64,000 nucleotides of DNA from Roseibium polysiphoniae. GTDB lineage: Bacteria > Pseudomonadota > Alphaproteobacteria > Rhizobiales > Stappiaceae. Below are positions 1 through 64,000 of the stretch, piece after piece (position 1 is the first letter of the stretch; the number at the start of each line of letters is the position of its first letter). A program made the position numbers and the translations under genes. The DNA lies in the NCBI RefSeq assembly GCF_014842925.1, contig NZ_JACYXJ010000008.1:1-64000 (forward strand), read 5' to 3'. The notes below the pieces were generated by a model, which worked only from the letters and a program-made list of their open reading frames with translations, was not told the origin of the DNA and made no database searches.

Positions 1-59
1 CGGCCCCCTCACCTCAAATTTAGGAAGGAAGGCGTTTACAAATCTAAGGCCTATTCAAT
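1..59. repeat. Left copy of an imperfect inverted repeat resembling an IS end
   Basis: The reverse complement of this segment (starting TTGAATAGGCCTTAG, with the block ACGCCTTCCTTCCT and ending in GGGGGCC) matches positions 1301-1364 with few differences and one small gap. The terminus-like TGAATAG end points toward the M23 gene, so the interior of any element would lie to the left, outside the window. Short-end similarity to IS3-family termini is an impression from memory. No transposase frame is visible here. Confidence 0.55.
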
Positions 60-163
60 CCAACGTCTACTGGTGATGAGGGGGCAACCAGCAGCAACAA
101 GCGCACTTTCAAAAATTTAAGTTGTTCGGAAAGCTTTCTCGCATTCAGCAGGGCGATCAATTG

Positions 164-1183
164 TTAGCGAGACAGCGCACCAAAATACAAGTCACGATCG
201 GCGTTAGATGCGCTCATCAGATACCGCTTCTCAAACTGTGCTTCAAAAATGTCTTGCGAAGTCAGTTGCTCAAAAAAGTCAAAGTCGCCGCCAATTTCTG
301 ACTTTGTTGTAGCCAAGAAAGGCAGCCCGTCCTCAGGGGAGATTAATGGTTCGAGTACTGGAGAAGTTGGGGCGAAACTGGACACTCGATTATAAACCCC
401 GTTGATCGGACCGTTTCCTACGATGGACATCGTGGAAGCGCTTTCTAGCTTTAGATGCCCTTCGCCATCCACGGCCTGCCACCCGCCAGTGATGCCACAT
501 GAAACCGGACGATTTTGAGTCCCGTTGCGTGACGTCACACCAAGTGTTCCATTGAGCTCATGAGCCACAACATTTAGCTCCCAGCCAAAATGAAAAACCC
601 ATGTGCACCCTTGTGCGGAGGCCTTTACAGTTGCGCGGGCGAAGCCTGCCCGTCCTTTTGTCAACGAGTTTTGAATTACAAGGGTATTATCATATTCGAC
701 ATATAATGGGCCCTGCTGTTGGGAGTACTGATTACGCCACTGACCTCGAAAGGCATCTGGCGTTGGATATTTTTCTGGATCAACAAAAAACCGGTCCTTC
801 CAGCAGCTAGGTCCGGTGCCACTTGTTTCTACATGTAGATGCAGATGTATTCCTGTAATCCCAGTGTTGGGTGGGGCAGTGTCCCCCGTTGTTCCGAGAA
901 CGCTCCACGGGACCACTCTTTGCCCTGGCGAAACCGCGATAGAGCTACAGTGTAAATACTGAATTCGATCGCTCGGTGCATGCAATGGATGCACCGTTAT
1001 TGTTCCCCAATCACCGGTCCCAGTTGGACGCCCGACCGTACCGAATACACCTGCGGTAAAAATCTGTTTCTGCTTCGAGCTTGTGATATCGATGCCTTTA
1101 TGGGGGCAGCCATCGCGCATCTCACCAAACTTGGATGAAATTCGCTCGCCTTTCAGATCCACAGATACAGGTGAAAAGGGCAT
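164..1183 (-). CDS. M23 family metallopeptidase, no signal peptide visible
   Basis: A 339-aa protein whose N-terminal third is a LytM/M23 peptidase domain, the fold that cleaves peptide crosslinks in peptidoglycan. The zinc and catalytic residues can all be seen: H28 and D32 in HKGID, H78 in YLH, and H115/H117 in HLHLH. Residues from about 150 on match nothing I recognise and may be a binding or delivery domain. The protein begins directly with the domain and has no signal peptide or membrane segment, which is unusual for an enzyme acting in the periplasm. It stands alone between two IS-like inverted repeats in AT-richer DNA, so acquisition by transfer is plausible. AAGGA lies about 12 bases before the ATG. 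The domain call is firm; the biological role (effector, bacteriocin-like enzyme, or domestic hydrolase) is open. Confidence 0.8.
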   Translation of the reverse strand: MPFSPVSVDLKGERISSKFGEMRDGCPHKGIDITSSKQKQIFTAGVFGTVGRPTGTGDWGTITVHPLHAPSDRIQYLHCSSIAVSPGQRVVPWSVLGTTGDTAPPNTGITGIHLHLHVETSGTGPSCWKDRFFVDPEKYPTPDAFRGQWRNQYSQQQGPLYVEYDNTLVIQNSLTKGRAGFARATVKASAQGCTWVFHFGWELNVVAHELNGTLGVTSRNGTQNRPVSCGITGGWQAVDGEGHLKLESASTMSIVGNGPINGVYNRVSSFAPTSPVLEPLISPEDGLPFLATTKSEIGGDFDFFEQLTSQDIFEAQFEKRYLMSASNADRDLYFGALSR

Positions 1184-1300
1184 GGCAAATCATCCTTGTT
1201 TACAAATTAAAAACAAACAATCAATGATTGCAAGTAAATTGGCTTTTGCAAATTTTTTCAATCAAATCTTGGTAGAAATTTCGCCCCACCCCCGAATGCA

Positions 1301-1364
1301 CTGAATAGCCCCTAGTTTTGTAGACGCCTTCTTTCCTCATTTTGAGGCAAGGAGACCGGGGGCC
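1301..1364. repeat. Right copy of the imperfect inverted repeat
   Basis: It begins CTGAATAGCCCCTAG, contains ACGCCTTCTTTCCT and TTTGAGG, and ends GGGGGCC, mirroring positions 1-59 in inverted orientation. The TGAATAG end faces the M23 gene, so the two copies present their termini inward around a 1.25-kb segment, as the inner ends of two flanking elements would. The sequence rightward shows no transposase frame, so at best a remnant survives. Confidence 0.55.
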
Positions 1365-1843
1365 CATTTGCGTTGTGGGGCCCACTGAATGTCCGGACAC
1401 TACGGTTCCCACCTAAGCTGCCACGCAGCCGTCTCCTCTTTTCTGCAAACCGTAGAAATTCCGAAAGAAATCCAAGGCGGGAACTTGCACCAGCAAGAGC
1501 TCTTACAGTTCCCTGGTCGGACTTTCGCGACTACTGATTTCAGGTGCTTTTTTCAAATGGCAGTTTAAGAAACGCCCTCGGTCCATCCTGTGCGTGCCAA
1601 TTGAAGTTGCGCGGCCGTTTCTCCACGGCCCGCTAGGAGTGACCGATTATCGCCAATTATCGGAAAATCCCAGATGTTCCCGGAATTGCTCTTAGCGCCA
1701 ACCGTTCTTGCGCGTTACATATTGCGCGCAACTTCGTTTGGCATTCAATTTGTTACTCACCTATCGCAAACAGTTCGATTTACCGGCATTTTGAACAACA
1801 ATCGAAAGAAACATAAACGCTTACCCAATCCCACGCTAGACGA

Positions 1844-2008
1844 TCACGTCGGCGGGTGGAGGGTGATAGAGCTGCTGCGCTGACCGCGTTCGGCGTGATC
1901 AAACTGAGGGTTCCGGCCGAAGTCGTTCCGGGTCTGGTTGAAGACTACATATTCCCGCCCCAACCGCTCAATCAGATCATCGAGCTTTAAGATCCGGCCT
2001 CTCCGCAT
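1844..2008 (-). pseudogene. Short 54-aa open frame, possible gene remnant
   Basis: An ATG-to-TGA frame with a charged, protein-like start (MRRGRILKLDDLIERLGREY) and a less ordered tail. I do not recognise a family. It has no clear ribosome site and lies in a decayed region, so it may be the leftover of a longer gene rather than an expressed small protein. Confidence 0.2.
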
Positions 2009-2121
2009 TATGGATGGCAACAATGTCCGACTATACGATATCCCGGTGCTCCGAGTTCACTAAGTGTCGGCAGTGAGCTGGGATCCTTACAACCCATTTG
2101 ACGCTCGGCTCGTGAGTTTTC

Positions 2122-2739
2122 CTATCGTTTTTGTTCGTCTGAAGCACCACTGTGAACCATGACGTTGATAACCTTTACTGGCTTTTCTGGGAGAACCGCG
2201 CCTTCTGTGCTCAGCAGTTGGAACCAAGCACAAACAGCAGCGACCACATCACCCATGAATTTGCTTTGGTTCCCCGCCGTTTGTCCCACCAAGACCTCTG
2301 GTCCACTATATTTGCCAACGCCGTATGCATCAAATCCAAAGCCCAGACCGACTGCTAAGACATCATCAGACGAATTGAGAGGTATTGTGGCGTCTTGCGC
2401 CTCGTCGTGTTTGTAAACACTCGCAACACCACGCACGCGGTCATGAGCCCCCTCCCTCAGATAACCGCCAACGCCGAAGTTACACAGGTTGCGCAACTCC
2501 TTTCTTATCTGGGTTTTACTTTTGTCTGATTCTCTAGTTGCCCGATCGGTCAATCCATCTATCGCGACGGCTGCGTTCGATGCCGATCGTATCGCTCCCG
2601 CCGCCTCGATCTGCCAATTCTGCGGATCATTCTTGTTTGTGGAAGCGTGGAAAGCTCGGCTCAGTGCCAATTCGGCATCAGCATACTCTTCAATCGCTGG
2701 AATGACATTATCCATGAGGTGATTGACTGTTCTCTGCAT
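2122..2739 (-). CDS. Hypothetical protein, 205 aa
   Basis: I do not recognise this protein. The N-terminal half (to about residue 95) looks mostly helical and charged, with alternating Ala/Glu/Arg stretches. The C-terminal half has a Gly-rich segment (VGLGFGFDAYGVGKYSG, about residues 130-146) and no signal peptide or membrane span. The frame is long, uninterrupted and ends cleanly, which supports a real gene. It stands in the accessory region between the IS-like remnant and the catabolic genes, with 280 bases of apparently empty sequence upstream and no operon partner. No function is proposed. Confidence 0.5.
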   Translation of the reverse strand: MQRTVNHLMDNVIPAIEEYADAELALSRAFHASTNKNDPQNWQIEAAGAIRSASNAAVAIDGLTDRATRESDKSKTQIRKELRNLCNFGVGGYLREGAHDRVRGVASVYKHDEAQDATIPLNSSDDVLAVGLGFGFDAYGVGKYSGPEVLVGQTAGNQSKFMGDVVAAVCAWFQLLSTEGAVLPEKPVKVINVMVHSGASDEQKR

Positions 2740-3020
2740 CTGTTACCGTCTGGAAGGATTGACCGTCGACAATCGTCATCGGCCAATCTTCCATATCGAT
2801 TAACTACTGATCAACTGGCTCGCGAAAGCTGACTTGCCCCTTCACTAAAATAAGCTTACTTGAAAGTTCGCCACGCATAAGCTGGTGCAAGGGCGACAAC
2901 CCTATACCGGTTGCCGTGTATCGCTCCAGCCGATCAGCCCGACCGAGAACTTTTAAAGCTGAGCCGCATCACAAATAGAAGCCGGCTGGCTCCATAGCGA
3001 TTTGCAATTCAGACAACGCT

Positions 3021-4217
3021 TCACAGATCTGCGAGCACCTCGGGCATCCAGTGGGTGCTCTTGCGACTGGCCTTGAAGAAACAGCGGCCGTATTTCGCCA
3101 GGTTTGCTTGATCGATCTCGAAACCGAGGCCAGGCGTCTGCGGCATGTTGAAGCCACCATTTTCGTGCAGGAATGGCTGCGTGAAGATCAGGTCGCGGCC
3201 TTCCGGGATCCAGCCCGGCGGTGAAACCGGATACTCAAAGAGCGCCTCTGCGGCGAAGCCGCTTGCGGCGAAGACATGTGCGTTTGCAATGAAGCCAAAG
3301 CCATTTGACCAGCAATGAGGCGTGAACTTCAGTCCCTGCTCCCGGCAAAGAGCTGCGACCTTGAGGCTTTGTGAAATGCCGCCGGCCCACATGGCATCGG
3401 GCTGATAGATATTGTAGCAGCCCATTTTCAGCATGCGCGCCAGCTCCCGGTAGCCCATGACATGAAGCTCACCACCGGCGACGGGAACACGGGAATGCGT
3501 TGTCAGCTGGGCAATTTCCTCATGCCATTCCCCGAACAGCGGCTCTTCCACCCAGGCAAGTCCGACGTCGGCGGCCGCATCGACGAAGCGCTTGGCACGC
3601 TCGAGCGACCAGAGCGGCGCATCGCCGTTCTGGGTCAACCGGAAAGCCTGATTGCAGTCGACCGAGATCTTCATTCTTCCCTGCATATAGCTGGCTGCGT
3701 CGGAAATATGCTCGATATCAACGGCTTCATCAAAGTCATGAACACGCATTTTCATCGTGTCAAAACCCTCGGCCAGCCGCGCTTCGGCTTCCTCGCGACG
3801 TGCATGAGTGTCTCGCAGCTCTCCCGATGATGCATAGAGCTTGAGATGGTCGTCGGTTCCGCCGAGATATTTGTAGAGTGGAAGGCCTGCCGTCTTTGCC
3901 TTGATGTCCCAGAATGCTGGCTCGAGCCACCAGTTGAAATTGCCGCCTGCGGCCATGATCTGGATGCGCTCGGCGAGGTTGTCGATGTCGCCGGCATCCT
4001 GGCCGAGGAAAAGGCTCGCAAGCAGATCACCAAGTCCGGCACGTTCACGTCCGGCAGCCGGAAACCCGCTCCACCCTTCGACACCATCGTCGGTGATGAA
4101 CCGGACGATATACATCGAGACATGGGTTCTGACCGTTCCTGGGATCCATGATGGCGTATGCGGTGCTGGCAAGGGCGTTTTCACCAGGTAGAGTTCGACT
4201 CGGTCCAGCACTTGCAT
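3021..4217 (-). CDS. Enolase-superfamily (mandelate racemase/muconate lactonizing type) enzyme
   Basis: A 398-aa enzyme of the enolase superfamily. Members use Mg2+ to abstract the alpha-proton of a carboxylate and then racemise, cycloisomerise or dehydrate, often acting on sugar acids. Visible in order are the capping domain (to about residue 125), the base motif MKMRVH (about 157), the metal ligands in VDCNQ (about 189), VEEPL (about 220) and GGE (about 245), and the catalytic His in TPHCWSNG (about 296). All are intact, so it should be active; substrate cannot be read. The longer frame starting at 4271 adds 18 unlikely residues. The ATG at 4217 follows GAAAGGG at good spacing and begins MQVLDRVELY, a typical family start. 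It is a single-gene unit with a shared regulatory motif about 90 bases upstream. Confidence 0.88.
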   Translation of the reverse strand: MQVLDRVELYLVKTPLPAPHTPSWIPGTVRTHVSMYIVRFITDDGVEGWSGFPAAGRERAGLGDLLASLFLGQDAGDIDNLAERIQIMAAGGNFNWWLEPAFWDIKAKTAGLPLYKYLGGTDDHLKLYASSGELRDTHARREEAEARLAEGFDTMKMRVHDFDEAVDIEHISDAASYMQGRMKISVDCNQAFRLTQNGDAPLWSLERAKRFVDAAADVGLAWVEEPLFGEWHEEIAQLTTHSRVPVAGGELHVMGYRELARMLKMGCYNIYQPDAMWAGGISQSLKVAALCREQGLKFTPHCWSNGFGFIANAHVFAASGFAAEALFEYPVSPPGWIPEGRDLIFTQPFLHENGGFNMPQTPGLGFEIDQANLAKYGRCFFKASRKSTHWMPEVLADL

Positions 4218-4305
4218 ATTCGGCCCTTTCAGAGATTTTCTGACAATTCGTGATCTCGCCGGGCACCTCAAGAACAGGCCCTGTTGGATGGAATGCTAGG
4301 AAGAA

Positions 4306-4325
4306 AATGGATTGGTCGATATATC
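4306..4325 (-). promoter_or_regulatory. Shared upstream motif, site A (weakest copy)
   Basis: The plus strand reads AATGGATTGGTCGATATATC. It shares TSGATATA with three stronger copies (5484, 6683, 9638) that also precede minus-strand catabolic genes. A separate dyad, GATTGGTC at 4310-4317 and GACCAATC at 4345-4352, overlaps it. Together they make the region upstream of the enolase-superfamily gene a likely regulator-binding site. Confidence 0.4.
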
Positions 4326-4480
4326 CATTTTCGCATTTTTCACAGACCAATCATGTCGCCGCATTGGCGCGCTCACGACTTTCCAAGAATGTGCTGCCCG
4401 CGCCTGCTCTGCCTGAACCAGCCAGTTCAACTGGGTGATTTCAGGCGGTGCTGGGCACGGGCAGCTGGTCTCATGTGGGC

Positions 4481-5329
4481 TTAGTCGTTGATGTCCTGAA
4501 TGCCGACGACCAGATCACTCCAGGCGCGCTGGTTGTTCATGTCGAATTGCGCGCCCTGCTCATCGGCCCATTTGAACCGCTTGAGCGCCGGCGTCTGGCT
4601 GGTGGCCTGGTAAAGCCAATAGGCTTCTGCCCGCAAAGCATCCTCGATCGGCGCGTCGATGGATTCATAGACCGCCTGTTTGCTGGCATTGATCGAGGCA
4701 GATGGCCAAAGCGCGATGCGCCTGGCGAGCTCTTCCACAAAGGGTCCAATCTCTTCAGGCTCAAATGCGCGATTGATCGTTCCGTAGAATTCGGCCTGAT
4801 CGGCATCGAAATCACGGGCGGACAGAACGATTTCCAGGGCGCGGCCAAGACCGACCTGGCGCGCCATGCGCGATGCACCACCACCGCAGGGCAGAATGCC
4901 CATGGCGACTTCCATCTGCATGAACTTCGCCTTGCCGCGGGCGGCAAACCGCATGTCGCAGGCCAGAGCGAATTCATGACCTCCGCCGCGGGCAAAGCCT
5001 TCGATCTTGGCAATGGTTGCCTGCGGCAGGCGGCTGATGCGCTCAAGCACCACTTGCAAGTCCAGGAGCTTGACCTCGTCCCGTGCGACGGCCTTCCCGG
5101 ACATGTCCTTCAGGAAATTGGTGTCCGCATGGGCGACGAATATTTCCGGGTTAGCGGACTGAAAGACCACCACCTTAATGGTGTCATCGGCTTCCAGCTT
5201 TTGAGCCAGAGTGTTCAGGTCGGCGAGCATGGGAAGGCCTTGGATGTTGACTTCCCCGTAATCGAAGGTCACCCAGGCAATGCCGCTATCAATCTTGACG
5301 TCAAATGTCGTGAAATTATCGTAGTCCAT
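4481..5329 (-). CDS. Enoyl-CoA hydratase/isomerase (crotonase) family protein
   Basis: A 282-aa crotonase-fold protein. The family binds acyl-CoA thioesters and stabilises an enolate in an oxyanion hole; reactions include hydration, isomerisation and hydrolysis. Seen are the first oxyanion segment FVAHAD (about residue 64), the signature GFARGGGHEFALACD (about 111-125) with its Gly-Gly-Gly turn and a Glu at the position where many hydratases carry a catalytic acid, and MEVAMGILPCGGG (about 140). Length is normal for the family. Substrate is unknown. It has its own upstream motif (5484-5503), so it is probably transcribed separately from its neighbours but under the same control. The ATG at 5329 follows GAGGACTTCC at usual spacing. 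Confidence 0.88.
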   Translation of the reverse strand: MDYDNFTTFDVKIDSGIAWVTFDYGEVNIQGLPMLADLNTLAQKLEADDTIKVVVFQSANPEIFVAHADTNFLKDMSGKAVARDEVKLLDLQVVLERISRLPQATIAKIEGFARGGGHEFALACDMRFAARGKAKFMQMEVAMGILPCGGGASRMARQVGLGRALEIVLSARDFDADQAEFYGTINRAFEPEEIGPFVEELARRIALWPSASINASKQAVYESIDAPIEDALRAEAYWLYQATSQTPALKRFKWADEQGAQFDMNNQRAWSDLVVGIQDIND

Positions 5330-5483
5330 TGGAAGTCCTCACTCTCTGGATCCCGCGTCTGCGCCGTGATGGACAGAGGCCGGTGTCTTGTGGATGCGTG
5401 AAACCGCGGCCACCGCGTGTTTCACTGAGAGAGAAGCTATTTTTCTTCCTACACTAATAAAACTAACCGAATTTCGGTTCTGT

Positions 5484-5503
5484 ATCCGTATTTTGGATAT
5501 AAT
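5484..5503 (-). promoter_or_regulatory. Shared upstream motif, site B
   Basis: The plus strand reads ATCCGTATTTTGGATATAAT, and TATCC/GGATA forms a small dyad within it. It lies about 155 bases before the crotonase start and closely matches copies at 6683-6702 and 9638-9657 (pattern ATYCG, then TTSGATATAA). Repetition before three or four co-functional units argues for an operator or activator site; the regulator is not identified. Confidence 0.5.
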
Positions 5504-5543
5504 CAGAACATCCAGAGGACATTTTCCAACGCGCCAACCAGAA

Positions 5544-5587
5544 GAGCGCGAAGCGGTCCAGACTTTACCGCCCGTCGCTTCGCGCTC
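5544..5587 (-). terminator. Perfect 12-bp-stem inverted repeat after the MDR oxidoreductase
   Basis: Arms GAGCGCGAAGCG (5544-5555) and CGCTTCGCGCTC (5576-5587) match perfectly across a 20-base loop, 28 bases past the stop of the minus-strand oxidoreductase. There is only a TT after the stem on that strand, so it is not a classic intrinsic terminator. It may end the transcript with help or protect its 3' end. Confidence 0.45.
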
Positions 5588-5614
5588 CCCTGATCAGTGC
5601 AGCAGGTCTGAACC

Positions 5615-6601
5615 TTAGAGCTCGATGACGACCTTGCCGATGGCCTTGCCGCTCAGCAGCCGCTCATAGGCAGCGCCGACCTCTTCGAGACCGAAAGACA
5701 CTTCGTCCACAATCGGCTTCAGCGCGCCCTTGTCTGCGATCTCTGCGAGACGGGCGAGAATGGCGCCATGATCTTCACGCTTGTGGTCATAAAGCATGGG
5801 GATCAGCATGAAGATCACGTGCAGGGACAGGCCCTTGAAGTGCGCCGGCGTCAGATCCAGTTCCAGCAGGGACACCGTGGTGGCCACATTTGCGTTGAGC
5901 GCCGCAGCTTCAAAGGAATTGGTCAGGTTGGCTCCTCCGACAGAATCGAAGATCACTTCGAAACCGGCACCGCCTGTGTGTTTGCCAACATAGTCAGCGA
6001 TCTTCTCGTTCATGAAATCGATGGCTGTGGCGCCAAAGCCCTCGATGGCCGAGATCTGCTTTTCACCGGTCCCGGTGGCATAGACGTCCGCGCCGAAGTG
6101 TTTGGCCAACTGAATGGCAATATGCCCGACGCCGCCAGCACCGCCCTGGACCAGGACTTTCTTGTCCGCAGCAATCCCCGCGCGCTGCAGGCCTTCAAAG
6201 GCCGTAATGCCGACCAACGGCAGAGCAGCGGCTTCCTTCATGGTGAGGGACTTCGGCTTATGCGCGATCAGGCGAGCGTCAGCAGGCATGTATTCGGCAA
6301 GCGCGCCCTGAAGGTCCGCCAGGCCACCTGCGCAGCCATAGACCTCATCGCCGACGGCAAAGCCAGTCACACCTTCACCGACTTCGGTGATGGTGCCGGC
6401 GAAATCCATGCCGAGGATCGCGGGAAGATCCGGTGACAGCGGCAGGTCCGAGCCCATCTGGCGGATCATCGTATCGACGGTGTTCACGCTTGTGGCGGCG
6501 ATCCGCACGACCACATGACCTGGTTTCAAGGTTGGTTCGGCAACGTCTGCAACTTCAAACTTCGCATCGTCGCCATAGGAATTGAGGATCATCGATTTCA
6601 T
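5615..6601 (-). CDS. MDR-superfamily NADPH:quinone oxidoreductase-like protein
   Basis: A 328-aa medium-chain dehydrogenase/reductase. The order is a GroES-like N-terminal domain followed by a Rossmann domain with the nucleotide motif GGAGGVGHIAIQLAKHFGA (about residues 153-171). The catalytic and structural zinc cysteine clusters of alcohol dehydrogenases are missing, which places it with the zinc-free quinone oxidoreductase/enoyl reductase branch that reduces activated double bonds or quinones with NADPH. Length is typical. It is a single-gene unit with a motif copy 82 bases upstream and a strong hairpin downstream. The substrate is presumably an intermediate of the same pathway as the neighbouring enzymes. 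Confidence 0.88.
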   Translation of the reverse strand: MKSMILNSYGDDAKFEVADVAEPTLKPGHVVVRIAATSVNTVDTMIRQMGSDLPLSPDLPAILGMDFAGTITEVGEGVTGFAVGDEVYGCAGGLADLQGALAEYMPADARLIAHKPKSLTMKEAAALPLVGITAFEGLQRAGIAADKKVLVQGGAGGVGHIAIQLAKHFGADVYATGTGEKQISAIEGFGATAIDFMNEKIADYVGKHTGGAGFEVIFDSVGGANLTNSFEAAALNANVATTVSLLELDLTPAHFKGLSLHVIFMLIPMLYDHKREDHGAILARLAEIADKGALKPIVDEVSFGLEEVGAAYERLLSGKAIGKVVIEL

Positions 6602-6925
6602 CGGACATCTCCGTGGGGTTTCGGTACCCCCTACCTAATTCACTGTCCGAACCGCCAAAAGCTGGCTCAAATTGGTTTCAGTATTCCGTTTTTCGATATA
6701 AATTCCGCAATAGAAGTCGAACGCTGCAGGCGAATAGAAAACACGGTTTCCAAAGGCCTATTGCTGCCCTTAAAATGAGTATGCCTTCCAACTCGCCGCC
6801 AACCCAGAAGCCGAAAGGATCTGAATTGACGTGAGTGGAAGGCAAAAGATCGGTTCGCGAGTGGGGTTCGAATGTTCTTGCAGGGCCCCACAGCCCGCGA
6901 GCGGCGTCGACCCGGTTAGCCTGGT
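6602..6925. other. Intergenic stretch with one regulatory motif
   Basis: This 324-base gap between two minus-strand genes holds motif site C (6683-6702) and a loose GTGGGG/CCCCAC hairpin (6861-6891) just past the SDR stop that could slow transcription. The short open frames across it lack protein character. Nothing else is seen. Confidence 0.4.
6683..6702 (-). promoter_or_regulatory. Shared upstream motif, site C
   Basis: The plus strand reads ATTCCGTTTTTCGATATAAA, 82 bases before the oxidoreductase start. It matches sites B and D in the order AT-C-G, a spacer, then TT-S-GATATAA, with the same distance between parts. Confidence 0.5.
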
Positions 6926-7714
6926 TCAAGCCACCTTGCTGGTGAGCTCCTCGATGGCCGCCATGACGGATGCTGCGGTTTTTTCCTTCATCGCGCTCGG
7001 CTCCGGATTGGCGAAACGGCCTGAATCATTATCGAAATACTTGCCGGACACCTGCGCGAAATCTGGCGAGAGAGCCGCTTTTGAGAGGATCTCTGCGCCA
7101 ATCCCAAGATCATTGCCAGCCATGCCGAAGCCCTCACGCACCATCTTTGACGCCAGCAAGGAGCCAGGATTGACGGCGATGAAAACAGGGCCTTCGGGCA
7201 TTTCCTTGGCGATTTCCCGCGTCCAGATGGTGATGGCAAGCTTGCTTTGCGCATAGGCTTCCATATCGCTCAGCCGCTTTTGACCCTTCAGCGCGGCGAT
7301 ATCCACGGGCGCCTGAGCCGCTGAAGACAGGTTTACCACCCGGCTCTCAGGTGACATCGCGGTCAGCAGTCGGCGGGTGAGCACGTAGGGTGCGATGGTG
7401 TTGACGACAAACCGTGTGTCTAAGCCCTGATCCGTCTGGGGAGCCGGCGTCTTGTAAACGCCTGCATTGTTTATGACGACATCGATATGGTCATGCTTCG
7501 CCAGGATCTCGTCTGCCAGACGGTTTACATCCGCAAGCCGCGACATGTCGGCGAGATAGATTTCGGAGCGGCCACCGACCTTGTTTTGCGCCTGTTCAAG
7601 TTTGGCGGCATTTCGACCGTGGAGCAGAATGAGGTGGCCTTCTGCTGCCAGCACTTCTGCCGTCAAAAGGCCAATGCCGTCGGTCGCACCGGTAATCAAT
7701 ATGGTCTTGGTCAT
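6926..7714 (-). CDS. Short-chain dehydrogenase/reductase
   Basis: A 262-aa SDR, a family of NAD(P)(H)-dependent oxidoreductases acting on alcohols and ketones. The cofactor motif TGATDGIG is at residues 8-15, the structural NNAG near residue 85 and the catalytic YAQSK near 150, with a Ser about 13 residues before the Tyr. Helix positioning and length are classical, although the broader pattern (RETINOL-like SDRs with acidic and basic tails) does not fix a substrate. It is the third gene of a three-gene minus-strand unit with the luciferase-like and CmcJ-family genes, 14 bases after the former. Confidence 0.87.
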   Translation of the reverse strand: MTKTILITGATDGIGLLTAEVLAAEGHLILLHGRNAAKLEQAQNKVGGRSEIYLADMSRLADVNRLADEILAKHDHIDVVINNAGVYKTPAPQTDQGLDTRFVVNTIAPYVLTRRLLTAMSPESRVVNLSSAAQAPVDIAALKGQKRLSDMEAYAQSKLAITIWTREIAKEMPEGPVFIAVNPGSLLASKMVREGFGMAGNDLGIGAEILSKAALSPDFAQVSGKYFDNDSGRFANPEPSAMKEKTAASVMAAIEELTSKVA

Positions 7715-7728
7715 CAGTCTTGCCTTTG

Positions 7729-8697
7729 TCAGCTGGAGAAGTCGGGCAGGATTTCATCCGCCAGACGTTTCATGGTCGTTTCAATGTCAGCGGTGTTGAA
7801 CCGCAGGTTCAGTGCAACGTGATTGACGCCGAGCGCCTGTATCTCGTTCAGATACTGGCGCAGAAAGCTCGTCCCGGACCGAAAGCCCAGGTGGATCGGA
7901 CGCGGCGCGGCATCCGGGTCATCCACAAGATCGATATAAAGCGACTGCATGACCGGCTTGTCCTGCGGGCTGGAATCGGCGACCCGGCGCCGATAGTCCG
8001 CCACCACCTTGGCCTGTGACAGGGCATCGCGTGGATAGGTCATCCAGCCATCGCCATTTTGAGCCACCCAATCCGGCGCCTGCCGGCTGCCTCCGGTGAT
8101 CAGCAGCGGCAACCGCGCTCCGGTGGGTTTGGGCAACATGTCGATGCCGCCAGACACAGATCCAAAGCTGTTTTCGAACTCCGGATAGCTCCTGCCGACT
8201 GCGCGGATGTAGTCAACCGCGTCGCGAAACCGCTTGCCTCGATCGTCAAAGCCCATGTCCAGGGCCGGATATTCCTCGGGGCGATCGCCGGAGGCAACGC
8301 CAAGCAAAAGACGACCACCCGAGATGGCATCGGCAGAGGCGGCCGCTTTGGCCACATGCGCAGGATGCCGAAGCGGCAGAACGATGCTGGCGACACCCAG
8401 CGCGATGGTCTGTGTGCTGGCGGCCAGAGCGCCGAGATAAACGAAGGGGTCATAGATCTGTCCCGCATCGCCAAAACTGGGCACGTTAAAGGGAACATCC
8501 CGCAACCAGAGCGCGCCAAACCCGAGGTCATCTGCAAGCTTTGCCCGCTCCAGATGTTGGTCCATGGTCGGGACGGCGCTTTGGTCATAGGTTTCAAGCG
8601 GCACGACAAGACCGACGGACAGCCGACCTGGCTGAAACACCGAATTATAGGCCTTGTTGATCTGCGCGAAGGTGCTCTCAGACGGATTGTCCAGCAT
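7729..8697 (-). CDS. LLM-class flavin-dependent oxidoreductase
   Basis: A 322-aa protein of the bacterial luciferase-like superfamily, TIM-barrel enzymes that use FMN (or F420) to oxidise organic substrates, often inserting oxygen or cleaving C-S or C-N bonds. Family traits seen are an early LAxxLGFxxLWLRDVPF-like segment (about residues 53-68), the PLRHPAHVAKAAASAD stretch (about 107-122), LGVASGDRPEEYPALG-like phosphate-binding sequence and ITGGSRQAPDWVAQNGDGWM (two parts, about 200-220). It needs a flavin reductase partner, and none is obvious here. It lies between the CmcJ-family and SDR genes with gaps of 29 and 14 bases, so it is co-transcribed. Confidence 0.88.
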   Translation of the reverse strand: MLDNPSESTFAQINKAYNSVFQPGRLSVGLVVPLETYDQSAVPTMDQHLERAKLADDLGFGALWLRDVPFNVPSFGDAGQIYDPFVYLGALAASTQTIALGVASIVLPLRHPAHVAKAAASADAISGGRLLLGVASGDRPEEYPALDMGFDDRGKRFRDAVDYIRAVGRSYPEFENSFGSVSGGIDMLPKPTGARLPLLITGGSRQAPDWVAQNGDGWMTYPRDALSQAKVVADYRRRVADSSPQDKPVMQSLYIDLVDDPDAAPRPIHLGFRSGTSFLRQYLNEIQALGVNHVALNLRFNTADIETTMKRLADEILPDFSS

Positions 8698-8726
8698 CTC
8701 AAATCTCTCTGGTTAAAGCCACTGAT

Positions 8727-9506
8727 CTAGAAGCGAACAAGGGTTCGGCTTTCCAGGCTCTTGCGAATGGTCTTGGTGTCCGGATCTTCGGTGACATCGA
8801 TCGCGCTGTGACCGACGGAAGGCCGTCCGCGATTGTCGAATATGTTGAAATAGACAACTTCATCCGGGCGCATGCGCGAGCTGTAGATCCACTCGTGATG
8901 ATCATTCGCCGCCAGTCCCATGATCTGACCCCGGCGGTTCGGATAAATCAGATCCAGAAGGATCCAGTCTCTTTCCGAGACAGACGACGGGCGCACGAAG
9001 CCAAGAGGCGCGCTGTTGATCGGATTTTCGAGCGGACGCCAGACATTGATGAAGGCGTAGTGCCCCCTGCTCCATTCAGCGGCCTTCTCGTCCCCCAGAA
9101 TGTCGGCAAGCCTCTGTTCGGCTCCCTCCGGGCTGTAGTCACTGTGCACGTTGCGCGCAGGCTTGCGATCTGAACCGGGATCATCGACGCGAATGGTGTG
9201 GTCGAAAACCACGGCCTCCTTCGCGCCGATCTCCCGGTCGAGCAGGTCCTTGAGCTCGCGGTCGTAGACCTGCGCCCACTCCTTGCCCCCGGAAAATGAC
9301 GTAACATTGGTCGGATAGCGCATGAAACCGACGCCATCCTGATCGAATGAGACGGTCGTTTCTTCAAGGCGAAGATCCTGGAGGGGAACTTCGGTCGCGA
9401 CCAGCTCTGGCGCCACCATCTTGCCGGCAACACCACCGGCATCGATTTGAAACGCCTGACGTTCAGGCTTGTGAACGTGATAGTTTACAATTCCGGTGCG
9501 TGACAT
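8727..9506 (-). CDS. CmcJ/NvfI family oxidoreductase
   Basis: A 259-aa protein resembling the CmcJ/NvfI/AsaB family. Named relatives come from cephamycin methoxylation (CmcJ) and fungal meroterpenoid biosynthesis (NvfI, an Fe/2-oxoglutarate-fold endoperoxide isomerase). Characteristic pieces are FDHTIR, then ARNVHSDYS with the putative metal His and Asp, INVWRPL (about 160) and HEWIYS...FNIFDN...GHSAID near the C-terminus with a further His. The longer frame from 9566 adds 20 unlikely residues; the ATG at 9506 follows AAGAGG six bases upstream. It is the first gene of a three-gene unit and has a motif copy 132 bases upstream. A family best known from secondary metabolism sitting in what looks like a catabolic regulon is unusual. 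Confidence 0.8.
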   Translation of the reverse strand: MSRTGIVNYHVHKPERQAFQIDAGGVAGKMVAPELVATEVPLQDLRLEETTVSFDQDGVGFMRYPTNVTSFSGGKEWAQVYDRELKDLLDREIGAKEAVVFDHTIRVDDPGSDRKPARNVHSDYSPEGAEQRLADILGDEKAAEWSRGHYAFINVWRPLENPINSAPLGFVRPSSVSERDWILLDLIYPNRRGQIMGLAANDHHEWIYSSRMRPDEVVYFNIFDNRGRPSVGHSAIDVTEDPDTKTIRKSLESRTLVRF

Positions 9507-9637
9507 CTTTGGCCTCTTTCCACTGTGTCCTTTGGCGCGGCGGACGACAGAGCAAGGCTCGGTCACGCCGTATCAAGGTCTCAGCGCAAAGTTATTTATC
9601 GCAAAAGAAATGAAAACCGGACGATCTGGAAATCATA

Positions 9638-9657
9638 ATTCGGCAATTGGATATAAT
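9638..9657 (-). promoter_or_regulatory. Shared upstream motif, site D
   Basis: The plus strand reads ATTCGGCAATTGGATATAAT, 132 bases before the CmcJ-family start and between that gene and the end of the DeoR-type regulator. It matches sites B and C at the TTSGATATAA core and at the ATTCG left part. Confidence 0.5.
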
Positions 9658-9689
9658 GGAGCTACCGCCTTGCGCGACTTAATGAGCGC

Positions 9690-10439
9690 TCAGGTCTGGC
9701 GGGAGGCCTCTTCATCCTTCTGACCCGTCAGCACATGGGTGAAGTCGTCGAGGGCCGCAACGGTCGACAGCGCGGTGCGCCCGAACTTCGACGGCGTTGC
9801 CAGCAAGAGACTGTTTTCGGCCGCGGCCATGGCCGCTTTCTTGACCGCAATCTTGGACATGTCAAAATCCATGACCCTGCCGCGCTCATCGATGGCCGAA
9901 CAAGCGATCAGCGCGAAATCCAGGGTCAGGCCGGTCAGCATCATGACGATTTCCTCGCCCACGAGAGATCCGTCCTTGCCAGCCATGCGCCCGCCGAGCA
10001 CTGTGACCTCATGGCGGCCTGGATCAAAAGCAAGCGCCGCCCTCAGGCTGTTGGTGAAAACCTTCAATCCACTTCGGGCATTCAGCTGTTTTGCCGTGTA
10101 CTCGATGGTGGTGCCGACATCCAGGTAAAGGCTAGCGCCATCCGGCACGCGCGCGCAGGCTTGGCGAGCGACCGCCAGCTTGCCGTCAATGGCGACACGT
10201 TCTTTCTGGCTGTGGTCCAGCCTAAGGGTTTCCGTTTCGCCAATCGCACCAGCGCCGCCATGAAACCGCTGCAGACGGCCGGCTTCGGCCAAAGCGATGA
10301 TGTCTCTTCTGACTGTCTGAGCCGAAACCCCGAACTCGTCCGCAAGACGTTCGATGGTCACGAACCCTTGGCTTTCGGTCAGCGCGATAATTCGGCTCTG
10401 GCGCTCCGTAAAGGCCGGTAGCGATGGCAACTGGTTCAT
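9690..10439 (-). CDS. DeoR/GlpR-family transcriptional regulator
   Basis: A 249-aa repressor-type regulator of sugar metabolism. An N-terminal winged helix-turn-helix (about residues 9-60, containing ERLADEFGVSAQTVRRDI) is followed by the DeoR-C sensor domain with LDVGTTIEYTAKQL and FTNSLRAALA, which in the family binds a phosphorylated sugar; VLGGRM and IACSAI are also typical. The longer frame at 10502 overlaps the likely promoter, so the ATG at 10439 (MNQLPSLP) is preferred. It is divergent from the LOG gene, and a perfect TGTAAG-N4-CTTACA palindrome lies 27 bases before its start, with a second before the ABC operon. Autoregulation and control of the transporter are inferred. Confidence 0.9.
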   Translation of the reverse strand: MNQLPSLPAFTERQSRIIALTESQGFVTIERLADEFGVSAQTVRRDIIALAEAGRLQRFHGGAGAIGETETLRLDHSQKERVAIDGKLAVARQACARVPDGASLYLDVGTTIEYTAKQLNARSGLKVFTNSLRAALAFDPGRHEVTVLGGRMAGKDGSLVGEEIVMMLTGLTLDFALIACSAIDERGRVMDFDMSKIAVKKAAMAAAENSLLLATPSKFGRTALSTVAALDDFTHVLTGQKDEEASRQT

Positions 10440-10465
10440 CAAACTGTCAGCTTCCAATGTCAATT

Positions 10466-10481
10466 TGTAAGTTATCTTACA
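10466..10481. promoter_or_regulatory. Predicted DeoR-family operator 1
   Basis: TGTAAG-TTAT-CTTACA is a perfect six-base dyad with a four-base spacer, lying between the divergent DeoR-type gene and the LOG gene. The same arms and spacing recur at 11158-11173. Location at the regulator's own promoter makes it the likely binding site. Confidence 0.7.
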
Positions 10482-10501
10482 TAAAATGACGAAAGACGCC
10501 A

Positions 10502-11137
10502 ATGGGCCCCTCAGACTATTTTTTCCATGACAATGCCATTTACAGCGCCAATGGCCGCCTGGATCCCTGGACCTGGAGCTGGATGCCAGAGGACGTCCCG
10601 GCTGCTGCTCCCGCGATCACACCACTCGACGGGCTATTGGCCCTGAAAGCTAACGGACACATGCGCCAGATCCCGATCGGTGTCATCGGTCCGCGTGAGG
10701 CAACCCTGGAACAACTGTCCATGGCAGAGGAAATTGGCGCCCGCCTGGGGCAATTGACTCTCACGATGATCTGCGGTGGCAAAGGCGGCGTCATGCAGGC
10801 TGCGGCCAAGGGATGCCTGGAAGCAGGTGGGCTAACTGTGGGCCTCTTGCCTGATCATGACTGGCATGAGGCCAACCCCTTCATCTCGCTGCCCATAGCA
10901 ACCGGATTGAGCGAAGGCCGCAACATGATCATCGCCAAATCCTGCGAGGTCCTCATCGCGGTTGGTGGCTCTTACGGCACGATGACCGAAATTGCATATG
11001 GCCTTCATTTCAGCAAGCCGGTGATCGGCCTTAAGGGCGCGCCCCATGTCGACGGCCTCTTGCCCGTCGAGAGCGCGGACGAAGCCATGGAGACCATGGC
11101 CGAGAGGCTGTTCGCCCGCATCCCACTGTCACACTAG
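10502..11137 (+). CDS. LOG-family (TIGR00725-like) protein
   Basis: A 211-aa protein with the Rossmann-like LOG/lysine-decarboxylase-like fold. Seen are IGVIGPREAT (about residue 58), ICGGKGGVMQAAAKG (about 90-104), the SEGRNMIIAKSCEVLIAVGG segment (about 138-157) and GSYGTMTEIAYGL, which corresponds to the PGGxGTxxE motif. LOG enzymes cleave ribose from cytokinin nucleotides, and the TIGR00725 branch is biochemically unclear, so no reaction is assigned. The first 50 residues (Trp-rich, around DPWTWSWMPED) are an extra N-terminal extension. It starts 20 bases after operator 1 and leads into the carbohydrate ABC operon, so a role in that substrate's metabolism is possible. Confidence 0.75.
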   Translation: MGPSDYFFHDNAIYSANGRLDPWTWSWMPEDVPAAAPAITPLDGLLALKANGHMRQIPIGVIGPREATLEQLSMAEEIGARLGQLTLTMICGGKGGVMQAAAKGCLEAGGLTVGLLPDHDWHEANPFISLPIATGLSEGRNMIIAKSCEVLIAVGGSYGTMTEIAYGLHFSKPVIGLKGAPHVDGLLPVESADEAMETMAERLFARIPLSH

Positions 11138-11157
11138 TTACATCGAACGCTCCTATT

Positions 11158-11173
11158 TGTAAGATCTCTTACA
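11158..11173. promoter_or_regulatory. Predicted DeoR-family operator 2
   Basis: TGTAAG-ATCT-CTTACA is a perfect dyad with the same arms and spacing as 10466-10481. It fills the 51-base gap between the LOG gene and the ABC ATPase gene and ends 15 bases before the latter's ATG, so binding would block transcription or the ribosome site of the transporter operon. Confidence 0.7.
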
Positions 11174-11188
11174 TACGGCACATTTGAC

Positions 11189-12283
11189 ATGACCCGACAA
11201 GCTGCAATGGAATTGAAAGCCGTCACCCGGCGCTTCGATCAATCAATGGTCCTGGACGCGGTGGACGTCACAATTGTGGAAGGCAGCTTCACCGCTCTTC
11301 TTGGTGCATCGGGCTGCGGCAAGTCCACAACCTTGCGGATCATGTCCGGGCTAGACCGTCCGAGCGACGGCGAAGTGCTGTTGCGTGGGGTGGATGTTGC
11401 CGACAGAACCGCCTATGAGCGCAACGTCGCGATGGTGTTTCAGTCCTACGCGCTCTATCCGCATTTGACGGTGTTCCAGAACATCGCCCTGCCGCTGACC
11501 ATGCGCCACCTCGGCGCACTCGGGCGCTTTCCTGTTGTCGGCCAGCTGGTCCCGGGAAGTGCGGAGGCGCGGCGCCTGATCCGGTCGACGGTGGAAACGA
11601 CTGCAGAAAGCCTCGGTCTTTCCGAAGTGCTGAGCCGAAAGCCAAACAGTCTCTCCGGTGGGCAGAAGCAACGCGTTGCCCTTGGGCGCGCACTGGTGCG
11701 CGATCCGGTGCTGTTTCTGCTCGACGAGCCGCTTTCCAATCTTGATGCGCGGCTGCGGGTCAGAATGCGCGCCGAGCTGGTAGCGCTCCACAAGCGGACA
11801 GAAAAACCCTTCGTCTATGTCACCCATGATCAGGCCGAAGCCATGGCGATGGCCGACCAGATCATCGTCATGATCAAGGGCAAGGTGGCGCAGGCAGGAA
11901 GTCCCCGCGATCTTTATGACCGGCCAGCCACGATGGAGGTCGCAAGTTTCATCGGAGCCAATTCGATCAATTTCTTCCGCCCCGAGGACGGTTGGACCGG
12001 CTTGCGCGCACAGGCACCAAGCGCCGTTTCGGGCGTGCGGCCAGAGCATCTTGCACCGTCTTCGACAGGTCAATTCGGAGCGCACCTTGAGACCGTAGAG
12101 TTCCTTGGATCCGAAACAATCCTCGGGCTGCGCACGGCCAAAGGCAAGCAACTCACCGCAATCGCTGCAGGTGATTACGCCGCGCCGACGCCAGGAACGG
12201 AAATCAAACTCGAGGTGACGCCGAACCGCGTCCACCTTTTTGATCCGAACAGTGGCCAGAGACTTTGCGCGGAGGGCGCATGA
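11189..12283 (+). CDS. Carbohydrate ABC transporter ATP-binding protein (MalK/UgpC type)
   Basis: A 364-aa ATPase of a sugar importer. Walker A GASGCGKSTT (about residues 38-47), Q-loop VFQSYALYPHLTV, signature LSGGQKQRVALGRAL (about 152), Walker B LFLLDEPLSNLD and the switch His in YVTHDQAEA are all intact. The C-terminal quarter is the TOBE/MalK-type regulatory domain. An insert of about 20 residues around GALGRFPVVGQLVPGS between the Q-loop and signature is a little longer than usual. The stop overlaps the next gene start. Operator 2 lies just upstream. The substrate is not readable; the MalK/UgpC class takes up oligosaccharides, polyols or glycerol phosphate. Confidence 0.93.
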   Translation: MTRQAAMELKAVTRRFDQSMVLDAVDVTIVEGSFTALLGASGCGKSTTLRIMSGLDRPSDGEVLLRGVDVADRTAYERNVAMVFQSYALYPHLTVFQNIALPLTMRHLGALGRFPVVGQLVPGSAEARRLIRSTVETTAESLGLSEVLSRKPNSLSGGQKQRVALGRALVRDPVLFLLDEPLSNLDARLRVRMRAELVALHKRTEKPFVYVTHDQAEAMAMADQIIVMIKGKVAQAGSPRDLYDRPATMEVASFIGANSINFFRPEDGWTGLRAQAPSAVSGVRPEHLAPSSTGQFGAHLETVEFLGSETILGLRTAKGKQLTAIAAGDYAAPTPGTEIKLEVTPNRVHLFDPNSGQRLCAEGA

Positions 12284-13185
12284 TGCGGCCGATTTCTCCC
12301 ACTTTGCGCAGCACGTTGACCAATGCCTGGCTTGCCGGCCCGGCGACCCTGGCCCTGCTCGCCTTCATCTTCGTGCCGGTGACCATTGTCGCGGTCCTGT
12401 CCCTGACAGATTATCAATTCGGCGCCCGGAGTTTTGGCTGGGTCGGTCTCGACAATTACGGCAAGCTCTTCGGCTCGACGCTGGGCCGGCGCGCAATCAC
12501 GAATACGCTGATCTACGCCGCCATCGTCATTCCCGTCTCTGTGGGCTTCGGCCTTCTGGTGGCCGTCGGCCTCTTCCGGATGTCGGACTGGGCCCCTCGC
12601 CTCTCGAATGTCCTGCGCTCGGTTTATTTTCTGCCCGTTGCAGCGACGCTCGTTGCCATGTCCGTGTCCTGGCAGATGATGCTTCACCCATCCCTGGGCG
12701 TCGTCAACCAGACGCTAATTGCGATCGGCGGAACGCCGCAGAACTGGCTCAGCGACCGTGGGCTTGTCCTTTACACGCTCGCGGTGATCGGTATCTGGCA
12801 GAGCATCGGTTACAATATGGTCCTGTTTCTGGCCGGTCTCGCAGCCATTCCGGCAGACCTTTATGATGCGGCAGAGATCGATGGTGCCGGAGGCAACTGG
12901 TCGCGGTTCTGGACCGTCACCTGGCCCCTGCTTGGTCCCACGACGCTCTTCGTGCTGGTGATCACGGCAACCAATGCCTTCAGGGTCTTCGAGACTGTGG
13001 CCACGCTTACCAAGGGCGGTCCGGCCTTTGCCTCCGACACATTGGTCTACGCGCTCTACAGAGAGGGCTTCATCTACTTCAAGGCCGGTTATGCCAGCGC
13101 CATCACCATGGTGTTCTTCGCGGTGCTCCTGACCCTCACGCTGATCCAGTTCCGCCTTGTCGAGCGGAGGGTGCACTACCGATGA
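12283..13185 (+). CDS. Carbohydrate ABC transporter permease (MalF/UgpA type)
   Basis: A 300-aa inner-membrane permease with about six transmembrane helices, starting with LAGPATLALLAFIFVPVTIV. The EAA loop that contacts the ATPase is visible as DAAEIDGAGGNWSRFWTVTWPLLGP (in two parts, about residues 197-221). Two adjacent ATGs (12280 and 12283) are possible; GGAGGG at 12271-12276 is six bases before the second, which is chosen. A TTG 15 bases earlier is less likely. It overlaps both neighbours, so translation is coupled through the operon. Confidence 0.93.
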   Translation: MRPISPTLRSTLTNAWLAGPATLALLAFIFVPVTIVAVLSLTDYQFGARSFGWVGLDNYGKLFGSTLGRRAITNTLIYAAIVIPVSVGFGLLVAVGLFRMSDWAPRLSNVLRSVYFLPVAATLVAMSVSWQMMLHPSLGVVNQTLIAIGGTPQNWLSDRGLVLYTLAVIGIWQSIGYNMVLFLAGLAAIPADLYDAAEIDGAGGNWSRFWTVTWPLLGPTTLFVLVITATNAFRVFETVATLTKGGPAFASDTLVYALYREGFIYFKAGYASAITMVFFAVLLTLTLIQFRLVERRVHYR

Positions 13186-14012
13186 CCGCTTCGCGCGCAC
13201 TTGGGCGATTGGCGTCGCTTGCACTCCTGCTCCTGGGGGCATTCGCCATCCTGCTGCCGTTCATCTGGATGCTCTCACTGTCTGTGAAGCCTCAGGACGA
13301 AATCTTCAGCGCGACGTTTCAACTGATCCCCTCACGCCTCGAATGGCAGAACTACGTCAAGGCACTGACCGAGACCGATGTCCCGCGGTATCTGCTGAAC
13401 GGCGTGATCGTGACGGCCGGGATCCTCTTTTTTCAGATCCTCTTTGCGGTCCCCTGCGCCTTCGCCCTGACCCATCGCACCTTCAAGGGCCGAACAGCTC
13501 TCTTTGGGTTGATTCTGGCTGCGCTTCTGGTTCCATTCCATGTAACCGCCATTCCGGTTTTCCTCGGTTTTGCGCAGATCGGCATCCTCAACAGCTATTG
13601 GGCACTGATCCTGCCCTTTGTGCCAACGGCCTTCGGGATCTTCCTGTTCCGCCAGTTTCTGTCCCAGATCCCGGCCGATCTCTTCGACGCGGCCCGAGTC
13701 GACGGGCTCAGCGAGACCGCGATTGTCTGGCGCATCGCCTTTCCGCTCGCCATGCCCGCCGCGACCGCCTTTGCGATCTTTTCCGTCACGGCTCATTGGA
13801 ACGACCTGTTCTGGCCGCTGATCGCCACCACCGATCCGGATCTGGCAACGCCGCCGCGCGGCATTCTTTTCTTTCGCGACGAGGAGTCCGGCGATGACGT
13901 CGGACCACTGATGGCCGCGGCCACATTGATCACCGCACCGCTCGTGATCGCCTTCCTTCTCGCTCAACGCAAATTCACCCAGGGTCTCGCCACCGGAGGC
14001 CTGAAGGGATGA
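13182..14012 (+). CDS. Carbohydrate ABC transporter permease (MalG/UgpE type)
   Basis: A 276-aa second permease of the importer, with about six membrane helices beginning LALLLLGAFAILLPFIWM. The EAA loop is seen as DAARVDGLSETAIVWRIAF (about residues 168-186). It starts in an ATGA overlap with the MalF-type gene. Together the two permeases would form the heterodimeric channel for the binding protein encoded next. Confidence 0.93.
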   Translation: MTASRALGRLASLALLLLGAFAILLPFIWMLSLSVKPQDEIFSATFQLIPSRLEWQNYVKALTETDVPRYLLNGVIVTAGILFFQILFAVPCAFALTHRTFKGRTALFGLILAALLVPFHVTAIPVFLGFAQIGILNSYWALILPFVPTAFGIFLFRQFLSQIPADLFDAARVDGLSETAIVWRIAFPLAMPAATAFAIFSVTAHWNDLFWPLIATTDPDLATPPRGILFFRDEESGDDVGPLMAAATLITAPLVIAFLLAQRKFTQGLATGGLKG

Positions 14013-14086
14013 CCGCCATAACGCACCTGCACAAGCGCGGACCCAACCGTGCCTATGTTTCCAACATTCTTCGAGGCTTCAAAGAT

Positions 14087-15337
14087 ATGAAATCGATGTT
14101 TTATGCCGCTGCTTTGACCCTTGTGGCGACCGCCGCAAGCGCCGAGCAAACCGAAATCCGCGTTCACTACGCAATCCCGACCATCTGGGCAGAAACCCAG
14201 GACAAGCTGGCGGCTGCTTTCATGGAACAGCATCCAGACATCAAGATCACCCTTGATGGTCCAGCCGAGGGCTATGCCGATGGCGTCCAGCGTCTGCTGC
14301 GCGAAGCCGTTGCCGGCACTGCGCCTGATGTCGCCTACGTCGGCCTCAACCGCTGGCGCATTCTTGAAGATCGTGGCCTGACCCAGCCTCTGGACGGCTT
14401 CATCGGAGACAAGGCTGCGGAGATGGGTTACACACCTGCTCTGCTATCGCTCGGCTCCTACGAGGGCAAGCAGCACGCACTTGGCACATCTGCTTCCACG
14501 ATGGTCATGTACGTCAACCCGAACCTGGTCGAACAGGCAGGCGGATCCATGGACGATTTCCCGTCCACATTTGACGGCGTTATTGAGCTGGCTGCCAAGA
14601 TCGACGCGCTTGGTGACAATGTCGACGGTGTCTGGATTGGCCGCCACGACTGGCGTTTCCAGTCCCTGCTCGGAGCCCATGGTGGCCGTCCGATGACGGA
14701 AGACGAAAGCGACATCACCTTCGACAGCGAAGAAGGCATGAAGGCTGCCGGTCTCTACCAGCGTTTCGTCAAGGAAGCTGGCATGAAGCCATATGGCCAG
14801 AACGAAGCACGTCAGGCGCTGCCGGCGGGCACGCTCGGCATCATGTTCGAAAGCTCCTCGCTTCAAAAGCGTTTCGAGGAAGGCGCCGGCGATGCGTTTG
14901 AACTGACCGTGAACCCGACGCCGATTGTCGCGACCGACATGGAAAAGGTCTACTTCCCGACAGGTGGCTCGGCGATCACTCTTTTGACGGACGATGCGGA
15001 AAAGCAGAAAGCCGCCTGGGAATACATCAAGTATGTCACCAGCCCTGAAGGCCAGAAGATCATCGTTGAGAACACCGGCTATGCGCCGGCCAACGCCAAG
15101 GTGATCGAAGACAAGACCTATCTGGGCGCCTTCTACGAAGCCAGCCCGAACTCGCTTGCCGCACACACGCAGGTCGCCAATCACGCGGGCCCCTGGTACG
15201 CCTATCCGGGTGCCGAGGGCGTTGCTGCGACGGATCTGATCGCGGCCGCTCTTGTCGAAGTCGCCGAAGGTGCAGACACAGAGTCGACTGTCAAGGATCT
15301 GGCCGAAACACTGCGCATCCAGCTCGGCATGAAGTAA
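14087..15337 (+). CDS. Carbohydrate ABC transporter substrate-binding protein
   Basis: A 416-aa periplasmic solute-binding protein of cluster B (MalE/UgpB type). The ATG at 14087 gives a clean signal peptide (MKSMFYAAALTLVATAASA, then EQTEIRVHYA); the longer frame from 14009 overlaps the permease stop and would bury it. Visible binding-protein features are LAAAFMEQHPDIKITLDGPA near the N-terminus, GTAPDVAYVGLNRWRILEDRG (in two parts) and the C-terminal KAAWEYIKYVTSPEGQKI. It is last in the ABC operon and is followed by a good intrinsic terminator. Ligand unknown; an oligosaccharide or polyol is suggested by class. Confidence 0.93.
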   Translation: MKSMFYAAALTLVATAASAEQTEIRVHYAIPTIWAETQDKLAAAFMEQHPDIKITLDGPAEGYADGVQRLLREAVAGTAPDVAYVGLNRWRILEDRGLTQPLDGFIGDKAAEMGYTPALLSLGSYEGKQHALGTSASTMVMYVNPNLVEQAGGSMDDFPSTFDGVIELAAKIDALGDNVDGVWIGRHDWRFQSLLGAHGGRPMTEDESDITFDSEEGMKAAGLYQRFVKEAGMKPYGQNEARQALPAGTLGIMFESSSLQKRFEEGAGDAFELTVNPTPIVATDMEKVYFPTGGSAITLLTDDAEKQKAAWEYIKYVTSPEGQKIIVENTGYAPANAKVIEDKTYLGAFYEASPNSLAAHTQVANHAGPWYAYPGAEGVAATDLIAAALVEVAEGADTESTVKDLAETLRIQLGMK

Positions 15338-15360
15338 TCTGTCTGACCTGTTTGAAAGCG

Positions 15361-15392
15361 AAGCATCCCTGTTCCGGCAGGGGTGCTTTTTT
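15361..15392 (+). terminator. Intrinsic terminator of the ABC operon
   Basis: Arms AAGCATCCCTG and CAGGGGTGCTT pair around TTCCGG and run into TTTTTTGTTT, 23 bases after the binding-protein stop. Confidence 0.85.
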
Positions 15393-15532
15393 GTTTCAAG
15401 GCGGTGAGCCGCCCGAGCCTTAAATGACGTTTAGCCTCAGGCCGCAAAACCATTGTTTTCGCTTTCGCTGAAAAGCTGAAATCTAGACATTGAACTCAAT
15501 CAAAACGTCAGAGTCCTGAGGGAATTAAGTCA

Positions 15533-16480
15533 ATGAAGATAGGTTTTGTGGGGCTGGGCAACGTTGGTGGAAAACTCAGCGGCAGCCTTTTGCGCAATGG
15601 TGTGGATCTCACGGTCCACGATCTCAATCCGGCCCTGGTTCAGGAATTTGTCGGTCGAGGCGCCAAAGCGGCCGAAAATGCCGCCCAGCTGATGCGTGAC
15701 TGTGACGCCGTGATCACATGCCTTCCCTCACCTGCCGCCTCCGACGCTGTCATGCAGGAAATGCTGCCGTTCGTCACCGAAGGCAAGATCTGGATGGAAA
15801 TGTCCACCACGGACCAGGAAGAAGTCCAGCGCTTGGGTGCCTCGGTGATTGAGCGCGGCGGTGCGGCGGTTGATTGCCCTGTGTCGGGTGGCTGTCACCG
15901 TGCGGATACCGGCAACATCGCGATCTTCGCCGGTTGCGACCGGGCGACTTTCGAACAGATCCTGCCGACACTCACCCTGATGGGGCGGCGGATCCTGCAC
16001 ACCGGTGATCTTGGGACCGCGTCTGTCTTGAAGGTCGTGACCAACTATCTGGCCACCGCCCACCTGCTTGCCAGCTGTGAAGCCCTGATCACATGCAAGG
16101 CGGCCGGGATGGATCTCAACACCGCCTATGAGGCAATCCGTATTTCCTCGGGCAACAGCTTCTCTCACGAGACAGAGAGCCAGGTGATCCTGAACGGATC
16201 GCGCGACATCTCCTTCACCATGGATCTGGTGAAGAAGGACATCGGCCTGTTCCAGAGCGTTGCGGATCGCGCGGGTGTTGCCCTCGACATCAATCCCGTG
16301 ATGATCGACATCTTCAACGACGGGATCGAGCGCTACGGCGAACGGGAACTGTCACCCAACATCATCCGCCGCCTTGAAGACGCGACCGGACTACAGGTCC
16401 TCGCACCGGGCTTCCCCGCGGAAATGACCGACGACGAGCCGGAAGAGCCTGGCTACGAAGTGGTTCCGAAGGGCCGCTGA
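15533..16480 (+). CDS. 3-hydroxyisobutyrate/tartronate-semialdehyde-type beta-hydroxyacid dehydrogenase
   Basis: A 315-aa NAD(P)-dependent beta-hydroxyacid dehydrogenase. The Rossmann motif GFVGLGNVGGKLSGSLLRNG opens the protein, substrate binding is marked by DCPVSGGCHRADTGNIAIF (about residues 118-136) and the catalytic-Lys helix follows in LKVVTNYLATAHLL. Family reactions interconvert 3-hydroxyacids and semialdehydes, for example glycerate and tartronate semialdehyde. The C-terminal 20 residues are acidic and extra. It stands alone on the plus strand between the ABC operon terminator and the convergent aldehyde dehydrogenase; a hairpin surrounds its stop codon. A role in the neighbouring sugar-acid pathway is inferred. 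Confidence 0.88.
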   Translation: MKIGFVGLGNVGGKLSGSLLRNGVDLTVHDLNPALVQEFVGRGAKAAENAAQLMRDCDAVITCLPSPAASDAVMQEMLPFVTEGKIWMEMSTTDQEEVQRLGASVIERGGAAVDCPVSGGCHRADTGNIAIFAGCDRATFEQILPTLTLMGRRILHTGDLGTASVLKVVTNYLATAHLLASCEALITCKAAGMDLNTAYEAIRISSGNSFSHETESQVILNGSRDISFTMDLVKKDIGLFQSVADRAGVALDINPVMIDIFNDGIERYGERELSPNIIRRLEDATGLQVLAPGFPAEMTDDEPEEPGYEVVPKGR

Positions 16481-16490
16481 CGCGGCCCTT
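16469..16490. terminator. Hairpin spanning the dehydrogenase stop codon between convergent genes
   Basis: Perfect nine-base arms AAGGGCCGC (16469-16477) and GCGGCCCTT (16482-16490) enclose TGAC, which contains the stop codon. It lies eight bases before the convergent aldehyde dehydrogenase stop and has no strong T run on either strand, so it is a plausible but not classic bidirectional terminator. Confidence 0.5.
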
Positions 16491-16497
16491 CTCAGCA

Positions 16498-17928
16498 TCA
16501 ATTCGCGAAGGGCGGGCGAACCTTGAGTTCCTGATAATCCTCGAGCCCGAAAAGACCGCCCTCGCGACCGTTTCCGGAGCGTTTGAAGCCACCAAACGGC
16601 GATCCATAGTCCGCATTGCGGCCATTGATGTGGATACCGCCTGCGCGCAGGCGGCGCACGACCCGCTCGGCCCGCTCCGGATCCCCAGTCTGAATATAGG
16701 CTGCCAGACCATATTCCGTGTCATTGGCCATGCGAATGGCGTCCTCTTCGTCATCGAAGGGCATGATCACCAGAACCGGGCCAAAGATCTCTTCACGGAC
16801 AATGCGCATCTCCGGGGTCACATCGACGAAGATCGTCGGCTTGACGAACCAGCCATCCTCAAGCCCTTCCGGCTTGCCAAGACCGCCAACCAGCACGCGT
16901 GCGCCTTCGTCGATCCCGCTCTGGATCATGGCCTGAACCCGGTCGTACTGGATCTTGTCGAACAACGGACCGATGTGATCGCCTTCCTTAGACGGATCAC
17001 CCACTTCCTGAGCCTTGCCCGCCGCTTCCGCAAGAGCGATCGCTTGATCGTAGCAAGAGCGTTCGACGAGCATGCGTGTCGGCGCATCACAAGACTGGCC
17101 GGTGTTGTAGAAGCAAGTCGCGACGCCTTCAGCAACGCGTGTGGGCAGGTCGCTGTCGGCAAAGACGAGATTCGGTGATTTTCCGCCCAACTCCAATGTG
17201 ACGCGTTTCACGGTTGCCGCAGAATCCTTGCTGACCAACGCACCTGCGCGGGTCGAGCCGGTGAAGGACATCATGGTCAGGTCAGGATGCTGGGACATGG
17301 CCGCGCCGACCGTTGGGCCATCGCCGTGAACCAGGTTGAAGACGCCAGCAGGATAACCGGCTTCATGAACGATCTCAGCGTAAATGGTGGCCGAAAGCGG
17401 TGTGTGCTCCGACGGCTTGAGGACGCAGGTCGCGCCAGCTGCTAGAGCCGGGATGACTTTCAGGGCGATCTGGTTGATCGGCCAGTTCCAGGGCGTGATC
17501 AAACCACACGGACCAATCGGCTCTCGGGTCAGAATGTCGCCGTTGGGCAGGGTCTCGCGCTCTTCCTGGCTTTTCAAGGCCGCGATGAAACCTTCAAGGT
17601 GACCGGCGCCACAATCTGCCTGGGATTCGCGGGACATGGTGATTGGCGCCCCCATTTCAGATGTGATCGCCTGAGCCAGATCTTCCATACGCGCGCGCGT
17701 GGCCTCAAGCAGCCGCTCTAGCAGCTCAAGCCGTTCGGCCTTGCTGGTCAGCGAGAATGTCTCGAACGCACGCGTCGCGGCGGCAACAGCCCGTTCGACA
17801 TCTTCCGCATTGCCGAGCGTCAGGGTGCCGATCTGGCTGTTTGTCGCCGGGTTCATGATCGGCATTGTCGCGGTTGAGGCCGGATCGACCCACGCGCCGT
17901 CAATGTAAAACTTGTTCAGAGTCTTCAT
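16498..17928 (-). CDS. NAD(P)-dependent aldehyde dehydrogenase
   Basis: A 476-aa aldehyde dehydrogenase oxidising an aldehyde to its acid. The catalytic Cys sits in TGQSCDAPTRML (about residue 286), the general base Glu in VTLELGGKSPNL (about 253), the cofactor loop in TPWNWPINQIALKVIPALAAG (two parts, about 144) and FTGSTRAGALV; EEIFGPVL follows near residue 380. The frame can begin at 17964, but the ATG at 17928 (MKTLNKFYIDGAWV) follows AAGGAAA at the right distance and matches family starts. It is the last gene of a unit with the enolase-superfamily and GMC genes, which suggests oxidation of the GMC product. Confidence 0.93.
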   Translation of the reverse strand: MKTLNKFYIDGAWVDPASTATMPIMNPATNSQIGTLTLGNAEDVERAVAAATRAFETFSLTSKAERLELLERLLEATRARMEDLAQAITSEMGAPITMSRESQADCGAGHLEGFIAALKSQEERETLPNGDILTREPIGPCGLITPWNWPINQIALKVIPALAAGATCVLKPSEHTPLSATIYAEIVHEAGYPAGVFNLVHGDGPTVGAAMSQHPDLTMMSFTGSTRAGALVSKDSAATVKRVTLELGGKSPNLVFADSDLPTRVAEGVATCFYNTGQSCDAPTRMLVERSCYDQAIALAEAAGKAQEVGDPSKEGDHIGPLFDKIQYDRVQAMIQSGIDEGARVLVGGLGKPEGLEDGWFVKPTIFVDVTPEMRIVREEIFGPVLVIMPFDDEEDAIRMANDTEYGLAAYIQTGDPERAERVVRRLRAGGIHINGRNADYGSPFGGFKRSGNGREGGLFGLEDYQELKVRPPFAN

Positions 17929-17960
17929 GTCTTTTCCTTTTGAATCTCGTCTTAACGGCA

Positions 17961-19169
17961 TCAAGGCACGACTTGTTCCTGTGCCATTCCGAGATGCAAC
18001 TCAGTGCCTGTGTAGGGATTTGCGGCGATCACATCGTCGTTCAACTCAATGCCCAGACCGGGCTCCGTGGGCGGAATGATGTACCCGTCCTCCCACTGGA
18101 TTTGTGAAGACAAGACGGACATGTAGGCGCCGTCGAAGGTTCCAATGCTTTCCAGAATCAGGAAGTTGGGGCTGCAGGTGGCAATCTGGATGTTGGCCGC
18201 CGCAACAACCGGTCCGCAATAAAGGTGCGGTGCGATCTGCGCCTGCCGGGTTTCAGCCATGGATGCGATCTTCTTGGCCTCCAGGATCCCGCCGACACGT
18301 CCCAGGTTCATCTGGAGGATAGACGCGGCTCCGACCTCAAGAACCCTTGCAAATTCATGCTTGGTGCAGAGGCGCTCGCCTGCCGCGATGGGGATCGCCG
18401 TATAGTGTGCGATCTCGGCCATATCGGCTGGGTTTTCAGGTGTCGTCGGCTCTTCGAACCAGAGCGGATCATATTTCTCCAGCCGCCGCGCCATGCGCTT
18501 TGCCCCGGAAACCGTGAACTGGCCATGGGTGCCGAACAGAAGATCTGCCTTAGTTCCGACCGCTTCCCGGATGCGTTTGCAAAATTGTTCGCTGAGCTCA
18601 AGATCTTCAAGACGCGGCTGATGACCGTCAAAAATTGAATATGGACCCGCAGGATCGAATTTGACCGCGGTAAAGCCCTTGCCGACCATCTCCACAGCAA
18701 CCTCGGCGGCCAGGTCCGGGTCATTGTAGACATTGGGCTTGTCCGGATCCGGGTAAACATCCCCTTCCGGCGGATAGAGGTAGGTGTAGCTGCGCAGCTT
18801 GTCGTGGACCTTGCCGCCAAGAAGCTCATAGACGGGCTTGTTCGCGGCCTTGCCGACGATGTCCCAGCAGGCCATCTCGAGCCCGCTTAGGACCCCCATG
18901 ACGGTTACATCTGGCCGCTGGGTAAATCCCGCCCCGTAGGTACGCCGCCAGAGCTTCTCGATGTGGTGCGGATCATTGCCCGCAAACTGGCGCTCGAAGA
19001 CATCCACGGCCATGGCCGCACAAAGATCGGGTCCGAAGGTTGCGTTGTAAATCTCACCGACGCCGGAAATGCCGCAAGCCGTTGTCAGCCGGACGAAAAT
19101 GAAATAGCGGCCTCCATGTCGTGGCGGCGGGTTGCCGACAACGAAGGTTTCGATTTTTTCCAGTTTCAT
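17961..19169 (-). CDS. Enolase-superfamily sugar-acid dehydratase-like protein
   Basis: A 402-aa member of the mandelate racemase/muconate lactonizing superfamily, with dehydration of a sugar acid to a 2-keto-3-deoxy acid as the likely chemistry. Seen are the capping domain, VKFDPAGPY (about residue 160), FGTHGQFT (about 212), WFEEPTTPEN (about 236), AAGERLCTKHEF (about 263) and APHLYCGPV (about 314) with the catalytic His. The position where most members carry an Asp metal ligand (VDxN) reads FGTH, so the first acidic ligand is replaced; I recall a subfamily with the same motif. It lies between the GMC and aldehyde dehydrogenase genes (gaps of 21 and 32 bases). Confidence 0.88.
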   Translation of the reverse strand: MKLEKIETFVVGNPPPRHGGRYFIFVRLTTACGISGVGEIYNATFGPDLCAAMAVDVFERQFAGNDPHHIEKLWRRTYGAGFTQRPDVTVMGVLSGLEMACWDIVGKAANKPVYELLGGKVHDKLRSYTYLYPPEGDVYPDPDKPNVYNDPDLAAEVAVEMVGKGFTAVKFDPAGPYSIFDGHQPRLEDLELSEQFCKRIREAVGTKADLLFGTHGQFTVSGAKRMARRLEKYDPLWFEEPTTPENPADMAEIAHYTAIPIAAGERLCTKHEFARVLEVGAASILQMNLGRVGGILEAKKIASMAETRQAQIAPHLYCGPVVAAANIQIATCSPNFLILESIGTFDGAYMSVLSSQIQWEDGYIIPPTEPGLGIELNDDVIAANPYTGTELHLGMAQEQVVP

Positions 19170-19190
19170 GGCGTTTCCAGTTTGGGGTTG

Positions 19191-20807
19191 TCAGGCTTGG
19201 CGCGAGCGCGCTGCCTGATCTTCTAGAATAAGATCTGCGGCCCTCATGGCCAACATGATCGTAGGCGCATTGGTGTTGCCCGAGGTCACATTCGGGAACG
19301 CTGAAGCGTCGACAACGCGCAGGCCCTGCGTGCCATGGACCTTGAGCCGGGCATCAAGGACCGAATCCGCTGCGTCACGCCCTATCCGACAGGTGCATGT
19401 CGGATGAAAATTGGTCAGGGCAGTTTCGCGGAAATTCTCAAGCAGGGCGGCATCATCCATTCTCGAGATATCCGGTTCTTTCGCGGATTGCGTAACCTGC
19501 GCGATGGCTGGCGCTCGCGCCAGGCTCTGAAGCAGTCTGCCTGCGCGGATCGCATCCCAGCGATCAAATTCTGTCGAGAGCGAATTGGGCTGGATCCGTG
19601 GAGCAGCTCCCGGATCATTTGACCGAATGGAGACTTCTCCCCGGCTCGTTGGCCGGCATGGCTGGACGCATAGAACAAAGCCGGATGCCCGATCGACCTC
19701 CGGCACGCCCTTGGCGCGGGTCGAGCTCGTGACAGGATTGCAGTAGACCTGCATGTTGGGCGCAATCTGGGTTTCATCGGACCGAATGAAGCCCCCGACC
19801 TGATTGGTCGGGACGCTCAATGGCCCCTTTCGCGTCAAAAGATACTGCAAGCCAACCATCATCCGGCCGAACTGAGTCCCCAGTCGGTCGTTCAGGGTAG
19901 GCCTGTTTGCAGCAAAATGGTGGGTGATGGCCAAATGGTCCTGCATGCCCTTGCCGACCTGCCCGAGGTTTTGAACCACGTCGATCCCGTGTGCCTTCAG
20001 GAGATCGGCTGGTCCGAGGCCGGAGAGCTGCAGCAGCTGCGGCGAATTCACGGCGCCCGCACTGACGATCACCTCGCCCTTGCAGGTTGCGACATGTTGC
20101 TGACCTCCGACGCAGTACTGGACACCGGTTGCCCGGGTTCCGGAAAACGTCAGCTTCTCGACAAGTGCGTTTTTGATGAGCTGAACGTTCCCGCGTTTCA
20201 GCGCCGGCCGCAAAAAAGCGTCGGCTGCCGAGTGCCGGAAACCGTTGCGCACAGTGCTGCGGAAATAGGACAGGCCCTCACAGGTGTCTTCGTTCATGTC
20301 AGCTGGCGTTTTCCAGCCAAGATCGCGGGCAGCATTCAAAAACGTTTCGGAAAAGGGATGCATCTGAGCGCTGAGATCGGAAACGCGCAGCGGCCCATCG
20401 CCTCTGGCACTTCCGCCTTCCCAATGATGTTCGACACGCTCATAGGTCTGCCTGACGGTGTCCCAGCCCCAGCCGGTTGCTCCGGCGGTTTCCCAGTCAT
20501 CGAAGTCATGCTTGAGACCGCGCACATAGGCCATCGCGTTGATCGAGCTGGACCCGCCGACGACCCTGCCCCTGGGCCAGTAAGCTTCGCGGCCGTTCAC
20601 GCCCTCATCCGGCTCGGCCGTGTAGCACCAGTTCACTTTCGGGTCGGAGAAGGTGAAGCCATAGCCAAGCGGAACCTTGATCCAGAACCTGGCGTCCGAG
20701 CCGCCAGCCTCGATGACAAGCACTCTCGTCCCCGGCGATCTGCTGAGACGGTCTGCCAGAACGCATCCGGCTGAACCGGCACCTACGACGATGTAGTCGA
20801 ATTCCAT
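19191..20807 (-). CDS. GMC-family FAD-dependent oxidoreductase (choline/alcohol dehydrogenase-like)
   Basis: A 538-aa glucose-methanol-choline oxidoreductase that oxidises an alcohol to an aldehyde with FAD. The ATG at 20807 gives the diagnostic start MEFDYIVVGAGSAGCVLADR; the frame reaching 20879 adds 24 implausible residues. Other signatures are GRVVGGSSSINAM (about residues 80-92), GAVNSPQLLQLSGLGP (about 260) and the C-terminal active site NFHPTCTCRIG and VTSGNTNAPTIMLAMRAADL. The HPxGTCRMG motif is slightly changed (HPTCTCRIG) but keeps the His. It is first in a three-gene unit and divergent from a LysR regulator, which probably controls it. Confidence 0.92.
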   Translation of the reverse strand: MEFDYIVVGAGSAGCVLADRLSRSPGTRVLVIEAGGSDARFWIKVPLGYGFTFSDPKVNWCYTAEPDEGVNGREAYWPRGRVVGGSSSINAMAYVRGLKHDFDDWETAGATGWGWDTVRQTYERVEHHWEGGSARGDGPLRVSDLSAQMHPFSETFLNAARDLGWKTPADMNEDTCEGLSYFRSTVRNGFRHSAADAFLRPALKRGNVQLIKNALVEKLTFSGTRATGVQYCVGGQQHVATCKGEVIVSAGAVNSPQLLQLSGLGPADLLKAHGIDVVQNLGQVGKGMQDHLAITHHFAANRPTLNDRLGTQFGRMMVGLQYLLTRKGPLSVPTNQVGGFIRSDETQIAPNMQVYCNPVTSSTRAKGVPEVDRASGFVLCVQPCRPTSRGEVSIRSNDPGAAPRIQPNSLSTEFDRWDAIRAGRLLQSLARAPAIAQVTQSAKEPDISRMDDAALLENFRETALTNFHPTCTCRIGRDAADSVLDARLKVHGTQGLRVVDASAFPNVTSGNTNAPTIMLAMRAADLILEDQAARSRQA

Positions 20808-20962
20808 GATCGTCCCGCTGACACCGAGTTTCTGAAAACCTCTTGGCGGCAGAAGGCAAAATTCGACACCCAAACACAAACAATGCTTTTGACTACTGAG
20901 GCTATAAATATTTTAAAGCTAAAGCAGCACGGGTCGGGATGGCCCCATGAGGATGGATTGGC

Positions 20963-21853
20963 ATGTCACAGCTTCCGCACGTCACCTGGCTCCGGGCCTT
21001 CGAGTCGGCCGCCCGCAACAGCAGTTTTTCGGCGGCGGCTGAGGAATTGAACCTGACGCCCGCTGCTGTCAGTCAACAGATCAAGCTGTTGGAGCAGCAT
21101 CTCGGCGCGCCACTCTTCCGGCGTATGGCACGCGGTGTAGCCCTGACTGATATGGGACACGCCTATGCACAGCCGATCCGCAAGGCTTTTTCGGAAATGC
21201 AGGACGCGACCAGCGAATTGTTCACCTCAAACGCCAAGCGGACGGTGCATGTGCGCGCATCGATCAGCTATGCGGCGCTTGTCCTTGCCCCGCTCTTGAA
21301 GGGGTTTCAGGACACGCATCCTGACATCGACATCAGGCTTACGACCGCAGTCTGGACCGATCGAATCGAAGACGACGCCATCGATGTTGAAATCCGTTTC
21401 GGTCACGGAGATTGGGCCGAGCAGGACATTCGTCATCTCGGCCACCGTTTCGCACAGCTGGTCTGTCACCCGGATTTTGCTGCATCGTTTGCCGGCGATC
21501 TGTCCTTCGAGGCCCTCGCCGCGCACGCGGTTCAGATCATCGGTTCTGAAGCGGATTGGAGCCTGATGGCGAGACATTTCGGGTTCGAAGGCATGCCGGA
21601 GATCGGCGGTACGAAAGTGGATTCATCGGTGATCGCACTGCAGATGGTTGCGGCGGGTTCCGGAGCTGCAATCGTGTCAGAGAGTTTCATCGAGAACTAC
21701 CTCGCCCAAGGCGTTCTCGTCGCCCCCTTCGACCACAGGATTCCGCTGTCGCGCAGCTTTTTCATGATCGTTGATGACAGTGCGCAAAAGCGCCGTGAAG
21801 TGCTTCAGTTCTGTGATTGGCTGGCCGAACAGCATCGTGAAAAAACCATCTGA
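20963..21853 (+). CDS. LysR-family transcriptional regulator (GcvA-like)
   Basis: A 296-aa LysR regulator with an N-terminal winged helix (WLRAFESAARNSSFSAAAEE, then LTPAAVSQQIKLLEQHLGAPLF) typical of the GcvA branch and a periplasmic-binding-protein-like effector domain from about residue 92. It is transcribed away from the GMC oxidoreductase unit, with 155 bases between the starts. In LysR systems this arrangement usually means control of the divergent genes with a pathway intermediate as inducer. No convincing T-N11-A site was fixed in the gap, which contains an AT-rich stretch (TATAAATATTTTAAAG). The ATG at 20963 is used. Confidence 0.92.
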   Translation: MSQLPHVTWLRAFESAARNSSFSAAAEELNLTPAAVSQQIKLLEQHLGAPLFRRMARGVALTDMGHAYAQPIRKAFSEMQDATSELFTSNAKRTVHVRASISYAALVLAPLLKGFQDTHPDIDIRLTTAVWTDRIEDDAIDVEIRFGHGDWAEQDIRHLGHRFAQLVCHPDFAASFAGDLSFEALAAHAVQIIGSEADWSLMARHFGFEGMPEIGGTKVDSSVIALQMVAAGSGAAIVSESFIENYLAQGVLVAPFDHRIPLSRSFFMIVDDSAQKRREVLQFCDWLAEQHREKTI

Positions 21854-21890
21854 CGGCTCATCCACAACCTGACGGTCACATCACCACCTC

Positions 21891-21942
21891 ACGCGTTCCA
21901 TAGGTAGCTAATTGATGGCAGGAACGCGTATCAACGCGTTCC
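21891..21942. repeat. Triple ACGCGTTCC repeat before the arginine/V-ATPase operon
   Basis: ACGCGTTCC occurs at 21891-21899, as its inverse GGAACGCGT at 21921-21929, and again at 21934-21942; the last two form a dyad around ATCA. It lies in the 306-base gap between the LysR gene and the first operon gene, upstream of the FNR-type promoter. It could be an extra regulator site or a weak terminator for the LysR gene, with no T run after it. The rest of the gap is AT-rich promoter DNA. Confidence 0.5.
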
Positions 21943-22043
21943 ACGTCACATTTCAGAGATTAATAATTTTCAGATCAATGCAAGTATTTCTACTGATCAA
22001 ATTTCCTTTAAGTCATTCGGACGTCATTTTCTCATAGTCATAT

Positions 22044-22092
22044 TTGACACCGATCAATTTTCGAGATCCAGTACTGGGTAATTATGAAGTGC
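22044..22092 (+). promoter_or_regulatory. Class II FNR-type promoter of the arginine deiminase/V-ATPase operon
   Basis: TTGACACCGATCAA at 22044-22057 matches the FNR/Anr consensus TTGAT-N4-ATCAA with one change. AATTAT at 22080-22085 fits a -10 box; if transcription starts at 22092 the FNR site is centred at -41.5, the class II activator position. A second near-match, TTGATACCGACGAA, is at 22098-22111 in the leader. GGGAGGG lies seven bases before the first ATG (22160). Control by oxygen limitation is inferred. Confidence 0.72.
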
Positions 22093-22159
22093 GGGATTTG
22101 ATACCGACGAATTTAGACTGAAAAGAAACCCGCTAAGCGTCACCTGGGAGGGATGCTTT

Positions 22160-23560
22160 ATGAGCAAGTTTCAATTTCCGACTGCCTTCACGATCCTTTT
22201 TGCATTGATCGTTCTCGTTGCCGCCGCCACATGGATCATTCCCGCCGGGGAATATGACCGGACCTTCAGTGAGAGCCTTGGACGCGATGTTCCGGTTCCT
22301 GGCACCTATCACACCGTGGAAGGCGACCAGCAGGGCGTCATCGACGTCTTCATGGCGCCGATTGCAGGCCTCTACAATCCGGAAACCGGCCAAGCAAACG
22401 CCATCGATGTTGCCGTCTTCGTTCTGATCATCGGCGGCTTTTTGATGGTGGTGACCCATACGGGCGCAATAGACGCGGGCATCGCGAAGGTGATGACCGC
22501 CCTAAAAGGCCGGGAAAAATGGATGATCCCGATCCTCATGGCCTTTTTTGCGGCAGGCGGCACAATCTACGGAATGGCAGAGGAATCCCTCGCCTTTTAC
22601 GCCTTGATCATTCCGGTGATGATCCGTGCCGGCTACGACAGCCTTACAGGCGTCGCGATCATCATGCTCGGTGCCGGCATTGGCACACTTGGCTCCACCA
22701 TCAACCCCTTTGCGACAGTCATTGCGGCCAATGCTGCGGACATCGCCTTCACCGACGGCATTGCCGCGCGCGCGATCATCCTTGTTCTGGGCTGGTTGAC
22801 CTGCGTGTTCTGGGTGATGCGCTACGCGGAGGCGGTCAAGGCGGATCCGGCTCACTCCCTTGTCGCTGACATGCGCGAAAAGAACCGCGCCCATTTTCTC
22901 AAAAGCGGCGACGAGGACGGCCTGCTGGACTTCACAGCCACTCACAAGATCGTCCTGACGATCTTCGTGCTGAGCTTTGCGCTGCTGATCTACGGCGTTT
23001 CCGTGCTCGGCTGGTGGATGGGCGAGATGTCGGCCCTGTTCCTAGCGGCTGCGATCCTTGTCGGTTTCGTGGCACGCATGGGCGAGCATGAGTTTGTCGA
23101 CACATTCATTGACGGTGCGAAAGACCTTCTGGGTGTCGCCCTGATCATCGGCGTGGCGCGCGGAATCGTGGTCGTGATGGATGCGGGCAAGATCACCGAC
23201 ACGATCCTTTTCTGGTCGGAACAGGCGGTCAGCGGCCTCGGGACCATTGCCTTCATCAATGTGATGTTCTGGCTTGAGGTTGCGCTCTCGTTCTTCGTGC
23301 CGTCGTCCTCCGGTCTCGCGGTCCTGACCATGCCCATCATGGCGCCGCTCGCGGATTTCTCAAATGTCGCTCGCGACGTGGTTGTGACAGCCTATCAATC
23401 GGCCAATGGCCTGGTGAACCTGGTCAACCCGACCTTTGCGGTCGTCATGGGCGGCCTTGCCATAGGGCGCGTGCCTTACGACAAATGGCTGCGTTTCACT
23501 TGGCCCCTGCTCGCGATCCTCGCGGTGATGATCATGATCGTTCTCAGCGTTAGCGCCTGA
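22160..23560 (+). CDS. YfcC-family transporter, probable arginine/ornithine carrier (ArcD2-like)
   Basis: A 466-aa polytopic membrane protein of the YfcC/DcuC-related ion-transporter group, with about eleven or twelve hydrophobic helices. The N-terminal FTILFALIVLVAAATWIIPAGEYDR is a family hallmark, as are GGFLMVVTHTGAIDAGIA (about residue 95), GTIYGMAEESLAFYAL (about 133) and LGSTINPFATVIAANAA. YfcC homologues next to arginine deiminase genes in other bacteria are annotated as arginine-ornithine antiporters, so exchange of external arginine for ornithine is proposed here; coupling to Na+ or H+ cannot be read. It is the first gene of the operon, directly after the FNR-type promoter. Confidence 0.82.
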   Translation: MSKFQFPTAFTILFALIVLVAAATWIIPAGEYDRTFSESLGRDVPVPGTYHTVEGDQQGVIDVFMAPIAGLYNPETGQANAIDVAVFVLIIGGFLMVVTHTGAIDAGIAKVMTALKGREKWMIPILMAFFAAGGTIYGMAEESLAFYALIIPVMIRAGYDSLTGVAIIMLGAGIGTLGSTINPFATVIAANAADIAFTDGIAARAIILVLGWLTCVFWVMRYAEAVKADPAHSLVADMREKNRAHFLKSGDEDGLLDFTATHKIVLTIFVLSFALLIYGVSVLGWWMGEMSALFLAAAILVGFVARMGEHEFVDTFIDGAKDLLGVALIIGVARGIVVVMDAGKITDTILFWSEQAVSGLGTIAFINVMFWLEVALSFFVPSSSGLAVLTMPIMAPLADFSNVARDVVVTAYQSANGLVNLVNPTFAVVMGGLAIGRVPYDKWLRFTWPLLAILAVMIMIVLSVSA

Positions 23561-23600
23561 GAGTGCGCCCGAGAACACACCTGCCACTTGATCAAACACA

Positions 23601-25025
23601 ATGGAAATTGAAATTCACGGGCAATCGATGAACCAGCCAATCGGCATGCAAACATCTGCAAGCAGCGACGAGACCGCACCCCGGCGGTCCGGTCAGCTTG
23701 GCTTGATCGCCTGCATTGCCTTGGTGGTCGGCAACATGATCGGCTCCGGCATCTTCCTGCTGCCGGCGGCGCTGGCACCTTTCGGTGCAATTTCCGTCGC
23801 AGGTTGGGTGGTGACCTCGTTCGGCGCGATTGCCCTCGCACTGATCTTTGGCCGCCTAGCACGGCTGACCAGCCGGCCCGGCGGTCCCTATGCCTACACA
23901 CGGGAAGCTTTCGGCGACTTTGCCGGGTTCCTGATAGCCTGGGGCTACTGGATCGCGCTTTGGTCCGGAAATGCGGCCGTAGCCGTCGCTTTTGTCGGAT
24001 ACATCGGCTACGTGGTTCCGGCGGTCGGCGAGAACAACCTTTACGGGCTGGGCGTTGCCCTAACCGCAATCTGGTTCCTGACAATGATCAACATCCGGGG
24101 GATCGAGGGCGCCGGCTTCGTTCAGGTGCTGACAACGGTCCTGAAGGTCCTGCCGCTGCTGGCGCTTGGTATTCTGGGATGGGCCTGGCTGGACACAAGC
24201 CACTTCACGCCAGTCAACACCTCTGAACTGTCTGACTATGCCGCTGTTTCCGCGACAGCTGCCCTGACCCTTTGGGCCTACCTCGGCCTGGAATCAGCGA
24301 CGGTGCCGTCCGCCAACGTCTACCGGCCCGAAGTCACGATCCCTCGGGCGACGATCATCGGCGTGCTGTTTGCCGCCGTGATCTATATCTCCGTCACGGT
24401 GGTCGCCATCGGCGTCCTTCCCAAGGACCTTCTGGCGACCTCCTCTGCACCGCTCGCCGATGTCGCTATGGCCATGTGGGGGCCGGTCGGCGGCGTGCTG
24501 ATTGCGCTGGGCGCGATCATTTCGACCTTCGGCACCTTGAACGGCTTCACACTCTTGTCCGGCCAGGTGCCCTATGGCGCTGCCCTCGACCGGGTCTTTC
24601 CGGAAGAATTTGCCAGCGTCAGTGATCGCGGCACGCCCGCCAATGCACTCGTGGTGTCGAACCTTTTGGCAAGCGCGCTCGTGATCATGAATTTTTCCAA
24701 GGGACTGGTGGAAGCCTTCACCTTCATCATCCTGCTCGCGACCATGGCAAGTCTGGTTCCCTATGCGTTTTGCGCCGTCGCCGAGATCATGATCCGGGTC
24801 GTGCGCGGACACAGTCTGAACGATCCAGGGCTGGCCGGCATCGTCGGACTTGGCGCGGTCGGTTTTCTCTATTCCATCTGGGCGGTCTACGGCTCGGGCG
24901 CGGACGTCGTGTTTTTCGGCTTCCTGCTGCTCCTCGCCGGCGTCCCGGTCCACGCCCTGATCCGCTGGCGACAAGCGCGCAACGACGCGTCTTCCAGCTC
25001 GAACAATCCTGCCATTGGAGATTGA
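23601..25025 (+). CDS. APC-family amino acid antiporter (AdiC/ArcD-like)
   Basis: A 474-aa member of the amino acid-polyamine-organocation superfamily with about twelve helices. The helix-1 motif GNMIGSGIF and the following [10 protein letters not shown] resemble arginine/agmatine antiporter AdiC and related basic amino acid exchangers; [15 protein letters not shown] and [14 protein letters not shown] (helix 6) are also typical. It probably exchanges arginine with ornithine or another product. The start is uncertain: ATG at 23601 or ATG at 23628, neither with a strong ribosome site. It shares the operon with a second, unrelated carrier, so two exchange routes are present for one pathway. ArcA begins at its stop. 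Confidence 0.85.
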
Positions 25026-25026
25026 T

Positions 25027-26259
25027 ATGACGGCGCTCGGTGTACATTCGGAAATCGGCAAGCTCAGAAAGGTCATGGTCTCCCGGCCATCTCTGGCTCA
25101 TGAACGCCTGACACCGGGAAACTGTCACGACCTGCTCTTCGATGATGTGCTCTGGGTCCACAAGGCGCGGGTCGATCACGACGATTTCCGCCTGAAGATG
25201 AAAGCCCATGATGTCGAGGTCTTCGACATCCAGGACCTTCTGGCCGAAATGCTCGACAAGGTTCCCGAAGGCAGGCGTTTCGTGCTGGACCGGCGGATCA
25301 CCGACAATCTGGTCGGGCCCGGCTTTGCCCGTGGCATGCGCCCCTGGCTGGACGAGCTGCCCGGCGAAAAGCTGGCCCGCCTGCTGATGGGCGGCATCAC
25401 CCTTTATGATCTGCCGCAGGAAATGCAGACGCCCCTGGCCAAGCAGGCGATCGCGTCTACAGAATTCCTCCTGGACCCGATCCCGAACGCCCTGTTTCAA
25501 CGCGATTCATCGTGCTGGATGTATGGCGGAGTCACGGTCAATCCGATGTTCTGGCCCGCCCGCAAGCCCGAAACGCTCTATCAGCGCGCGGTCTACAAGT
25601 TCCATCCGATGTTCACGGACGAAGACTTCCAGATCTGGTGGGGCGACAGCGATGAGGACTTCGGCCATGCCAGCATGGAAGGCGGCGACGTCATGCCGAT
25701 CGGCAAGGGTGTCGTCCTGATCGGCATGGGCGAGCGCACCACGCGCCAGGCCGTGCAACAGGTTGCCGAAAATCTCTTTGCCAAGAAAGGCGCTGAACGG
25801 GTGATTGCCTGTGCCATGCCCAAGAGCCGCGCGGCCATGCACCTCGATACGGTGTTCTCCTGCCTTGATCACGACAAGGTCACGGCGTTCCGCGAGGTGG
25901 TCGACGAGATCACCTGCTACAGCCTACGTCCCGGTGACGACAATCAGGCCGTCGATGTTCGGCGCGAGGAAGCACATCTGTTTGATGTCTACAAGGAAGC
26001 GCTGGGCCTTGATGACCTGCATGTGATCGGCACGGGCGGCAACGAGTTCCAGGCCGAACGCGAGCAGTGGGACGACGGCAACAATGTGGTGGCGCTCGCA
26101 CCCGGTGTGGTCGTCGGCTACGACCGCAACACCCATACCAACACACTTTTGCGCAAGGCCGGCATAGAGGTCATCACGATCTCCGGTTCCGAGCTCGGCC
26201 GGGGCCGTGGCGGCGGACATTGCATGACCTGCCCCATCGCACGCGATCCCGCATATTGA
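25027..26259 (+). CDS. arcA: Arginine deiminase
   Basis: A 410-aa cytoplasmic enzyme hydrolysing arginine to citrulline and ammonia, first step of the arginine deiminase route. The nucleophilic C399 is in the conserved [14 protein letters not shown] tail; [14 protein letters not shown] (about 215-228), [11 protein letters not shown] (about 275) with the catalytic His, and FQRDSS (about 157) complete the guanidinohydrolase active site. The ATG at 25027 follows TTGGAGATTGAT with the ribosome site overlapping the previous stop; a TTG four codons earlier is less likely. Genes for the next two steps follow directly. Confidence 0.97.
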
Positions 26260-26298
26260 TTTTCAGACAGGGCTTTCAAAAAGCCAACGGAGGATAAA

Positions 26299-27300
26299 AT
26301 GGCGTTCAATCTCAAAGGTCGCAGTTATCTCAAGATCCTCGATTTCTCCCAGCGGGAGATGCTTTACCTGCTTGATCTCGCAAGGGATCTGAAGCGGGCA
26401 AAATATTCAGGCTCCGAGCAGCCGGTTCTGAACGGCAAGAACATCTGCCTGATCTTTGAAAAAACCTCAACACGTACGCGCTGCGCCTTCGAGGTTGCAG
26501 CCCACGATCAGGGCGCGCACATCACCTATCTGGATCCATCGGGATCCCAGATTGGCCACAAGGAGTCCATGAAGGACACGGCCCGTGTCCTCGGTCGCAT
26601 GTTCGACGGCATCGAGTTTCGCGGTTCCGGCCAGAAGATGGTCGAAGAACTGGCAGAATTCAGCGGTGTGCCGATCTACAACGGACTGACGGACGACTGG
26701 CATCCGACCCAGATGCTGGCCGACATGCTCACCATGGTCGAGCACGCGGACAAGCCGCGCACGCAGATTTCCTACGCCTACCTCGGCGATGCGCGCTCCA
26801 ACATGGGGCACTCGCTGATGATGCTCGGCGCGATCATGGGTTGCGATGTACGTATCGTTGCGCCCAAGGAGAACTGGCCAACCGAGGACCTGATCAAGAC
26901 CGCTCAGGAAACCGCCGACACATATGGCGCGCGGCTGACGATCACCGAGGACGTTGCCGAAGGCACCAAGGGCGTTGATTTCATCCACACGGATGTCTGG
27001 GTTTCCATGGGCGAGCCCGCCGATGTTTGGGAAACCCGGATCAAGCTGCTGACTCCCTATCAGGTCAACATGGACGTCATGAAAGGCACCGGCAACCCGA
27101 ACGTCAAGTTCATGCACTGCCTGCCCGCTTTCCATAACCGGGACACGAAGGTCGGTGAGGACATCTTCCAGAAGTTCGGAATTTCCGAGATGGAAGTGAC
27201 GGAGGAAGTGTTTGAATCGCACATGAATGTCGCGTTCGAGCAGGCTGAAAACCGCATGCACACGATCAAGGCCATTCTGGTCGCGACGCTGGGGAATTGA
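26299..27300 (+). CDS. arcB: Ornithine carbamoyltransferase, catabolic
   Basis: A 333-aa transferase that, in this pathway, converts citrulline plus phosphate to ornithine and carbamoyl phosphate. The carbamoyl-phosphate motif [11 protein letters not shown] (about residues 54-64), [13 protein letters not shown] (about 133-145) and the ornithine-binding FMHCLPAFH (about 270) are intact. GGAGGA stands before the ATG. Sequence alone does not separate catabolic ArcB from anabolic ArgF; the position between arcA and arcC, and the length close to 335 aa, support the catabolic form. The stop is followed by arcC within three bases. Confidence 0.95.
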
Positions 27301-27302
27301 CC

Positions 27303-28235
27303 ATGAGGATCGTGGTCGCCCTTGGAGGCAACGCGCTTTTGCGCCGGGGTCAGGAGATGACCGCGGCCAACCAGCGTGAGAACGCGCGCACCGCCGCCGA
27401 AGCGCTTGCGCCCATCGGTGCGGCGGAAGAACTGGTGGTCACCCACGGCAACGGGCCCCAGGTCGGACTTCTGGCCCTTCAGGAAGCCGCCTACACGGAA
27501 GTCGAGGAATATCCGCTCGACGTTCTTGGCGCAGAGACCGAAGGCATGATCGGCTACATGATCGAGCAGGAGCTCGGCAATCTTCTGCCGATCGAAAAGC
27601 CTTTGGCAACGCTTTTGACCATGGTCGAGGTCGACCCGAAAGATTCCGCCTTTCAGGATCCGACCAAATTCATCGGCCCCGTCTACGACAAGGAAACCAT
27701 CGACAAGATGGCCGCGGAAAAAGGCTGGAGCGTAAAGCCGGACGGCGACAAATGGCGCCGTGTGGTCCCCTCGCCCTTGCCCAAGCGGATTTTCCAGGTC
27801 CGCCCGATCCGCTGGCTGCTTTCGGAAGGCACGATCGTCATTGCCGCCGGCGGCGGCGGAATTCCGACCATGTATGGATCGGATGGCAAGCTGACCGGGG
27901 TTGAATGCGTGATCGACAAGGACCGCTGTTCGGCGCTCCTGGCAAAAGACATTGAAGCCGATGTCTTTGTCATGGCCACGGATGCGGATGCTGTCTATCT
28001 GGACTGGGGCACTGCAGATCAAAAGGCGATCCAGCGCGCAACGCCAGATGCCATGGATGCCTTTGATTTCCCGGCCGGTTCCATGGGGCCGAAGGTTGAG
28101 GCAGCACAGGATTTTGCGAGGGCCACCGGCGAGAAGTGCATCATCTGCGCCCTTGCAGATGTGGCGGATGCCATTGCCGGCACCAAGGGAACAACCATCG
28201 CCGTGGACGCTGGAGAGATCGCCTACCACGGCTGA
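27303..28235 (+). CDS. arcC: Carbamate kinase
   Basis: A 310-aa kinase of the amino-acid-kinase fold that transfers phosphate from carbamoyl phosphate to ADP, the ATP-yielding step. Seen are [12 protein letters not shown] at the N-terminus, [13 protein letters not shown] (about 42-54), [12 protein letters not shown] (about 183) and [14 protein letters not shown] (about 222). The ATG at 27303 is used in place of a TTG two codons earlier. It ends the arginine deiminase gene set; 99 bases carrying a hairpin separate it from the V-ATPase genes. Confidence 0.96.
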
Positions 28236-28284
28236 TTGCATTTCTGGCCCAAAGCGGGGCCAGATCGAGTTAAGCTACTCCTGA

Positions 28285-28315
28285 GGCTCGCGCCCATTGG
28301 GCATCAGCGAGCGCC
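28285..28315 (+). other. Stem-loop between arcC and the V-ATPase genes
   Basis: GGCTCGC (28285-28291) and GCGAGCGCC (28307-28315) pair, and within them GCCC/GGGC pair around ATT. No T run follows and the atpB ribosome site begins about ten bases later. It may set relative expression of the two halves of the operon by processing or stabilising the message rather than ending it. Confidence 0.4.
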
Positions 28316-28334
28316 GGAGAAAGAGGGGAAAGCG

Positions 28335-29717
28335 ATGCTGGTATCCCATACCCGGATTGTCGATATTGTCGGCGACATCATCCGGATCAAGGTTTCTGCG
28401 GATCGGAAGGCCAGCGAGGGTCGGCCCTGTCTCGGCGATCTCGCCCTTGTGGAGACCGGGGACGGCTCAACGTCTCTTGCCCAGGTCATCAGCATCGACC
28501 GCGACATGGTCTCGCTTCAGGTCAACTCCGGCACCAAGGGACTGGCCAACAACGCGTCGGTCAGGTTCCTCGGAGAAGCAGCCAAGGTGACCTATTCCGA
28601 CAATATTCTCGGCCGGGTCTTCGATGGCGCCGGCCAGCCGATCGACCGCGGCCCTGGTCTTTCCGGTGATCCAACAGTGCCAATTGGCGGGCCTTCGGCC
28701 AATCCGATGAAGCGTGTTCTAGCCTCGCGCATGATCCGCACCGATGTTCCCATGATCGATATCTTCAACTGTCTTGTTGAAAGCCAGAAGATCCCGATCT
28801 TCTCCGTTTCCGGGGAACCCTATAACGCCTTTCTCGCGCGGATCGGGATCCAGGCCGATGCCGACATTGTCATCTTCGGCGGGCTTGGGCTGATCTTCGA
28901 CGACTACGCCTTCTTCCGAAAGCAGTTCGAGGACGCCGGCGTTTTCCCCAGAACCGTCATGTTCGTCAATCAGGCCTCCGATCCTGTGGTCGAACGCCTG
29001 CAGGTGCCGGACATGGCGCTGGCAGTGGCTGAAAAATTCGCGGTCGAGGAAGGCAAGCGCGTCCTTGTGTTGATGACCGACATGACCGCCTTTGCTGACG
29101 CCTTGAAGGAAGTCTCGATCGCCATGGAGCGGGTTCCCGCAAACCGCGGCTACCCCGGCGATCTCTATTCGCAGCTGGCACGCCGTTATGAAAAAGCCTG
29201 TGATTTCAGAGGCTCCGGTTCTGTGACGATCCTGACCGTCACGACCATGCCGGGCAACGATCTGACCCATCCGGTGCCCGACAACACCGGCTATATCACC
29301 GAGGGGCAGTTCTATCTGCACAGTGGCGTCCTGGATCCATTCGGGTCGCTCTCACGCCTCAAGCAGCATGTCATCGGCAAGGTCACCCGCGAAGACCACA
29401 ATCAGATCATGAACACGATGATCCGCCTCTATTCCGGTGCCCGGGACGCCGAACAGAAGCAGTCGATGGCGTTTGAGCTGTCCGACTATGACCATCAGCT
29501 CCTGAAATTCGGTACCTTGTTCCGAGAGCGCTTCATGGATATTGACGTTTCGATGCCGCTGGAGGAAGCGCTCGACCTTTGCTGGCAAACACTGGCGGAG
29601 TGTTTCGAGCCGGGCCAGCTGCTAATGAAACAGGGTCTGATCGATACCTATTTCCCCAAGACGGGATCGCAAAAAACAGATCTCAAAACCACGGAACCGC
29701 CTGAGGAAGCAGCCTGA
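28335..29717 (+). CDS. atpB: V-type ATPase subunit B
   Basis: A 460-aa non-catalytic nucleotide-binding subunit of the V1 head. It has the beta-barrel N-terminus (MLVSHTRIVDIVGDIIRI), then the degenerate P-loop region IPIFSVSGEPYNAFLARI (about 150-167), which lacks GKT as expected for B, then VLVLMTDMTAFADALKEVS (about 236) and GYPGDLYSQLARRYEKA (about 261). The TTG-initiated frame from 28236 adds 33 residues across the intergenic hairpin; ATG 28335 follows AGAGGGGAAAG and is preferred. Length is normal. It is the first of seven V-ATPase genes; its stop overlaps the next start (TGATG). Confidence 0.96.
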   Translation: MLVSHTRIVDIVGDIIRIKVSADRKASEGRPCLGDLALVETGDGSTSLAQVISIDRDMVSLQVNSGTKGLANNASVRFLGEAAKVTYSDNILGRVFDGAGQPIDRGPGLSGDPTVPIGGPSANPMKRVLASRMIRTDVPMIDIFNCLVESQKIPIFSVSGEPYNAFLARIGIQADADIVIFGGLGLIFDDYAFFRKQFEDAGVFPRTVMFVNQASDPVVERLQVPDMALAVAEKFAVEEGKRVLVLMTDMTAFADALKEVSIAMERVPANRGYPGDLYSQLARRYEKACDFRGSGSVTILTVTTMPGNDLTHPVPDNTGYITEGQFYLHSGVLDPFGSLSRLKQHVIGKVTREDHNQIMNTMIRLYSGARDAEQKQSMAFELSDYDHQLLKFGTLFRERFMDIDVSMPLEEALDLCWQTLAECFEPGQLLMKQGLIDTYFPKTGSQKTDLKTTEPPEEAA

Positions 29718-30340
29718 TGGCAAAGCTTGCGCTCAACAAGTCCTCTTTGGCCCGCGAGACGTCGCAGCTCGCCGAGTTCCGGCGTTTTCTGCCGTCGCTT
29801 GAGCTCAAGCGGTTGCAGATGATGGCCGAGCGCGCGAAGGCAAAGGAGGCCGTTGCACGGCTCGACAAGGAATACTCTCAGCTCTTCAGCCAGATTGCCG
29901 ACAGCATTCCCATGCTGGCCAATGAACAGGTTCCCCTCGATGGCCTGATTAGCCTCCAGAACGTGGAGCGCGGCAGTCAGAACCTGTCAGGCACGATCCT
30001 GCCAACGCTTGGTGAGGTTGAAATCGAGACAGCGCCTTACTCGCGCCTTGCACGGCCGCATTGGGTCGATCCAGTGGTCAAGGCCCTGAAGGACCTCGTC
30101 ACCTTCAACTTGAAGCGCGACGTGGCGCGCGAGAGGCTGGACCTGCTGATCGAGGCGGAGGCGGTCATCTCGCGCAGGGTCAACCTGTTCGAGAAGGTCC
30201 TGATCCCCCAGGCTGAGAAGAACATCAAGAAAATCCGCATGGCCATGGCCGACGCGGAACGCGATGCCGTCGTGCGCGCCAAGATCTCGAAGCGCAAGAC
30301 CGCCGCACGGGCCGCCGAAGAAAGGATGGCCGAGCTATGA
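29717..30340 (+). CDS. atpD: V-type ATPase subunit D (central stalk)
   Basis: A 207-aa subunit of the rotating central shaft. It is predicted to be a long antiparallel coiled coil: the first 70 residues (ETSQLAEFRRFLPSLELKRL, then KAKEAVARLDKEYSQLFSQI) and the last 60 are charged and heptad-like, with a short middle region. The usual LKR-x-LQ-like segment is present. It overlaps atpB at the start and atpI at the stop, so it is translated in step with them. With no F subunit gene found, D may act alone or with the DUF2764 protein in the rotor. Confidence 0.92.
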   Translation: MAKLALNKSSLARETSQLAEFRRFLPSLELKRLQMMAERAKAKEAVARLDKEYSQLFSQIADSIPMLANEQVPLDGLISLQNVERGSQNLSGTILPTLGEVEIETAPYSRLARPHWVDPVVKALKDLVTFNLKRDVARERLDLLIEAEAVISRRVNLFEKVLIPQAEKNIKKIRMAMADAERDAVVRAKISKRKTAARAAEERMAEL

Positions 30341-32130
30341 CCATCACGGCGCTTAAAAAGGTCAGCCTGATCGGCATCCTGGAGGACAAGGAGCAGGTTC
30401 TGGAGGCGACGCAGGCCTTTGGTCGCTTCCACCTTATTCCGCTGACGCCAGCACAGCGGGATCTGGAGGCGATTCCAAGCGGTACAGGCCGTGAAGCGGT
30501 TGAAGCGCTCCGGTGGCTTACTGACGCGCCGGCACAGCGCCGGCCAACCACTGATCCCGACGACTTCGACCTTCCTCAGATTGTCGAGCAAACGCTGCTC
30601 AACAAGTCCAATTTCAAGGCCTGCGAGGACAAGCGCGCGAAGCTGGTTCGCCGGATCAAGGACGTGCGGCCCTGGGGGCAGTTTGATTTCGCTGATTTGT
30701 CGGAAATCGGCGACTACCGGCTCTGGTTCTATGTGGTCCCGACCGCCAAGCTTAAGGCCATCGATCCGTCCGACAAGATCATGGAAATCGTTCATCAGGA
30801 CAAGTACCGCGCCTATGTGGTGTTGCTGGATCCTGACGAGCCACCGCTTGATGCGATGCCCGTGCCGCGCGTTCATGTGGGCGAGGTGTCGCTTTTAGAG
30901 CTGGAACACCGGCTGGAGCAAACTGAAGTCCGCCTTGAAGGCCTGGAACTGGAACGCCATGCACTGACAAAATGGCGCGGCCTTTTGGATCAGCATCTGG
31001 CAGATGCCCGGGATCGGGCCGCACGCGGACGCGCGGCTCTGGAGACGGCAGACGACGAACGCATTTTTGTCCTGCAGGCCTGGGCTCCCTCAGCTGAAGA
31101 AGCCGACATCAGCTCGCTTTGTAAGCAACTTGGCATTGCCGCCCATATCGAGGACCCGGCGGAGGACGACTACCCGCCAACGCTTCTCGCAAACCCGCCC
31201 TCTCTCGCGGCAGGCGAAGATCTGGTCCAATTTTATCAGACGCCCGGCTACCGGGACTGGGACCCGTCGATCATCGTCTATCTGTCCTTCATCCTCTTCT
31301 TCGGCATGATCATGACCGACGCCGGCTACGGCTTGCTGCTGCTTGGCGCGCTCTATCTGTTTAAAAAGCGCTTCGGCACATCTCCTGGAGCTCTGCGGAT
31401 GTGGACCATGTCCGTGTGGTTGATGGTCTCGACCACGGCGTTCGGCGTGCTCACCGGTAGCTATTTCGGCATTTCACCGCCGCCAGGCAGCCTGCTGGCG
31501 CAGCTGAAGGTCATGCAGCTGGACGATGTCGACACCATGATGAAGATCACGCTCACGATCGGCGTCGTTCACATCACGCTGGCCAATGTGGTGCGCGCCC
31601 TTCACGGCAGCAGCATGAGCGACCGCGCGGTTCCGATCGGATGGTCCCTTGTCGCCATCGGCGGCCTTTGCACATTCCTCGGAGCCGAAACGCTGTTCGC
31701 GACGCTCGGCCCGGTCATGATCGTTGCGGGCCTGCTTTGCGTCGGTTTTTTCGCAAGCGACCGCAAGGTGGACTCGATCAAGAGTGCGGGGCTTCGGCTG
31801 TTCGATGCCTTTGCCGGGCTGGCGAGAATCGTCAACATTTTCTCCGATGTGCTTAGCTACATGCGTCTTTTCGCACTCGGATTGGCGGCGGCTTCTTTGG
31901 CATCAACCATCAACGATCTCTCGGGTCAACTGCTGCACGCAGTGCCCGGCATCGGCCTCCTGATCGCGATCATGGTGCTGGCCGTTGGCCATGCCATCAA
32001 CATAGGCCTCGGGCTGATTGCGGGCGTCGTCCATGGCCTGAGGCTGAATGTCATCGAATTTTTCAACTGGGGTTTGAAGGATGAGGGCACGCCCTTCCGT
32101 CCGTTCAAGAAAGAGGAGTCAGGCTTGTGA
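30337..32130 (+). CDS. atpI: V-type ATPase subunit I (membrane stator)
   Basis: A 597-aa homologue of eukaryotic subunit a. The N-terminal half (to about 305) is cytoplasmic with coiled-coil stretches (LLELEHRLEQTEVRLEGLEL near 187). The rest has seven or eight membrane helices from SIIVYLSFILFFGMIMTDAG on. The Arg essential for ion passage is R510 in SYMRLFALGLA, matching the SYLRLWALSLA-type motif of the family. It is shorter than archaeal and eukaryotic forms, as in Chlamydia and Bacteroidetes. ATGA overlap with atpD. Confidence 0.95.
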   Translation: MTITALKKVSLIGILEDKEQVLEATQAFGRFHLIPLTPAQRDLEAIPSGTGREAVEALRWLTDAPAQRRPTTDPDDFDLPQIVEQTLLNKSNFKACEDKRAKLVRRIKDVRPWGQFDFADLSEIGDYRLWFYVVPTAKLKAIDPSDKIMEIVHQDKYRAYVVLLDPDEPPLDAMPVPRVHVGEVSLLELEHRLEQTEVRLEGLELERHALTKWRGLLDQHLADARDRAARGRAALETADDERIFVLQAWAPSAEEADISSLCKQLGIAAHIEDPAEDDYPPTLLANPPSLAAGEDLVQFYQTPGYRDWDPSIIVYLSFILFFGMIMTDAGYGLLLLGALYLFKKRFGTSPGALRMWTMSVWLMVSTTAFGVLTGSYFGISPPPGSLLAQLKVMQLDDVDTMMKITLTIGVVHITLANVVRALHGSSMSDRAVPIGWSLVAIGGLCTFLGAETLFATLGPVMIVAGLLCVGFFASDRKVDSIKSAGLRLFDAFAGLARIVNIFSDVLSYMRLFALGLAAASLASTINDLSGQLLHAVPGIGLLIAIMVLAVGHAINIGLGLIAGVVHGLRLNVIEFFNWGLKDEGTPFRPFKKEESGL

Positions 32131-32576
32131 ACGAATTCGTACTCGCCCTTGGATGGTTCGGGCTATACGCACCGGTCGCCCTGGGAGCCATCGGAAGCGC
32201 CTGGGGTTGTGCCCTGGGCGGCAGCGCCGCAATCGGTGCGATGCTCGATACGGATGGCGGCTATGGCCGGTTCATCGGCGTCTCGCTGATGCCGTCCTCG
32301 CAGGTGATCTACGGCATCGTCATCATGTTCACCCTGCAGCATGACGCCATGACGGCGGAAATCGGTGCAGCCACATTCGGCATCGGGATTCTCTCCGGCT
32401 TTGCCTTGCTTTTCACCGGCGTGCGCCAGGGCGAGGTTCTCGCCTCGGCCATTCACGCCTCCAAGGCCAAGCCCGAGATTTTCGGCGTTTCGCTTGCGCC
32501 GGCGGCAGTGCTGGAAGGCTTTTCAGTCTTCGCCTTGGTGTTCGCCCTGGTTCTTGCCGGATCCATACCCGGCTAG
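32127..32576 (+). CDS. atpK: V-type ATPase proteolipid subunit K, probable Na+ ring
   Basis: A 149-aa double-hairpin proteolipid with four membrane helices that forms the rotor ring. The ion-binding Glu is E130 in helix 4 (AAVLEGFSVFALVF). Set against Enterococcus hirae NtpK, S58 and Q59 (MPSSQVIYG) take the place of T64/Q65, Q101 (VRQGEV) of Q110 and E130 of E139, so the Na+ ligand set is kept. This points to sodium rather than proton transport. The first hairpin lacks a carboxylate, as in other V-type K subunits, which favours ion pumping by ATP hydrolysis over synthesis. GTG start in a GTGA overlap. Confidence 0.93.
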   Translation: MNEFVLALGWFGLYAPVALGAIGSAWGCALGGSAAIGAMLDTDGGYGRFIGVSLMPSSQVIYGIVIMFTLQHDAMTAEIGAATFGIGILSGFALLFTGVRQGEVLASAIHASKAKPEIFGVSLAPAAVLEGFSVFALVFALVLAGSIPG

Positions 32577-32585
32577 GAGGCCCTG

Positions 32586-33287
32586 ATGACCCAGCAAGAC
32601 AAGCTGACAGCCGCAGAAAATCCGGCAGGTGCCGGCGTCCAGGCCCTGATCGACCGCCTCAAGAGCGAGGGCATTTCGGCAGGCCAGGCCGAGGCGGACG
32701 CCCTTTTGGCCAACGCGGAAGCCAAGGCGCATGACATCGTCGCGCGCGCGGAAGCCGAAGCGAACGCAATCCTGACGAAGGCGCGGACCGAGGCGGAAAA
32801 GGAGCAGGCCGCCACCCGCGACAGTCTGCAGATCGCGGCACGCGATCTTGTGCTCAATCTACGCAATGAACTCGAAAGCCGAATACAGGACGAAGCAGGA
32901 CGCCTCGTATCCTCGACCCTCAGCGATGAGGCCTTTCTGCAAAAGCTCATTATCGCCATGGCCGGAAAGGCGCACGAAGCGGCGGCCATCGGCGCGCACG
33001 ACAAGATCGAGATCAGCCTGCCTGATCGCATCGTGACGTTCGAGGAGCTGAAGCAGTCGCCAGAAGCGGTGGAGCCCGGCACCCTCACCCATTTCGCCAT
33101 CGCGCTGGCCGGTGACGTGCTGCGCAAGGGCGTAACTTTTTCCAGCGCGCCCGGCTTTGACGGGATCAAGATCAAGGTTCAGGACCGGGACGTCAGCATC
33201 GATCTGACCACGGAAGCGATTGCCTCGCTTCTGACCCAGCACCTGCAACCGCGTCTGCGCGCGATCATGGAAGGGGTTCTTCGCTAA
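32586..33287 (+). CDS. atpE: V-type ATPase subunit E (peripheral stalk)
   Basis: A 233-aa stator subunit. The first 100 residues form a long Ala/Glu/Lys-rich helix (ISAGQAEADALLANAEAKA, then AEAEANAILTKARTEAEKEQ) that would run as a coiled coil along the head, followed by a globular C-terminal domain. No separate G/H partner gene is present, so E may pair with itself or with an unrecognised small protein. TAGGAGG precedes the ATG by six bases; the gap to atpK is only nine bases. Confidence 0.92.
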   Translation: MTQQDKLTAAENPAGAGVQALIDRLKSEGISAGQAEADALLANAEAKAHDIVARAEAEANAILTKARTEAEKEQAATRDSLQIAARDLVLNLRNELESRIQDEAGRLVSSTLSDEAFLQKLIIAMAGKAHEAAAIGAHDKIEISLPDRIVTFEELKQSPEAVEPGTLTHFAIALAGDVLRKGVTFSSAPGFDGIKIKVQDRDVSIDLTTEAIASLLTQHLQPRLRAIMEGVLR

Positions 33288-33291
33288 GCCC

Positions 33292-34014
33292 ATGTCCGAG
33301 CGCTTCCGCTATATCACCCTCGCCACCAGCCTGCCGCACCTTGGGAGCCTGTTTTCCCAGGCAAAGGTGCCGCTGTCAGAGTTTCGTCTGAAGCAGCGCG
33401 TCAAGATGCTGTCGCCCGAACACCAACGCCTGCTCAACCGGGTGATCGAGGTGACGGCATGGTCGGGCGTTGCCCGCTTTGCAAATGACCAGGACGTCAT
33501 TCGACTGGCGAGAGTGGTCATTGATGATCTGAAGGACAATCCGACACTTCAGGATCTTGTTCGCGCCCGGATGGAAACACGCACGGCGATCGCGGCACTT
33601 CGGCTCCGGCATGACGGGCAAGAGGATGCCGGAACGATATCCGAGTGGGGCTTTGGGCGCTGGTGCCGCCAGATTGAGACCCACTGGACAGACCCGGGTT
33701 TCGGCCTGTCGCATTTCATGCCCTGGATATCCGAGGCCAACCGGCTGATCCAGGCCGGCGAGCACATCGCCATGGAACGTCTCGTGCTTGGCGAAGTCTT
33801 TTCGCAACTGGACCACCATGGCGCCGGTCATGATTTCGATTTCGAGGCCATCGTCATCTACGTCCTGCGCTGGGTCATCGTCGAGCGTTGGTCGCGCTAC
33901 AGCACCGACGCAGCGCGTGAACGTCTTGAAACCCTTGTCGGCGACATCCTGACGCCCCCAACAGCTGCAGATACCGCGCGCGAGAACCCGCGCCCCGAGG
34001 AGGTCCTTTCATGA
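33292..34014 (+). CDS. DUF2764 protein, V-ATPase subunit C-like
   Basis: A 240-aa protein that begins FRYITLATSLPHLGSLF and is largely helical, with no signal peptide or membrane span. It fits the DUF2764 family, whose gene lies between E and A in Chlamydia (CT309) and Bacteroidetes V-ATPase operons, exactly where it sits here. By position it probably replaces subunit C (eukaryotic d), the socket joining shaft and ring; this is inference, as similarity to classical C is not visible. The assignment rests on context plus the N-terminal pattern. Four bases separate it from atpE and its stop overlaps atpA. Confidence 0.72.
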   Translation: MSERFRYITLATSLPHLGSLFSQAKVPLSEFRLKQRVKMLSPEHQRLLNRVIEVTAWSGVARFANDQDVIRLARVVIDDLKDNPTLQDLVRARMETRTAIAALRLRHDGQEDAGTISEWGFGRWCRQIETHWTDPGFGLSHFMPWISEANRLIQAGEHIAMERLVLGEVFSQLDHHGAGHDFDFEAIVIYVLRWVIVERWSRYSTDAARERLETLVGDILTPPTAADTARENPRPEEVLS

Positions 34015-35840
34015 CCAGCCATGTGACGTTGCCAGACCCGAGCGCAGAGATCATCGCCGTCCAGGACGATCTGGTGACGCTTGCACCGCTCGCAGACCAC
34101 CCTCTGATCAAGAACGAGGTGGTCTACATCATTCCCCACGGACCTGAACGTGAAGGCCGTCCAACGGAGTATCTGAAGGCCGAAGTGCTGCGTGTGCGCG
34201 GCAAGACGGCAGAAGCCCAGGTGTTTGAAAGCACAAGCGGTGTGCGGGTTGGCGACAAAGTCATCCAGACCGGCGAGATGCTGTCGGTCGCCCTCGGACC
34301 TGGCCTTCTGAGCACCGTCTTTGACGGCCTGCAAAACCCTCTTGCGGATATCGCCGCTCAGCACGGATTTTTCCTGCCGCGAGGCGTGTTGACCAATGCG
34401 CTCGACACAGCCCGCAAGTGGTCCTTCGAACCGGCGGTAAAATCCGGCGACCAGGTCCGGGCCGGCGATGTGCTTGGCAAGGTGCCTGAGGGGCGCTTTG
34501 AGCACCGGATCATGGTCCCCTTCTCGCTCAAGGGAAAATGGTCGGTCGAGCGTGTGCGCGAAGGCAGCTACACAATCGACGAGATCGTTGTGACGCTGAA
34601 GGATGATCGCGGTCAGACACGGGATTTGACCATGGTCCAGCACTGGCCGGTTCGCCGCGCCATACCGGACGCCATGGTCTCAGCCGGTCAGAGTGAACGG
34701 CTCTATCCCTCCGAGCCGCTGATCACCACCTTGCGCCTGATCGATACGTTCTTCCCGATTGCACGCGGCGGCATGGGCTGTATTCCCGGTCCATTCGGCG
34801 CCGGAAAGACAGTGTTGCAGTCGCTGATTTCGCGGTTTTCCGCGGTCAATATCGTGATCGTCGTGGCCTGCGGTGAACGTGCGGGTGAAGTCGTGGAGAC
34901 GATCACCGAGTTTCCGCAACAGTCCGATCCATCCGGCGATGGCACGCTGATGGATCGAACGGTCATCATCTGTAACACCTCGTCCATGCCGGTGGCCGCG
35001 CGCGAGGCGTCGATCTACACGGGCATCACGCTCGGCGAATATTACAGGCAGATGGGTTTTGACGTGCTGTTGATTGCAGATAGTACCTCGCGCTGGGCGC
35101 AGGCCATGCGTGAAACCTCTGGCCGGCTTGAGGAAATTCCAGGCGAAGAAGCCTTCCCGGCCTATCTGGATTCGGCGATCAAGGGCATCTATGAGCGCGC
35201 CGGCGTCCTGACCAATGCCGAGGGCGAGACCGGCAGCCTGACCATGATCGGCACCGTTTCTCCTGCCGGCGGCAACTTCGAGGAACCCGTTACCCAGTCG
35301 ACCCTTGGCACCGTCAAGACGTTCCTCGGTCTATCGGCCGAGCGGGCCTACAAGCGCTTTTACCCGGCCGTCGACCCACTTTTGTCCTGGTCCCGCTATC
35401 ACGCACAGCTTGGCGACTGGTATCAGGAGAACATTGGCCCGGACTGGGTCGCACGTGTTGAGGAGATGATTGAACTGCTCGGACGAGGCGACGAAATCAG
35501 CCGAATGATGCAGGTCACAGGCGAAGAAGGCATTTCGACGGACGACTTTGTCGTTCAGCAAAAGGCCCTGTTCCTGGATATGGTCTACCTTCAGCAGGAT
35601 GCATTCGACGATGTTGATGCGTCAGCGCCTCTTGCCCGTCAGCAGGAAACATTCGATCTGGTCTATCAGATCGCAACGCGGGATTTCGCGTTCAACGACA
35701 AGGATTCGGTGCGCAAGTCCTTCACCGAACTGACCTCCCTGTTCAAGAACCTCAATTATGCTGCAGACGGCTCCAAGGAACGCAATGGGCTGATTTCCCA
35801 GATCAAAACCCTTGTCGGCAACCTGCCGACTGCGCAATAA
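34011..35840 (+). CDS. atpA: V-type ATPase catalytic subunit A
   Basis: A 609-aa catalytic subunit. The P-loop GPFGAGKTVLQ carries K266 and T267; upstream is the non-homologous insert typical of A subunits (about residues 115-185, GVLTNALDTARKWSF to VLGKVPEGR). The catalytic Glu lies in CGERAGE (about 289), and DVLLIADSTSRWAQAMRE (about 350) and GEEAFPAYLDSAIKGIYERAG (two parts, about 379) follow. Length is normal. ATGA overlap with the DUF2764 gene. It closes the operon; no clear terminator was found in the 100 bases before galE. Confidence 0.96.
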   Translation: MTSHVTLPDPSAEIIAVQDDLVTLAPLADHPLIKNEVVYIIPHGPEREGRPTEYLKAEVLRVRGKTAEAQVFESTSGVRVGDKVIQTGEMLSVALGPGLLSTVFDGLQNPLADIAAQHGFFLPRGVLTNALDTARKWSFEPAVKSGDQVRAGDVLGKVPEGRFEHRIMVPFSLKGKWSVERVREGSYTIDEIVVTLKDDRGQTRDLTMVQHWPVRRAIPDAMVSAGQSERLYPSEPLITTLRLIDTFFPIARGGMGCIPGPFGAGKTVLQSLISRFSAVNIVIVVACGERAGEVVETITEFPQQSDPSGDGTLMDRTVIICNTSSMPVAAREASIYTGITLGEYYRQMGFDVLLIADSTSRWAQAMRETSGRLEEIPGEEAFPAYLDSAIKGIYERAGVLTNAEGETGSLTMIGTVSPAGGNFEEPVTQSTLGTVKTFLGLSAERAYKRFYPAVDPLLSWSRYHAQLGDWYQENIGPDWVARVEEMIELLGRGDEISRMMQVTGEEGISTDDFVVQQKALFLDMVYLQQDAFDDVDASAPLARQQETFDLVYQIATRDFAFNDKDSVRKSFTELTSLFKNLNYAADGSKERNGLISQIKTLVGNLPTAQ

Positions 35841-35941
35841 GTTTGCGGCACAGCTGAAAATCGGCGCCGGCGCGGTTCGGCACTTGCTCTCGGCGGTTTT
35901 ACAAATGCTCCGTTTTCTGGTGCCCAAGGGTTTGTTTTAGA

Positions 35942-36961
35942 ATGACAATTTTGATTACTGGCGGCGCTGGCTATATCGGGTCCCATTGCTGCGTCACCTT
36001 TCTGGAAGCCGGCCACGATGTCGTTGTCGTTGACAACCTGAGCAATTCCCGCTCAGAAAGCCTGAAACGCGTTGAGGCGATCACCGGGCAGACGGTCAAA
36101 TACGAACTGGCGGACATTCGTGACCGTTCGGCCCTCGAAGACATCATGACCCGCTACAAATGCACCGCCGTCGTGCATTTTGCAGGCCTCAAGGCCGTCG
36201 GCGAATCCGTCGCCAAGCCGCTTGAGTACTATGAGAACAACGTCATTGGCACCCACAGCCTTTTGAGCGCCATGGAGACCGTTGGTGTTCACCGGCTGAT
36301 TTTCTCTTCTTCCGCAACGGTTTACGGCGAACCCCAGTTTCTGCCTCTGACCGAAAGTCACCCGACTGGCCCGGTCAACCCATATGGGCGAACCAAGCTT
36401 ATGGTCGAGGAAATGCTGCGCGATCTGGCGGCGAGCGACCCGAAGTGGCGGTTCACGATCCTGCGCTATTTCAACCCTGTCGGTGCCCATTCAAGCGGTC
36501 TGATCGGGGAAAACCCGCTCGGCATACCTAACAATCTCATGCCCTTTATCACCCAGGTGGCTGATGGCCGGCGCGAGCAGCTCTCTGTCTTTGGCGACGA
36601 CTATGACACTGCCGACGGCACCGGTATTCGCGACTACATCCATGTGGTCGACCTGGTGGAAGGGCACCTGAAAGCCCACGAAGCGCTTGCCAATCTGACC
36701 GGTGCGGACAATTGCCTGACCGTCAATCTTGGCACGGGCAATGGTTATTCGGTGCTGCAGATGGTCAAGGCGTTTGAACGGTCTTCCAACAAGAGCATCC
36801 CCTACACGATCGCGCCGCGCCGTGAAGGCGATGTCGTCGAGTGTTATGCCGACACGAGCAAGGCGGATGAAAAGCTCTCCTGGACGGCGCAGAAAGATCT
36901 GGAAGCCATGTGTCACGACACCTGGAATTGGGTTTGCAAGAACCCCAAGGGGTATGAGTAG
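35942..36961 (+). CDS. galE: UDP-glucose 4-epimerase
   Basis: A 339-aa extended short-chain dehydrogenase that interconverts UDP-glucose and UDP-galactose. NAD-binding GGAGYIGSH is at residues 7-15, SSSATVYGEP near 121-130 holds the catalytic Ser, and YGRTK near 148-152 gives Tyr and Lys. HFAGLKAVGES and RYFNPVGAH are further GalE marks. It supplies galactose units for surface polysaccharide. It follows atpA by about 100 bases on the same strand without a clear terminator, so read-through from the V-ATPase operon is possible, but function suggests an independent unit. Confidence 0.95.
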   Translation: MTILITGGAGYIGSHCCVTFLEAGHDVVVVDNLSNSRSESLKRVEAITGQTVKYELADIRDRSALEDIMTRYKCTAVVHFAGLKAVGESVAKPLEYYENNVIGTHSLLSAMETVGVHRLIFSSSATVYGEPQFLPLTESHPTGPVNPYGRTKLMVEEMLRDLAASDPKWRFTILRYFNPVGAHSSGLIGENPLGIPNNLMPFITQVADGRREQLSVFGDDYDTADGTGIRDYIHVVDLVEGHLKAHEALANLTGADNCLTVNLGTGNGYSVLQMVKAFERSSNKSIPYTIAPRREGDVVECYADTSKADEKLSWTAQKDLEAMCHDTWNWVCKNPKGYE

Positions 36962-37101
36962 TGACCGCAATCGTCCTCCAGATCGACCAGAAATTACCCT
37001 CTGATCCAGGCGTCTTTTAAAGAGTCGTCGCGACGGAAAGACGCGCACGATTCGAATAATCTCCGCCTTGCGAACACCTGCCCGCGATGTTACTTAGTTA
37101 C

Positions 37102-37118
37102 ATGTTATGAAATAACGT
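37102..37118. promoter_or_regulatory. Zur-type operator before znuA
   Basis: GTTAT-GAA-ATAAC is a perfect five-base dyad at 37104-37116, extended by A/T at both outer ends, and resembles the alphaproteobacterial Zur box GTTATNNNATAAC. It ends 21 bases before the znuA start, so zinc-bound Zur would repress transcription. Confidence 0.75.
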
Positions 37119-37138
37119 GACATTCGTTGGAGAGTCCC

Positions 37139-38326
37139 TTGTCCGCTTCAAATCCCCGCTTCGCGAAGCTGCCCGGTAGAAAAGCCCTGGTCGCCGCAGG
37201 TCTGTTTGCCACCACACTTCTGGCCGGATCCTTTGCCCACGCCGAACCGCGTGTCGTGACGACCATCAAGCCAATACACTCCCTGGTATCAGGTGTGATG
37301 AAGGGCGTCGCAACGCCTGACATCCTGATCGATGGTGCCGCGTCACCGCATGGCTTCGCGCTGAAACCCTCACAAGCGACCCAGCTGCAGGATGCGGATC
37401 TCGTCTTCTGGGTCGGTGAAGGTCTGGAGACGGCCCTTGCCAAGGCCCTGACGTCCGTCGCGGGCAATGCAGAGGTCATCGAGCTCATGGAAGCGCCCGG
37501 ACTGACACTCCTGCCCTATCGCACGAGCGGCGGCTTCGGCGCACATGACCATGACGATCATGAGGACGGCGAAGAAGATCATCACGATGATCATGACGAT
37601 CATGATGAGCATGCGGATGACAAGCACGACGAGGACCATGATGATGATCATGCGCATGGTCACGATGATCATGACGACCATGGCGACGAGCACGAGGAGC
37701 ATGCAGACGGTGATGAGCACGATCATGATGAACATGATGATCACGCCGAGGGTCATGACGACCATGACGAAGGGCACGACCATGCCGCGGGCCATGATGA
37801 CCATGACCACGATGGGACGGATGCGCACATCTGGCTCGATCCAAACAATGCTCTGGCAATGATTGACGTCATCGCGGCAGAGCTTGCGGAAAACGATGCG
37901 GAAAACGCTGGTGCATATGCGGCGAACGCAGATGCGATGAAAAAGCGGATCACCGAGCTGACGGCGGAGATCGACAAGGAACTTGCCGGCGTTCGTGGGC
38001 GTCCCTTTGTCGTGTTCCATGATGCCTATCACTACTTTGAGGACCGTTTCTCGGTCCAGGCAGCGGGCGCCATCACGCTTAATCCGGAAACCCCTGCCGG
38101 CGCCGACCGGATTTCCGAGGTCCGTGAGACCATCAAGGACCTGGGTGTTGTCTGCGTCTTTTCCGAGCCTCAGTTCACACCCAAGCTCGTGGACGTCGTC
38201 CTGGAGGGATCCAACGCCAAGACCGCCATTCTTGATCCCCTCGGTACAGGCCTTGAAAATGGTCCGGGTCTCTACGAGGCCCTGCTGCGTAAAACGGCGG
38301 ATTCGATGACCGATTGTCTGTCTTAA
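37139..38326 (+). CDS. znuA: Zinc ABC transporter periplasmic binding protein with very long His/Asp-rich loop
   Basis: A 395-aa cluster-A-I metal-binding protein. Signal peptide: KALVAAGLFATTLLAGSFAHA. Likely Zn ligands are in TTIKPIHSLVSGV (first His), then HIWLDPNNA (second), FHDAYHYFEDRF (third), and an acidic residue near the C-terminus. A low-complexity His/Asp/Glu insert (37541-37830, about 95 residues) is much longer than in E. coli ZnuA and probably scavenges or buffers zinc. The start is a TTG at 37139 after GGAGAG; the TTG at 37127 has no ribosome site. Permease and ATPase genes (znuB, znuC) are not in the window, so it is an orphan here. Confidence 0.93.
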   Translation: MSASNPRFAKLPGRKALVAAGLFATTLLAGSFAHAEPRVVTTIKPIHSLVSGVMKGVATPDILIDGAASPHGFALKPSQATQLQDADLVFWVGEGLETALAKALTSVAGNAEVIELMEAPGLTLLPYRTSGGFGAHDHDDHEDGEEDHHDDHDDHDEHADDKHDEDHDDDHAHGHDDHDDHGDEHEEHADGDEHDHDEHDDHAEGHDDHDEGHDHAAGHDDHDHDGTDAHIWLDPNNALAMIDVIAAELAENDAENAGAYAANADAMKKRITELTAEIDKELAGVRGRPFVVFHDAYHYFEDRFSVQAAGAITLNPETPAGADRISEVRETIKDLGVVCVFSEPQFTPKLVDVVLEGSNAKTAILDPLGTGLENGPGLYEALLRKTADSMTDCLS

Positions 38327-38365
38327 GACAGCATCCTGCCGAAGCCAGATAGGCATACCGCCACA

Positions 38366-38401
38366 AAAAAAGGCCGCGTCCGATTGGGACGCGGCCTTTC
38401 T
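38366..38401. terminator. Bidirectional terminator between znuA and the L,D-transpeptidase gene
   Basis: Thirteen-base perfect arms AAAGGCCGCGTCC and GGACGCGGCCTTT enclose GATTG. On the minus strand seven T residues follow, a strong terminator for the transpeptidase gene; on the plus strand the tail (CTCATTTT) is weaker. Confidence 0.88.
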
Positions 38402-38434
38402 CATTTTACGGGAACGTTCTTGTGGACTGCGGGC

Positions 38435-40411
38435 TTATCCGCGTGCCTTGTCCGTCGCCTCAAGTGCCTTGATCAGGAAACGATCGCGATCATAGACATC
38501 GGCGAAGTAATCAATCTCGCCGTCCATATTCGGCCAGGCCGTGAAATAGGAAACATAGACCGGAATATCGCCACCGACCTTTTCCTGAGCGTTCTGGCCC
38601 TGACCGATCCGCGTCGAGACATAATCCTTGGACTTGCCCAGAACAGCGGCCGCCATGGCCTTTGGATCATGCAGGCGGATGCAGCCATGGCTGAATGCCC
38701 GCATGTCCTTTTTGAACAGGCTCTTGGACGGTGTGTCGTGCATGTAGATGTGATGTCTGTTCGGGAAGAGGATCTTGACCTCACCAAGCGCATTGCTGCG
38801 CCCCGGATACTGGCGAACATTCACAGAAGATTTCTTGGCCGCCACCGAATACCAGTCAATGCTGGCCGAGGAGACCTTTTTGCCACTGACAGTCGTCACT
38901 TCGTATCCAGACCGGTCGAGATAGCTTGGATCCTTGGCCAGCTTCGGGATCATCTCATTGACGATGATCGAATAGGGAACGCCCCAATAAGGGTTGTATT
39001 CAACCACCTCGATCGTGTCGTAGAAGAAGTTGGTCTGATTGGACTTTTTGCCAACGACAACCCGCATGGACAGCGGATCTTCACCCGGAGCTGTATAAGT
39101 CGCGGTGAAAGCGGGCTGGTTGATAAAGACCTTGCGCGCGCCCAGCTCCTCAGGCAGCCAACGGCTGCGCTCCATGGCCAGTTCGACCTTGGAGATCTTG
39201 GCTTCATTGGTGACCCCAACCATGGCCCGAATGGAGTTCTTGCCGACGATCCCATCTGCGGACAGACCGTTTTCCTTCTGGAAGGACTTCACAAGAGCAA
39301 CCAGTTCCGGCGTGTAGTCCTCGCCGTCCTGATAGGCATCGAGCGTTGCGGCGTGTTCCAGCTTCAGCCCATCACTGCCGTTCTTCTCAATGGCAGCGAC
39401 AACATTCTTCATTTCCGGACTGGTCTTGCCCGGCTTAAGGAAGGTGCCCGGCGCAATCACGATCCGGTCTTCTTCCTGATCCTGGGCACGCAGTTCGGCC
39501 AGCTCCTCTTTCAGAGCCTTGAAGTGCGCGCTTTGGGGCTGATGGCCTTCGATAGACGCCTGCGCATTGGCGGCCGAAACGATCTGCTCCATTGCCGCGA
39601 CCAAGTCTGGCTTGTGTCTTGGCAGGTCGTGATAGCCGGAAATCCGATTGGGATCGACACGGCCACGCTCGGCATCAAGAATGTAGGTCATGACCGCAGA
39701 CGTCAGCTGCATTTCGAATGCCATGACTGAGGCATCCCGTTCGGCGCCTGCAAGACCCATGAGATCCGGCAATGCGACCTGGTAATCCGTGCTGTCGAGA
39801 CCAAAATCCGCGGCGCTTGCAAGCGCCAGAAGCGCTTCCATCGCCTTGGGCGTCGGAGCACCGTCCTGGATCCAGACGAAATTGGGGTGCTCGCGGTAAA
39901 ACGCCTTCAGGCCTTCCGCCACTTCCGGCAAAGCCTCGATCGACATGGACTTGAGAGCAGGACGCGCTTCATCGAACGGGGTCAGGACGATTGAGGCGCT
40001 GTCCAATTCGCTGACAGTCTCTTGCCCGGTGCCAGCATCCGTCGCCGGTGCCTCAACCGCAGCAGTGTTGACCTTGGACAGATCGGCCAGCGACACACTC
40101 TTCAGGCGATCGGGCTTGTAGGTGAAATATCTGGGCGCGGAGACGCGAACCTTGATCGCCTTCTTGCGCTCCAGCTCCTCTTTCGCCTTGAGTTCACGCA
40201 GGCGTGCACCTTCCGGATTGAAGAGGCGCTGGAAGAGGCCCTGGGCGTCTGCGTCGGAGACCGACAGGGGCAGCATAACACCCGAAACGCCAACGGACAG
40301 GACGCTGGCAAGCAAGGCAGAGGCGAGCCGGTTTCGGCGGCCAGCCTCGGGCGGCTCTCCATCTCGCACATTGTGGGCTTTTGTCAGGTCACATGGTGCC
40401 AAGCTGTTCAT
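38435..40411 (-). CDS. L,D-transpeptidase (YcbB/LdtD type)
   Basis: A 658-aa cell-wall crosslinking enzyme forming 3-3 links in peptidoglycan. The ATG at 40411 gives a cytoplasmic lead, then a membrane/signal segment (LASALLASVLSVGVSGVMLP). Next come an acidic scaffold domain (about 140-290), a peptidoglycan-binding PG_binding_1 segment (LVALVKSFQKENGLSADGIV, near 370) and the YkuD catalytic domain with the nucleophile in AFSHGCIRLHDPKAM (about 575-589). The frame from 40522 adds 37 unlikely residues. It is monocistronic, with a strong terminator behind it and a candidate promoter about 210 bases ahead. Confidence 0.92.
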   Translation of the reverse strand: MNSLAPCDLTKAHNVRDGEPPEAGRRNRLASALLASVLSVGVSGVMLPLSVSDADAQGLFQRLFNPEGARLRELKAKEELERKKAIKVRVSAPRYFTYKPDRLKSVSLADLSKVNTAAVEAPATDAGTGQETVSELDSASIVLTPFDEARPALKSMSIEALPEVAEGLKAFYREHPNFVWIQDGAPTPKAMEALLALASAADFGLDSTDYQVALPDLMGLAGAERDASVMAFEMQLTSAVMTYILDAERGRVDPNRISGYHDLPRHKPDLVAAMEQIVSAANAQASIEGHQPQSAHFKALKEELAELRAQDQEEDRIVIAPGTFLKPGKTSPEMKNVVAAIEKNGSDGLKLEHAATLDAYQDGEDYTPELVALVKSFQKENGLSADGIVGKNSIRAMVGVTNEAKISKVELAMERSRWLPEELGARKVFINQPAFTATYTAPGEDPLSMRVVVGKKSNQTNFFYDTIEVVEYNPYWGVPYSIIVNEMIPKLAKDPSYLDRSGYEVTTVSGKKVSSASIDWYSVAAKKSSVNVRQYPGRSNALGEVKILFPNRHHIYMHDTPSKSLFKKDMRAFSHGCIRLHDPKAMAAAVLGKSKDYVSTRIGQGQNAQEKVGGDIPVYVSYFTAWPNMDGEIDYFADVYDRDRFLIKALEATDKARG

Positions 40412-40809
40412 TTCGTTTCGCCTTGATCGAAAGGCCGTTTGCCGAGCCTGAAATGGCCGGCCAAAACGGCGTTCATCTAGAAATATTTGTCGCGCATCAT
40501 GCCTGCCCCGACACGACCGCATTTCACTTTTTCAGTTTCGAACCGGAAACAGCCCACTCATTTCCGATCCTGCCGCAGCACGACGCCAAACGCATACGCA
40601 AGCTTCGACAACCAACTTCAACGTCTTTACTATACCAATGCACGTCAGTTGGTTAAGGGCGTTTATGACAACAAGCAGCCGGCTTCACGATGCTGTGACC
40701 CAAATGCCGCGGTCAGAGGCGCTTTCCAGCGATGAGTGGCAGCCGTCCAGATGCAAAAAAGCCGGACAGGCTAATGCCCATCCGGCCAATTCTTACCTGA
40801 ATTGTCGAA
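40412..40809. other. Intergenic stretch between the transpeptidase and ssb genes
   Basis: Holds the ssb terminator (40755-40786), a possible promoter for the transpeptidase on the minus strand (GGTTAA at 40651-40656 and ACTATA at 40629-40634 on the plus strand, 16 bases apart) and a long-range dyad AACCAACT (40610-40617) / AGTTGGTT (40647-40654) that brackets it. No gene seen. Confidence 0.4.
40755..40786 (-). terminator. Intrinsic terminator of ssb
   Basis: On the plus strand six A residues precede GCCGGA-CA-GGC-TAAT-GCC-CA-TCCGGC. Read on the minus strand it is a two-part hairpin followed by TTTTTT, 24 bases after the ssb stop. Confidence 0.85.
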
Positions 40810-41373
40810 TCAGAACGGAATTTCATCATCCATAGGGCCGGCACCACCGCCCTGCGGGCCGCCATATCCGCCGCCAGAGGCGCCGCCTCCATAGCCACCA
40901 CCGGATCCGCCGGCAGAACCACCACCGGATCCACCGCCATAGTCGCCACCGCCAGAGCCGCCACCATAGCCACCGCCTGATCCGCCGCCGTAGCCACCAC
41001 CGCCTTCACCACCGCCCTCGCCGCGGCCATCAAGCATGGTCAGCGTCGAGTTGAAGCCCTGCAGCACGATCTCAGTCGAATATTTGTCCTGCCCGGACTG
41101 GTCTTGCCACTTGCGGGTCTGAAGCTGGCCCTCGAGGTAGACCTTGGACCCCTTGCGCAGATATTGCTCGGCGACCTTGCACAGACCTTCATTGAAGATA
41201 ACGACCCGGTGCCATTCTGTCTTCTCCCGGCGCTCGCCGGTTCCGCGGTCGCGCCAGGTTTCAGACGTCGCGATGCGCAGGTTTGCAATCGGGCGCCCGT
41301 CCTGCGTGCGGCGGATTTCGGGATCAGCTCCCAGGTTTCCAACCAGAATGACCTTGTTGACGCTACCCGCCAT
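40810..41373 (-). CDS. ssb: Single-stranded DNA-binding protein
   Basis: A 187-aa SSB. The OB-fold ([19 protein letters not shown] to about residue 112) binds single-stranded DNA in replication, recombination and repair. It is followed by a roughly 65-residue linker made almost wholly of [10 protein letters not shown]-type repeats, then the acidic tip PMDDEIPF that recruits partner proteins. The ATG at 41373 follows AAGGAG; the longer frame from 41436 is spurious. It is divergent from uvrA, with a LexA-type box between them, as in several proteobacteria. Confidence 0.96.
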
Positions 41374-42026
41374 GACGCAAACTCCTTCGTCCGTGATCGA
41401 CCCTGCAGCTTGTGCGCACTGTCCGCAGAAGGCCAAACTTGGCCAACGTGCGGACGCGGCGGCGCTGCTTGCCGATCCTTCGCTCCTGTTATTCCCCCGA
41501 ACCTAGACCGATCGGGCAGTCGTCGCGGGATGTTTTCCCGCACCAGACGTCCTTTTCCACAAGGTGCTGGGTATTTTGCAAGCCGACAAACAGATCCCTC
41601 AGGTCAGAACTGCCTCCCAGAGCCCCTGCCGCCGCCTGTCTCGAGAGACTTCGAACAGCAAGCGCCAAATTCAAAGGCACAATGTTCTTCTTTTGTTTTC
41701 TTTAGCAGGAATTGTCAGGAAGTGTAAGATGCAGAGCGTTTTCTGCTTGCACGGCCCGCTTCGTTCCACATATGTTCCCATTCGTAGGATGGTTTTTGTG
41801 CTGCGCCTGTTGGCTAACGGGGGATCGAAGCCATCTCATACGCGTATGCCATGGTGGCGCAGGCGATCTAAGTTGCTATATGCGTCGTAGGCAACGACGC
41901 GATCTGGTCGTCGTTAAATGACAGGATCGAACCTTTCTGCCCGTTTCCTAACGTGAGCAGACCCCACACATTTGAATTGACCGCGCCAAACATCGCCCGA
42001 CCGGTCACATCAGGGACGTTTACCGC
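41374..42026. other. Divergent ssb-uvrA control region
   Basis: A 653-base gap between ssb and uvrA. Apart from the SOS box at 41763-41777 and a one-mismatch copy GTTCTTCTTTTGTTT near 41686, no gene or RNA structure is convincing. The several short plus-strand frames have no family character. Confidence 0.45.
41763..41777. promoter_or_regulatory. Alphaproteobacterial LexA (SOS) box
   Basis: GTTC-CACATAT-GTTC matches the direct-repeat LexA site GTTCN7GTTC of alphaproteobacteria exactly. It lies 250 bases before uvrA and 390 before ssb, so it could serve either or both promoters after DNA damage. Confidence 0.72.
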
Positions 42027-44990
42027 ATGACCAAAAACGCCTCAGGAAGCCGCTCCGGCGCCACAGCATTTGACCCGACCCGGGTTATATCCGTGCGCGG
42101 GGCCCGCGAGCACAATCTGAAAGGCGTCGACCTGGACCTTCCGCGGGACAAACTGATCGTCATGACCGGCCTTTCGGGATCAGGCAAATCCTCGCTCGCT
42201 TTCGATACGATCTATGCCGAGGGTCAACGGCGCTACGTCGAAAGCCTTTCGGCCTACGCCAGGCAGTTCCTCGAGATGATGCAAAAGCCGGACGTCGACC
42301 AGATCGACGGCCTGTCTCCCGCCATCTCCATCGAGCAAAAGACGACCTCGCGCAATCCACGTTCGACTGTGGGCACGGTGACCGAGATCTACGACTACAT
42401 GCGGCTGCTCTTCGCGCGCGTCGGCATCCCTTATTCGCCGGCGACAGGACTGCCAATCGAGAGCCAGACGGTGAGCCAGATGGTTGACCGGATCATGGAG
42501 CTTGAAGAAGGCACGCGGCTCTTCCTGCTGGCGCCGATCGTGCGCGGGCGCAAGGGCGAGTACCGCAAGGAACTCGCCGAGCTGATGAAGAAGGGCTTCC
42601 AGCGGGTCAAGATCGACGGCGCCTTCCACGAGATCTCCGAAGCACCTGCTCTGGACAAGAAATACAAGCACGACATTGATATAGTCGTGGACAGAATAGT
42701 CGTGCGCGATGATATCGCGGGACGTTTGGCAGACTCCATCGAAACCGCGCTTGGTTTGGCTGACGGAATCGCGATCGCCGAGTTTGCGGACAAGCCTCTG
42801 GAGGCACCCGCAAAAGGTGCTGTTTTGCAGAACCAGAACGAGACCCACGAGCGTCTGGTGTTTTCGGAAAAATTCGCCTGTCCGGTGTCCGGCTTCACAA
42901 TTGAGGAAATCGAGCCGAGGCTGTTTTCCTTCAACAACCCTTTTGGCGCCTGCCCGACTTGCGATGGGCTGGGGACGAAATTGGCGTTCGAGGCCGATTT
43001 AGTCGTGCCCGATCAATCTTTATCCCTGCGTGAGGGTGCGATCCTGCCCTGGGCGAAAACCGGCTCGACATCCCCCTATTACAATCAGACACTTGAGGCC
43101 CTTTGCCACCATTTTGATATCTCCATGGCAACGCCCTGGAGAGACCTTCCAAAGGAAGCTCAGGACGGCATTTTGTTCGGCACGGGCAAGACGAAGATCG
43201 AATTCGTCTATGATGACGGCGTGCGCAGCTACCGCGCCGCCAAGGCCTTTGAAGGTGTCATTGGCAACATCGAGCGCCGCTGGCGCGAGACGGAATCAAA
43301 CTGGGTGCGTGAGGAGCTTGCGCGGTTTCAGTCGGACCATGCCTGTCCGGCCTGTGGCGGCTACCGGCTCAAACCCGAGGCCCTGGCGGTCAAGATCGCC
43401 GACCGGCATATTGGCCAGGTAACCGAACTTTCCATCCGTGATGCAGCGCTCTGGTTCAATGAGCTGCCGGAAAAGTTAAGTCAAAAACAGGAAGAAATCG
43501 CCGGGCGGATCCTCAAGGAAATCCGCGACAGGCTGAAATTCCTCAATGATGTCGGGCTGGAATATCTGAGCATGTCCCGCTCTTCCGGCACGCTTTCAGG
43601 CGGGGAAAGTCAGCGTATTCGCCTTGCCTCCCAAATCGGCTCCGGATTGACGGGCGTTCTTTACGTTCTCGATGAGCCCTCGATCGGCCTGCACCAGCGG
43701 GACAATGCAAGACTGATCGAGACGCTCAAACATCTCAGAGACCTCGGCAACACGGTCATTGTCGTGGAACATGACGAGGACGCCGTGTTGACCGCAGACT
43801 ATGTGGTGGATGTGGGCCCTGGCGCCGGCGTACACGGCGGCGAGATCATCGCGACCGGCACACCGGCTGATGTCATGGCCAATCCCAAGTCCCTGACCGG
43901 GCAGTATCTGTCCGGCGCCAAGATCATCCCGCAGCCGGACGAGCGACGGAAGATCAACAAGAAGCGCAAGCTGTCCGTGGTGGGTGCAAGGGGAAACAAT
44001 CTCAAGGATGTGAGCGTTGATGTGCCGCTTGGCACTTTCACCTGTGTCACCGGTGTTTCCGGCGGCGGCAAATCGACGTTCCTGATTGATACGCTGTTCA
44101 AGTCGGCCGCGCGGCGTCTGAACGGTGCGCGCGAAAACCCTGCGCCACACGACCGGATCGACGGGCTGGAACATATGGACAAGGTCATCGACATTGACCA
44201 GTCCCCGATCGGGCGAACACCCCGCTCGAACCCGGCAACCTATACGGGCGCCTTCACCCCGATCCGTGAATGGTTTGCGGGCATGCCGGAGGCCAAGGCG
44301 CGCGGCTATCAGCCTGGACGGTTCTCCTTCAACGTGAAGGGTGGACGCTGCGAGGCCTGTCAGGGCGACGGCGTCATCAAGATCGAGATGCACTTCCTGC
44401 CAGACGTCTACGTGACGTGTGACGTCTGCAAGGGAAAGCGCTACAATCGCGAGACCCTTGAGGTCCAGTTCAAGGGCAAGTCGATTGCCGATGTGCTCGA
44501 CATGACGGTTGAGGAAGCCGCCGGCTTTTTCTCGGCAGTCCCCTCTGTTCGCGACAAGATGGAAACCCTTGCGCGGGTCGGCCTCGGCTATATCAAGGTC
44601 GGACAGCAGGCAACGACGCTTTCCGGCGGTGAAGCGCAGCGGGTAAAGCTGGCGAAAGAGCTGTCACGGCGATCGACCGGACGCACCCTTTATATTCTGG
44701 ATGAGCCGACCACAGGTCTTCATTTCCACGATGTGGCAAAGCTGCTGGATGTTCTCCATGAGCTGGTTGACCAGGGCAACAGCGTTCTGGTCATCGAGCA
44801 CAATCTGGAGGTGATCAAGACAGCCGACTGGATCATCGACCTTGGCCCGGAGGGCGGGGATGGCGGCGGAACGATTGTCGCCACCGGCCGGCCGGAGGAT
44901 GTCGCGCGCGTCGAAGCCAGCTACACAGGCAAGTTCCTTGCGGAGCTTCTCGACCGTCGGCCGCTAAAAGCCACCGATGCAGCCGAGTAA
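42027..44990 (+). CDS. uvrA: Excinuclease ABC subunit A
   Basis: A 987-aa damage-recognition ATPase of nucleotide excision repair that loads UvrB. Two ABC modules are present: Walker [15 protein letters not shown] (about residue 50) and [14 protein letters not shown] (about 680), signatures [12 protein letters not shown] and [12 protein letters not shown], and Walker [14 protein letters not shown] and [13 protein letters not shown]. Zinc-binding cysteine pairs appear in [16 protein letters not shown] and CEACQGDG...CDVCKG. Length fits the alphaproteobacterial form. The ATG at 42027 follows GGGACGTTTACCGC; an SOS box is upstream. Confidence 0.97.
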
Positions 44991-45088
44991 TATCGCAATG
45001 CAGCAATTTGCGGTAGATACCTGTTTCTATTGCAAAATATTTGTTCAATTGCGCATTTTTGTGACAGTCTTATGTTGCATTGCACTGA

Positions 45089-45107
45089 GCGCATGACAGT
45101 CATGCGC
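45089..45107. repeat. Perfect 19-base palindrome between uvrA and the first DUF1127 gene
   Basis: GCGCATGA-CAG-TCATGCGC, eight-base arms, 99 bases after the uvrA stop. A T-rich tail follows after a TATTTGCGC interval (TTCTTTTATTT), so it may be a weak uvrA terminator or an operator for the following small gene. Confidence 0.4.
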
Positions 45108-45211
45108 TATTTGCGCTTCTTTTATTTCGACCCTCGAATTATATCTTCTTCATCAGATTGATGACGCGGCGCACAAATAAATGTTGCGACGCCGTATAAA
45201 GGATCAGTAAG

Positions 45212-45361
45212 ATGTTGGACAACGTCGCTCGCAAGTACAGCAGCTGGGTCAAGTACCGTCGCACCGTCGATGAGCTTTCTCGCCTGTCACAGCGCGAACT
45301 GCGTGACCTTGGCATCAACCGCAACGAGATCAAATTCGTAGCGCGCCGTAACGCAGTCTAA
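45212..45361 (+). CDS. Small DUF1127 protein, copy 1
   Basis: A 49-aa basic protein (MLDNVARKYSSWVKYRRTVD, ending with a run of Arg) of the DUF1127/YjiS family, with the family core DELSRLSQRELRDLGINR. AAGGATCAG precedes the ATG. In Rhodobacter sphaeroides the DUF1127 protein CcaF1 is an RNA-binding small protein co-transcribed with the CcsR stress RNAs; here too a CCUCCUCCC-hairpin locus starts ten bases after the stop. It is therefore probably a regulatory RNA-binding protein. A paralogue with the same start and length lies at 45832-45981. Confidence 0.88.
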   Translation: MLDNVARKYSSWVKYRRTVDELSRLSQRELRDLGINRNEIKFVARRNAV

Positions 45362-45370
45362 TAGAGATCG

Positions 45371-45497
45371 CGTCCCCAAGAGCCACCTCCTCCCAGGCTC
45401 CGGGACGTGTGACACCGGCGGGGCACCCTCCTCCCAGTCTCGCCAAGTCAAAACGTCGCCCACCAGCACCTCCTCCCGCTGGTGGGCGTTCGTTTTT
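45371..45497 (+). ncRNA. CcsR/cuckoo-type sRNA locus 1, three anti-Shine-Dalgarno hairpins
   Basis: Three stem-loops in a row show CCTCCTCCC in their loops. First (45371-45407): CGTCCC/GGGACG outside GAGCC/GGCTC, loop ACCTCCTCCCA. Second (45411-45449): GGCG/CGCC, with GAC/GTC outside, loop containing CCTCCTCCCA. Third (45458-45487): ten perfect pairs GCCCACCAGC/GCTGGTGGGC, loop ACCTCCTCCC, then TTTTTC, so it also ends the transcript. The loops copy the 3' end of 16S rRNA and would pair with Shine-Dalgarno sequences. Probably cut from the DUF1127 mRNA. Confidence 0.85.
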
Positions 45498-45831
45498 CTA
45501 GGCCTCAGTTTCAATATTCAGCACTGAACCGATATCTCTTCGCAGTATTCGCGCAAATTCGAGACCGCCGCCTTGATTAAGGTTTGGCGGTATTTTTATG
45601 TCCGGACGCCTGTTGCTTTCACACCTGGATCTATTTTCACGTTCGGTATCCGGATTTTTATCTATGGCTCAAACATTAATACAATCGATGACCTGCGTTG
45701 GACGCAGAACAGATTTGCGTTTTGGCCTCTACCGCAATGCATCATGCTGGCCTATCTACCCCTCATAAGATTTGAACGGGCCAGACGCCGATCCGCGGAG
45801 CCATGGCCATAAAGATAGAAAGGCCACTTCG
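45498..45831. other. Gap between the two DUF1127/sRNA loci
   Basis: A 334-base AT-richer stretch that must hold the promoter of the second locus. A 79-codon frame at 45573-45812 has no protein character and is rejected. No heat-shock sigma (RpoH) promoter could be fixed with confidence. Confidence 0.35.
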
Positions 45832-45981
45832 ATGCTCGATACCGTTGTTCGCAAATACCAAAACTGGAAGCGTTTCCGGACCACCTATGATGAGCTGTCC
45901 CAGCTCTCCAACCGTGAACTCAATGACCTCGGCATTAGCCGTGCAGACATTGCCCGTCACGCGCGCGGTTCCATGCGCTAA
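45832..45981 (+). CDS. Small DUF1127 protein, copy 2
   Basis: A 49-aa paralogue (MLDTVVRKYQNWKRFRTTYD, core DELSQLSNRELNDLGISRAD) of the gene at 45212. The ATG at 45832 follows GAAAGG and matches copy 1 residue for residue in length; the longer frame from 45772 is not supported. A second CCTCCC-hairpin locus starts nine bases after its stop, so gene and RNA were duplicated together. Confidence 0.88.
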   Translation: MLDTVVRKYQNWKRFRTTYDELSQLSNRELNDLGISRADIARHARGSMR

Positions 45982-45990
45982 AGACTCCCG

Positions 45991-46085
45991 TCGGTTCCGA
46001 TCCTCCCACGGAACCGATTGGTGCGCTCCGCTTGCAGCGCGGAGCAGAACAACGCCTGCCGGATCCTCCCACCGGCAGGCGTTTT
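45991..46085 (+). ncRNA. CcsR/cuckoo-type sRNA locus 2
   Basis: Three hairpins: TCGGTTCC/GGAACCGA (45991-46017) with loop GATCCTCCCAC; GCTCCGC/GCGGAGC (46025-46045) with loop TTGCAGC, which has no anti-Shine-Dalgarno motif; and AACGCCTGCCGG/CCGGCAGGCGTT (46051-46083), twelve perfect pairs with loop ATCCTCCCA followed by a short T run. The two outer loops carry CCTCCC, one CCT shorter than locus 1. Same layout as locus 1, therefore probably a diverged duplicate. Confidence 0.78.
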
Positions 46086-46115
46086 CTATTTAAGACCCTC
46101 AGTTGGCCTTGAGCC

Positions 46116-46748
46116 TCAGCCTGAACGCTGCGACATCCAGACGGAGAGTTCGGAAATTCTTGGCGGCTTTCCATTCGAATCGGGCCAGGAATCAACCGCG
46201 TAGACCTTGCCGCTTTTCTTTTCCCGAACGGTCGCTGTCGCATGCGGGTATCTGCCGTCCAGGAAAAAGCCCCGAGCAACTGGCGAACTCACCGTATGAT
46301 GCTTGATATAGCCGTGCCGTTGCGCGACCAGCAGCAATGAGTTCGTGTTCGTCGATTCGTCGATACAATCCATCTGCCCACGGACGCCAGCATTTTGCAT
46401 GTCAAGCCCGCCCACATCCTTGGCGGACCCAACCGTGCCGGCAACCCGCCGTTCCTGCCACTGCACCGCCTTTGCAATCGCCTTGCGTTCGCCTGCCGGT
46501 GACCGACGTCCTGATGCCAGGATAGAGCGCAAACGGGAAAGGTCCCGGGCCGAGAAATCGACCGGTGTCTTATAGGCGCAGCCAAAGCCATGGCAGACGT
46601 AGATGCGATTTGCCTTGGGTGCGAGGCCTTTGCTGCCATCATACCAGCCATTGGCGTCACCGTTGGCCTGCCCCGCGCAGCCTGCGAGCATCAGCCCGAG
46701 ACACAGAAGCGCTGGCGCGATCCAAAATCTGCTGGAAAATATACGCAT
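46116..46748 (-). CDS. Lipoprotein with possible Cys-His-Asp hydrolase domain
   Basis: A 210-aa secreted lipoprotein: signal helix FWIAPALLCLGLM and lipobox LAGC with the lipidated Cys at 24. The ATG at 46748 follows GGGGGAAAACTGG; the frame from 46931 is spurious. The C-terminal half shows MDCIDES (C128), YPHATATV (H169) and YAVDSW (D186) in the order and spacing of transglutaminase-like/papain-fold enzymes. I infer a periplasmic peptidase, amidase or transglutaminase-like role, not proven. Two Cys (52, 57) may form a disulfide. It stands alone next to the second sRNA locus and is divergent from trmFO. Confidence 0.7.
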   Translation of the reverse strand: MRIFSSRFWIAPALLCLGLMLAGCAGQANGDANGWYDGSKGLAPKANRIYVCHGFGCAYKTPVDFSARDLSRLRSILASGRRSPAGERKAIAKAVQWQERRVAGTVGSAKDVGGLDMQNAGVRGQMDCIDESTNTNSLLLVAQRHGYIKHHTVSSPVARGFFLDGRYPHATATVREKKSGKVYAVDSWPDSNGKPPRISELSVWMSQRSG

Positions 46749-46952
46749 CCAGTTTTCCCCCGGCCCTCGCCGCTCTGCGCCCCGTCGCGCATACGGTCCA
46801 TTCCCTTTGGTCATTTTGCACGATGGCATTGCCGCAGGCGAGCCAAGACTGTAATCAGGGCCATGAAAAAGCGCCGGCGAAGGCCGTTTCAAGCCTTGCT
46901 GACATGAGCAAGCTCGAAACCCCGCGGCCAATTACTCCCGAAGGACGAAAGA

Positions 46953-48368
46953 ATGAACCCCATCCATGTGATAGGCGGCGGCCTCGCCGGTTCGGAAGCA
47001 GCCTGGCAAGTCGCGCGCCAGGGCATCCCGGTCGTGATCCACGAGATGCGACCCGTGCGCAAGACCGATGCGCACCAGGGAGAAGGTCTGGCAGAACTCG
47101 TCTGCTCCAATTCCTTCCGCTCTGACGACAGCGAGCAAAACGCTGTCGGCCTGCTTCATCACGAGTTGCGCAGGTCTGGCTCCCTGATCATGTCCTGCGC
47201 CGACGCGAACCAGGTTCCTGCAGGCAGCGCACTTGCGGTTGACCGCAATGGCTTTTCAGATGCTGTCACCAAGGCGCTGGAAGACCACCCCCTGATCACG
47301 GTCACACGCGAAGAGATCTCTGGCCTGCCCCCGGAAGATTGGGACAGTGTCATCGTCGCAACCGGCCCGCTCACCTCTCCAGCCCTGTCAGAAGCCGTGC
47401 TCGAGCGGTGCGGTGAAGATGCCCTGGCGTTCTTTGATGCCATCGCGCCGATCGTTCACTTCGAAAGCGTCGACCTGTCCAAGGCCTGGTTCCAATCCCG
47501 TTACGACAAGGTTGGACCAGGAGGCACCGGCAAGGATTATCTCAACTGTCCCATGGACAAGGAACAGTACGATGCCTTTATCGATGCGTTGATCGAAGGC
47601 GACACGACCGATTTCAAGGAATGGGAAGAAAACACGCCTTATTTCGACGGCTGTCTGCCGATCGAGGTGATGGCCGCGCGTGGCCGGGAAACACTGCGCC
47701 ATGGCCCCATGAAGCCAATGGGCCTGACCAATGCACATAACCCTGATGTCAAAGCCTATGCTGTGGTTCAGCTTCGCCAGGACAATGCGCTCGGCACGCT
47801 CTACAACATGGTCGGTTTCCAGACCAAGCTGAAGTACGGCGCGCAGGGAGACATCTTCAAGATGATTCCCGGCCTAGAGAATGCCCAGTTTGCCCGCCTC
47901 GGCGGCCTGCACAGGAACACATTCCTGAACTCGCCGAAGGTTCTCGACGGCAGCCTGCGGCTTAAAGCTGAGCCGCGTTTGCGCTTCGCCGGACAAATCA
48001 CCGGCTGCGAGGGCTATGTGGAATCGGCCAGCGTCGGATGCATGACCGGTCTGTTCGCTGCAAAAGAACGGCTCGGACAATCCTTCGAGAGCCCGCCGGA
48101 GACAACCGCCATGGGCGCTCTTCTTGGTCATATCACCGGGGGCCATATTGCCCGTGAGACGGAGCAAGGCTCGCCGCGGTCATTCCAGCCGATGAATGTC
48201 AATTTCGGCCTGTTTCCGCCGATCGAAGCTCCCAAAACCGATGCAGATGGCAAACGGCTGAAGGGCAAGGACAAGACACGCGCCAAGAAAGGCGCGATGA
48301 CCCAGCGCGCGAAGCAGGATTTCGAAGGCTGGATTTTGGCATTCGAACCGCCGCAGGCTGCGGAATAA
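46953..48368 (+). CDS. trmFO: Folate/FAD-dependent tRNA (uracil-54-C5)-methyltransferase
   Basis: A 471-aa enzyme that makes ribothymidine at tRNA position 54 with methylene-tetrahydrofolate and FADH2. FAD motif [14 protein letters not shown] (about residues 5-18), the catalytic-Cys segment [13 protein letters not shown] (about 49-61), and [14 protein letters not shown] (about 198) are TrmFO marks, as is [10 protein letters not shown]. The Lys-rich tail ([20 protein letters not shown]) is normal for the alphaproteobacterial form. The ATG at 46953 follows CGAAGGACGAAAGA. Confidence 0.96.
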
Positions 48369-48416
48369 GTCAAACAAGCTTGATCGGGTCTCTTTCCTGT
48401 TGAATTGGTTTTGATC

Positions 48417-50342
48417 CTAAGCAGCTGTTTGACGATCTCCCGTAGCTGTATCCTGTTGCCGCTTTGGCGAAGCAGGTGGCCAAGACACCTCCTGCTCGCC
48501 ATCCTGCGCCAGATAGGTCGTCGAAGAAGGAAACGCGAAATCTGCGCCACAACTGTGCACGATCTCCATGAACTTGAGCAGCATGCTTTCTTGCGTTGCT
48601 AAGAACGCATTCCTGTCGCTCGTTTTGATATAGGCGTAGATTTCAACATCGAGCGTATAGGCGGCCATGCCAACAAAATGTACACGCAAAGGCGCTTCGG
48701 CAACCATCTCGTGCGCTTCCAAATAGCTGCGTATCGCTTCAATGATCTGAGAGATCTGACTTTCAGATGTCTCATAACGAAGTCCGAGCGTGTGGCGCAG
48801 TAGAAATTGATCCCGACGGCTGTAATTGATGATCTTGCGCTTGGCCAGGTCCGCATTTGAGATCGTAATTATCGTACGATCCAGCGCCCGAATACGCGTT
48901 GAGCGTATCCCAATCGCCTCAACAGTTCCGGACAGGTCGTCGAATTCACAAAATTCTCCCACCCGCACCATTTTGTCAGCATACAGAATAATGCCGCCAA
49001 TCAGATTTTCCAAAGTAGGCTGGGCTGCGAGTGCAACAGCCAGACCACCAACGCCCAAGCCAGCGATCACTCCATAAACAGGTATGCCAATACGGGTCGC
49101 CCCATATCCGGTGATGATCAAGGCAGCCGCAAGTCCCAACAGCCTCAAAGCCGTCAACAGAAGACTGGAATCCATAGGTTGGCCGACACCCACCGGAGTA
49201 CGAATGATCCAGACGCTGGCGAGGTCGATTATGCGATAAACCAGCCACCCGAGACAGGTCCAGACAAGAGCCGTCGAGATGGCTCCCACCGCAACCATCG
49301 TGTTACCCGTGATATTGACCTGATCCTCGATCAAATATCGATAGGCCAGGATCGTTCCAATGATCAGAATCGGCAACTGAAGAGAGCGAAGGCGACGACG
49401 CGATTCCAGAACAGGAACTGCGCGCATCCGGCCCCAACGGGACAGAAAGACAGGTAGCGAGACAGCAATAACCGTCAGCAGTACCAATGCAATCCACTGC
49501 CAATAGGCCTGGGATAAGATATGACGACCGAGCCACGACGGGCCTGCGCTAATCATATTGTACCATTTGGGCGCAACCAGATTACCGGGCGTGTAGATAT
49601 AATAGGCGTAAAGATCGTCACCATTGTCAGTGCGTGGCGCAAAAGCCTTGATCAATTCATAATCTTCGGGAATCTGCGCGACGGACTCTCGAGTCATCAA
49701 AAACCGGCTTCCTGCCCCCGGAACTCTAGTCCGCTCAAAGACAAGATCAGTCCCGGGAATTGTCCAACGCTCAGGCAACTCGGCAATAGCCTTGGAATTC
49801 AGAAACGATCCCGCGGCAGCTCCCGGAACATCCTCTATGTTCGGAAGATAGATCCGATCGAGTATCTCTTGAAACTGTAGTACGATTTCGAGGCTAGCAC
49901 GATCTCGCGCAGTCTCGGGAATACCCGACAGATCAAAAACACCGCTAGCTTTGTCGAGCAAAGCCCGAACCTGCTGGAGTTTCAACTCCTCAGTATCACT
50001 CAGAAAGCGCTCATTGCGTTCGTAAAATTTTATCCTCACATCACGCCAGACAGTCTCCGCCTGGTTCATAAGCAAAATAAAGCTTTCCAGACTGGCACGC
50101 GGGCTGCTGGTATCCGGCGGCGCAAGAGGGTTTTCTCGAAGATAGGTTTTGAGATCGAAAGTTGTCTCGAGAACGATTTCATCATCGGTTGATTGATCGT
50201 CTTGGTCGTCTTTCGCGGCCGTCTCCTGGGCAAAAGCCAGATTGTCCGACTGCCAAGGAAACCATCCCGTCAGGAGGATTCCGAAAAAGAGAAATGCAGA
50301 GACTGCATTTCGAAAGCTGGAAGTGGGAGCAAGTGGACCCAT
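48417..50342 (-). CDS. MscS-family mechanosensitive channel with large periplasmic N-terminus
   Basis: A 641-aa inner-membrane protein. A signal-like helix (FLFFGILLTGWFPW) leads a roughly 230-residue helical extracytoplasmic domain, followed by about five helices. The pore helix and adjacent beta-domain are GLGVGGLAVALAAQPTLENLI and GGIILYADKMVRVGEFCEFD near residues 425-465, as in MscS/YnaI-type channels that open on osmotic downshock. The ATG at 50342 follows GAGGGTATCC; a TTG four codons earlier is less likely. Codons and spelling are visibly AT-richer than in the neighbours, and it splits trmFO from the NDUFAF6-like gene, so it may be an insertion. Confidence 0.9.
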   Translation of the reverse strand: MGPLAPTSSFRNAVSAFLFFGILLTGWFPWQSDNLAFAQETAAKDDQDDQSTDDEIVLETTFDLKTYLRENPLAPPDTSSPRASLESFILLMNQAETVWRDVRIKFYERNERFLSDTEELKLQQVRALLDKASGVFDLSGIPETARDRASLEIVLQFQEILDRIYLPNIEDVPGAAAGSFLNSKAIAELPERWTIPGTDLVFERTRVPGAGSRFLMTRESVAQIPEDYELIKAFAPRTDNGDDLYAYYIYTPGNLVAPKWYNMISAGPSWLGRHILSQAYWQWIALVLLTVIAVSLPVFLSRWGRMRAVPVLESRRRLRSLQLPILIIGTILAYRYLIEDQVNITGNTMVAVGAISTALVWTCLGWLVYRIIDLASVWIIRTPVGVGQPMDSSLLLTALRLLGLAAALIITGYGATRIGIPVYGVIAGLGVGGLAVALAAQPTLENLIGGIILYADKMVRVGEFCEFDDLSGTVEAIGIRSTRIRALDRTIITISNADLAKRKIINYSRRDQFLLRHTLGLRYETSESQISQIIEAIRSYLEAHEMVAEAPLRVHFVGMAAYTLDVEIYAYIKTSDRNAFLATQESMLLKFMEIVHSCGADFAFPSSTTYLAQDGEQEVSWPPASPKRQQDTATGDRQTAA

Positions 50343-50472
50343 GGATACCCTCAAGATTTGCGAGGAAGCTGACCACGCAGAAGACTCGAAGGTTACGCTT
50401 AACAGGAAGACCTAAAGCCAAGGTTACGGATAGTTTCCCTCCGCATCTTTCTGATCGTAATATCCTGCAAAA

Positions 50473-51324
50473 TTAGACATGAAAACGCGACTTGCGCGCG
50501 GCGCGCCAGAGCGCCCACTGGCGGCGCAGTTGCGACAGCTCGACCGGCGTTTTGAGTGGGTCGTGGCCGGGCGCTTCCATCTTTTTCAGGAAAGGTTCAA
50601 CGAGCGCCAGCGGCAGGAATGCGGGCGCAACATTGGCAGGGATTTGCGAAACCGATGCGCGGACACGGCCAAGATGATGCCGCACGTGGGACCGAAGCTC
50701 ATTAAGCGCAGCCATCAGTTCCGGTGTTGTTTCACCCTTGAATACAGCCTGCGTTTCGACGCCATGGCGCGCAAGCAGGTCCGCTGGCAGATACATCTGA
50801 CCGCGTGCGGCGTGCCAGGGCAAGGCGCGCATGAGACCACAGAGCGCATAGGCGACACCGGCATGACCGGCAATTTCCCCTGTGCCCGGGTCCGCGCCCT
50901 CGTTGAGAATGATCGCACCCAGCTGGATCAGCGCCGATGCGGTCTCGCCGCAATAGCCCTCCAGATCATTCAGGCTCGGCATCGGATCGTCATAGAGGTC
51001 GAAAACCCTCGCATCGATCATCGAGACAAGCGCGGTTTTGGGCAGCTGGTACCGTTCGACCGTCTCAGCAAGCGCCGCTGCCACGGGATTGGCGTTTGCG
51101 GCGCCGTGTTCCGTGCCTTGAAGAAAATCGCGCCACCACTGTAGCCGGACCTCGCCAGGAAGGGGATCGCTGACAAGATCGCGAACACGGGCAATCTCGG
51201 TGTTGAACGCATAAAGCGCCAAGAGCCCGGGACGCGTCGCCTCAGCCGCAAAAAGCGCCGCAAGATAGCGATCGCGATCCTGGCCATAAACCAGATCTCG
51301 CGCGTGATCGAAGTTACTGCTCAT
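50473..51324 (-). CDS. Squalene/phytoene synthase family protein, NDUFAF6-like
   Basis: A 283-aa all-alpha isoprenoid-synthase-fold protein. DLVSDPLPGEVRLQWWRD (about residues 49-66) and DLEGYCGETASALIQL (about 121-136) correspond to the two regions that hold the Asp-rich motifs in true synthases, but neither keeps a full DxxxD, so prenyl-transfer activity is doubtful. The same features mark NDUFAF6, a mitochondrial complex I assembly factor. The gene before it encodes an NDUFAF3-type protein, which strengthens the assembly-factor reading. Gap to that gene is 27 bases. Confidence 0.8.
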   Translation of the reverse strand: MSSNFDHARDLVYGQDRDRYLAALFAAEATRPGLLALYAFNTEIARVRDLVSDPLPGEVRLQWWRDFLQGTEHGAANANPVAAALAETVERYQLPKTALVSMIDARVFDLYDDPMPSLNDLEGYCGETASALIQLGAIILNEGADPGTGEIAGHAGVAYALCGLMRALPWHAARGQMYLPADLLARHGVETQAVFKGETTPELMAALNELRSHVRHHLGRVRASVSQIPANVAPAFLPLALVEPFLKKMEAPGHDPLKTPVELSQLRRQWALWRAARKSRFHV

Positions 51325-51351
51325 GGCTGTTCATATGGCGCTGGCGCCCTT

Positions 51352-51729
51352 TTAGTCCACGGCGAGAAGCGCCGCCGCAACGGCGCGCTCTTCCGACAAC
51401 ATCACGTTGAAGGTCCGGACCGCCGCGCCGGTCGACATGCTGTCGACCATCATCCCGGCATCCCGGAAGGCCTGTTTCAGATCTGCCGGCAACGGCCGAA
51501 GATCCTTACCGGTTCCAACGAGCACGACTTCGATATCTTGCTGCTCATCGAAAAACCGCTGAAAGGCAGTGATATCGAGATCTTCGAAGCCGGCCGCGTT
51601 CCACCCGTGAATTCCCGATGGAACGCAAAGAATGGATCCCAGATGAGACATCCCTGCGAAGCGGAAGCCGCCGCCGCCATAAGCGTCCAGCGGCGCCCGC
51701 CCCGGAAAATGCGCGTCCCGGATTTCCAT
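51352..51729 (-). CDS. Mth938-like (DUF498), NDUFAF3-type protein
   Basis: A 125-aa protein of the Mth938/NDUFAF3 family, with the single-domain alpha/beta fold seen in DIEVVLVGTGKDLRPLPADL (two parts, about 65-84) and MMVDSMSTGAAVRTFNVMLSEERAVAAALL (spread over 93-122). In mitochondria NDUFAF3 helps assemble the complex I Q-module. It is placed eight bases after secF and before the NDUFAF6-like gene, as in other alphaproteobacteria, where this linkage led to proposals about membrane-coupled assembly. Confidence 0.85.
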   Translation of the reverse strand: MEIRDAHFPGRAPLDAYGGGGFRFAGMSHLGSILCVPSGIHGWNAAGFEDLDITAFQRFFDEQQDIEVVLVGTGKDLRPLPADLKQAFRDAGMMVDSMSTGAAVRTFNVMLSEERAVAAALLAVD

Positions 51730-51737
51730 AACGTTTC

Positions 51738-52697
51738 CTAGGCCGCAGCGGCCGGATCGGCGTCTGCCTCAGGTTCCGCGTCATCTCCATCCGGCGATTT
51801 TCCATCTCCACGCAGGTTGAGGAGAATCAGGAAGGGAGCTGCGAGGAAGATCGAGGAATAGGTGCCGATCACGATGCCGAAGATCATCGCAAGAGTGAAC
51901 GAGCGGATCACTTCACCGCCGAAAATCCAGAGCGAAATCAGGGCAAGGAGCGTCGTCACAGACGTCAGGGTCGTTCGCGACAGGGTCTCGTTGATCGACC
52001 GGTCGAGAACATCTGTCAGCGACATCTTCTTGTAGCGTCTGAGATTCTCGCGGATGCGGTCATAGACAACAACCGTATCGTTCAGCGAGTAGCCGATGAT
52101 CGTCAGGACCGCCGCGATGGACGACAGCGAGAAGTCCAGCTGCAGGATGACGAAAAGACCAATCGTGACAATGACGTCGTTCGCAGTGGTCAAGATCGCG
52201 CCGACAGCGAATTGCCATTCGAAGCGGAACCAGATGTAGAACAGGATCGCGATCAGGGACGCTGCGACGGCGATGGCGCCGGCGCGAGCCAACTCACTCG
52301 AAACACGCGGTCCGACGACCTCGACGCGGCGGAAGTCGATGTTGTCATCCTCGAAGGCCGCACGCACCTTGCCGACAACCGACTGCTGCGCAAGTTCGCC
52401 GCCGGGCTGTTCTTCGATGCGCACAAGCACTTCTTCGGGAGACCCGAATTCCTGCACCTGGACATCGCCCAGGTTCAACGTGCCCAGCTCGGAGCGGATG
52501 GCGCCGATGTCGGCCGGTCCTTCCGTCCTCATTTCGATCACGGTGCCGCCCTTGAAGTCGATACCGTAGTTCAGACCGATGGTCACGAAGACCGCGATCG
52601 AAGCTACCGCCAGCACGATGGAAAGGGGGAAGCTTATCTTGCGCCACCACATGAAGCGGTAGCTGGTTTCATCCGGAACAAGTCGGAGCAATGCCAT
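51738..52697 (-). CDS. secF: Protein translocase subunit SecF
   Basis: A 319-aa membrane protein that works with SecD to use proton motive force in late steps of Sec export. Six helices: the first near residues 22-45, a periplasmic domain starting GLNYGIDFKGGTVIEM, then ILTIIGYSLNDTVVVYDRIRENLRR (two parts, about 204-228) with the D/R-rich motif typical of SecF. The C-terminus is acidic and Ala-rich. It follows secD by 15 bases. Confidence 0.96.
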   Translation of the reverse strand: MALLRLVPDETSYRFMWWRKISFPLSIVLAVASIAVFVTIGLNYGIDFKGGTVIEMRTEGPADIGAIRSELGTLNLGDVQVQEFGSPEEVLVRIEEQPGGELAQQSVVGKVRAAFEDDNIDFRRVEVVGPRVSSELARAGAIAVAASLIAILFYIWFRFEWQFAVGAILTTANDVIVTIGLFVILQLDFSLSSIAAVLTIIGYSLNDTVVVYDRIRENLRRYKKMSLTDVLDRSINETLSRTTLTSVTTLLALISLWIFGGEVIRSFTLAMIFGIVIGTYSSIFLAAPFLILLNLRGDGKSPDGDDAEPEADADPAAAA

Positions 52698-52712
52698 TTC
52701 TTCTTCTCCGGA

Positions 52713-54323
52713 TCAGATTGGGAGTTTCGACGGCCGGCGATGACGCACCCAGAGGGCGACCATCATACGGCTGAAGGTAAAGGCGGAAAACACTGTGGTG
52801 AAGATCCCGATGGCCAGCGTGACGGCAAAGCCGCGTACAGGACCCGAGCCCAGCTGGAACAGGATCAACGCCGCAATGAGCGTGGTCACATTCGCATCGA
52901 CGATGGTTCCAAGCGCACGTTTGTAGCCCGCATCAATGGCCGATATGGCCGATCTGCCTGCCCTCGCCTCTTCTCGAATACGCTCGAAGATCAGCACGTT
53001 CGCATCAACGGCCATACCGATGGTCAGGACAATGCCCGCGATACCGGGCAAGGTCAGCGTTGCCTGCAAGATGGTCAGGGCACCGAAGATCAGGAAGATG
53101 TTGGCCGCGAGCGCAATGTCTGCAATCAGGCCGAACCGTCCATAGGACAGCAGCATGAAGATAACCACCGCTGCTCCGGCGATCGTCGAGGCAAGCTTGC
53201 CGGCCTCAATCGAATCTGCTCCAAGACCAGGACCGATGGACCGTTCCTCGATCACAGTCAGCTTGGCGGGAAGCGCGCCTGCGCGCAGGAGCACGGATAG
53301 GTCATTTGCACCGTCGACGGTGAAGTTGCCGGAAATCTGACCGGATCCACCCGTGATCGGCTCACGGATCACCGGTGCGGAGATCACCTCTTCATCCAGA
53401 ACAATGGCAAAGGGACGGCCGACGTTCTGCTGCGTCACGACCGAGAACTTGCGCGCGCCGGAGGTGTTGAACCGGAAGTTTACGACCGGCTCGTTGTTGC
53501 GCTGATCGAAGGTGACCTGCGCATCGACGAGGTCTTCGCCGGTCAACAGAGGCGACTCTTCCAGCAAATAGGGAATGGGGGGATCATCTACCGACATCAT
53601 CACCACAGTGCCCGCGGGCGGACGCGACTGCATCGCCTGATCGCCGGACATGGAGGTGTCTACCATGTGGAAGGTGAGCTGCGCGGTCTGACCGACCAGA
53701 TCCTTCAAGCGTTCGGGATCATTTTCACCCGGGGCTTCCACGAGGATACGATCAGAGCCCTGCCGCTGGATATTCGGCTCGGTCGTGCCGAGTTCATCGA
53801 CGCGGCGGCGAATGACCTCAATCGACTGTTCCACAATCGATTGCATCCGCTGGGAAAGGCCTTCATCCGTGTAGGTGAAGCGGACCAGGCCATCGTCGGT
53901 CATCTCGAAGTCAAACTCATTGACCTGCTGGCCGCCGAAGACTGACGACACAAGCGGATTGACCAACTCGGCGAGGCGCTCACGTGCATCCTCCAGGCGA
54001 TCCAGATCCCGAATACGAACCTGTGCAGATTCGCCCTGAACACCGAGGCCGGTGTATCCGATCCGCGGCTGCTCGCGTAGCGAGGCACGGATCTCGCCCA
54101 CCAATGTCTTGAAACGCTTCTGGATGTAGTCTGGCTGGTCGATCTCATAAAGGAGATAGGCGCCGCCTTGCAGATCCAGACCGAGAACCATCTGGCTCTT
54201 GGGCAGGAAATCGGGCCAGCTCTCAACGGTCTTGGCGGAGAAGAAGTTCGGCAGCGTGGCGAGGACACCAGCAGCGACCACAAGGGCGATCAACGCGATC
54301 TTCCAGCGGGCAAAATAAAGCAT
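52713..54323 (-). CDS. secD: Protein translocase subunit SecD
   Basis: A 536-aa partner of SecF. N-terminal helix IALIALVVAAGVLATLPNFF, then LGLDLQGGAYLLYEID (about 49-64), the large periplasmic P1 domain, and the C-terminal five-helix bundle with GLGADSIEAGKLAS (about 369) and GMAVDANVLIFERIREEARAG (two parts, about 441-461). It lacks the extra fusion to SecF found in some bacteria. It lies between yajC (gap 78 bases) and secF. Confidence 0.96.
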   Translation of the reverse strand: MLYFARWKIALIALVVAAGVLATLPNFFSAKTVESWPDFLPKSQMVLGLDLQGGAYLLYEIDQPDYIQKRFKTLVGEIRASLREQPRIGYTGLGVQGESAQVRIRDLDRLEDARERLAELVNPLVSSVFGGQQVNEFDFEMTDDGLVRFTYTDEGLSQRMQSIVEQSIEVIRRRVDELGTTEPNIQRQGSDRILVEAPGENDPERLKDLVGQTAQLTFHMVDTSMSGDQAMQSRPPAGTVVMMSVDDPPIPYLLEESPLLTGEDLVDAQVTFDQRNNEPVVNFRFNTSGARKFSVVTQQNVGRPFAIVLDEEVISAPVIREPITGGSGQISGNFTVDGANDLSVLLRAGALPAKLTVIEERSIGPGLGADSIEAGKLASTIAGAAVVIFMLLSYGRFGLIADIALAANIFLIFGALTILQATLTLPGIAGIVLTIGMAVDANVLIFERIREEARAGRSAISAIDAGYKRALGTIVDANVTTLIAALILFQLGSGPVRGFAVTLAIGIFTTVFSAFTFSRMMVALWVRHRRPSKLPI

Positions 54324-54401
54324 GACGAAAGCCTGTCTTGGGAAGCCAGGCCGGCGAACCGGCCCGGCGCAGGAGCATTTTTCCTGGCTTGGAAGGTAGC
54401 G

Positions 54402-54734
54402 TTATGCGCCTTCTTTAGCCGGCTCCGACTTGGACCGAACTTCCTGGACCATGGAGCGCACGATGCGAACCTTGACGCCCTCGGAAAGTTCAACCTGGAG
54501 CTCTGAATCGTCTACCACCTTGGCAACCTTGCCGATCAGACCGCCAGTGGTCACGATGGTGTCGCCGCGGCGCAGGTTCGCAATCAGCTCCTGATGCTGC
54601 TTCATGCGCTGACGCTGAGGCCGGATGATCAGGAAATACATGATCGCGAAGATCAGCACGAACGGCAGAAGCGACATCAGAAAGTCCGGGCTAAGCGGGC
54701 TTCCGGATTGCGCATAGGCTGGGGTGATAAACAT
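54402..54734 (-). CDS. yajC: Preprotein translocase subunit YajC
   Basis: A 110-aa single-span accessory subunit of the SecDF complex. The helix MSLLPFVLIFAIMYFLIIRP is followed by QRQRMKQHQELI and the conserved LRRGDTIVTTGGLIGKVAKV. The ATG at 54734 follows GAGGAGAATTTG; the frame from 54761 is longer by nine doubtful residues. It heads the unit yajC-secD-secF-NDUFAF3-like-NDUFAF6-like. Confidence 0.95.
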   Translation of the reverse strand: MFITPAYAQSGSPLSPDFLMSLLPFVLIFAIMYFLIIRPQRQRMKQHQELIANLRRGDTIVTTGGLIGKVAKVVDDSELQVELSEGVKVRIVRSMVQEVRSKSEPAKEGA

Positions 54735-54972
54735 CAAATTCTCCTCAAGGGCCAATCTCACCAGGCACCCCTTTTGGGCTCCCTTGCGAAAATCGCCAAA
54801 TTCCAGTGGCCGGACTATACCGGCGGCGCTCCGGTTTTCAAGTAAAGCAGACGCTTTCAGGCGTACCGCTTTGCGAATAAGCGGCGTTTTCCAGATGCAT
54901 TGCCCGTGCTACTCGTCATGAACGCCCTGTCAGACCCCAAAGTGGGTCGAAGAACAAAGGTTACAAGAGCAA

Positions 54973-55845
54973 ATGTCCGAGCGTTCCGAGCTGACCTCTC
55001 TTAATGAAAAACTCGATTCCCTGATCGCGTTGATTTCGCGGGCTGTTCCCCAGGAGCCTTCCGCTCCGGACTTCACTGCCTCCGACGCGTTCGTTTGGAC
55101 GGCAAACCCTGAAGAGCTGGTTCCCGTCGAGAAGGTGAACCGGGTCGACATTGCGTTACTGTGCTCGGTCTCACGTGTGCGTGACCTGCTCCTTGACAAC
55201 ACCCGCCGATTTGCCTCGGGCCTCCCAGCGAACAATGCGCTCTTGTGGGGCGCGCGGGGCATGGGGAAATCGTCACTCGTGAAAGCGGCACATGCCGCCA
55301 TAAACGCCGAGTTGACGGACAATGCGCTCAAGCTGGTGGAGATCCACCGGGAGGATATCGAAAGCCTGCCGGCGCTGATGAAACAGATCCGGGACGCATC
55401 CCAGAGGTTCATCATATTTTGCGATGATCTCAGCTTTGATCACGACGACACATCTTACAAATCACTGAAGGCGGTGCTGGAAGGTGGGATCGAGGGCCGA
55501 CCGGAGAACGTCCTCTTCTACGCCACGTCCAACCGGCGCCATCTTCTGCCACGCGACATGATGGAGAATGAGCGTTCCACGGCAATCAATCCGTCGGAGG
55601 CTGTGGAGGAGAAGGTCTCCCTGTCCGACCGCTTCGGGCTCTGGCTCGGGTTTCACAAATGCAGCCAGGACGATTATCTGGAGATGGTCAATGGCTATGC
55701 GGACCACTACGGCCTGAATCTGGACGCCGCGGACCTCAGGGCCCAGGGCCTCGAGTGGGCAACCACGCGGGGAAGCCGTTCAGGTCGTGTAGCCTATCAA
55801 TTCATTCAGGACCTGGCCGGGCGGCTCGGACAAAAACTTGACTAG
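54973..55845 (+). CDS. DUF815 AAA-type ATP-binding protein
   Basis: A 290-aa P-loop ATPase of the DUF815 family. Walker A GARGMGKSSLVKA (about residues 93-105), Walker B-like FIIFCDDLSFD (about 146-156) and a sensor-like NVLFYATSNRRHLLPR (about 177-192) with the AAA+ Asn are clear; the first 60 residues may be a helical partner-binding part. Function in the family is not established; it commonly lies near sec and tat genes, as here. It is divergent from yajC and convergent with the LytM lipoprotein gene, with a bidirectional terminator between. Confidence 0.88.
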   Translation: MSERSELTSLNEKLDSLIALISRAVPQEPSAPDFTASDAFVWTANPEELVPVEKVNRVDIALLCSVSRVRDLLLDNTRRFASGLPANNALLWGARGMGKSSLVKAAHAAINAELTDNALKLVEIHREDIESLPALMKQIRDASQRFIIFCDDLSFDHDDTSYKSLKAVLEGGIEGRPENVLFYATSNRRHLLPRDMMENERSTAINPSEAVEEKVSLSDRFGLWLGFHKCSQDDYLEMVNGYADHYGLNLDAADLRAQGLEWATTRGSRSGRVAYQFIQDLAGRLGQKLD

Positions 55846-55871
55846 CCGCCACGCGCTTTGGACTGAAAATG

Positions 55872-55904
55872 AAAAAGGCCCCGGATTTTCCGGGGCCTTT
55901 TTTC
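55872..55904. terminator. Bidirectional intrinsic terminator
   Basis: Thirteen-base perfect arms AAAAAGGCCCCGG and CCGGGGCCTTTTT around ATTTT, with T runs for both directions, between the convergent DUF815 and LytM lipoprotein genes. Confidence 0.92.
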
Positions 55905-55921
55905 TTGATATGAAGAAACAA

Positions 55922-57424
55922 TCAGGTCTTCGGCATATAGCGCATCGGATCGACAGGCTTGTTGCCGCGCCGCAGCTCGAAGTGAACCTGGGGCTGGGAC
56001 ACAGAACCGGTCGCACCGGCCAGACCGATCACTTCACCGCGTGAAACCGAGTCGCCACGTTTGACGTTCAGCTTCGAATTGTGAGCATAGGCGGACACCC
56101 AGCCATCCTGGTGGCGCAGCAGTACCAGATTGCCATAGCCCTTGAGCTCATTGCCCGAGTAAATCACTGTTCCCGAATCTGCCGCCTTTACCGGGGTTCC
56201 CTCAGGAACGGCCAGATTGACGCCGTCATTGCGAGCGCCTCCCGGTTTGGTGCCGAACTCCGAGATGATCCGGCCACGAACCGGCCAGCGGAAATTCGGG
56301 CCGCTCTCGACCACTGGATCTACACTGGCGACCACCTGTGGGCGCTGGATCGGCGCAGTCGGCTTCACATCTTTCTGGACGACCGCTGGCGTTGTTGAGA
56401 CCACGGCTGCGCTCGGCGTATTGGCCGAGCGACCAGGCATTGCTGCCGGTGTCGGCACGTTTCCGCTGACAGAAGAGACCTGTGCTGGCGCGCTGACACT
56501 GCCCGTGTGAACAACAGACGGTTTGGAGCGAGGAGCTGCACTTATGCGGATTGGCGCTGCATCGTTGGCGACCGTTCCACTCTTCACTTCGGCAAAGCTT
56601 GGCTGACGGAATGGCTTGCGATGAGGCGATGGCGCAGAGGCCGTGATGGTCTGCGCCGGACGAACAGACCCTGTCACGATCTGATCATCAGGAAGGTCAC
56701 GCGTCGGGGCACGCTGAGGAAGACGTGTAATCTTGGTCGGTTTGATCGGCTTGTCGTCAGCTGTCGGCGCACTCGAAGAGCCATTGCGGTCAGAATAGAC
56801 ATAGGTCGGAATGACAATGGTCTGACCGGGACGGACCTGAGCGGGGTCTTCGATACCGTTAACGGCAACGATGGCCTTCACCGGGACGCCGTAACGACGC
56901 GAGAGGCTGGTGACCGTATCGCCCGAACGTACTGGAATGCGCGTCCCGCCTACAGAGCTCCAGCCACGCCATGTCGTTGGTGCACTGGCGGCAATTTCAG
57001 GAGCCGGAGCTGTCACGACCGGCGCACTGGCGACCGGTGCTTCGTAGGTCGGGGCCTGGTAAGTCGGGGCTTTGTAAACAGGTGGTGTATAGGTCGGAGC
57101 TTTCGCCACAGCAGGCAACGGAGCTGCCGCAACCGGCACACGGCTCGGGCTGTCAGGAATCGAACCCGTTGTCAGCGGCTGGCTGGATGCAGGCGGCAGA
57201 CCTGCGGCCGTTCCGCCAGGACCATTGACTATGTCCTTGTAGGTCGGCTGCTGCTCACCATTGGCCAAGATAGACCGCTGATTGGTGGTGCCGCCGGTAT
57301 AGATCGGAGCTTCGCCGAAGCGCTCTGTCGCGGCACTACACCCCGCAAGAACTCCTGCGGTCAGTGATACAAGAGCAACCCTTGAAATGAGGTCACTGCG
57401 GAGGGTGCGCTCCCGCTTGATCAT
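55922..57424 (-). CDS. LysM-LytM lipoprotein with degenerate active site (NlpD/DipM-type activator)
   Basis: A 500-aa envelope protein: signal helix SRVALVSLTAGV and lipobox LAGC, then a long Pro/Ala/Thr-rich region with YTPP/YKAPTYQAP repeats. One LysM domain follows (about 160-210, RSGDTVTSLSRRYGVPVKAI), which binds glycan, and a C-terminal LytM domain (about 385-498). There the first motif reads NDGVN in place of HxxxD and the last PQVHFE in place of PHLHFE, so metal binding is lost. That fits an activator of amidases in cell division, like EnvC, NlpD or DipM. ATG 57424 is used. It follows pcm. Confidence 0.9.
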   Translation of the reverse strand: MIKRERTLRSDLISRVALVSLTAGVLAGCSAATERFGEAPIYTGGTTNQRSILANGEQQPTYKDIVNGPGGTAAGLPPASSQPLTTGSIPDSPSRVPVAAAPLPAVAKAPTYTPPVYKAPTYQAPTYEAPVASAPVVTAPAPEIAASAPTTWRGWSSVGGTRIPVRSGDTVTSLSRRYGVPVKAIVAVNGIEDPAQVRPGQTIVIPTYVYSDRNGSSSAPTADDKPIKPTKITRLPQRAPTRDLPDDQIVTGSVRPAQTITASAPSPHRKPFRQPSFAEVKSGTVANDAAPIRISAAPRSKPSVVHTGSVSAPAQVSSVSGNVPTPAAMPGRSANTPSAAVVSTTPAVVQKDVKPTAPIQRPQVVASVDPVVESGPNFRWPVRGRIISEFGTKPGGARNDGVNLAVPEGTPVKAADSGTVIYSGNELKGYGNLVLLRHQDGWVSAYAHNSKLNVKRGDSVSRGEVIGLAGATGSVSQPQVHFELRRGNKPVDPMRYMPKT

Positions 57425-57598
57425 CGCTCTACTCAAACCAATACTACTGTTTCCGTTATGGTTAAGAGTAGAAACCAGTAAGGTTTACAAAGAACTAAGA
57501 ACGCAGGGAAAGTTGCTCGCGAGCGGCGCGAAACCACAGCTGAACCGCGGTAAAATCAAACGCGGAGCCAATGCGTATCAGGTAAGACAGTTGAGCCG

Positions 57599-58291
57599 TT
57601 ACAGACGCTCTGCCGCGCCTTTGATGAGGCTGACCATTCGCACGATTTCCAAATCTTCGCTTTGGTCGCCGTCCTCACCTCGTGTGACACGTGTCATGAT
57701 CTGAGGCTTTCCGGACAGACCGACAGGCGCCATCAGAATGCCGCCAGGGGCCAATTGGGACAGGAGCGCTTCCGGGATTTCTTCAACGGCACCCGTCAAA
57801 ACGATTCGATCGAAGGGCGCTTTCTGCTTCAGGCCCTCCATGCCGTCGCCCACATGAATGCGGACATTCGAGAGCTTGAGAGCGGCGGTGCGTTGACCGG
57901 CAAGGCTCGCCAGCGTCGCGTATCGATCAATGCTGTCGACCTGTCCCGCCAAATGCGCCAGCACGGCTGCCTGATATCCGGAGCCGGTTCCGACCTCGAG
58001 AACGCGATGACCTGATTCAAGCTTCAGCGCCTGGGCCATGCGGGCCACAAAGGAAGGCGCGAGCACCACCTGACCGCATTCAATCGGCAGGGACGAATCC
58101 TCATAGGCAAGACTGTGGTGCACGGCTGCGAGGAACAGGCGCCGGGGTACTCGCTCGATGGCGGACAAGACTGCCCGGTCACCAACGCCGTGACCGCGCA
58201 GCGCCAAAACAAGCTGCGCGCGTGCCTGGACTTCGTCTGTTTCGACGCTGAGGGGATCTGAGGGGAGTTGCATCGGCGACAGATCAGTCAT
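57599..58291 (-). CDS. pcm: Protein-L-isoaspartate O-methyltransferase
   Basis: A 230-aa methyltransferase that repairs isoaspartyl residues in aged proteins using S-adenosylmethionine. The SAM motif VLEVGTGSGYQAAVLAHL (about residues 95-112) and the pre-motif LPIECGQVVLAPSFVARM (about 69-86), which in the family reads IGxGQTISQPYIVAxM, are seen; FDRIVLTGAVEEIP follows. Length is standard. It lies 22 bases after surE, the usual partner. Confidence 0.93.
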   Translation of the reverse strand: MTDLSPMQLPSDPLSVETDEVQARAQLVLALRGHGVGDRAVLSAIERVPRRLFLAAVHHSLAYEDSSLPIECGQVVLAPSFVARMAQALKLESGHRVLEVGTGSGYQAAVLAHLAGQVDSIDRYATLASLAGQRTAALKLSNVRIHVGDGMEGLKQKAPFDRIVLTGAVEEIPEALLSQLAPGGILMAPVGLSGKPQIMTRVTRGEDGDQSEDLEIVRMVSLIKGAAERL

Positions 58292-58313
58292 GATGGTTCA
58301 TCCCCTTCCCTGT

Positions 58314-59071
58314 TCAGACCAGCGCACCGGCCAGTTGCTCGACCATATCATGTGCTGTCAGGTCGATTCGGAGCGGCGTGACAGAAATGTAGCCTTCACC
58401 GACGGCATGAAGATCGCTGTTGGCGAGAATCGATTTGCCGCGGTCCTGGAAACCGAGCCAGAAATAGGGATAACCGCGGCCATCGCGGCGCTCGTCGATC
58501 GTCAGGCCAGATTGCTCGTGATGTCCCTGAACCGTCACCTTCATGCCTTTGACGTCCTCGGCGGCGCAGGCCGGGAAGTTCACGTTCAGCAGCGTGTGGC
58601 GCGGCAATGGGAAATCAATCAGCTTCTTGAACAGCTCCGGCGCATGAGCCTCGGCGGTGGCATAGTTCGGCTCACTCCCCACGTCCCAGTCGTAGGCCTG
58701 GGACACGGCAATGGAACGAATGCCGAGGATGGAAGCTTCCATCGCCCCGGCCACCGTACCCGAGTAGGTCACGTCCTCGGCGAGATTCTGGCCGCGGTTG
58801 ATCCCCGAAAGGACCAGATCCGGCATGCCCGGCAGCACCTTGCGCACGCCCATGATCACGCAATCGGTCGGCGTGCCGCGCAGGGCGAAATGCCGGTCCG
58901 AAATCTCGCGCAGGCGCAAGGGATCGCTCAAGGTCAAGGAATGGGCGACACCGCTCTGATCGGTTTCGGGCGCCACCACCCAGATATCGTCGGACAGGGT
59001 CCGGGCAATGCGTTCAAGCGCGGTCAGCCCGGGTGAATGGATGCCGTCGTCGTTGGTGATCAGGATGCGCA

Positions 59072-59072
<1 letters not shown>
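58314..59072 (-). CDS. surE: 5'/3'-nucleotidase SurE
   Basis: A 252-aa metal-dependent phosphatase that hydrolyses nucleoside monophosphates in stationary-phase survival. The N-terminus [19 protein letters not shown] has the metal-binding Asp pair at 8-9; [20 protein letters not shown] (about 91-110) gives the Asn ligand and phosphate site. It overlaps the serS stop by one base (TGATG), so the two are translated together. Confidence 0.96.
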
Positions 59073-60403
<1,331 letters not shown>

Positions 60404-60415
60404 TCAGTGGCGAGA

Positions 60416-61210
60416 TCAGGCCTCTTCGGCCTCCCTCGCCTCCTCGCGTGCGGCACGCTTGCGCTCGACAAGCCGAACGGAAATGATGGAGACTTCGTAG
60501 AGAAGCAGCGTCGGCAGTGCAAGACCGATCTGCGAGATCGGATCAGGCGGCGTCAAAATGGCAGCTGCGGCAAAGGCTGCCACGATCGCGTATTTGCGCT
60601 TGTCCTTCAAACCTTCCGAGGAAACCAGCCCGGTCCGGCCCAAAAGCGTCAGCACAACCGGCAGCTGAAAGACCAGGCCGAAGGCAAAGATCAAGACCAT
60701 GATCAGGCCGAGATATTCACTGACCTTGGCCAGATGCTGGATCGCTACCTGCCCTTCGCCCCCCGTCTGTTCCATGGACAGGAAGAACCCCATCGCCATG
60801 GGCATGATCAGGAAATAGACGAGACAGGCGCCGATCGCGAAGAGGATTGGCGTTGCGACCAGAAACGGCAGAAACGCCCCTTTTTCTTCCTTGTAGAGGC
60901 CAGGTGCCACGAACATGTAGATCTGGCTGGCGACCACGGGGAACGCAAGGAAGAGCGCACCGAACAGTGCAAGCTTCAACTGCGTAAAAAACCATTCCTG
61001 CGGTGCCGTGAAAATCATCTGCACAGCCGTCGGATCCGGCGCGGCGCGCAGATACGGCACCGTGAGGATGTTGTAGATATCGGTGGCGAAATAGAAGCAG
61101 ACGATGAACATCAGGATGATCGCGATCACCGACTTCATCAACCGCTGACGCAGCTCGACGAGATGTTCGATCAGGGGCGCCTTCGAGGCATCGATATCTT
61201 CGTCGCTCAT
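60416..61210 (-). CDS. tatC: Twin-arginine translocase subunit TatC
   Basis: A 264-aa six-span membrane protein, the receptor for twin-arginine signal peptides. PLIEHLVELRQRLMKSVIAI (about residues 12-31) is the signal-recognition N-terminus with the conserved Glu; PQEWFFTQLKLALFGALFLAFP (two parts, about 70-91) is TatC-typical. The C-terminus is charged (ERKRAAREEAREAEEA). ATGA overlap with tatB. Confidence 0.97.
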   Translation of the reverse strand: MSDEDIDASKAPLIEHLVELRQRLMKSVIAIILMFIVCFYFATDIYNILTVPYLRAAPDPTAVQMIFTAPQEWFFTQLKLALFGALFLAFPVVASQIYMFVAPGLYKEEKGAFLPFLVATPILFAIGACLVYFLIMPMAMGFFLSMEQTGGEGQVAIQHLAKVSEYLGLIMVLIFAFGLVFQLPVVLTLLGRTGLVSSEGLKDKRKYAIVAAFAAAAILTPPDPISQIGLALPTLLLYEVSIISVRLVERKRAAREEAREAEEA

Positions 61211-61632
61211 GCCTTGCTATCTTCCGGTGCCTGCTTGGCCGCTTCGGCGGCCGGTGGCGTATCTGCTGCAGGCGCAGCAGGTGCGGTCTTTTCTGGAGAC
61301 GCCGGTGCGGCCGTGGCTGACGGCGTCGGCGGGACGGGATCAGCCATGGGTTTTGCGACCGGCTTGTCGTCCTCGATGGACTTTTTCAAGTCTCCCAGAG
61401 GATTGAAATTGCCAACGTCCTCGACCTGCTTCTTCATGTCAGCGATGTCAGCCTGTTTCTCGGCCTCACGGATCGCGTCATTGAAAGTCGACTGAAATTC
61501 GCGCGACATGCGACGCACCTTGCCCATCGTCTGGCCAAGGGTTCGCAACATGCGCGGGAGGTCTTTCGGACCGACGACGATGATCGCCACACAGGCGATC
61601 ACCATAAGCTCGGTCCATCCGATATCGAACAT
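61207..61632 (-). CDS. tatB: Twin-arginine translocase subunit TatB
   Basis: A 141-aa partner of TatC. A short membrane helix (MFDIGWTELMVIACVAIIVV) and the hinge GPKDLPRMLR are followed by an amphipathic helix (LGQTMGKVRRMSREFQSTFN) and an Ala/Pro/Thr-rich tail of about 60 residues. It lies 60 bases after tatA and overlaps tatC. Confidence 0.96.
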   Translation of the reverse strand: MFDIGWTELMVIACVAIIVVGPKDLPRMLRTLGQTMGKVRRMSREFQSTFNDAIREAEKQADIADMKKQVEDVGNFNPLGDLKKSIEDDKPVAKPMADPVPPTPSATAAPASPEKTAPAAPAADTPPAAEAAKQAPEDSKA

Positions 61633-61692
61633 CTAGGGTCCAGACCCGTTCGTTACAGGGATGAAGCAGGTTTGCTCAAAGGCACAGCGAGA

Positions 61693-61929
61693 TCAGCTCG
61701 CCTTTGACTGGTCTTCGGCCTTTTCGGCGGCGACGGGTTCGCCGGCCTGATGATCAATCGTCTTGGGAGCTTCAGGCGTGCTGGAAGCCGTGTCGTCTTC
61801 CGCCATACCCTTCTTGAAGCTTTTGATACCCTTGGCGACGTCGCCCATAAGATCGGAGATCTTGCCACGTCCAAAAAGCAGGATAACGATCACCGCGATG
61901 ATCAAGATCTGCCAAACACTAATGCCCAT
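61693..61929 (-). CDS. tatA: Twin-arginine translocase subunit TatA
   Basis: A 78-aa pore-forming subunit: helix [19 protein letters not shown] with the FG hinge, amphipathic helix [20 protein letters not shown] and a charged tail. It starts the tatA-tatB-tatC-serS-surE-pcm run; promoter sequence presumably lies in 61930-61978, next to the terminator of the ABC gene. Confidence 0.96.
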
Positions 61930-61978
61930 ACGCCAAACTCCCGGTTCGCATAGCCTTTCGGCCGAGCGCCACTATTAC

Positions 61979-62040
61979 AAAAAAGGCCCACTCGCCGCAA
62001 CATGGTCCCTTCTAAGACCATGTGGGTATGCGGGGCCAGC
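61979..62040 (-). terminator. Terminator after the lone ABC ATPase gene
   Basis: ACATGGTC (62000-62007) and GACCATGT (62016-62023) pair perfectly around eight bases; further outside, GGCCCCGC and GCGGCGAGTGGGCC can extend the stem on the minus strand, which then runs into TTTTTT (61979-61984 on the plus strand as A residues). It separates the ABC gene from tatA. Confidence 0.65.
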
Positions 62041-62047
62041 ATTCAAT

Positions 62048-63181
62048 TCATCTTTTTGCCTCAAAGACCAAGACATCTTGCGGATCTGTTGCCAGATCCA
62101 CGTCCATGCCGACCTCAAAACCACTGCCCGGACGCACCCTTGAGTGCAGCGGACGGTCGTGACCTTCGATGATGATTGTCAAGAGATCCACCTCGCCGAC
62201 GAATCTCTTCGTTGCGATTCGCCCGGTCACGCCGGTGCTTCCAGCCGCTTTGGGCAAGATCCCGTGTGGCCGAATGCAAACATCCATCTGTGTGCCGACC
62301 GCAGCGCCCCTGGCGGCAACGAGGCCGACCGGTGTCTCGATGCCACGCTCCGTGACGATCCCGGCCATCTCGTTGAGCTCAGAGAAGAACTTGGCTGCAA
62401 AAACATCCGCAGGAGTGCTGTAGAGCTCCGCTGAACTTCCATGCTGCACAAGACGCCCCTGCCGCATGAGCGCGATCTTGTCGCCCATCCTCATGGCCTC
62501 TTCAGGATCGTGGGTAACGATGATGCAAGTGGCCCGGGTTTCGCGCAGGATGGTCATTGTCTCCTCGCGCACATTGTCCCGCAGGCGCCGATCAAGCCCC
62601 GAGAAGGGTTCGTCCATCAACAGGACGCCGGGCCGGGGCGCGATGGCGCGGGCAAGTGCAACACGCTGCTGCTCGCCGCCCGAAAGCGCATGCGGATAAT
62701 CATCCGCGTAGCCCTTGAGGCCGACACGCTCCAGTGACGCAAGTGCTTCCCGGTTTGCAGCCTCTCTCGGCAGATCGCTCAGGCCGAAGAGAACATTTTC
62801 CACGATGGTCATATGCGGAAACAGCGCATAGTCCTGAAACATCAACCCAACGCCGCGCTTTTCCGGCGGAACGAAGCTCTTGGGTCCGGAGACTTCACGT
62901 CCATTGATCAGGACGCGGCCCGCGGCCTGCTGCTCGACGCCAGCGGCAATGCGCATCAAGGTGGTCTTGCCACACCCGGAGTGGCCGAGGAGGCACATCA
63001 CCTCACCGGGTGCGACCTCCAGCGACAGGTCGATAACCGAGGCATTGCCATCATAGGCATGGGAGATATTCTCGAAGACGAGCCCGGCTGCGATGGTCGC
63101 ACGTGCGGTGCCCCGCGCACCCCACCTCGGATCATGGCTGCCGTGTGCCAGAGCGCCTCTTTCTGAGGTCTTGTCGGTCAT
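62048..63181 (-). CDS. ABC transporter ATP-binding protein (FbpC/AfuC-like), no partner genes
   Basis: A 377-aa ATPase with Walker A GHSGCGKTT (about residues 67-75), Q-loop MFQDYALFPHMT, signature LSGGEQQRVALARA (about 168), Walker B VLLMDEPFSGLD and the switch His in IIVTHDPEEA, plus a C-terminal TOBE-like domain with RPHGILP. It resembles ferric-iron and polyamine importers. No permease or binding-protein gene is visible here. It starts five bases after scpB and has its own terminator, splitting the scpB-tatA linkage common in relatives, so it looks inserted. Confidence 0.9.
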   Translation of the reverse strand: MTDKTSERGALAHGSHDPRWGARGTARATIAAGLVFENISHAYDGNASVIDLSLEVAPGEVMCLLGHSGCGKTTLMRIAAGVEQQAAGRVLINGREVSGPKSFVPPEKRGVGLMFQDYALFPHMTIVENVLFGLSDLPREAANREALASLERVGLKGYADDYPHALSGGEQQRVALARAIAPRPGVLLMDEPFSGLDRRLRDNVREETMTILRETRATCIIVTHDPEEAMRMGDKIALMRQGRLVQHGSSAELYSTPADVFAAKFFSELNEMAGIVTERGIETPVGLVAARGAAVGTQMDVCIRPHGILPKAAGSTGVTGRIATKRFVGEVDLLTIIIEGHDRPLHSRVRPGSGFEVGMDVDLATDPQDVLVFEAKR

Positions 63182-63186
63182 GTCGG

Positions 63187-63891
63187 TCAGGATTCCAGAT
63201 CCATTTCTTCGTCGTCGAACAGATCGCCTTCTTCGAGCGGATCCTCATCCTCGTCAAGTTCTGCCGTGTCGTTGGGCGTCGGCACCATGAATGACGCCGG
63301 GATCGCGCTGTCAAGCAATCCTGCGCCCTTCAGCTCTTCCAGTCCCGGCAGGTCCTTGATGCTGTCGAGGCCGAAATGCACCAGAAACAGCTCGGTCGTG
63401 CCGTAGGTCACAGGCCGCCCGGGCGTTCTTCTGCGACCCCGCATCCTGATCCAGGACGTTTCCAGCAGCACGTCAAGCGTGCCCTTTGAGGTCGAGACCC
63501 CGCGGATTTCCTCGATCTCCGCGCGGGTTACCGGCTGGTGATAGCCGATGATTGCCAGGGTCTCCAAGGCTGCGCGAGAGAGCTTGCGCTCCTCTTCCCG
63601 GTCACGGTGCATCAAAAACGAGAGATCTTCCGCCGTCCTGAACATCCATTTGCCTGCCAGGCGCACCAGATTGACGCCCCTGGCTTCGTAATGGGTCATA
63701 AGCTCGGCCAAAAGAGACGGAACGTCGCAGCCTTTGGGCAGGCGCTCAATCAACTCGGCTTCAGACAAAGGCTCGGCGGCTGCAAAAAGCAGGGCTTCGA
63801 GCATACGTAGACCGTCACGATCAATGACCTCTTCGGCCTCCTGCTCCTCATCCGCGTCGGTGAGACCCAGAAGATCACCGTCAATTTCCAT
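63187..63891 (-). CDS. scpB: Segregation and condensation protein B
   Basis: A 234-aa ScpB, kleisin-associated subunit of the SMC-ScpAB complex that organises and segregates the chromosome. Two winged-helix units: MLEALLFAAAEPLSEAELIERLP (two parts, about 29-51) and LSRAALETLAIIGYHQPVTRAEIEEIRGV (split, about 103-131). KGTLDVLLETSWIRMRGRRRTPGRPVTYGTT, spread over residues 134-166, is the family core. The acidic tail (about 25 residues) is long. Its start overlaps scpA. Confidence 0.95.
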   Translation of the reverse strand: MEIDGDLLGLTDADEEQEAEEVIDRDGLRMLEALLFAAAEPLSEAELIERLPKGCDVPSLLAELMTHYEARGVNLVRLAGKWMFRTAEDLSFLMHRDREEERKLSRAALETLAIIGYHQPVTRAEIEEIRGVSTSKGTLDVLLETSWIRMRGRRRTPGRPVTYGTTELFLVHFGLDSIKDLPGLEELKGAGLLDSAIPASFMVPTPNDTAELDEDEDPLEEGDLFDDEEMDLES

Positions 63892-64000
63892 GGTTTTCTC
63901 CGGTGCTGCGCGCCCGGATATAGACCGGCGCGAAGGGTTCGCTCTGGCGGATATCGACCTGGCCTTCCCGCACCATTTCCAGACTGGCCGAGAAAGTGCT
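63881..64000 (-). CDS. scpA: Segregation and condensation protein A, C-terminal end (cut by window)
   Basis: The last 39 codons of a minus-strand frame, ending TGA at 63883-63881 and overlapping scpB by 11 bases. The peptide STFSASLEMVREGQVDIRQS followed by EPFAPVYIRAR matches the ScpA C-terminal winged helix, where SMC contact occurs. The start is outside the window. Confidence 0.85.
   Translation of the reverse strand, partial: STFSASLEMVREGQVDIRQSEPFAPVYIRARSTGENHGN

Follow-up and report, generated by a model that had tools for sequence, protein, structure and literature searches.

In the marine bacterium Roseibium polysiphoniae, the arc genes for oxygen-free formation of ATP from arginine lie directly 5' of the genes of a V-type ATPase. 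We consider these 12 genes, with a probability of roughly 0.63, to be an oxygen-limitation unit that would use ATP from arginine to drive ion export. The genes form a plus-strand run at 22160-35840 of the 64,000-nucleotide stretch that we analyzed (the window), and code for a YfcC/DcuC carrier, an APC antiporter, ArcA, ArcB, ArcC and the V-ATPase subunits B-D-I-K-E-C-A, with gene identities based on Pfam and NCBIfam profile matches. All 12 ORFs were found in the order given in an initial annotation made from the sequence, and its description of the junctions agrees with the coordinates: successive intergenic gaps are 40, 1, 39, −4, 99, −1, −4, −4, 9, 4 and −4 bp, mostly overlaps or distances under 45 bp, the single larger gap being the 99 bp before atpB. 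Scans of the window for tRNAs and Rfam families were empty.

Gene content of the arc and V-ATPase modules

The first gene (22160-23560, plus strand, as are all genes of the run) codes for a YfcC/DcuC-family carrier, putatively an arginine/ornithine or citrulline exchanger (PF03606, 399 bits; NF008611 below cut-off), and the second (23601-25025) for an ArcD-like APC-family basic amino acid antiporter (PF13520; TIGR00905 at 346 bits, below cut-off); arginine/ornithine exchange by both carriers is putative and follows from family assignment. The genes arcA (arginine deiminase, 25027-26259, TIGR01078), arcB (ornithine carbamoyltransferase, 26299-27300, TIGR00658) and arcC (carbamate kinase, which carries out the ATP-forming step, 27297-28235, TIGR00746) all scored above cut-off. 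They are contiguous and contain what we take to be the catalytic motifs, GGGHCMTCP near the C-terminus of ArcA and STRT and HCLP in ArcB, and thus constitute an arginine deiminase operon. Known arc operons (arcD/arcE-arcABC) have the same enzymes, the same arcA-arcB-arcC order and a transporter ahead, but that of the window differs in that seven V-ATPase genes come after it. ArcE belongs to the DcuC/YfcC carriers, and the window operon has one carrier of that type besides one of the APC type. In the available part of a survey that recorded arcABC in 124 of 1281 species and in 7 of 159 alphaproteobacteria, clusters with both ArcD and ArcE are listed only in Lactobacillales (PMC5300872).

Among the pump genes, subunits B (28335-29717; NF002555, 700 bits), D (the rotor shaft, 29717-30340; PF01813 and TIGR00309), K (the ion-binding rotor ring, 32127-32576; NF007200, and alignment to 2bl2) and A (the catalytic subunit with P-loop GPFGAGKT, 34011-35840; NF003220) had model matches above cut-off. 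Subunit I (stator and ion channel, 30337-32130) matched PF01496 and, below their cut-offs, PRK05771.2 models, and subunit E (peripheral stalk, 32586-33287) had no Pfam match and matched subunit-E models only, all below their cut-offs (NF002424, E 2e-24). The presumed C-type subunit, a DUF2764 protein (33292-34014), was assigned by position, its match to PF10962 being sub-threshold (19.7 bits; cut-off 24.1); its structure model reached a pLDDT of 90, and a fold search with it returned no match at E <=0.001, V-ATPase subunit d scoring a TM of 0.39 at E 2.3. The presence of A with its P-loop, B, D, I and K identifies a V/A-type rotary ATPase. The initial annotation had called this enzyme complete, a term that refers to the seven subunits of its clade; no separate F or G/H gene was recognized within the cluster, and the E and C matches fall below cut-off.

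The same seven genes make up the known seven-subunit bacterial V-ATPases, and the matches of the window B, K and A to V-type models exceed the cut-off; those enzymes usually occur without arc, whereas the window's sits behind it. We take the window V-ATPase to be of the Chlamydia/spirochaete/Bacteroidetes type. The gene order in Chlamydia and Borrelia is E-C-A-B-D-I-K, of which B-D-I-K-E-C-A would presumably be a circular permutation; the latter order is kept from planctomycetes to cyanobacteria. The Enterococcus hirae Ntp enzyme is less similar and has another set of subunits.

Promoter and extent of the transcript

An FNR/FixK-type box, TTGACACCGATCAA, lies at 22044-22057, 116 bp before the yfcC start; it is one mismatch away from TTGATN4ATCAA and is kept in genome G056. 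The window contains 3 such sites, as compared to 0.45 expected from mononucleotide shuffles. At 22079-22085 the sequence TAATTAT falls, by our reckoning, within one base of the class II FNR −10 spacing, and the genome encodes a FixK-like protein with an ETVSR helix. The earlier reading of a single FNR-boxed gene series is supported, with the box 5' of yfcC as a candidate element of an FNR/FixK promoter.

The arcC-atpB gap (28236-28334, plus strand, 99 bp) contains a GC-rich hairpin without a U-tract and no promoter match. A strong promoter plus terminator at this position had been named as evidence against a single unit; plus-strand scans for sigma-70-like and terminator-like sites found neither, the promoter scan being weak evidence, as its yield over 18 kb was 2 sites, where shuffles gave 5.4, and it also missed the presumed promoter. 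From the tight spacing and the lack of promoter and U-tract terminator signals we infer co-transcription across arcC-atpB; the hairpin could attenuate or split the transcript. The 3' end of the run is not delimited, since no terminator match was found in the 101 bp between atpA and galE.

Ion specificity of subunit K

When aligned to 2bl2, the window K presents S58, Q59, Q101 and E130 at the Na+ ligand positions, plus Y62, thereby keeping all Na+ ligands of a Na+-type V-ATPase; these correspond to T64 (Ser in the window), Q65, Q110, E139 and Y68 of Enterococcus hirae Ntp K, according to the Na+ site list in the consulted part of PMC2359735. The exported ion would therefore most likely be Na+ in this lineage, as far as these residues can tell. 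The ligands are not kept in 5 of 6 distant loci where arc and V-ATPase are linked: Phe occupies the Gln65 position in L074, L079, L115 and L134 and, by eye, in Tateyamaria. Na+ is thus not a constant of the pairing, and linked loci cannot in general be recognized by Na+ specificity. Since the same Phe is present in the unlinked L071 and L073, it looks like a clade feature.

Distribution and recurrence of the linkage

The V-ATPase was detected in 45 of 87 family genomes and in 5 of 385 sampled class genomes, the window's own included, and the accessible part of a 2008 list tabulates one for Labrenzia aggregata alongside the F-type enzyme (PMC2359735). The rarity claimed for alphaproteobacteria therefore applies across the class but not within the family. 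F-type-like ATPase subunits are also present in the window genome, in which NqrB (NQR2) and RnfD had no match. In the named relatives examined, the V-ATPase is a separate cluster behind a promoter-like region of its own, and so does not need arc; what is unusual is the arc/V-ATPase join, and not the V-ATPase itself. An FNR-like box was found upstream of 17/30 stand-alone V-ATPases, as compared to 0/330 control upstreams, and is perfect in two Modicisalibacter loci.

Of a selection of 40 proteins encoded next to V-ATPases, most are unrelated (for example DNA ligase, spermidine synthase, IGPS, porin, solute-binding proteins and peroxiredoxin), and kinases were on this basis rejected as a general rule for V-ATPase neighbors. 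In cyanobacterial V-ATPase loci, polyphosphate kinase 2 (PPK2) was found in 7/7 cases seen, inside the cluster in 3 and adjoining it in 4; these PPK2 proteins are of two types, 30-33% alike.

The arcC-atpB join occurs in 2 of the 9 family genomes that have both arc and V-ATPase, and is rare overall: of the 45 family genomes with a V-ATPase, 2 have it, as do 3 of 80 public loci. Elsewhere the join was seen at four further alphaproteobacterial loci and, in other forms, on two plasmids, a recurrence across lineages and layouts. The two modules are codirectional in G270 and in loci that bear the titles Hoeflea, Rhodobacteraceae and Rhodobiaceae, divergent on a Qingshengfaniella plasmid, and reduced to carbamate kinase on a Tateyamaria plasmid, where arcC alone overlaps atpB. 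Two loci (L074 and L115) share a 13.5 kb block of 82% identity, reaching from ~180 bp before yfcC to the atpA end and sitting in unrelated flanks; these are one event or a transfer.

In the window's lineage the join looks derived, because its V-ATPase branches within stand-alone copies of Roseibium/Stappia, and its arc genes cluster with those Roseibium arc operons that are not linked (85-88% arcA identity). Linked loci need four changes in the arc tree and in the V-ATPase tree alike. A single origin is ruled out by the arc tree, which rejects one clade of linked loci (AU p 4.5e-53), and would require extra losses in the V-ATPase tree, where 0/200 bootstrap trees had one change. The Qingshengfaniella and window loci have different neighbors in the two trees, pointing to modules that were joined and not only co-inherited. 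On plasmids, 2 of the 3 records with a close V-ATPase (>60% identity) have arcC beside it, while arcC occurs in 389 of 72,556 records.

Within the family arcA and the V-ATPase occur together in 9/87 genomes with no enrichment (P 0.95), and plain phylogenetic co-occurrence was dropped as support for the pairing; within the genus, 8/8 arcA genomes also have the V-ATPase (P 0.11). The class sample contains 36 places with arcC, and at 32 of these the stretch fetched held no rotary ATPase gene match. In a search over the 450 bp next to the first arc gene, an FNR-like box with at most two mismatches was absent in L115 and L134 and weak in L074; a shared FNR box was rejected as a common trait of linked loci.

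arc genes beside N-ATPases

N-ATPases are auxiliary F-type ATPases acquired by lateral transfer. They are second rotary ATPases beside the normal F-type enzyme and presumed ATP-driven ion pumps, according to the portions seen of PMC11738941 and PMC5376962. They would work like the window pump, but the latter has V-type subunits and not F-type subunits in N-ATPase order, and was for that reason rejected as a member. The carbamate kinase gene of G240 shares 22 bp with the beta gene of a full N-ATPase operon; whole arc operons adjoin an N-ATPase-like cluster in G037, where there is an inversion that may be real or a misassembly, and in G002, and in G322 a gamma-gene remnant lies just 5' of yfcC-arcABC. 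The recurrence described above and the occurrence of arc genes beside another type of auxiliary pump both speak for a functional tie. Arc neighbors are no general rule of N-ATPases, as none of 5 alphaproteobacterial plasmid loci (chosen from 101 matches) had an annotated arc gene within 9 kb. An ATPase match beside arc in L140 proved to be FliI, a flagellar gene.

Discussion

The arginine deiminase route to ornithine, CO2, ammonia and ATP is an established pathway. We propose that transcription of the 12-gene unit starts at an FNR/FixK-type promoter near 22044-22092 upon oxygen limitation. Arginine would be imported in exchange for ornithine and broken down by the deiminase, carbamoyltransferase and carbamate kinase, each molecule yielding one ATP and two ammonia besides ornithine and CO2. 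The co-produced V-ATPase would hydrolyze ATP of the common pool and export ions, most likely Na+ in the window's lineage, thereby converting respiration-independent ATP into an ion gradient at times when the F-type enzyme has little proton-motive force. Low-oxygen induction, hydrolysis as the working direction, the identity of the ion (Na+) and the advantage of the coupling are all parts that we infer. The initial annotation had ATP "passed to" a "dedicated" pump, which overstates the case, since ATP is a shared pool and we saw no sign of channeling.

The shared pool also fits a rather unlikely explanation by common regulation without special coupling, by which both modules belonged to a low-oxygen regulon, their fusion only saved a promoter, and the pump would use ATP from any source. 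The FNR-like boxes already present before stand-alone V-ATPases, including the perfect ones of Modicisalibacter, agree with this, as does the lack of enriched co-occurrence. Such an explanation leaves open why the partner is repeatedly arc and why carbamate kinase alone overlaps the first gene of a V-ATPase (Tateyamaria) and of an N-ATPase (G240), and it is at odds with the two distant linked loci without a box within two mismatches and the third with a weak one. The arrangement might instead serve pH and salt homeostasis: ammonia from the deiminase route would raise the pH, and an ATP-driven Na+ pump would then replace Na+/H+ antiport, as the V-type Na+-ATPase of Enterococcus hirae does at high pH. 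The Na+ ligands of the window K and the saline or alkaline hosts (e.g. Qingshengfaniella alkalisoli) favor this role, whereas the replacement of Gln65 in 5/6 distant linked loci speaks against it, and we regard it as unlikely; it overlaps the oxygen-limitation reading and does not exclude it.

It is quite improbable that the modules merely co-travel by horizontal transfer, through selfish or chance clustering with no functional tie. Consistent with such transfer are the patchy V-ATPase distribution (5/385 in the class sample), the 13.5 kb block shared by L074 and L115 in unrelated flanks, and the plasmid location of two linked cases. Against it stand the different tree neighbors of the window and Qingshengfaniella modules, the several layouts with two pump families, and the adjoining arcC in 2/3 plasmid records with a close V-ATPase despite its scarcity among plasmids. 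We favor the oxygen-limitation unit fed by arginine.

The initial annotation knew of no description of this coupling, and our literature search likewise found none for the arc/V-ATPase pairing. Firmicutes with both a V-ATPase and the deiminase route are on record, in an Enterococcus faecalis model (PMC5516852) and in Clostridium sticklandii (PMC3091704), and the parts of these sources at hand contain no mention of gene linkage between the two; nor do those of PMC5376962, PMC4154653 and PMC11738941 mention carbamate kinase or the deiminase route.

A broader idea, which we put forward tentatively and hold somewhat less probable than its opposite, is that auxiliary rotary ATPases are a convergent class of kinase-fed pumps, which would charge an ion gradient with phosphate-bond energy of non-respiratory origin whenever respiration or light is lacking. 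It rests on the unrelated V-type and N-type pumps, both of which share a gene run with either carbamate kinase or the complete arginine route in several lineages of alphaproteobacteria; twice carbamate kinase alone overlaps the first pump gene, and PPK2 takes that place in cyanobacteria. As the same fuel genes are joined to two unrelated auxiliary pumps, this is evidence for function that is independent of one lineage's history.

Our results suggest that arginine can serve to maintain the ion gradient of the cell. The tie to one oxygen-independent ATP source provides a testable answer to why some respiring bacteria retain an additional rotary ATPase next to their F-type enzyme: it would be a hydrolytic ion pump for anoxia, with arginine as one of its fuels. 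The polyphosphate kinase neighbors in cyanobacteria suggest that this may be part of a wider rule for auxiliary pumps.

Arginine deiminase and V-ATPase genes form a single well-formed run

The twelve plus-strand genes and their spacing, as claimed in the initial annotation, were borne out by inspection of ORFs, profile matches and gaps in the window: yfcC, an APC antiporter gene, the arginine deiminase route genes arcABC (hereafter arc; arcC codes for carbamate kinase) and the V-ATPase genes B-D-I-K-E-C-A (22160-35840). The arginine deiminase contains GGGHCMTCP, the carbamoyltransferase STRT and HCLP, and the V-ATPase A subunit the P-loop GPFGAGKT, which we take to be the catalytic signatures of these enzymes. 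The join of these two known modules is genuine and well formed, and their functional coupling is likely. As the initial annotation had supposed, the union appears undescribed, as far as the open literature searched can tell; this is a weak indication, since subscription papers mostly fell outside the search.

The V-type B subunit is 99% identical to that of a close relative (G056) and 89-94% identical to other copies from the genus. Elsewhere in the genome there are F-type alpha/beta-like matches on another contig, two further ATPase matches that are probably FliI, and one acetate kinase, also on another contig. A search for NQR2/RnfD gave no match in this genome, and was positive in 4 of 14 control genomes.

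Promoter, junction and 3' end of the gene run

Upstream of the gene run lies an FNR-type box, TTGACACCGATCAA, at 22044, followed by a TAATTAT stretch at 22079-22085; the distance between them equals, within a base, that of class II FNR promoters. The box is kept in G056 despite divergence over much of the intergenic sequence; G056 additionally has a perfect box at −171. This sequence, TTGATCCATATCAA, found 171 bp before yfcC in the G056 arc operon (L123), also occurs identically 252 and 269 bp before atpB in two Modicisalibacter species (L105 and L112). The window's genome encodes 20 Crp-type HTH matches, three of them above 44 bits, and one of these three has an ETVSR helix, presumably the mark of a FixK/FNR protein.

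The 99-bp arcC-atpB gap (28236-28334) has no promoter match in a scan that is insensitive here (2 matches in 18 kb vs 5.4 in shuffles), and a GC-rich hairpin (TCTGGCCC...GGGCCAGA, 28243-28264) that has no U-tract and is possibly an attenuator or mRNA processing site. At the 3' end of the run, the 101-bp atpA-galE gap (35841-35941) has no terminator match, so that galE may still belong to the operon.

The join is rare yet recurrent

The comparative search for arcC-atpB adjacency suggested in the initial annotation found arcA and a V-ATPase together in 9 of 87 Stappiaceae genomes, and the adjacency itself in two, the window's own and G056. An arc operon of the same order is unlinked in three others (G039, G031 and G033) and shows no link within its 5.5 kb contig in G061, and the 20 kb before uvrA lack both arc and V-ATPase in 10/10 other Roseibium genomes. 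Beyond the family, arc is joined to V-ATPase in records titled Hoeflea (L074) and Rhodobacteraceae (L115), in a Rhodobiaceae MAG (L079; an extra ORF separates arcC and atpB) and in G270 (L134; a porin gene separates arcB and arcC). FNR boxes were weak or missing in three of the four distant linked loci scanned.

On plasmids, a search with V-ATPase B rather than arc as query matched 8 records, 3 of them above 60% identity, and arcC adjoins the V-ATPase in 2 of these 3, the background frequency of arcC being 389 in 72,556 plasmid records. A Qingshengfaniella alkalisoli plasmid carries arc divergent from the V-ATPase; on a Tateyamaria omphalii plasmid, whose record has no arcA match, the carbamate kinase gene overlaps atpB by 11 bp. 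The Tateyamaria plasmid has two short annotated CDS in place of the C subunit, and acetate kinase, phosphate acetyltransferase and fabI genes upstream of the cluster on the other strand (L152:942-6002), the acetate kinase about 8 kb away. The join is rare yet recurrent. Across genomes, arc and V-ATPase do not occur together more often than expected (P 0.95 in the family, 0.11 in the genus and 0.31 in the class).

A single clade of linked loci was rejected on a concatenated arcABC tree of 16 rows (AU p 4.5e-53), which scatters these loci and requires four changes. Four changes are also needed on a V-ATPase B+A tree of 29 rows, where one change sufficed in 0/200 bootstrap trees, and on a B+A+I+K tree (78 rows), too, the window falls among stand-alone copies from Roseibium. 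Change counts on such trees do not separate gain from loss; repeated gain of the join is favoured by the sequence comparisons because the window nests among stand-alone relatives and the layouts differ. In L074:3833-17339 and L115:1541-15047 the twelve genes act as one block: the two loci have in common 13.5 kb at 82% identity, which begins about 180 bp before yfcC and stops where atpA ends. The flanks compared, 1.5 and 3.8 kb on the upstream side and 4 kb on the downstream side, give no blastn match, and the two records are titled as different families.

In the window's K subunit, the Na+ ligand positions listed for E. hirae NtpK in PMC2359735 are kept. The Gln65 position is Gln in 64/83 K sequences, and Phe in the linked L074, L079, L115 and L134 and, by eye, in Tateyamaria; Qingshengfaniella, also by eye, keeps Gln. 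Since this position varies between linked systems, the transported ion may differ among them.

V-ATPases without arc

V-type enzymes had been called rare among alphaproteobacteria, which stands for an even sample of the class (5/385 genomes, our own included) and fails for Stappiaceae, where 45/87 genomes carry one and the enzyme on its own is unremarkable. From planctomycetes to cyanobacteria its genes recur in the order B-D-I-K-E-C-A, mostly without arc: among 80 public-genome loci (the best 80 of 106 matches) arc genes were seen in 3, and 12 have less than 3 kb upstream and hence could not show them. Two clusters depart in content: a laminin-G/DUF2341 protein gene separates B and D in Methylococcaceae (L084:11510-13315), and a Halomonas KO116 plasmid (L154:1375-6321) has B, D, I, K and only a short E-like match, with C and A matches absent from the stretch fetched, so that this cluster looks incomplete.

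The V-ATPase looks oxygen-regulated even in the absence of arc, judging from upstream motifs. In 21 aligned upstreams of stand-alone Stappiaceae operons, a conserved block holds a box resembling TTGATnCAGGTCAT and a promoter-like TTGTGC/TAAGAT pair. A degenerate FNR-like box, its pattern defined after an earlier box scan had been seen, lies within 300 bp upstream of 17/30 stand-alone V-ATPase loci vs 0/330 regions upstream of other genes from these loci (Fisher p 2e-21, which overstates independence as the rows are related).

Kinase genes beside other rotary ATPases

A PPK2 gene lies in or adjoining the cluster in 7/7 cyanobacterial V-ATPase loci seen, with two kinds of PPK2 (Pfam was run on four of the seven). 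It separates B and D in L067:1981-2799, L069:11374-12192 and L070:1568-2383, is divergent beside B in L068:1599-2528, L072:7190-8092 and L086:8704-9633, and sits beside the A end in L078:17167-18165. Of the other V-ATPase loci searched, L079 alone matched the PPK2 query, at 28% identity. On the strand opposite atpB, some 1.1 kb upstream of it, Legionella brunensis carries an acetate kinase gene (L111:7721-8863); L. longbeachae has an enoyl-ACP reductase gene upstream of its V-ATPase (L109:6815-7585). Because most other neighbours scanned were unrelated, a general kinase-neighbour rule is a lead rather than a result.

The arc genes also occur beside the N-ATPase, an auxiliary, laterally transferred F-type ATPase unrelated to the V-type pump; the parts consulted of PMC5376962, PMC4154653 and PMC11738941 hold no mention of this. 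In G240 (L174:9449-17004) there is a 22 bp overlap between the carbamate kinase gene and the first gene, beta, of a full N-ATPase operon. Its order is beta, epsilon, atpQ-like, a, c, b, alpha, gamma; alternate-F1F0 models rank first for five of these (beta, alpha, a, b, gamma) and exceed their cut-offs for epsilon and c. The surrounding 20 kb have no arcA or arcB match. In G037 (L128:7891-19146) an N-ATPase-like cluster, its proteins below these cut-offs, precedes a codirectional yfcC-arcA-arcB-arcC, with alpha and yfcC both split, apparently by a small inversion or a misassembly. A similar cluster in G002 (L207:1-11949) converges on the arc operon from 1.9 kb away, and in G322 (L168:5407-10338) a 60-residue gamma remnant, 93% like the G037 gamma, precedes yfcC-arcABC by about 115 bp.

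Among the 36 sites of arcC in the class sample, mostly read over 10-20 kb and several ended by contig ends, two lie beside a V-ATPase (our own included), one beside an N-ATPase and one beside the remnant; the 23 family genomes with arcA include two with arc beside a V-ATPase and two beside an N-like cluster. The two are adjacent in three of the four class-sample genomes classed as having both arcC and an auxiliary ATPase (G000, the window's source, G270, G240 and G255), a count that leaves aside G159, G165 and G371, with two alpha matches each. Five control N-ATPase plasmid loci, chosen from 101 matches, have no annotated arc gene within 9 kb. The occurrences of arc beside N-ATPase raise our confidence, to a probability of roughly 0.63, that the gene run serves under oxygen limitation as a unit in which arginine-derived ATP would drive ion export. 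They also make it more plausible, if still somewhat short of an even chance, that auxiliary rotary ATPases may form a wider class of kinase-fed ion pumps.
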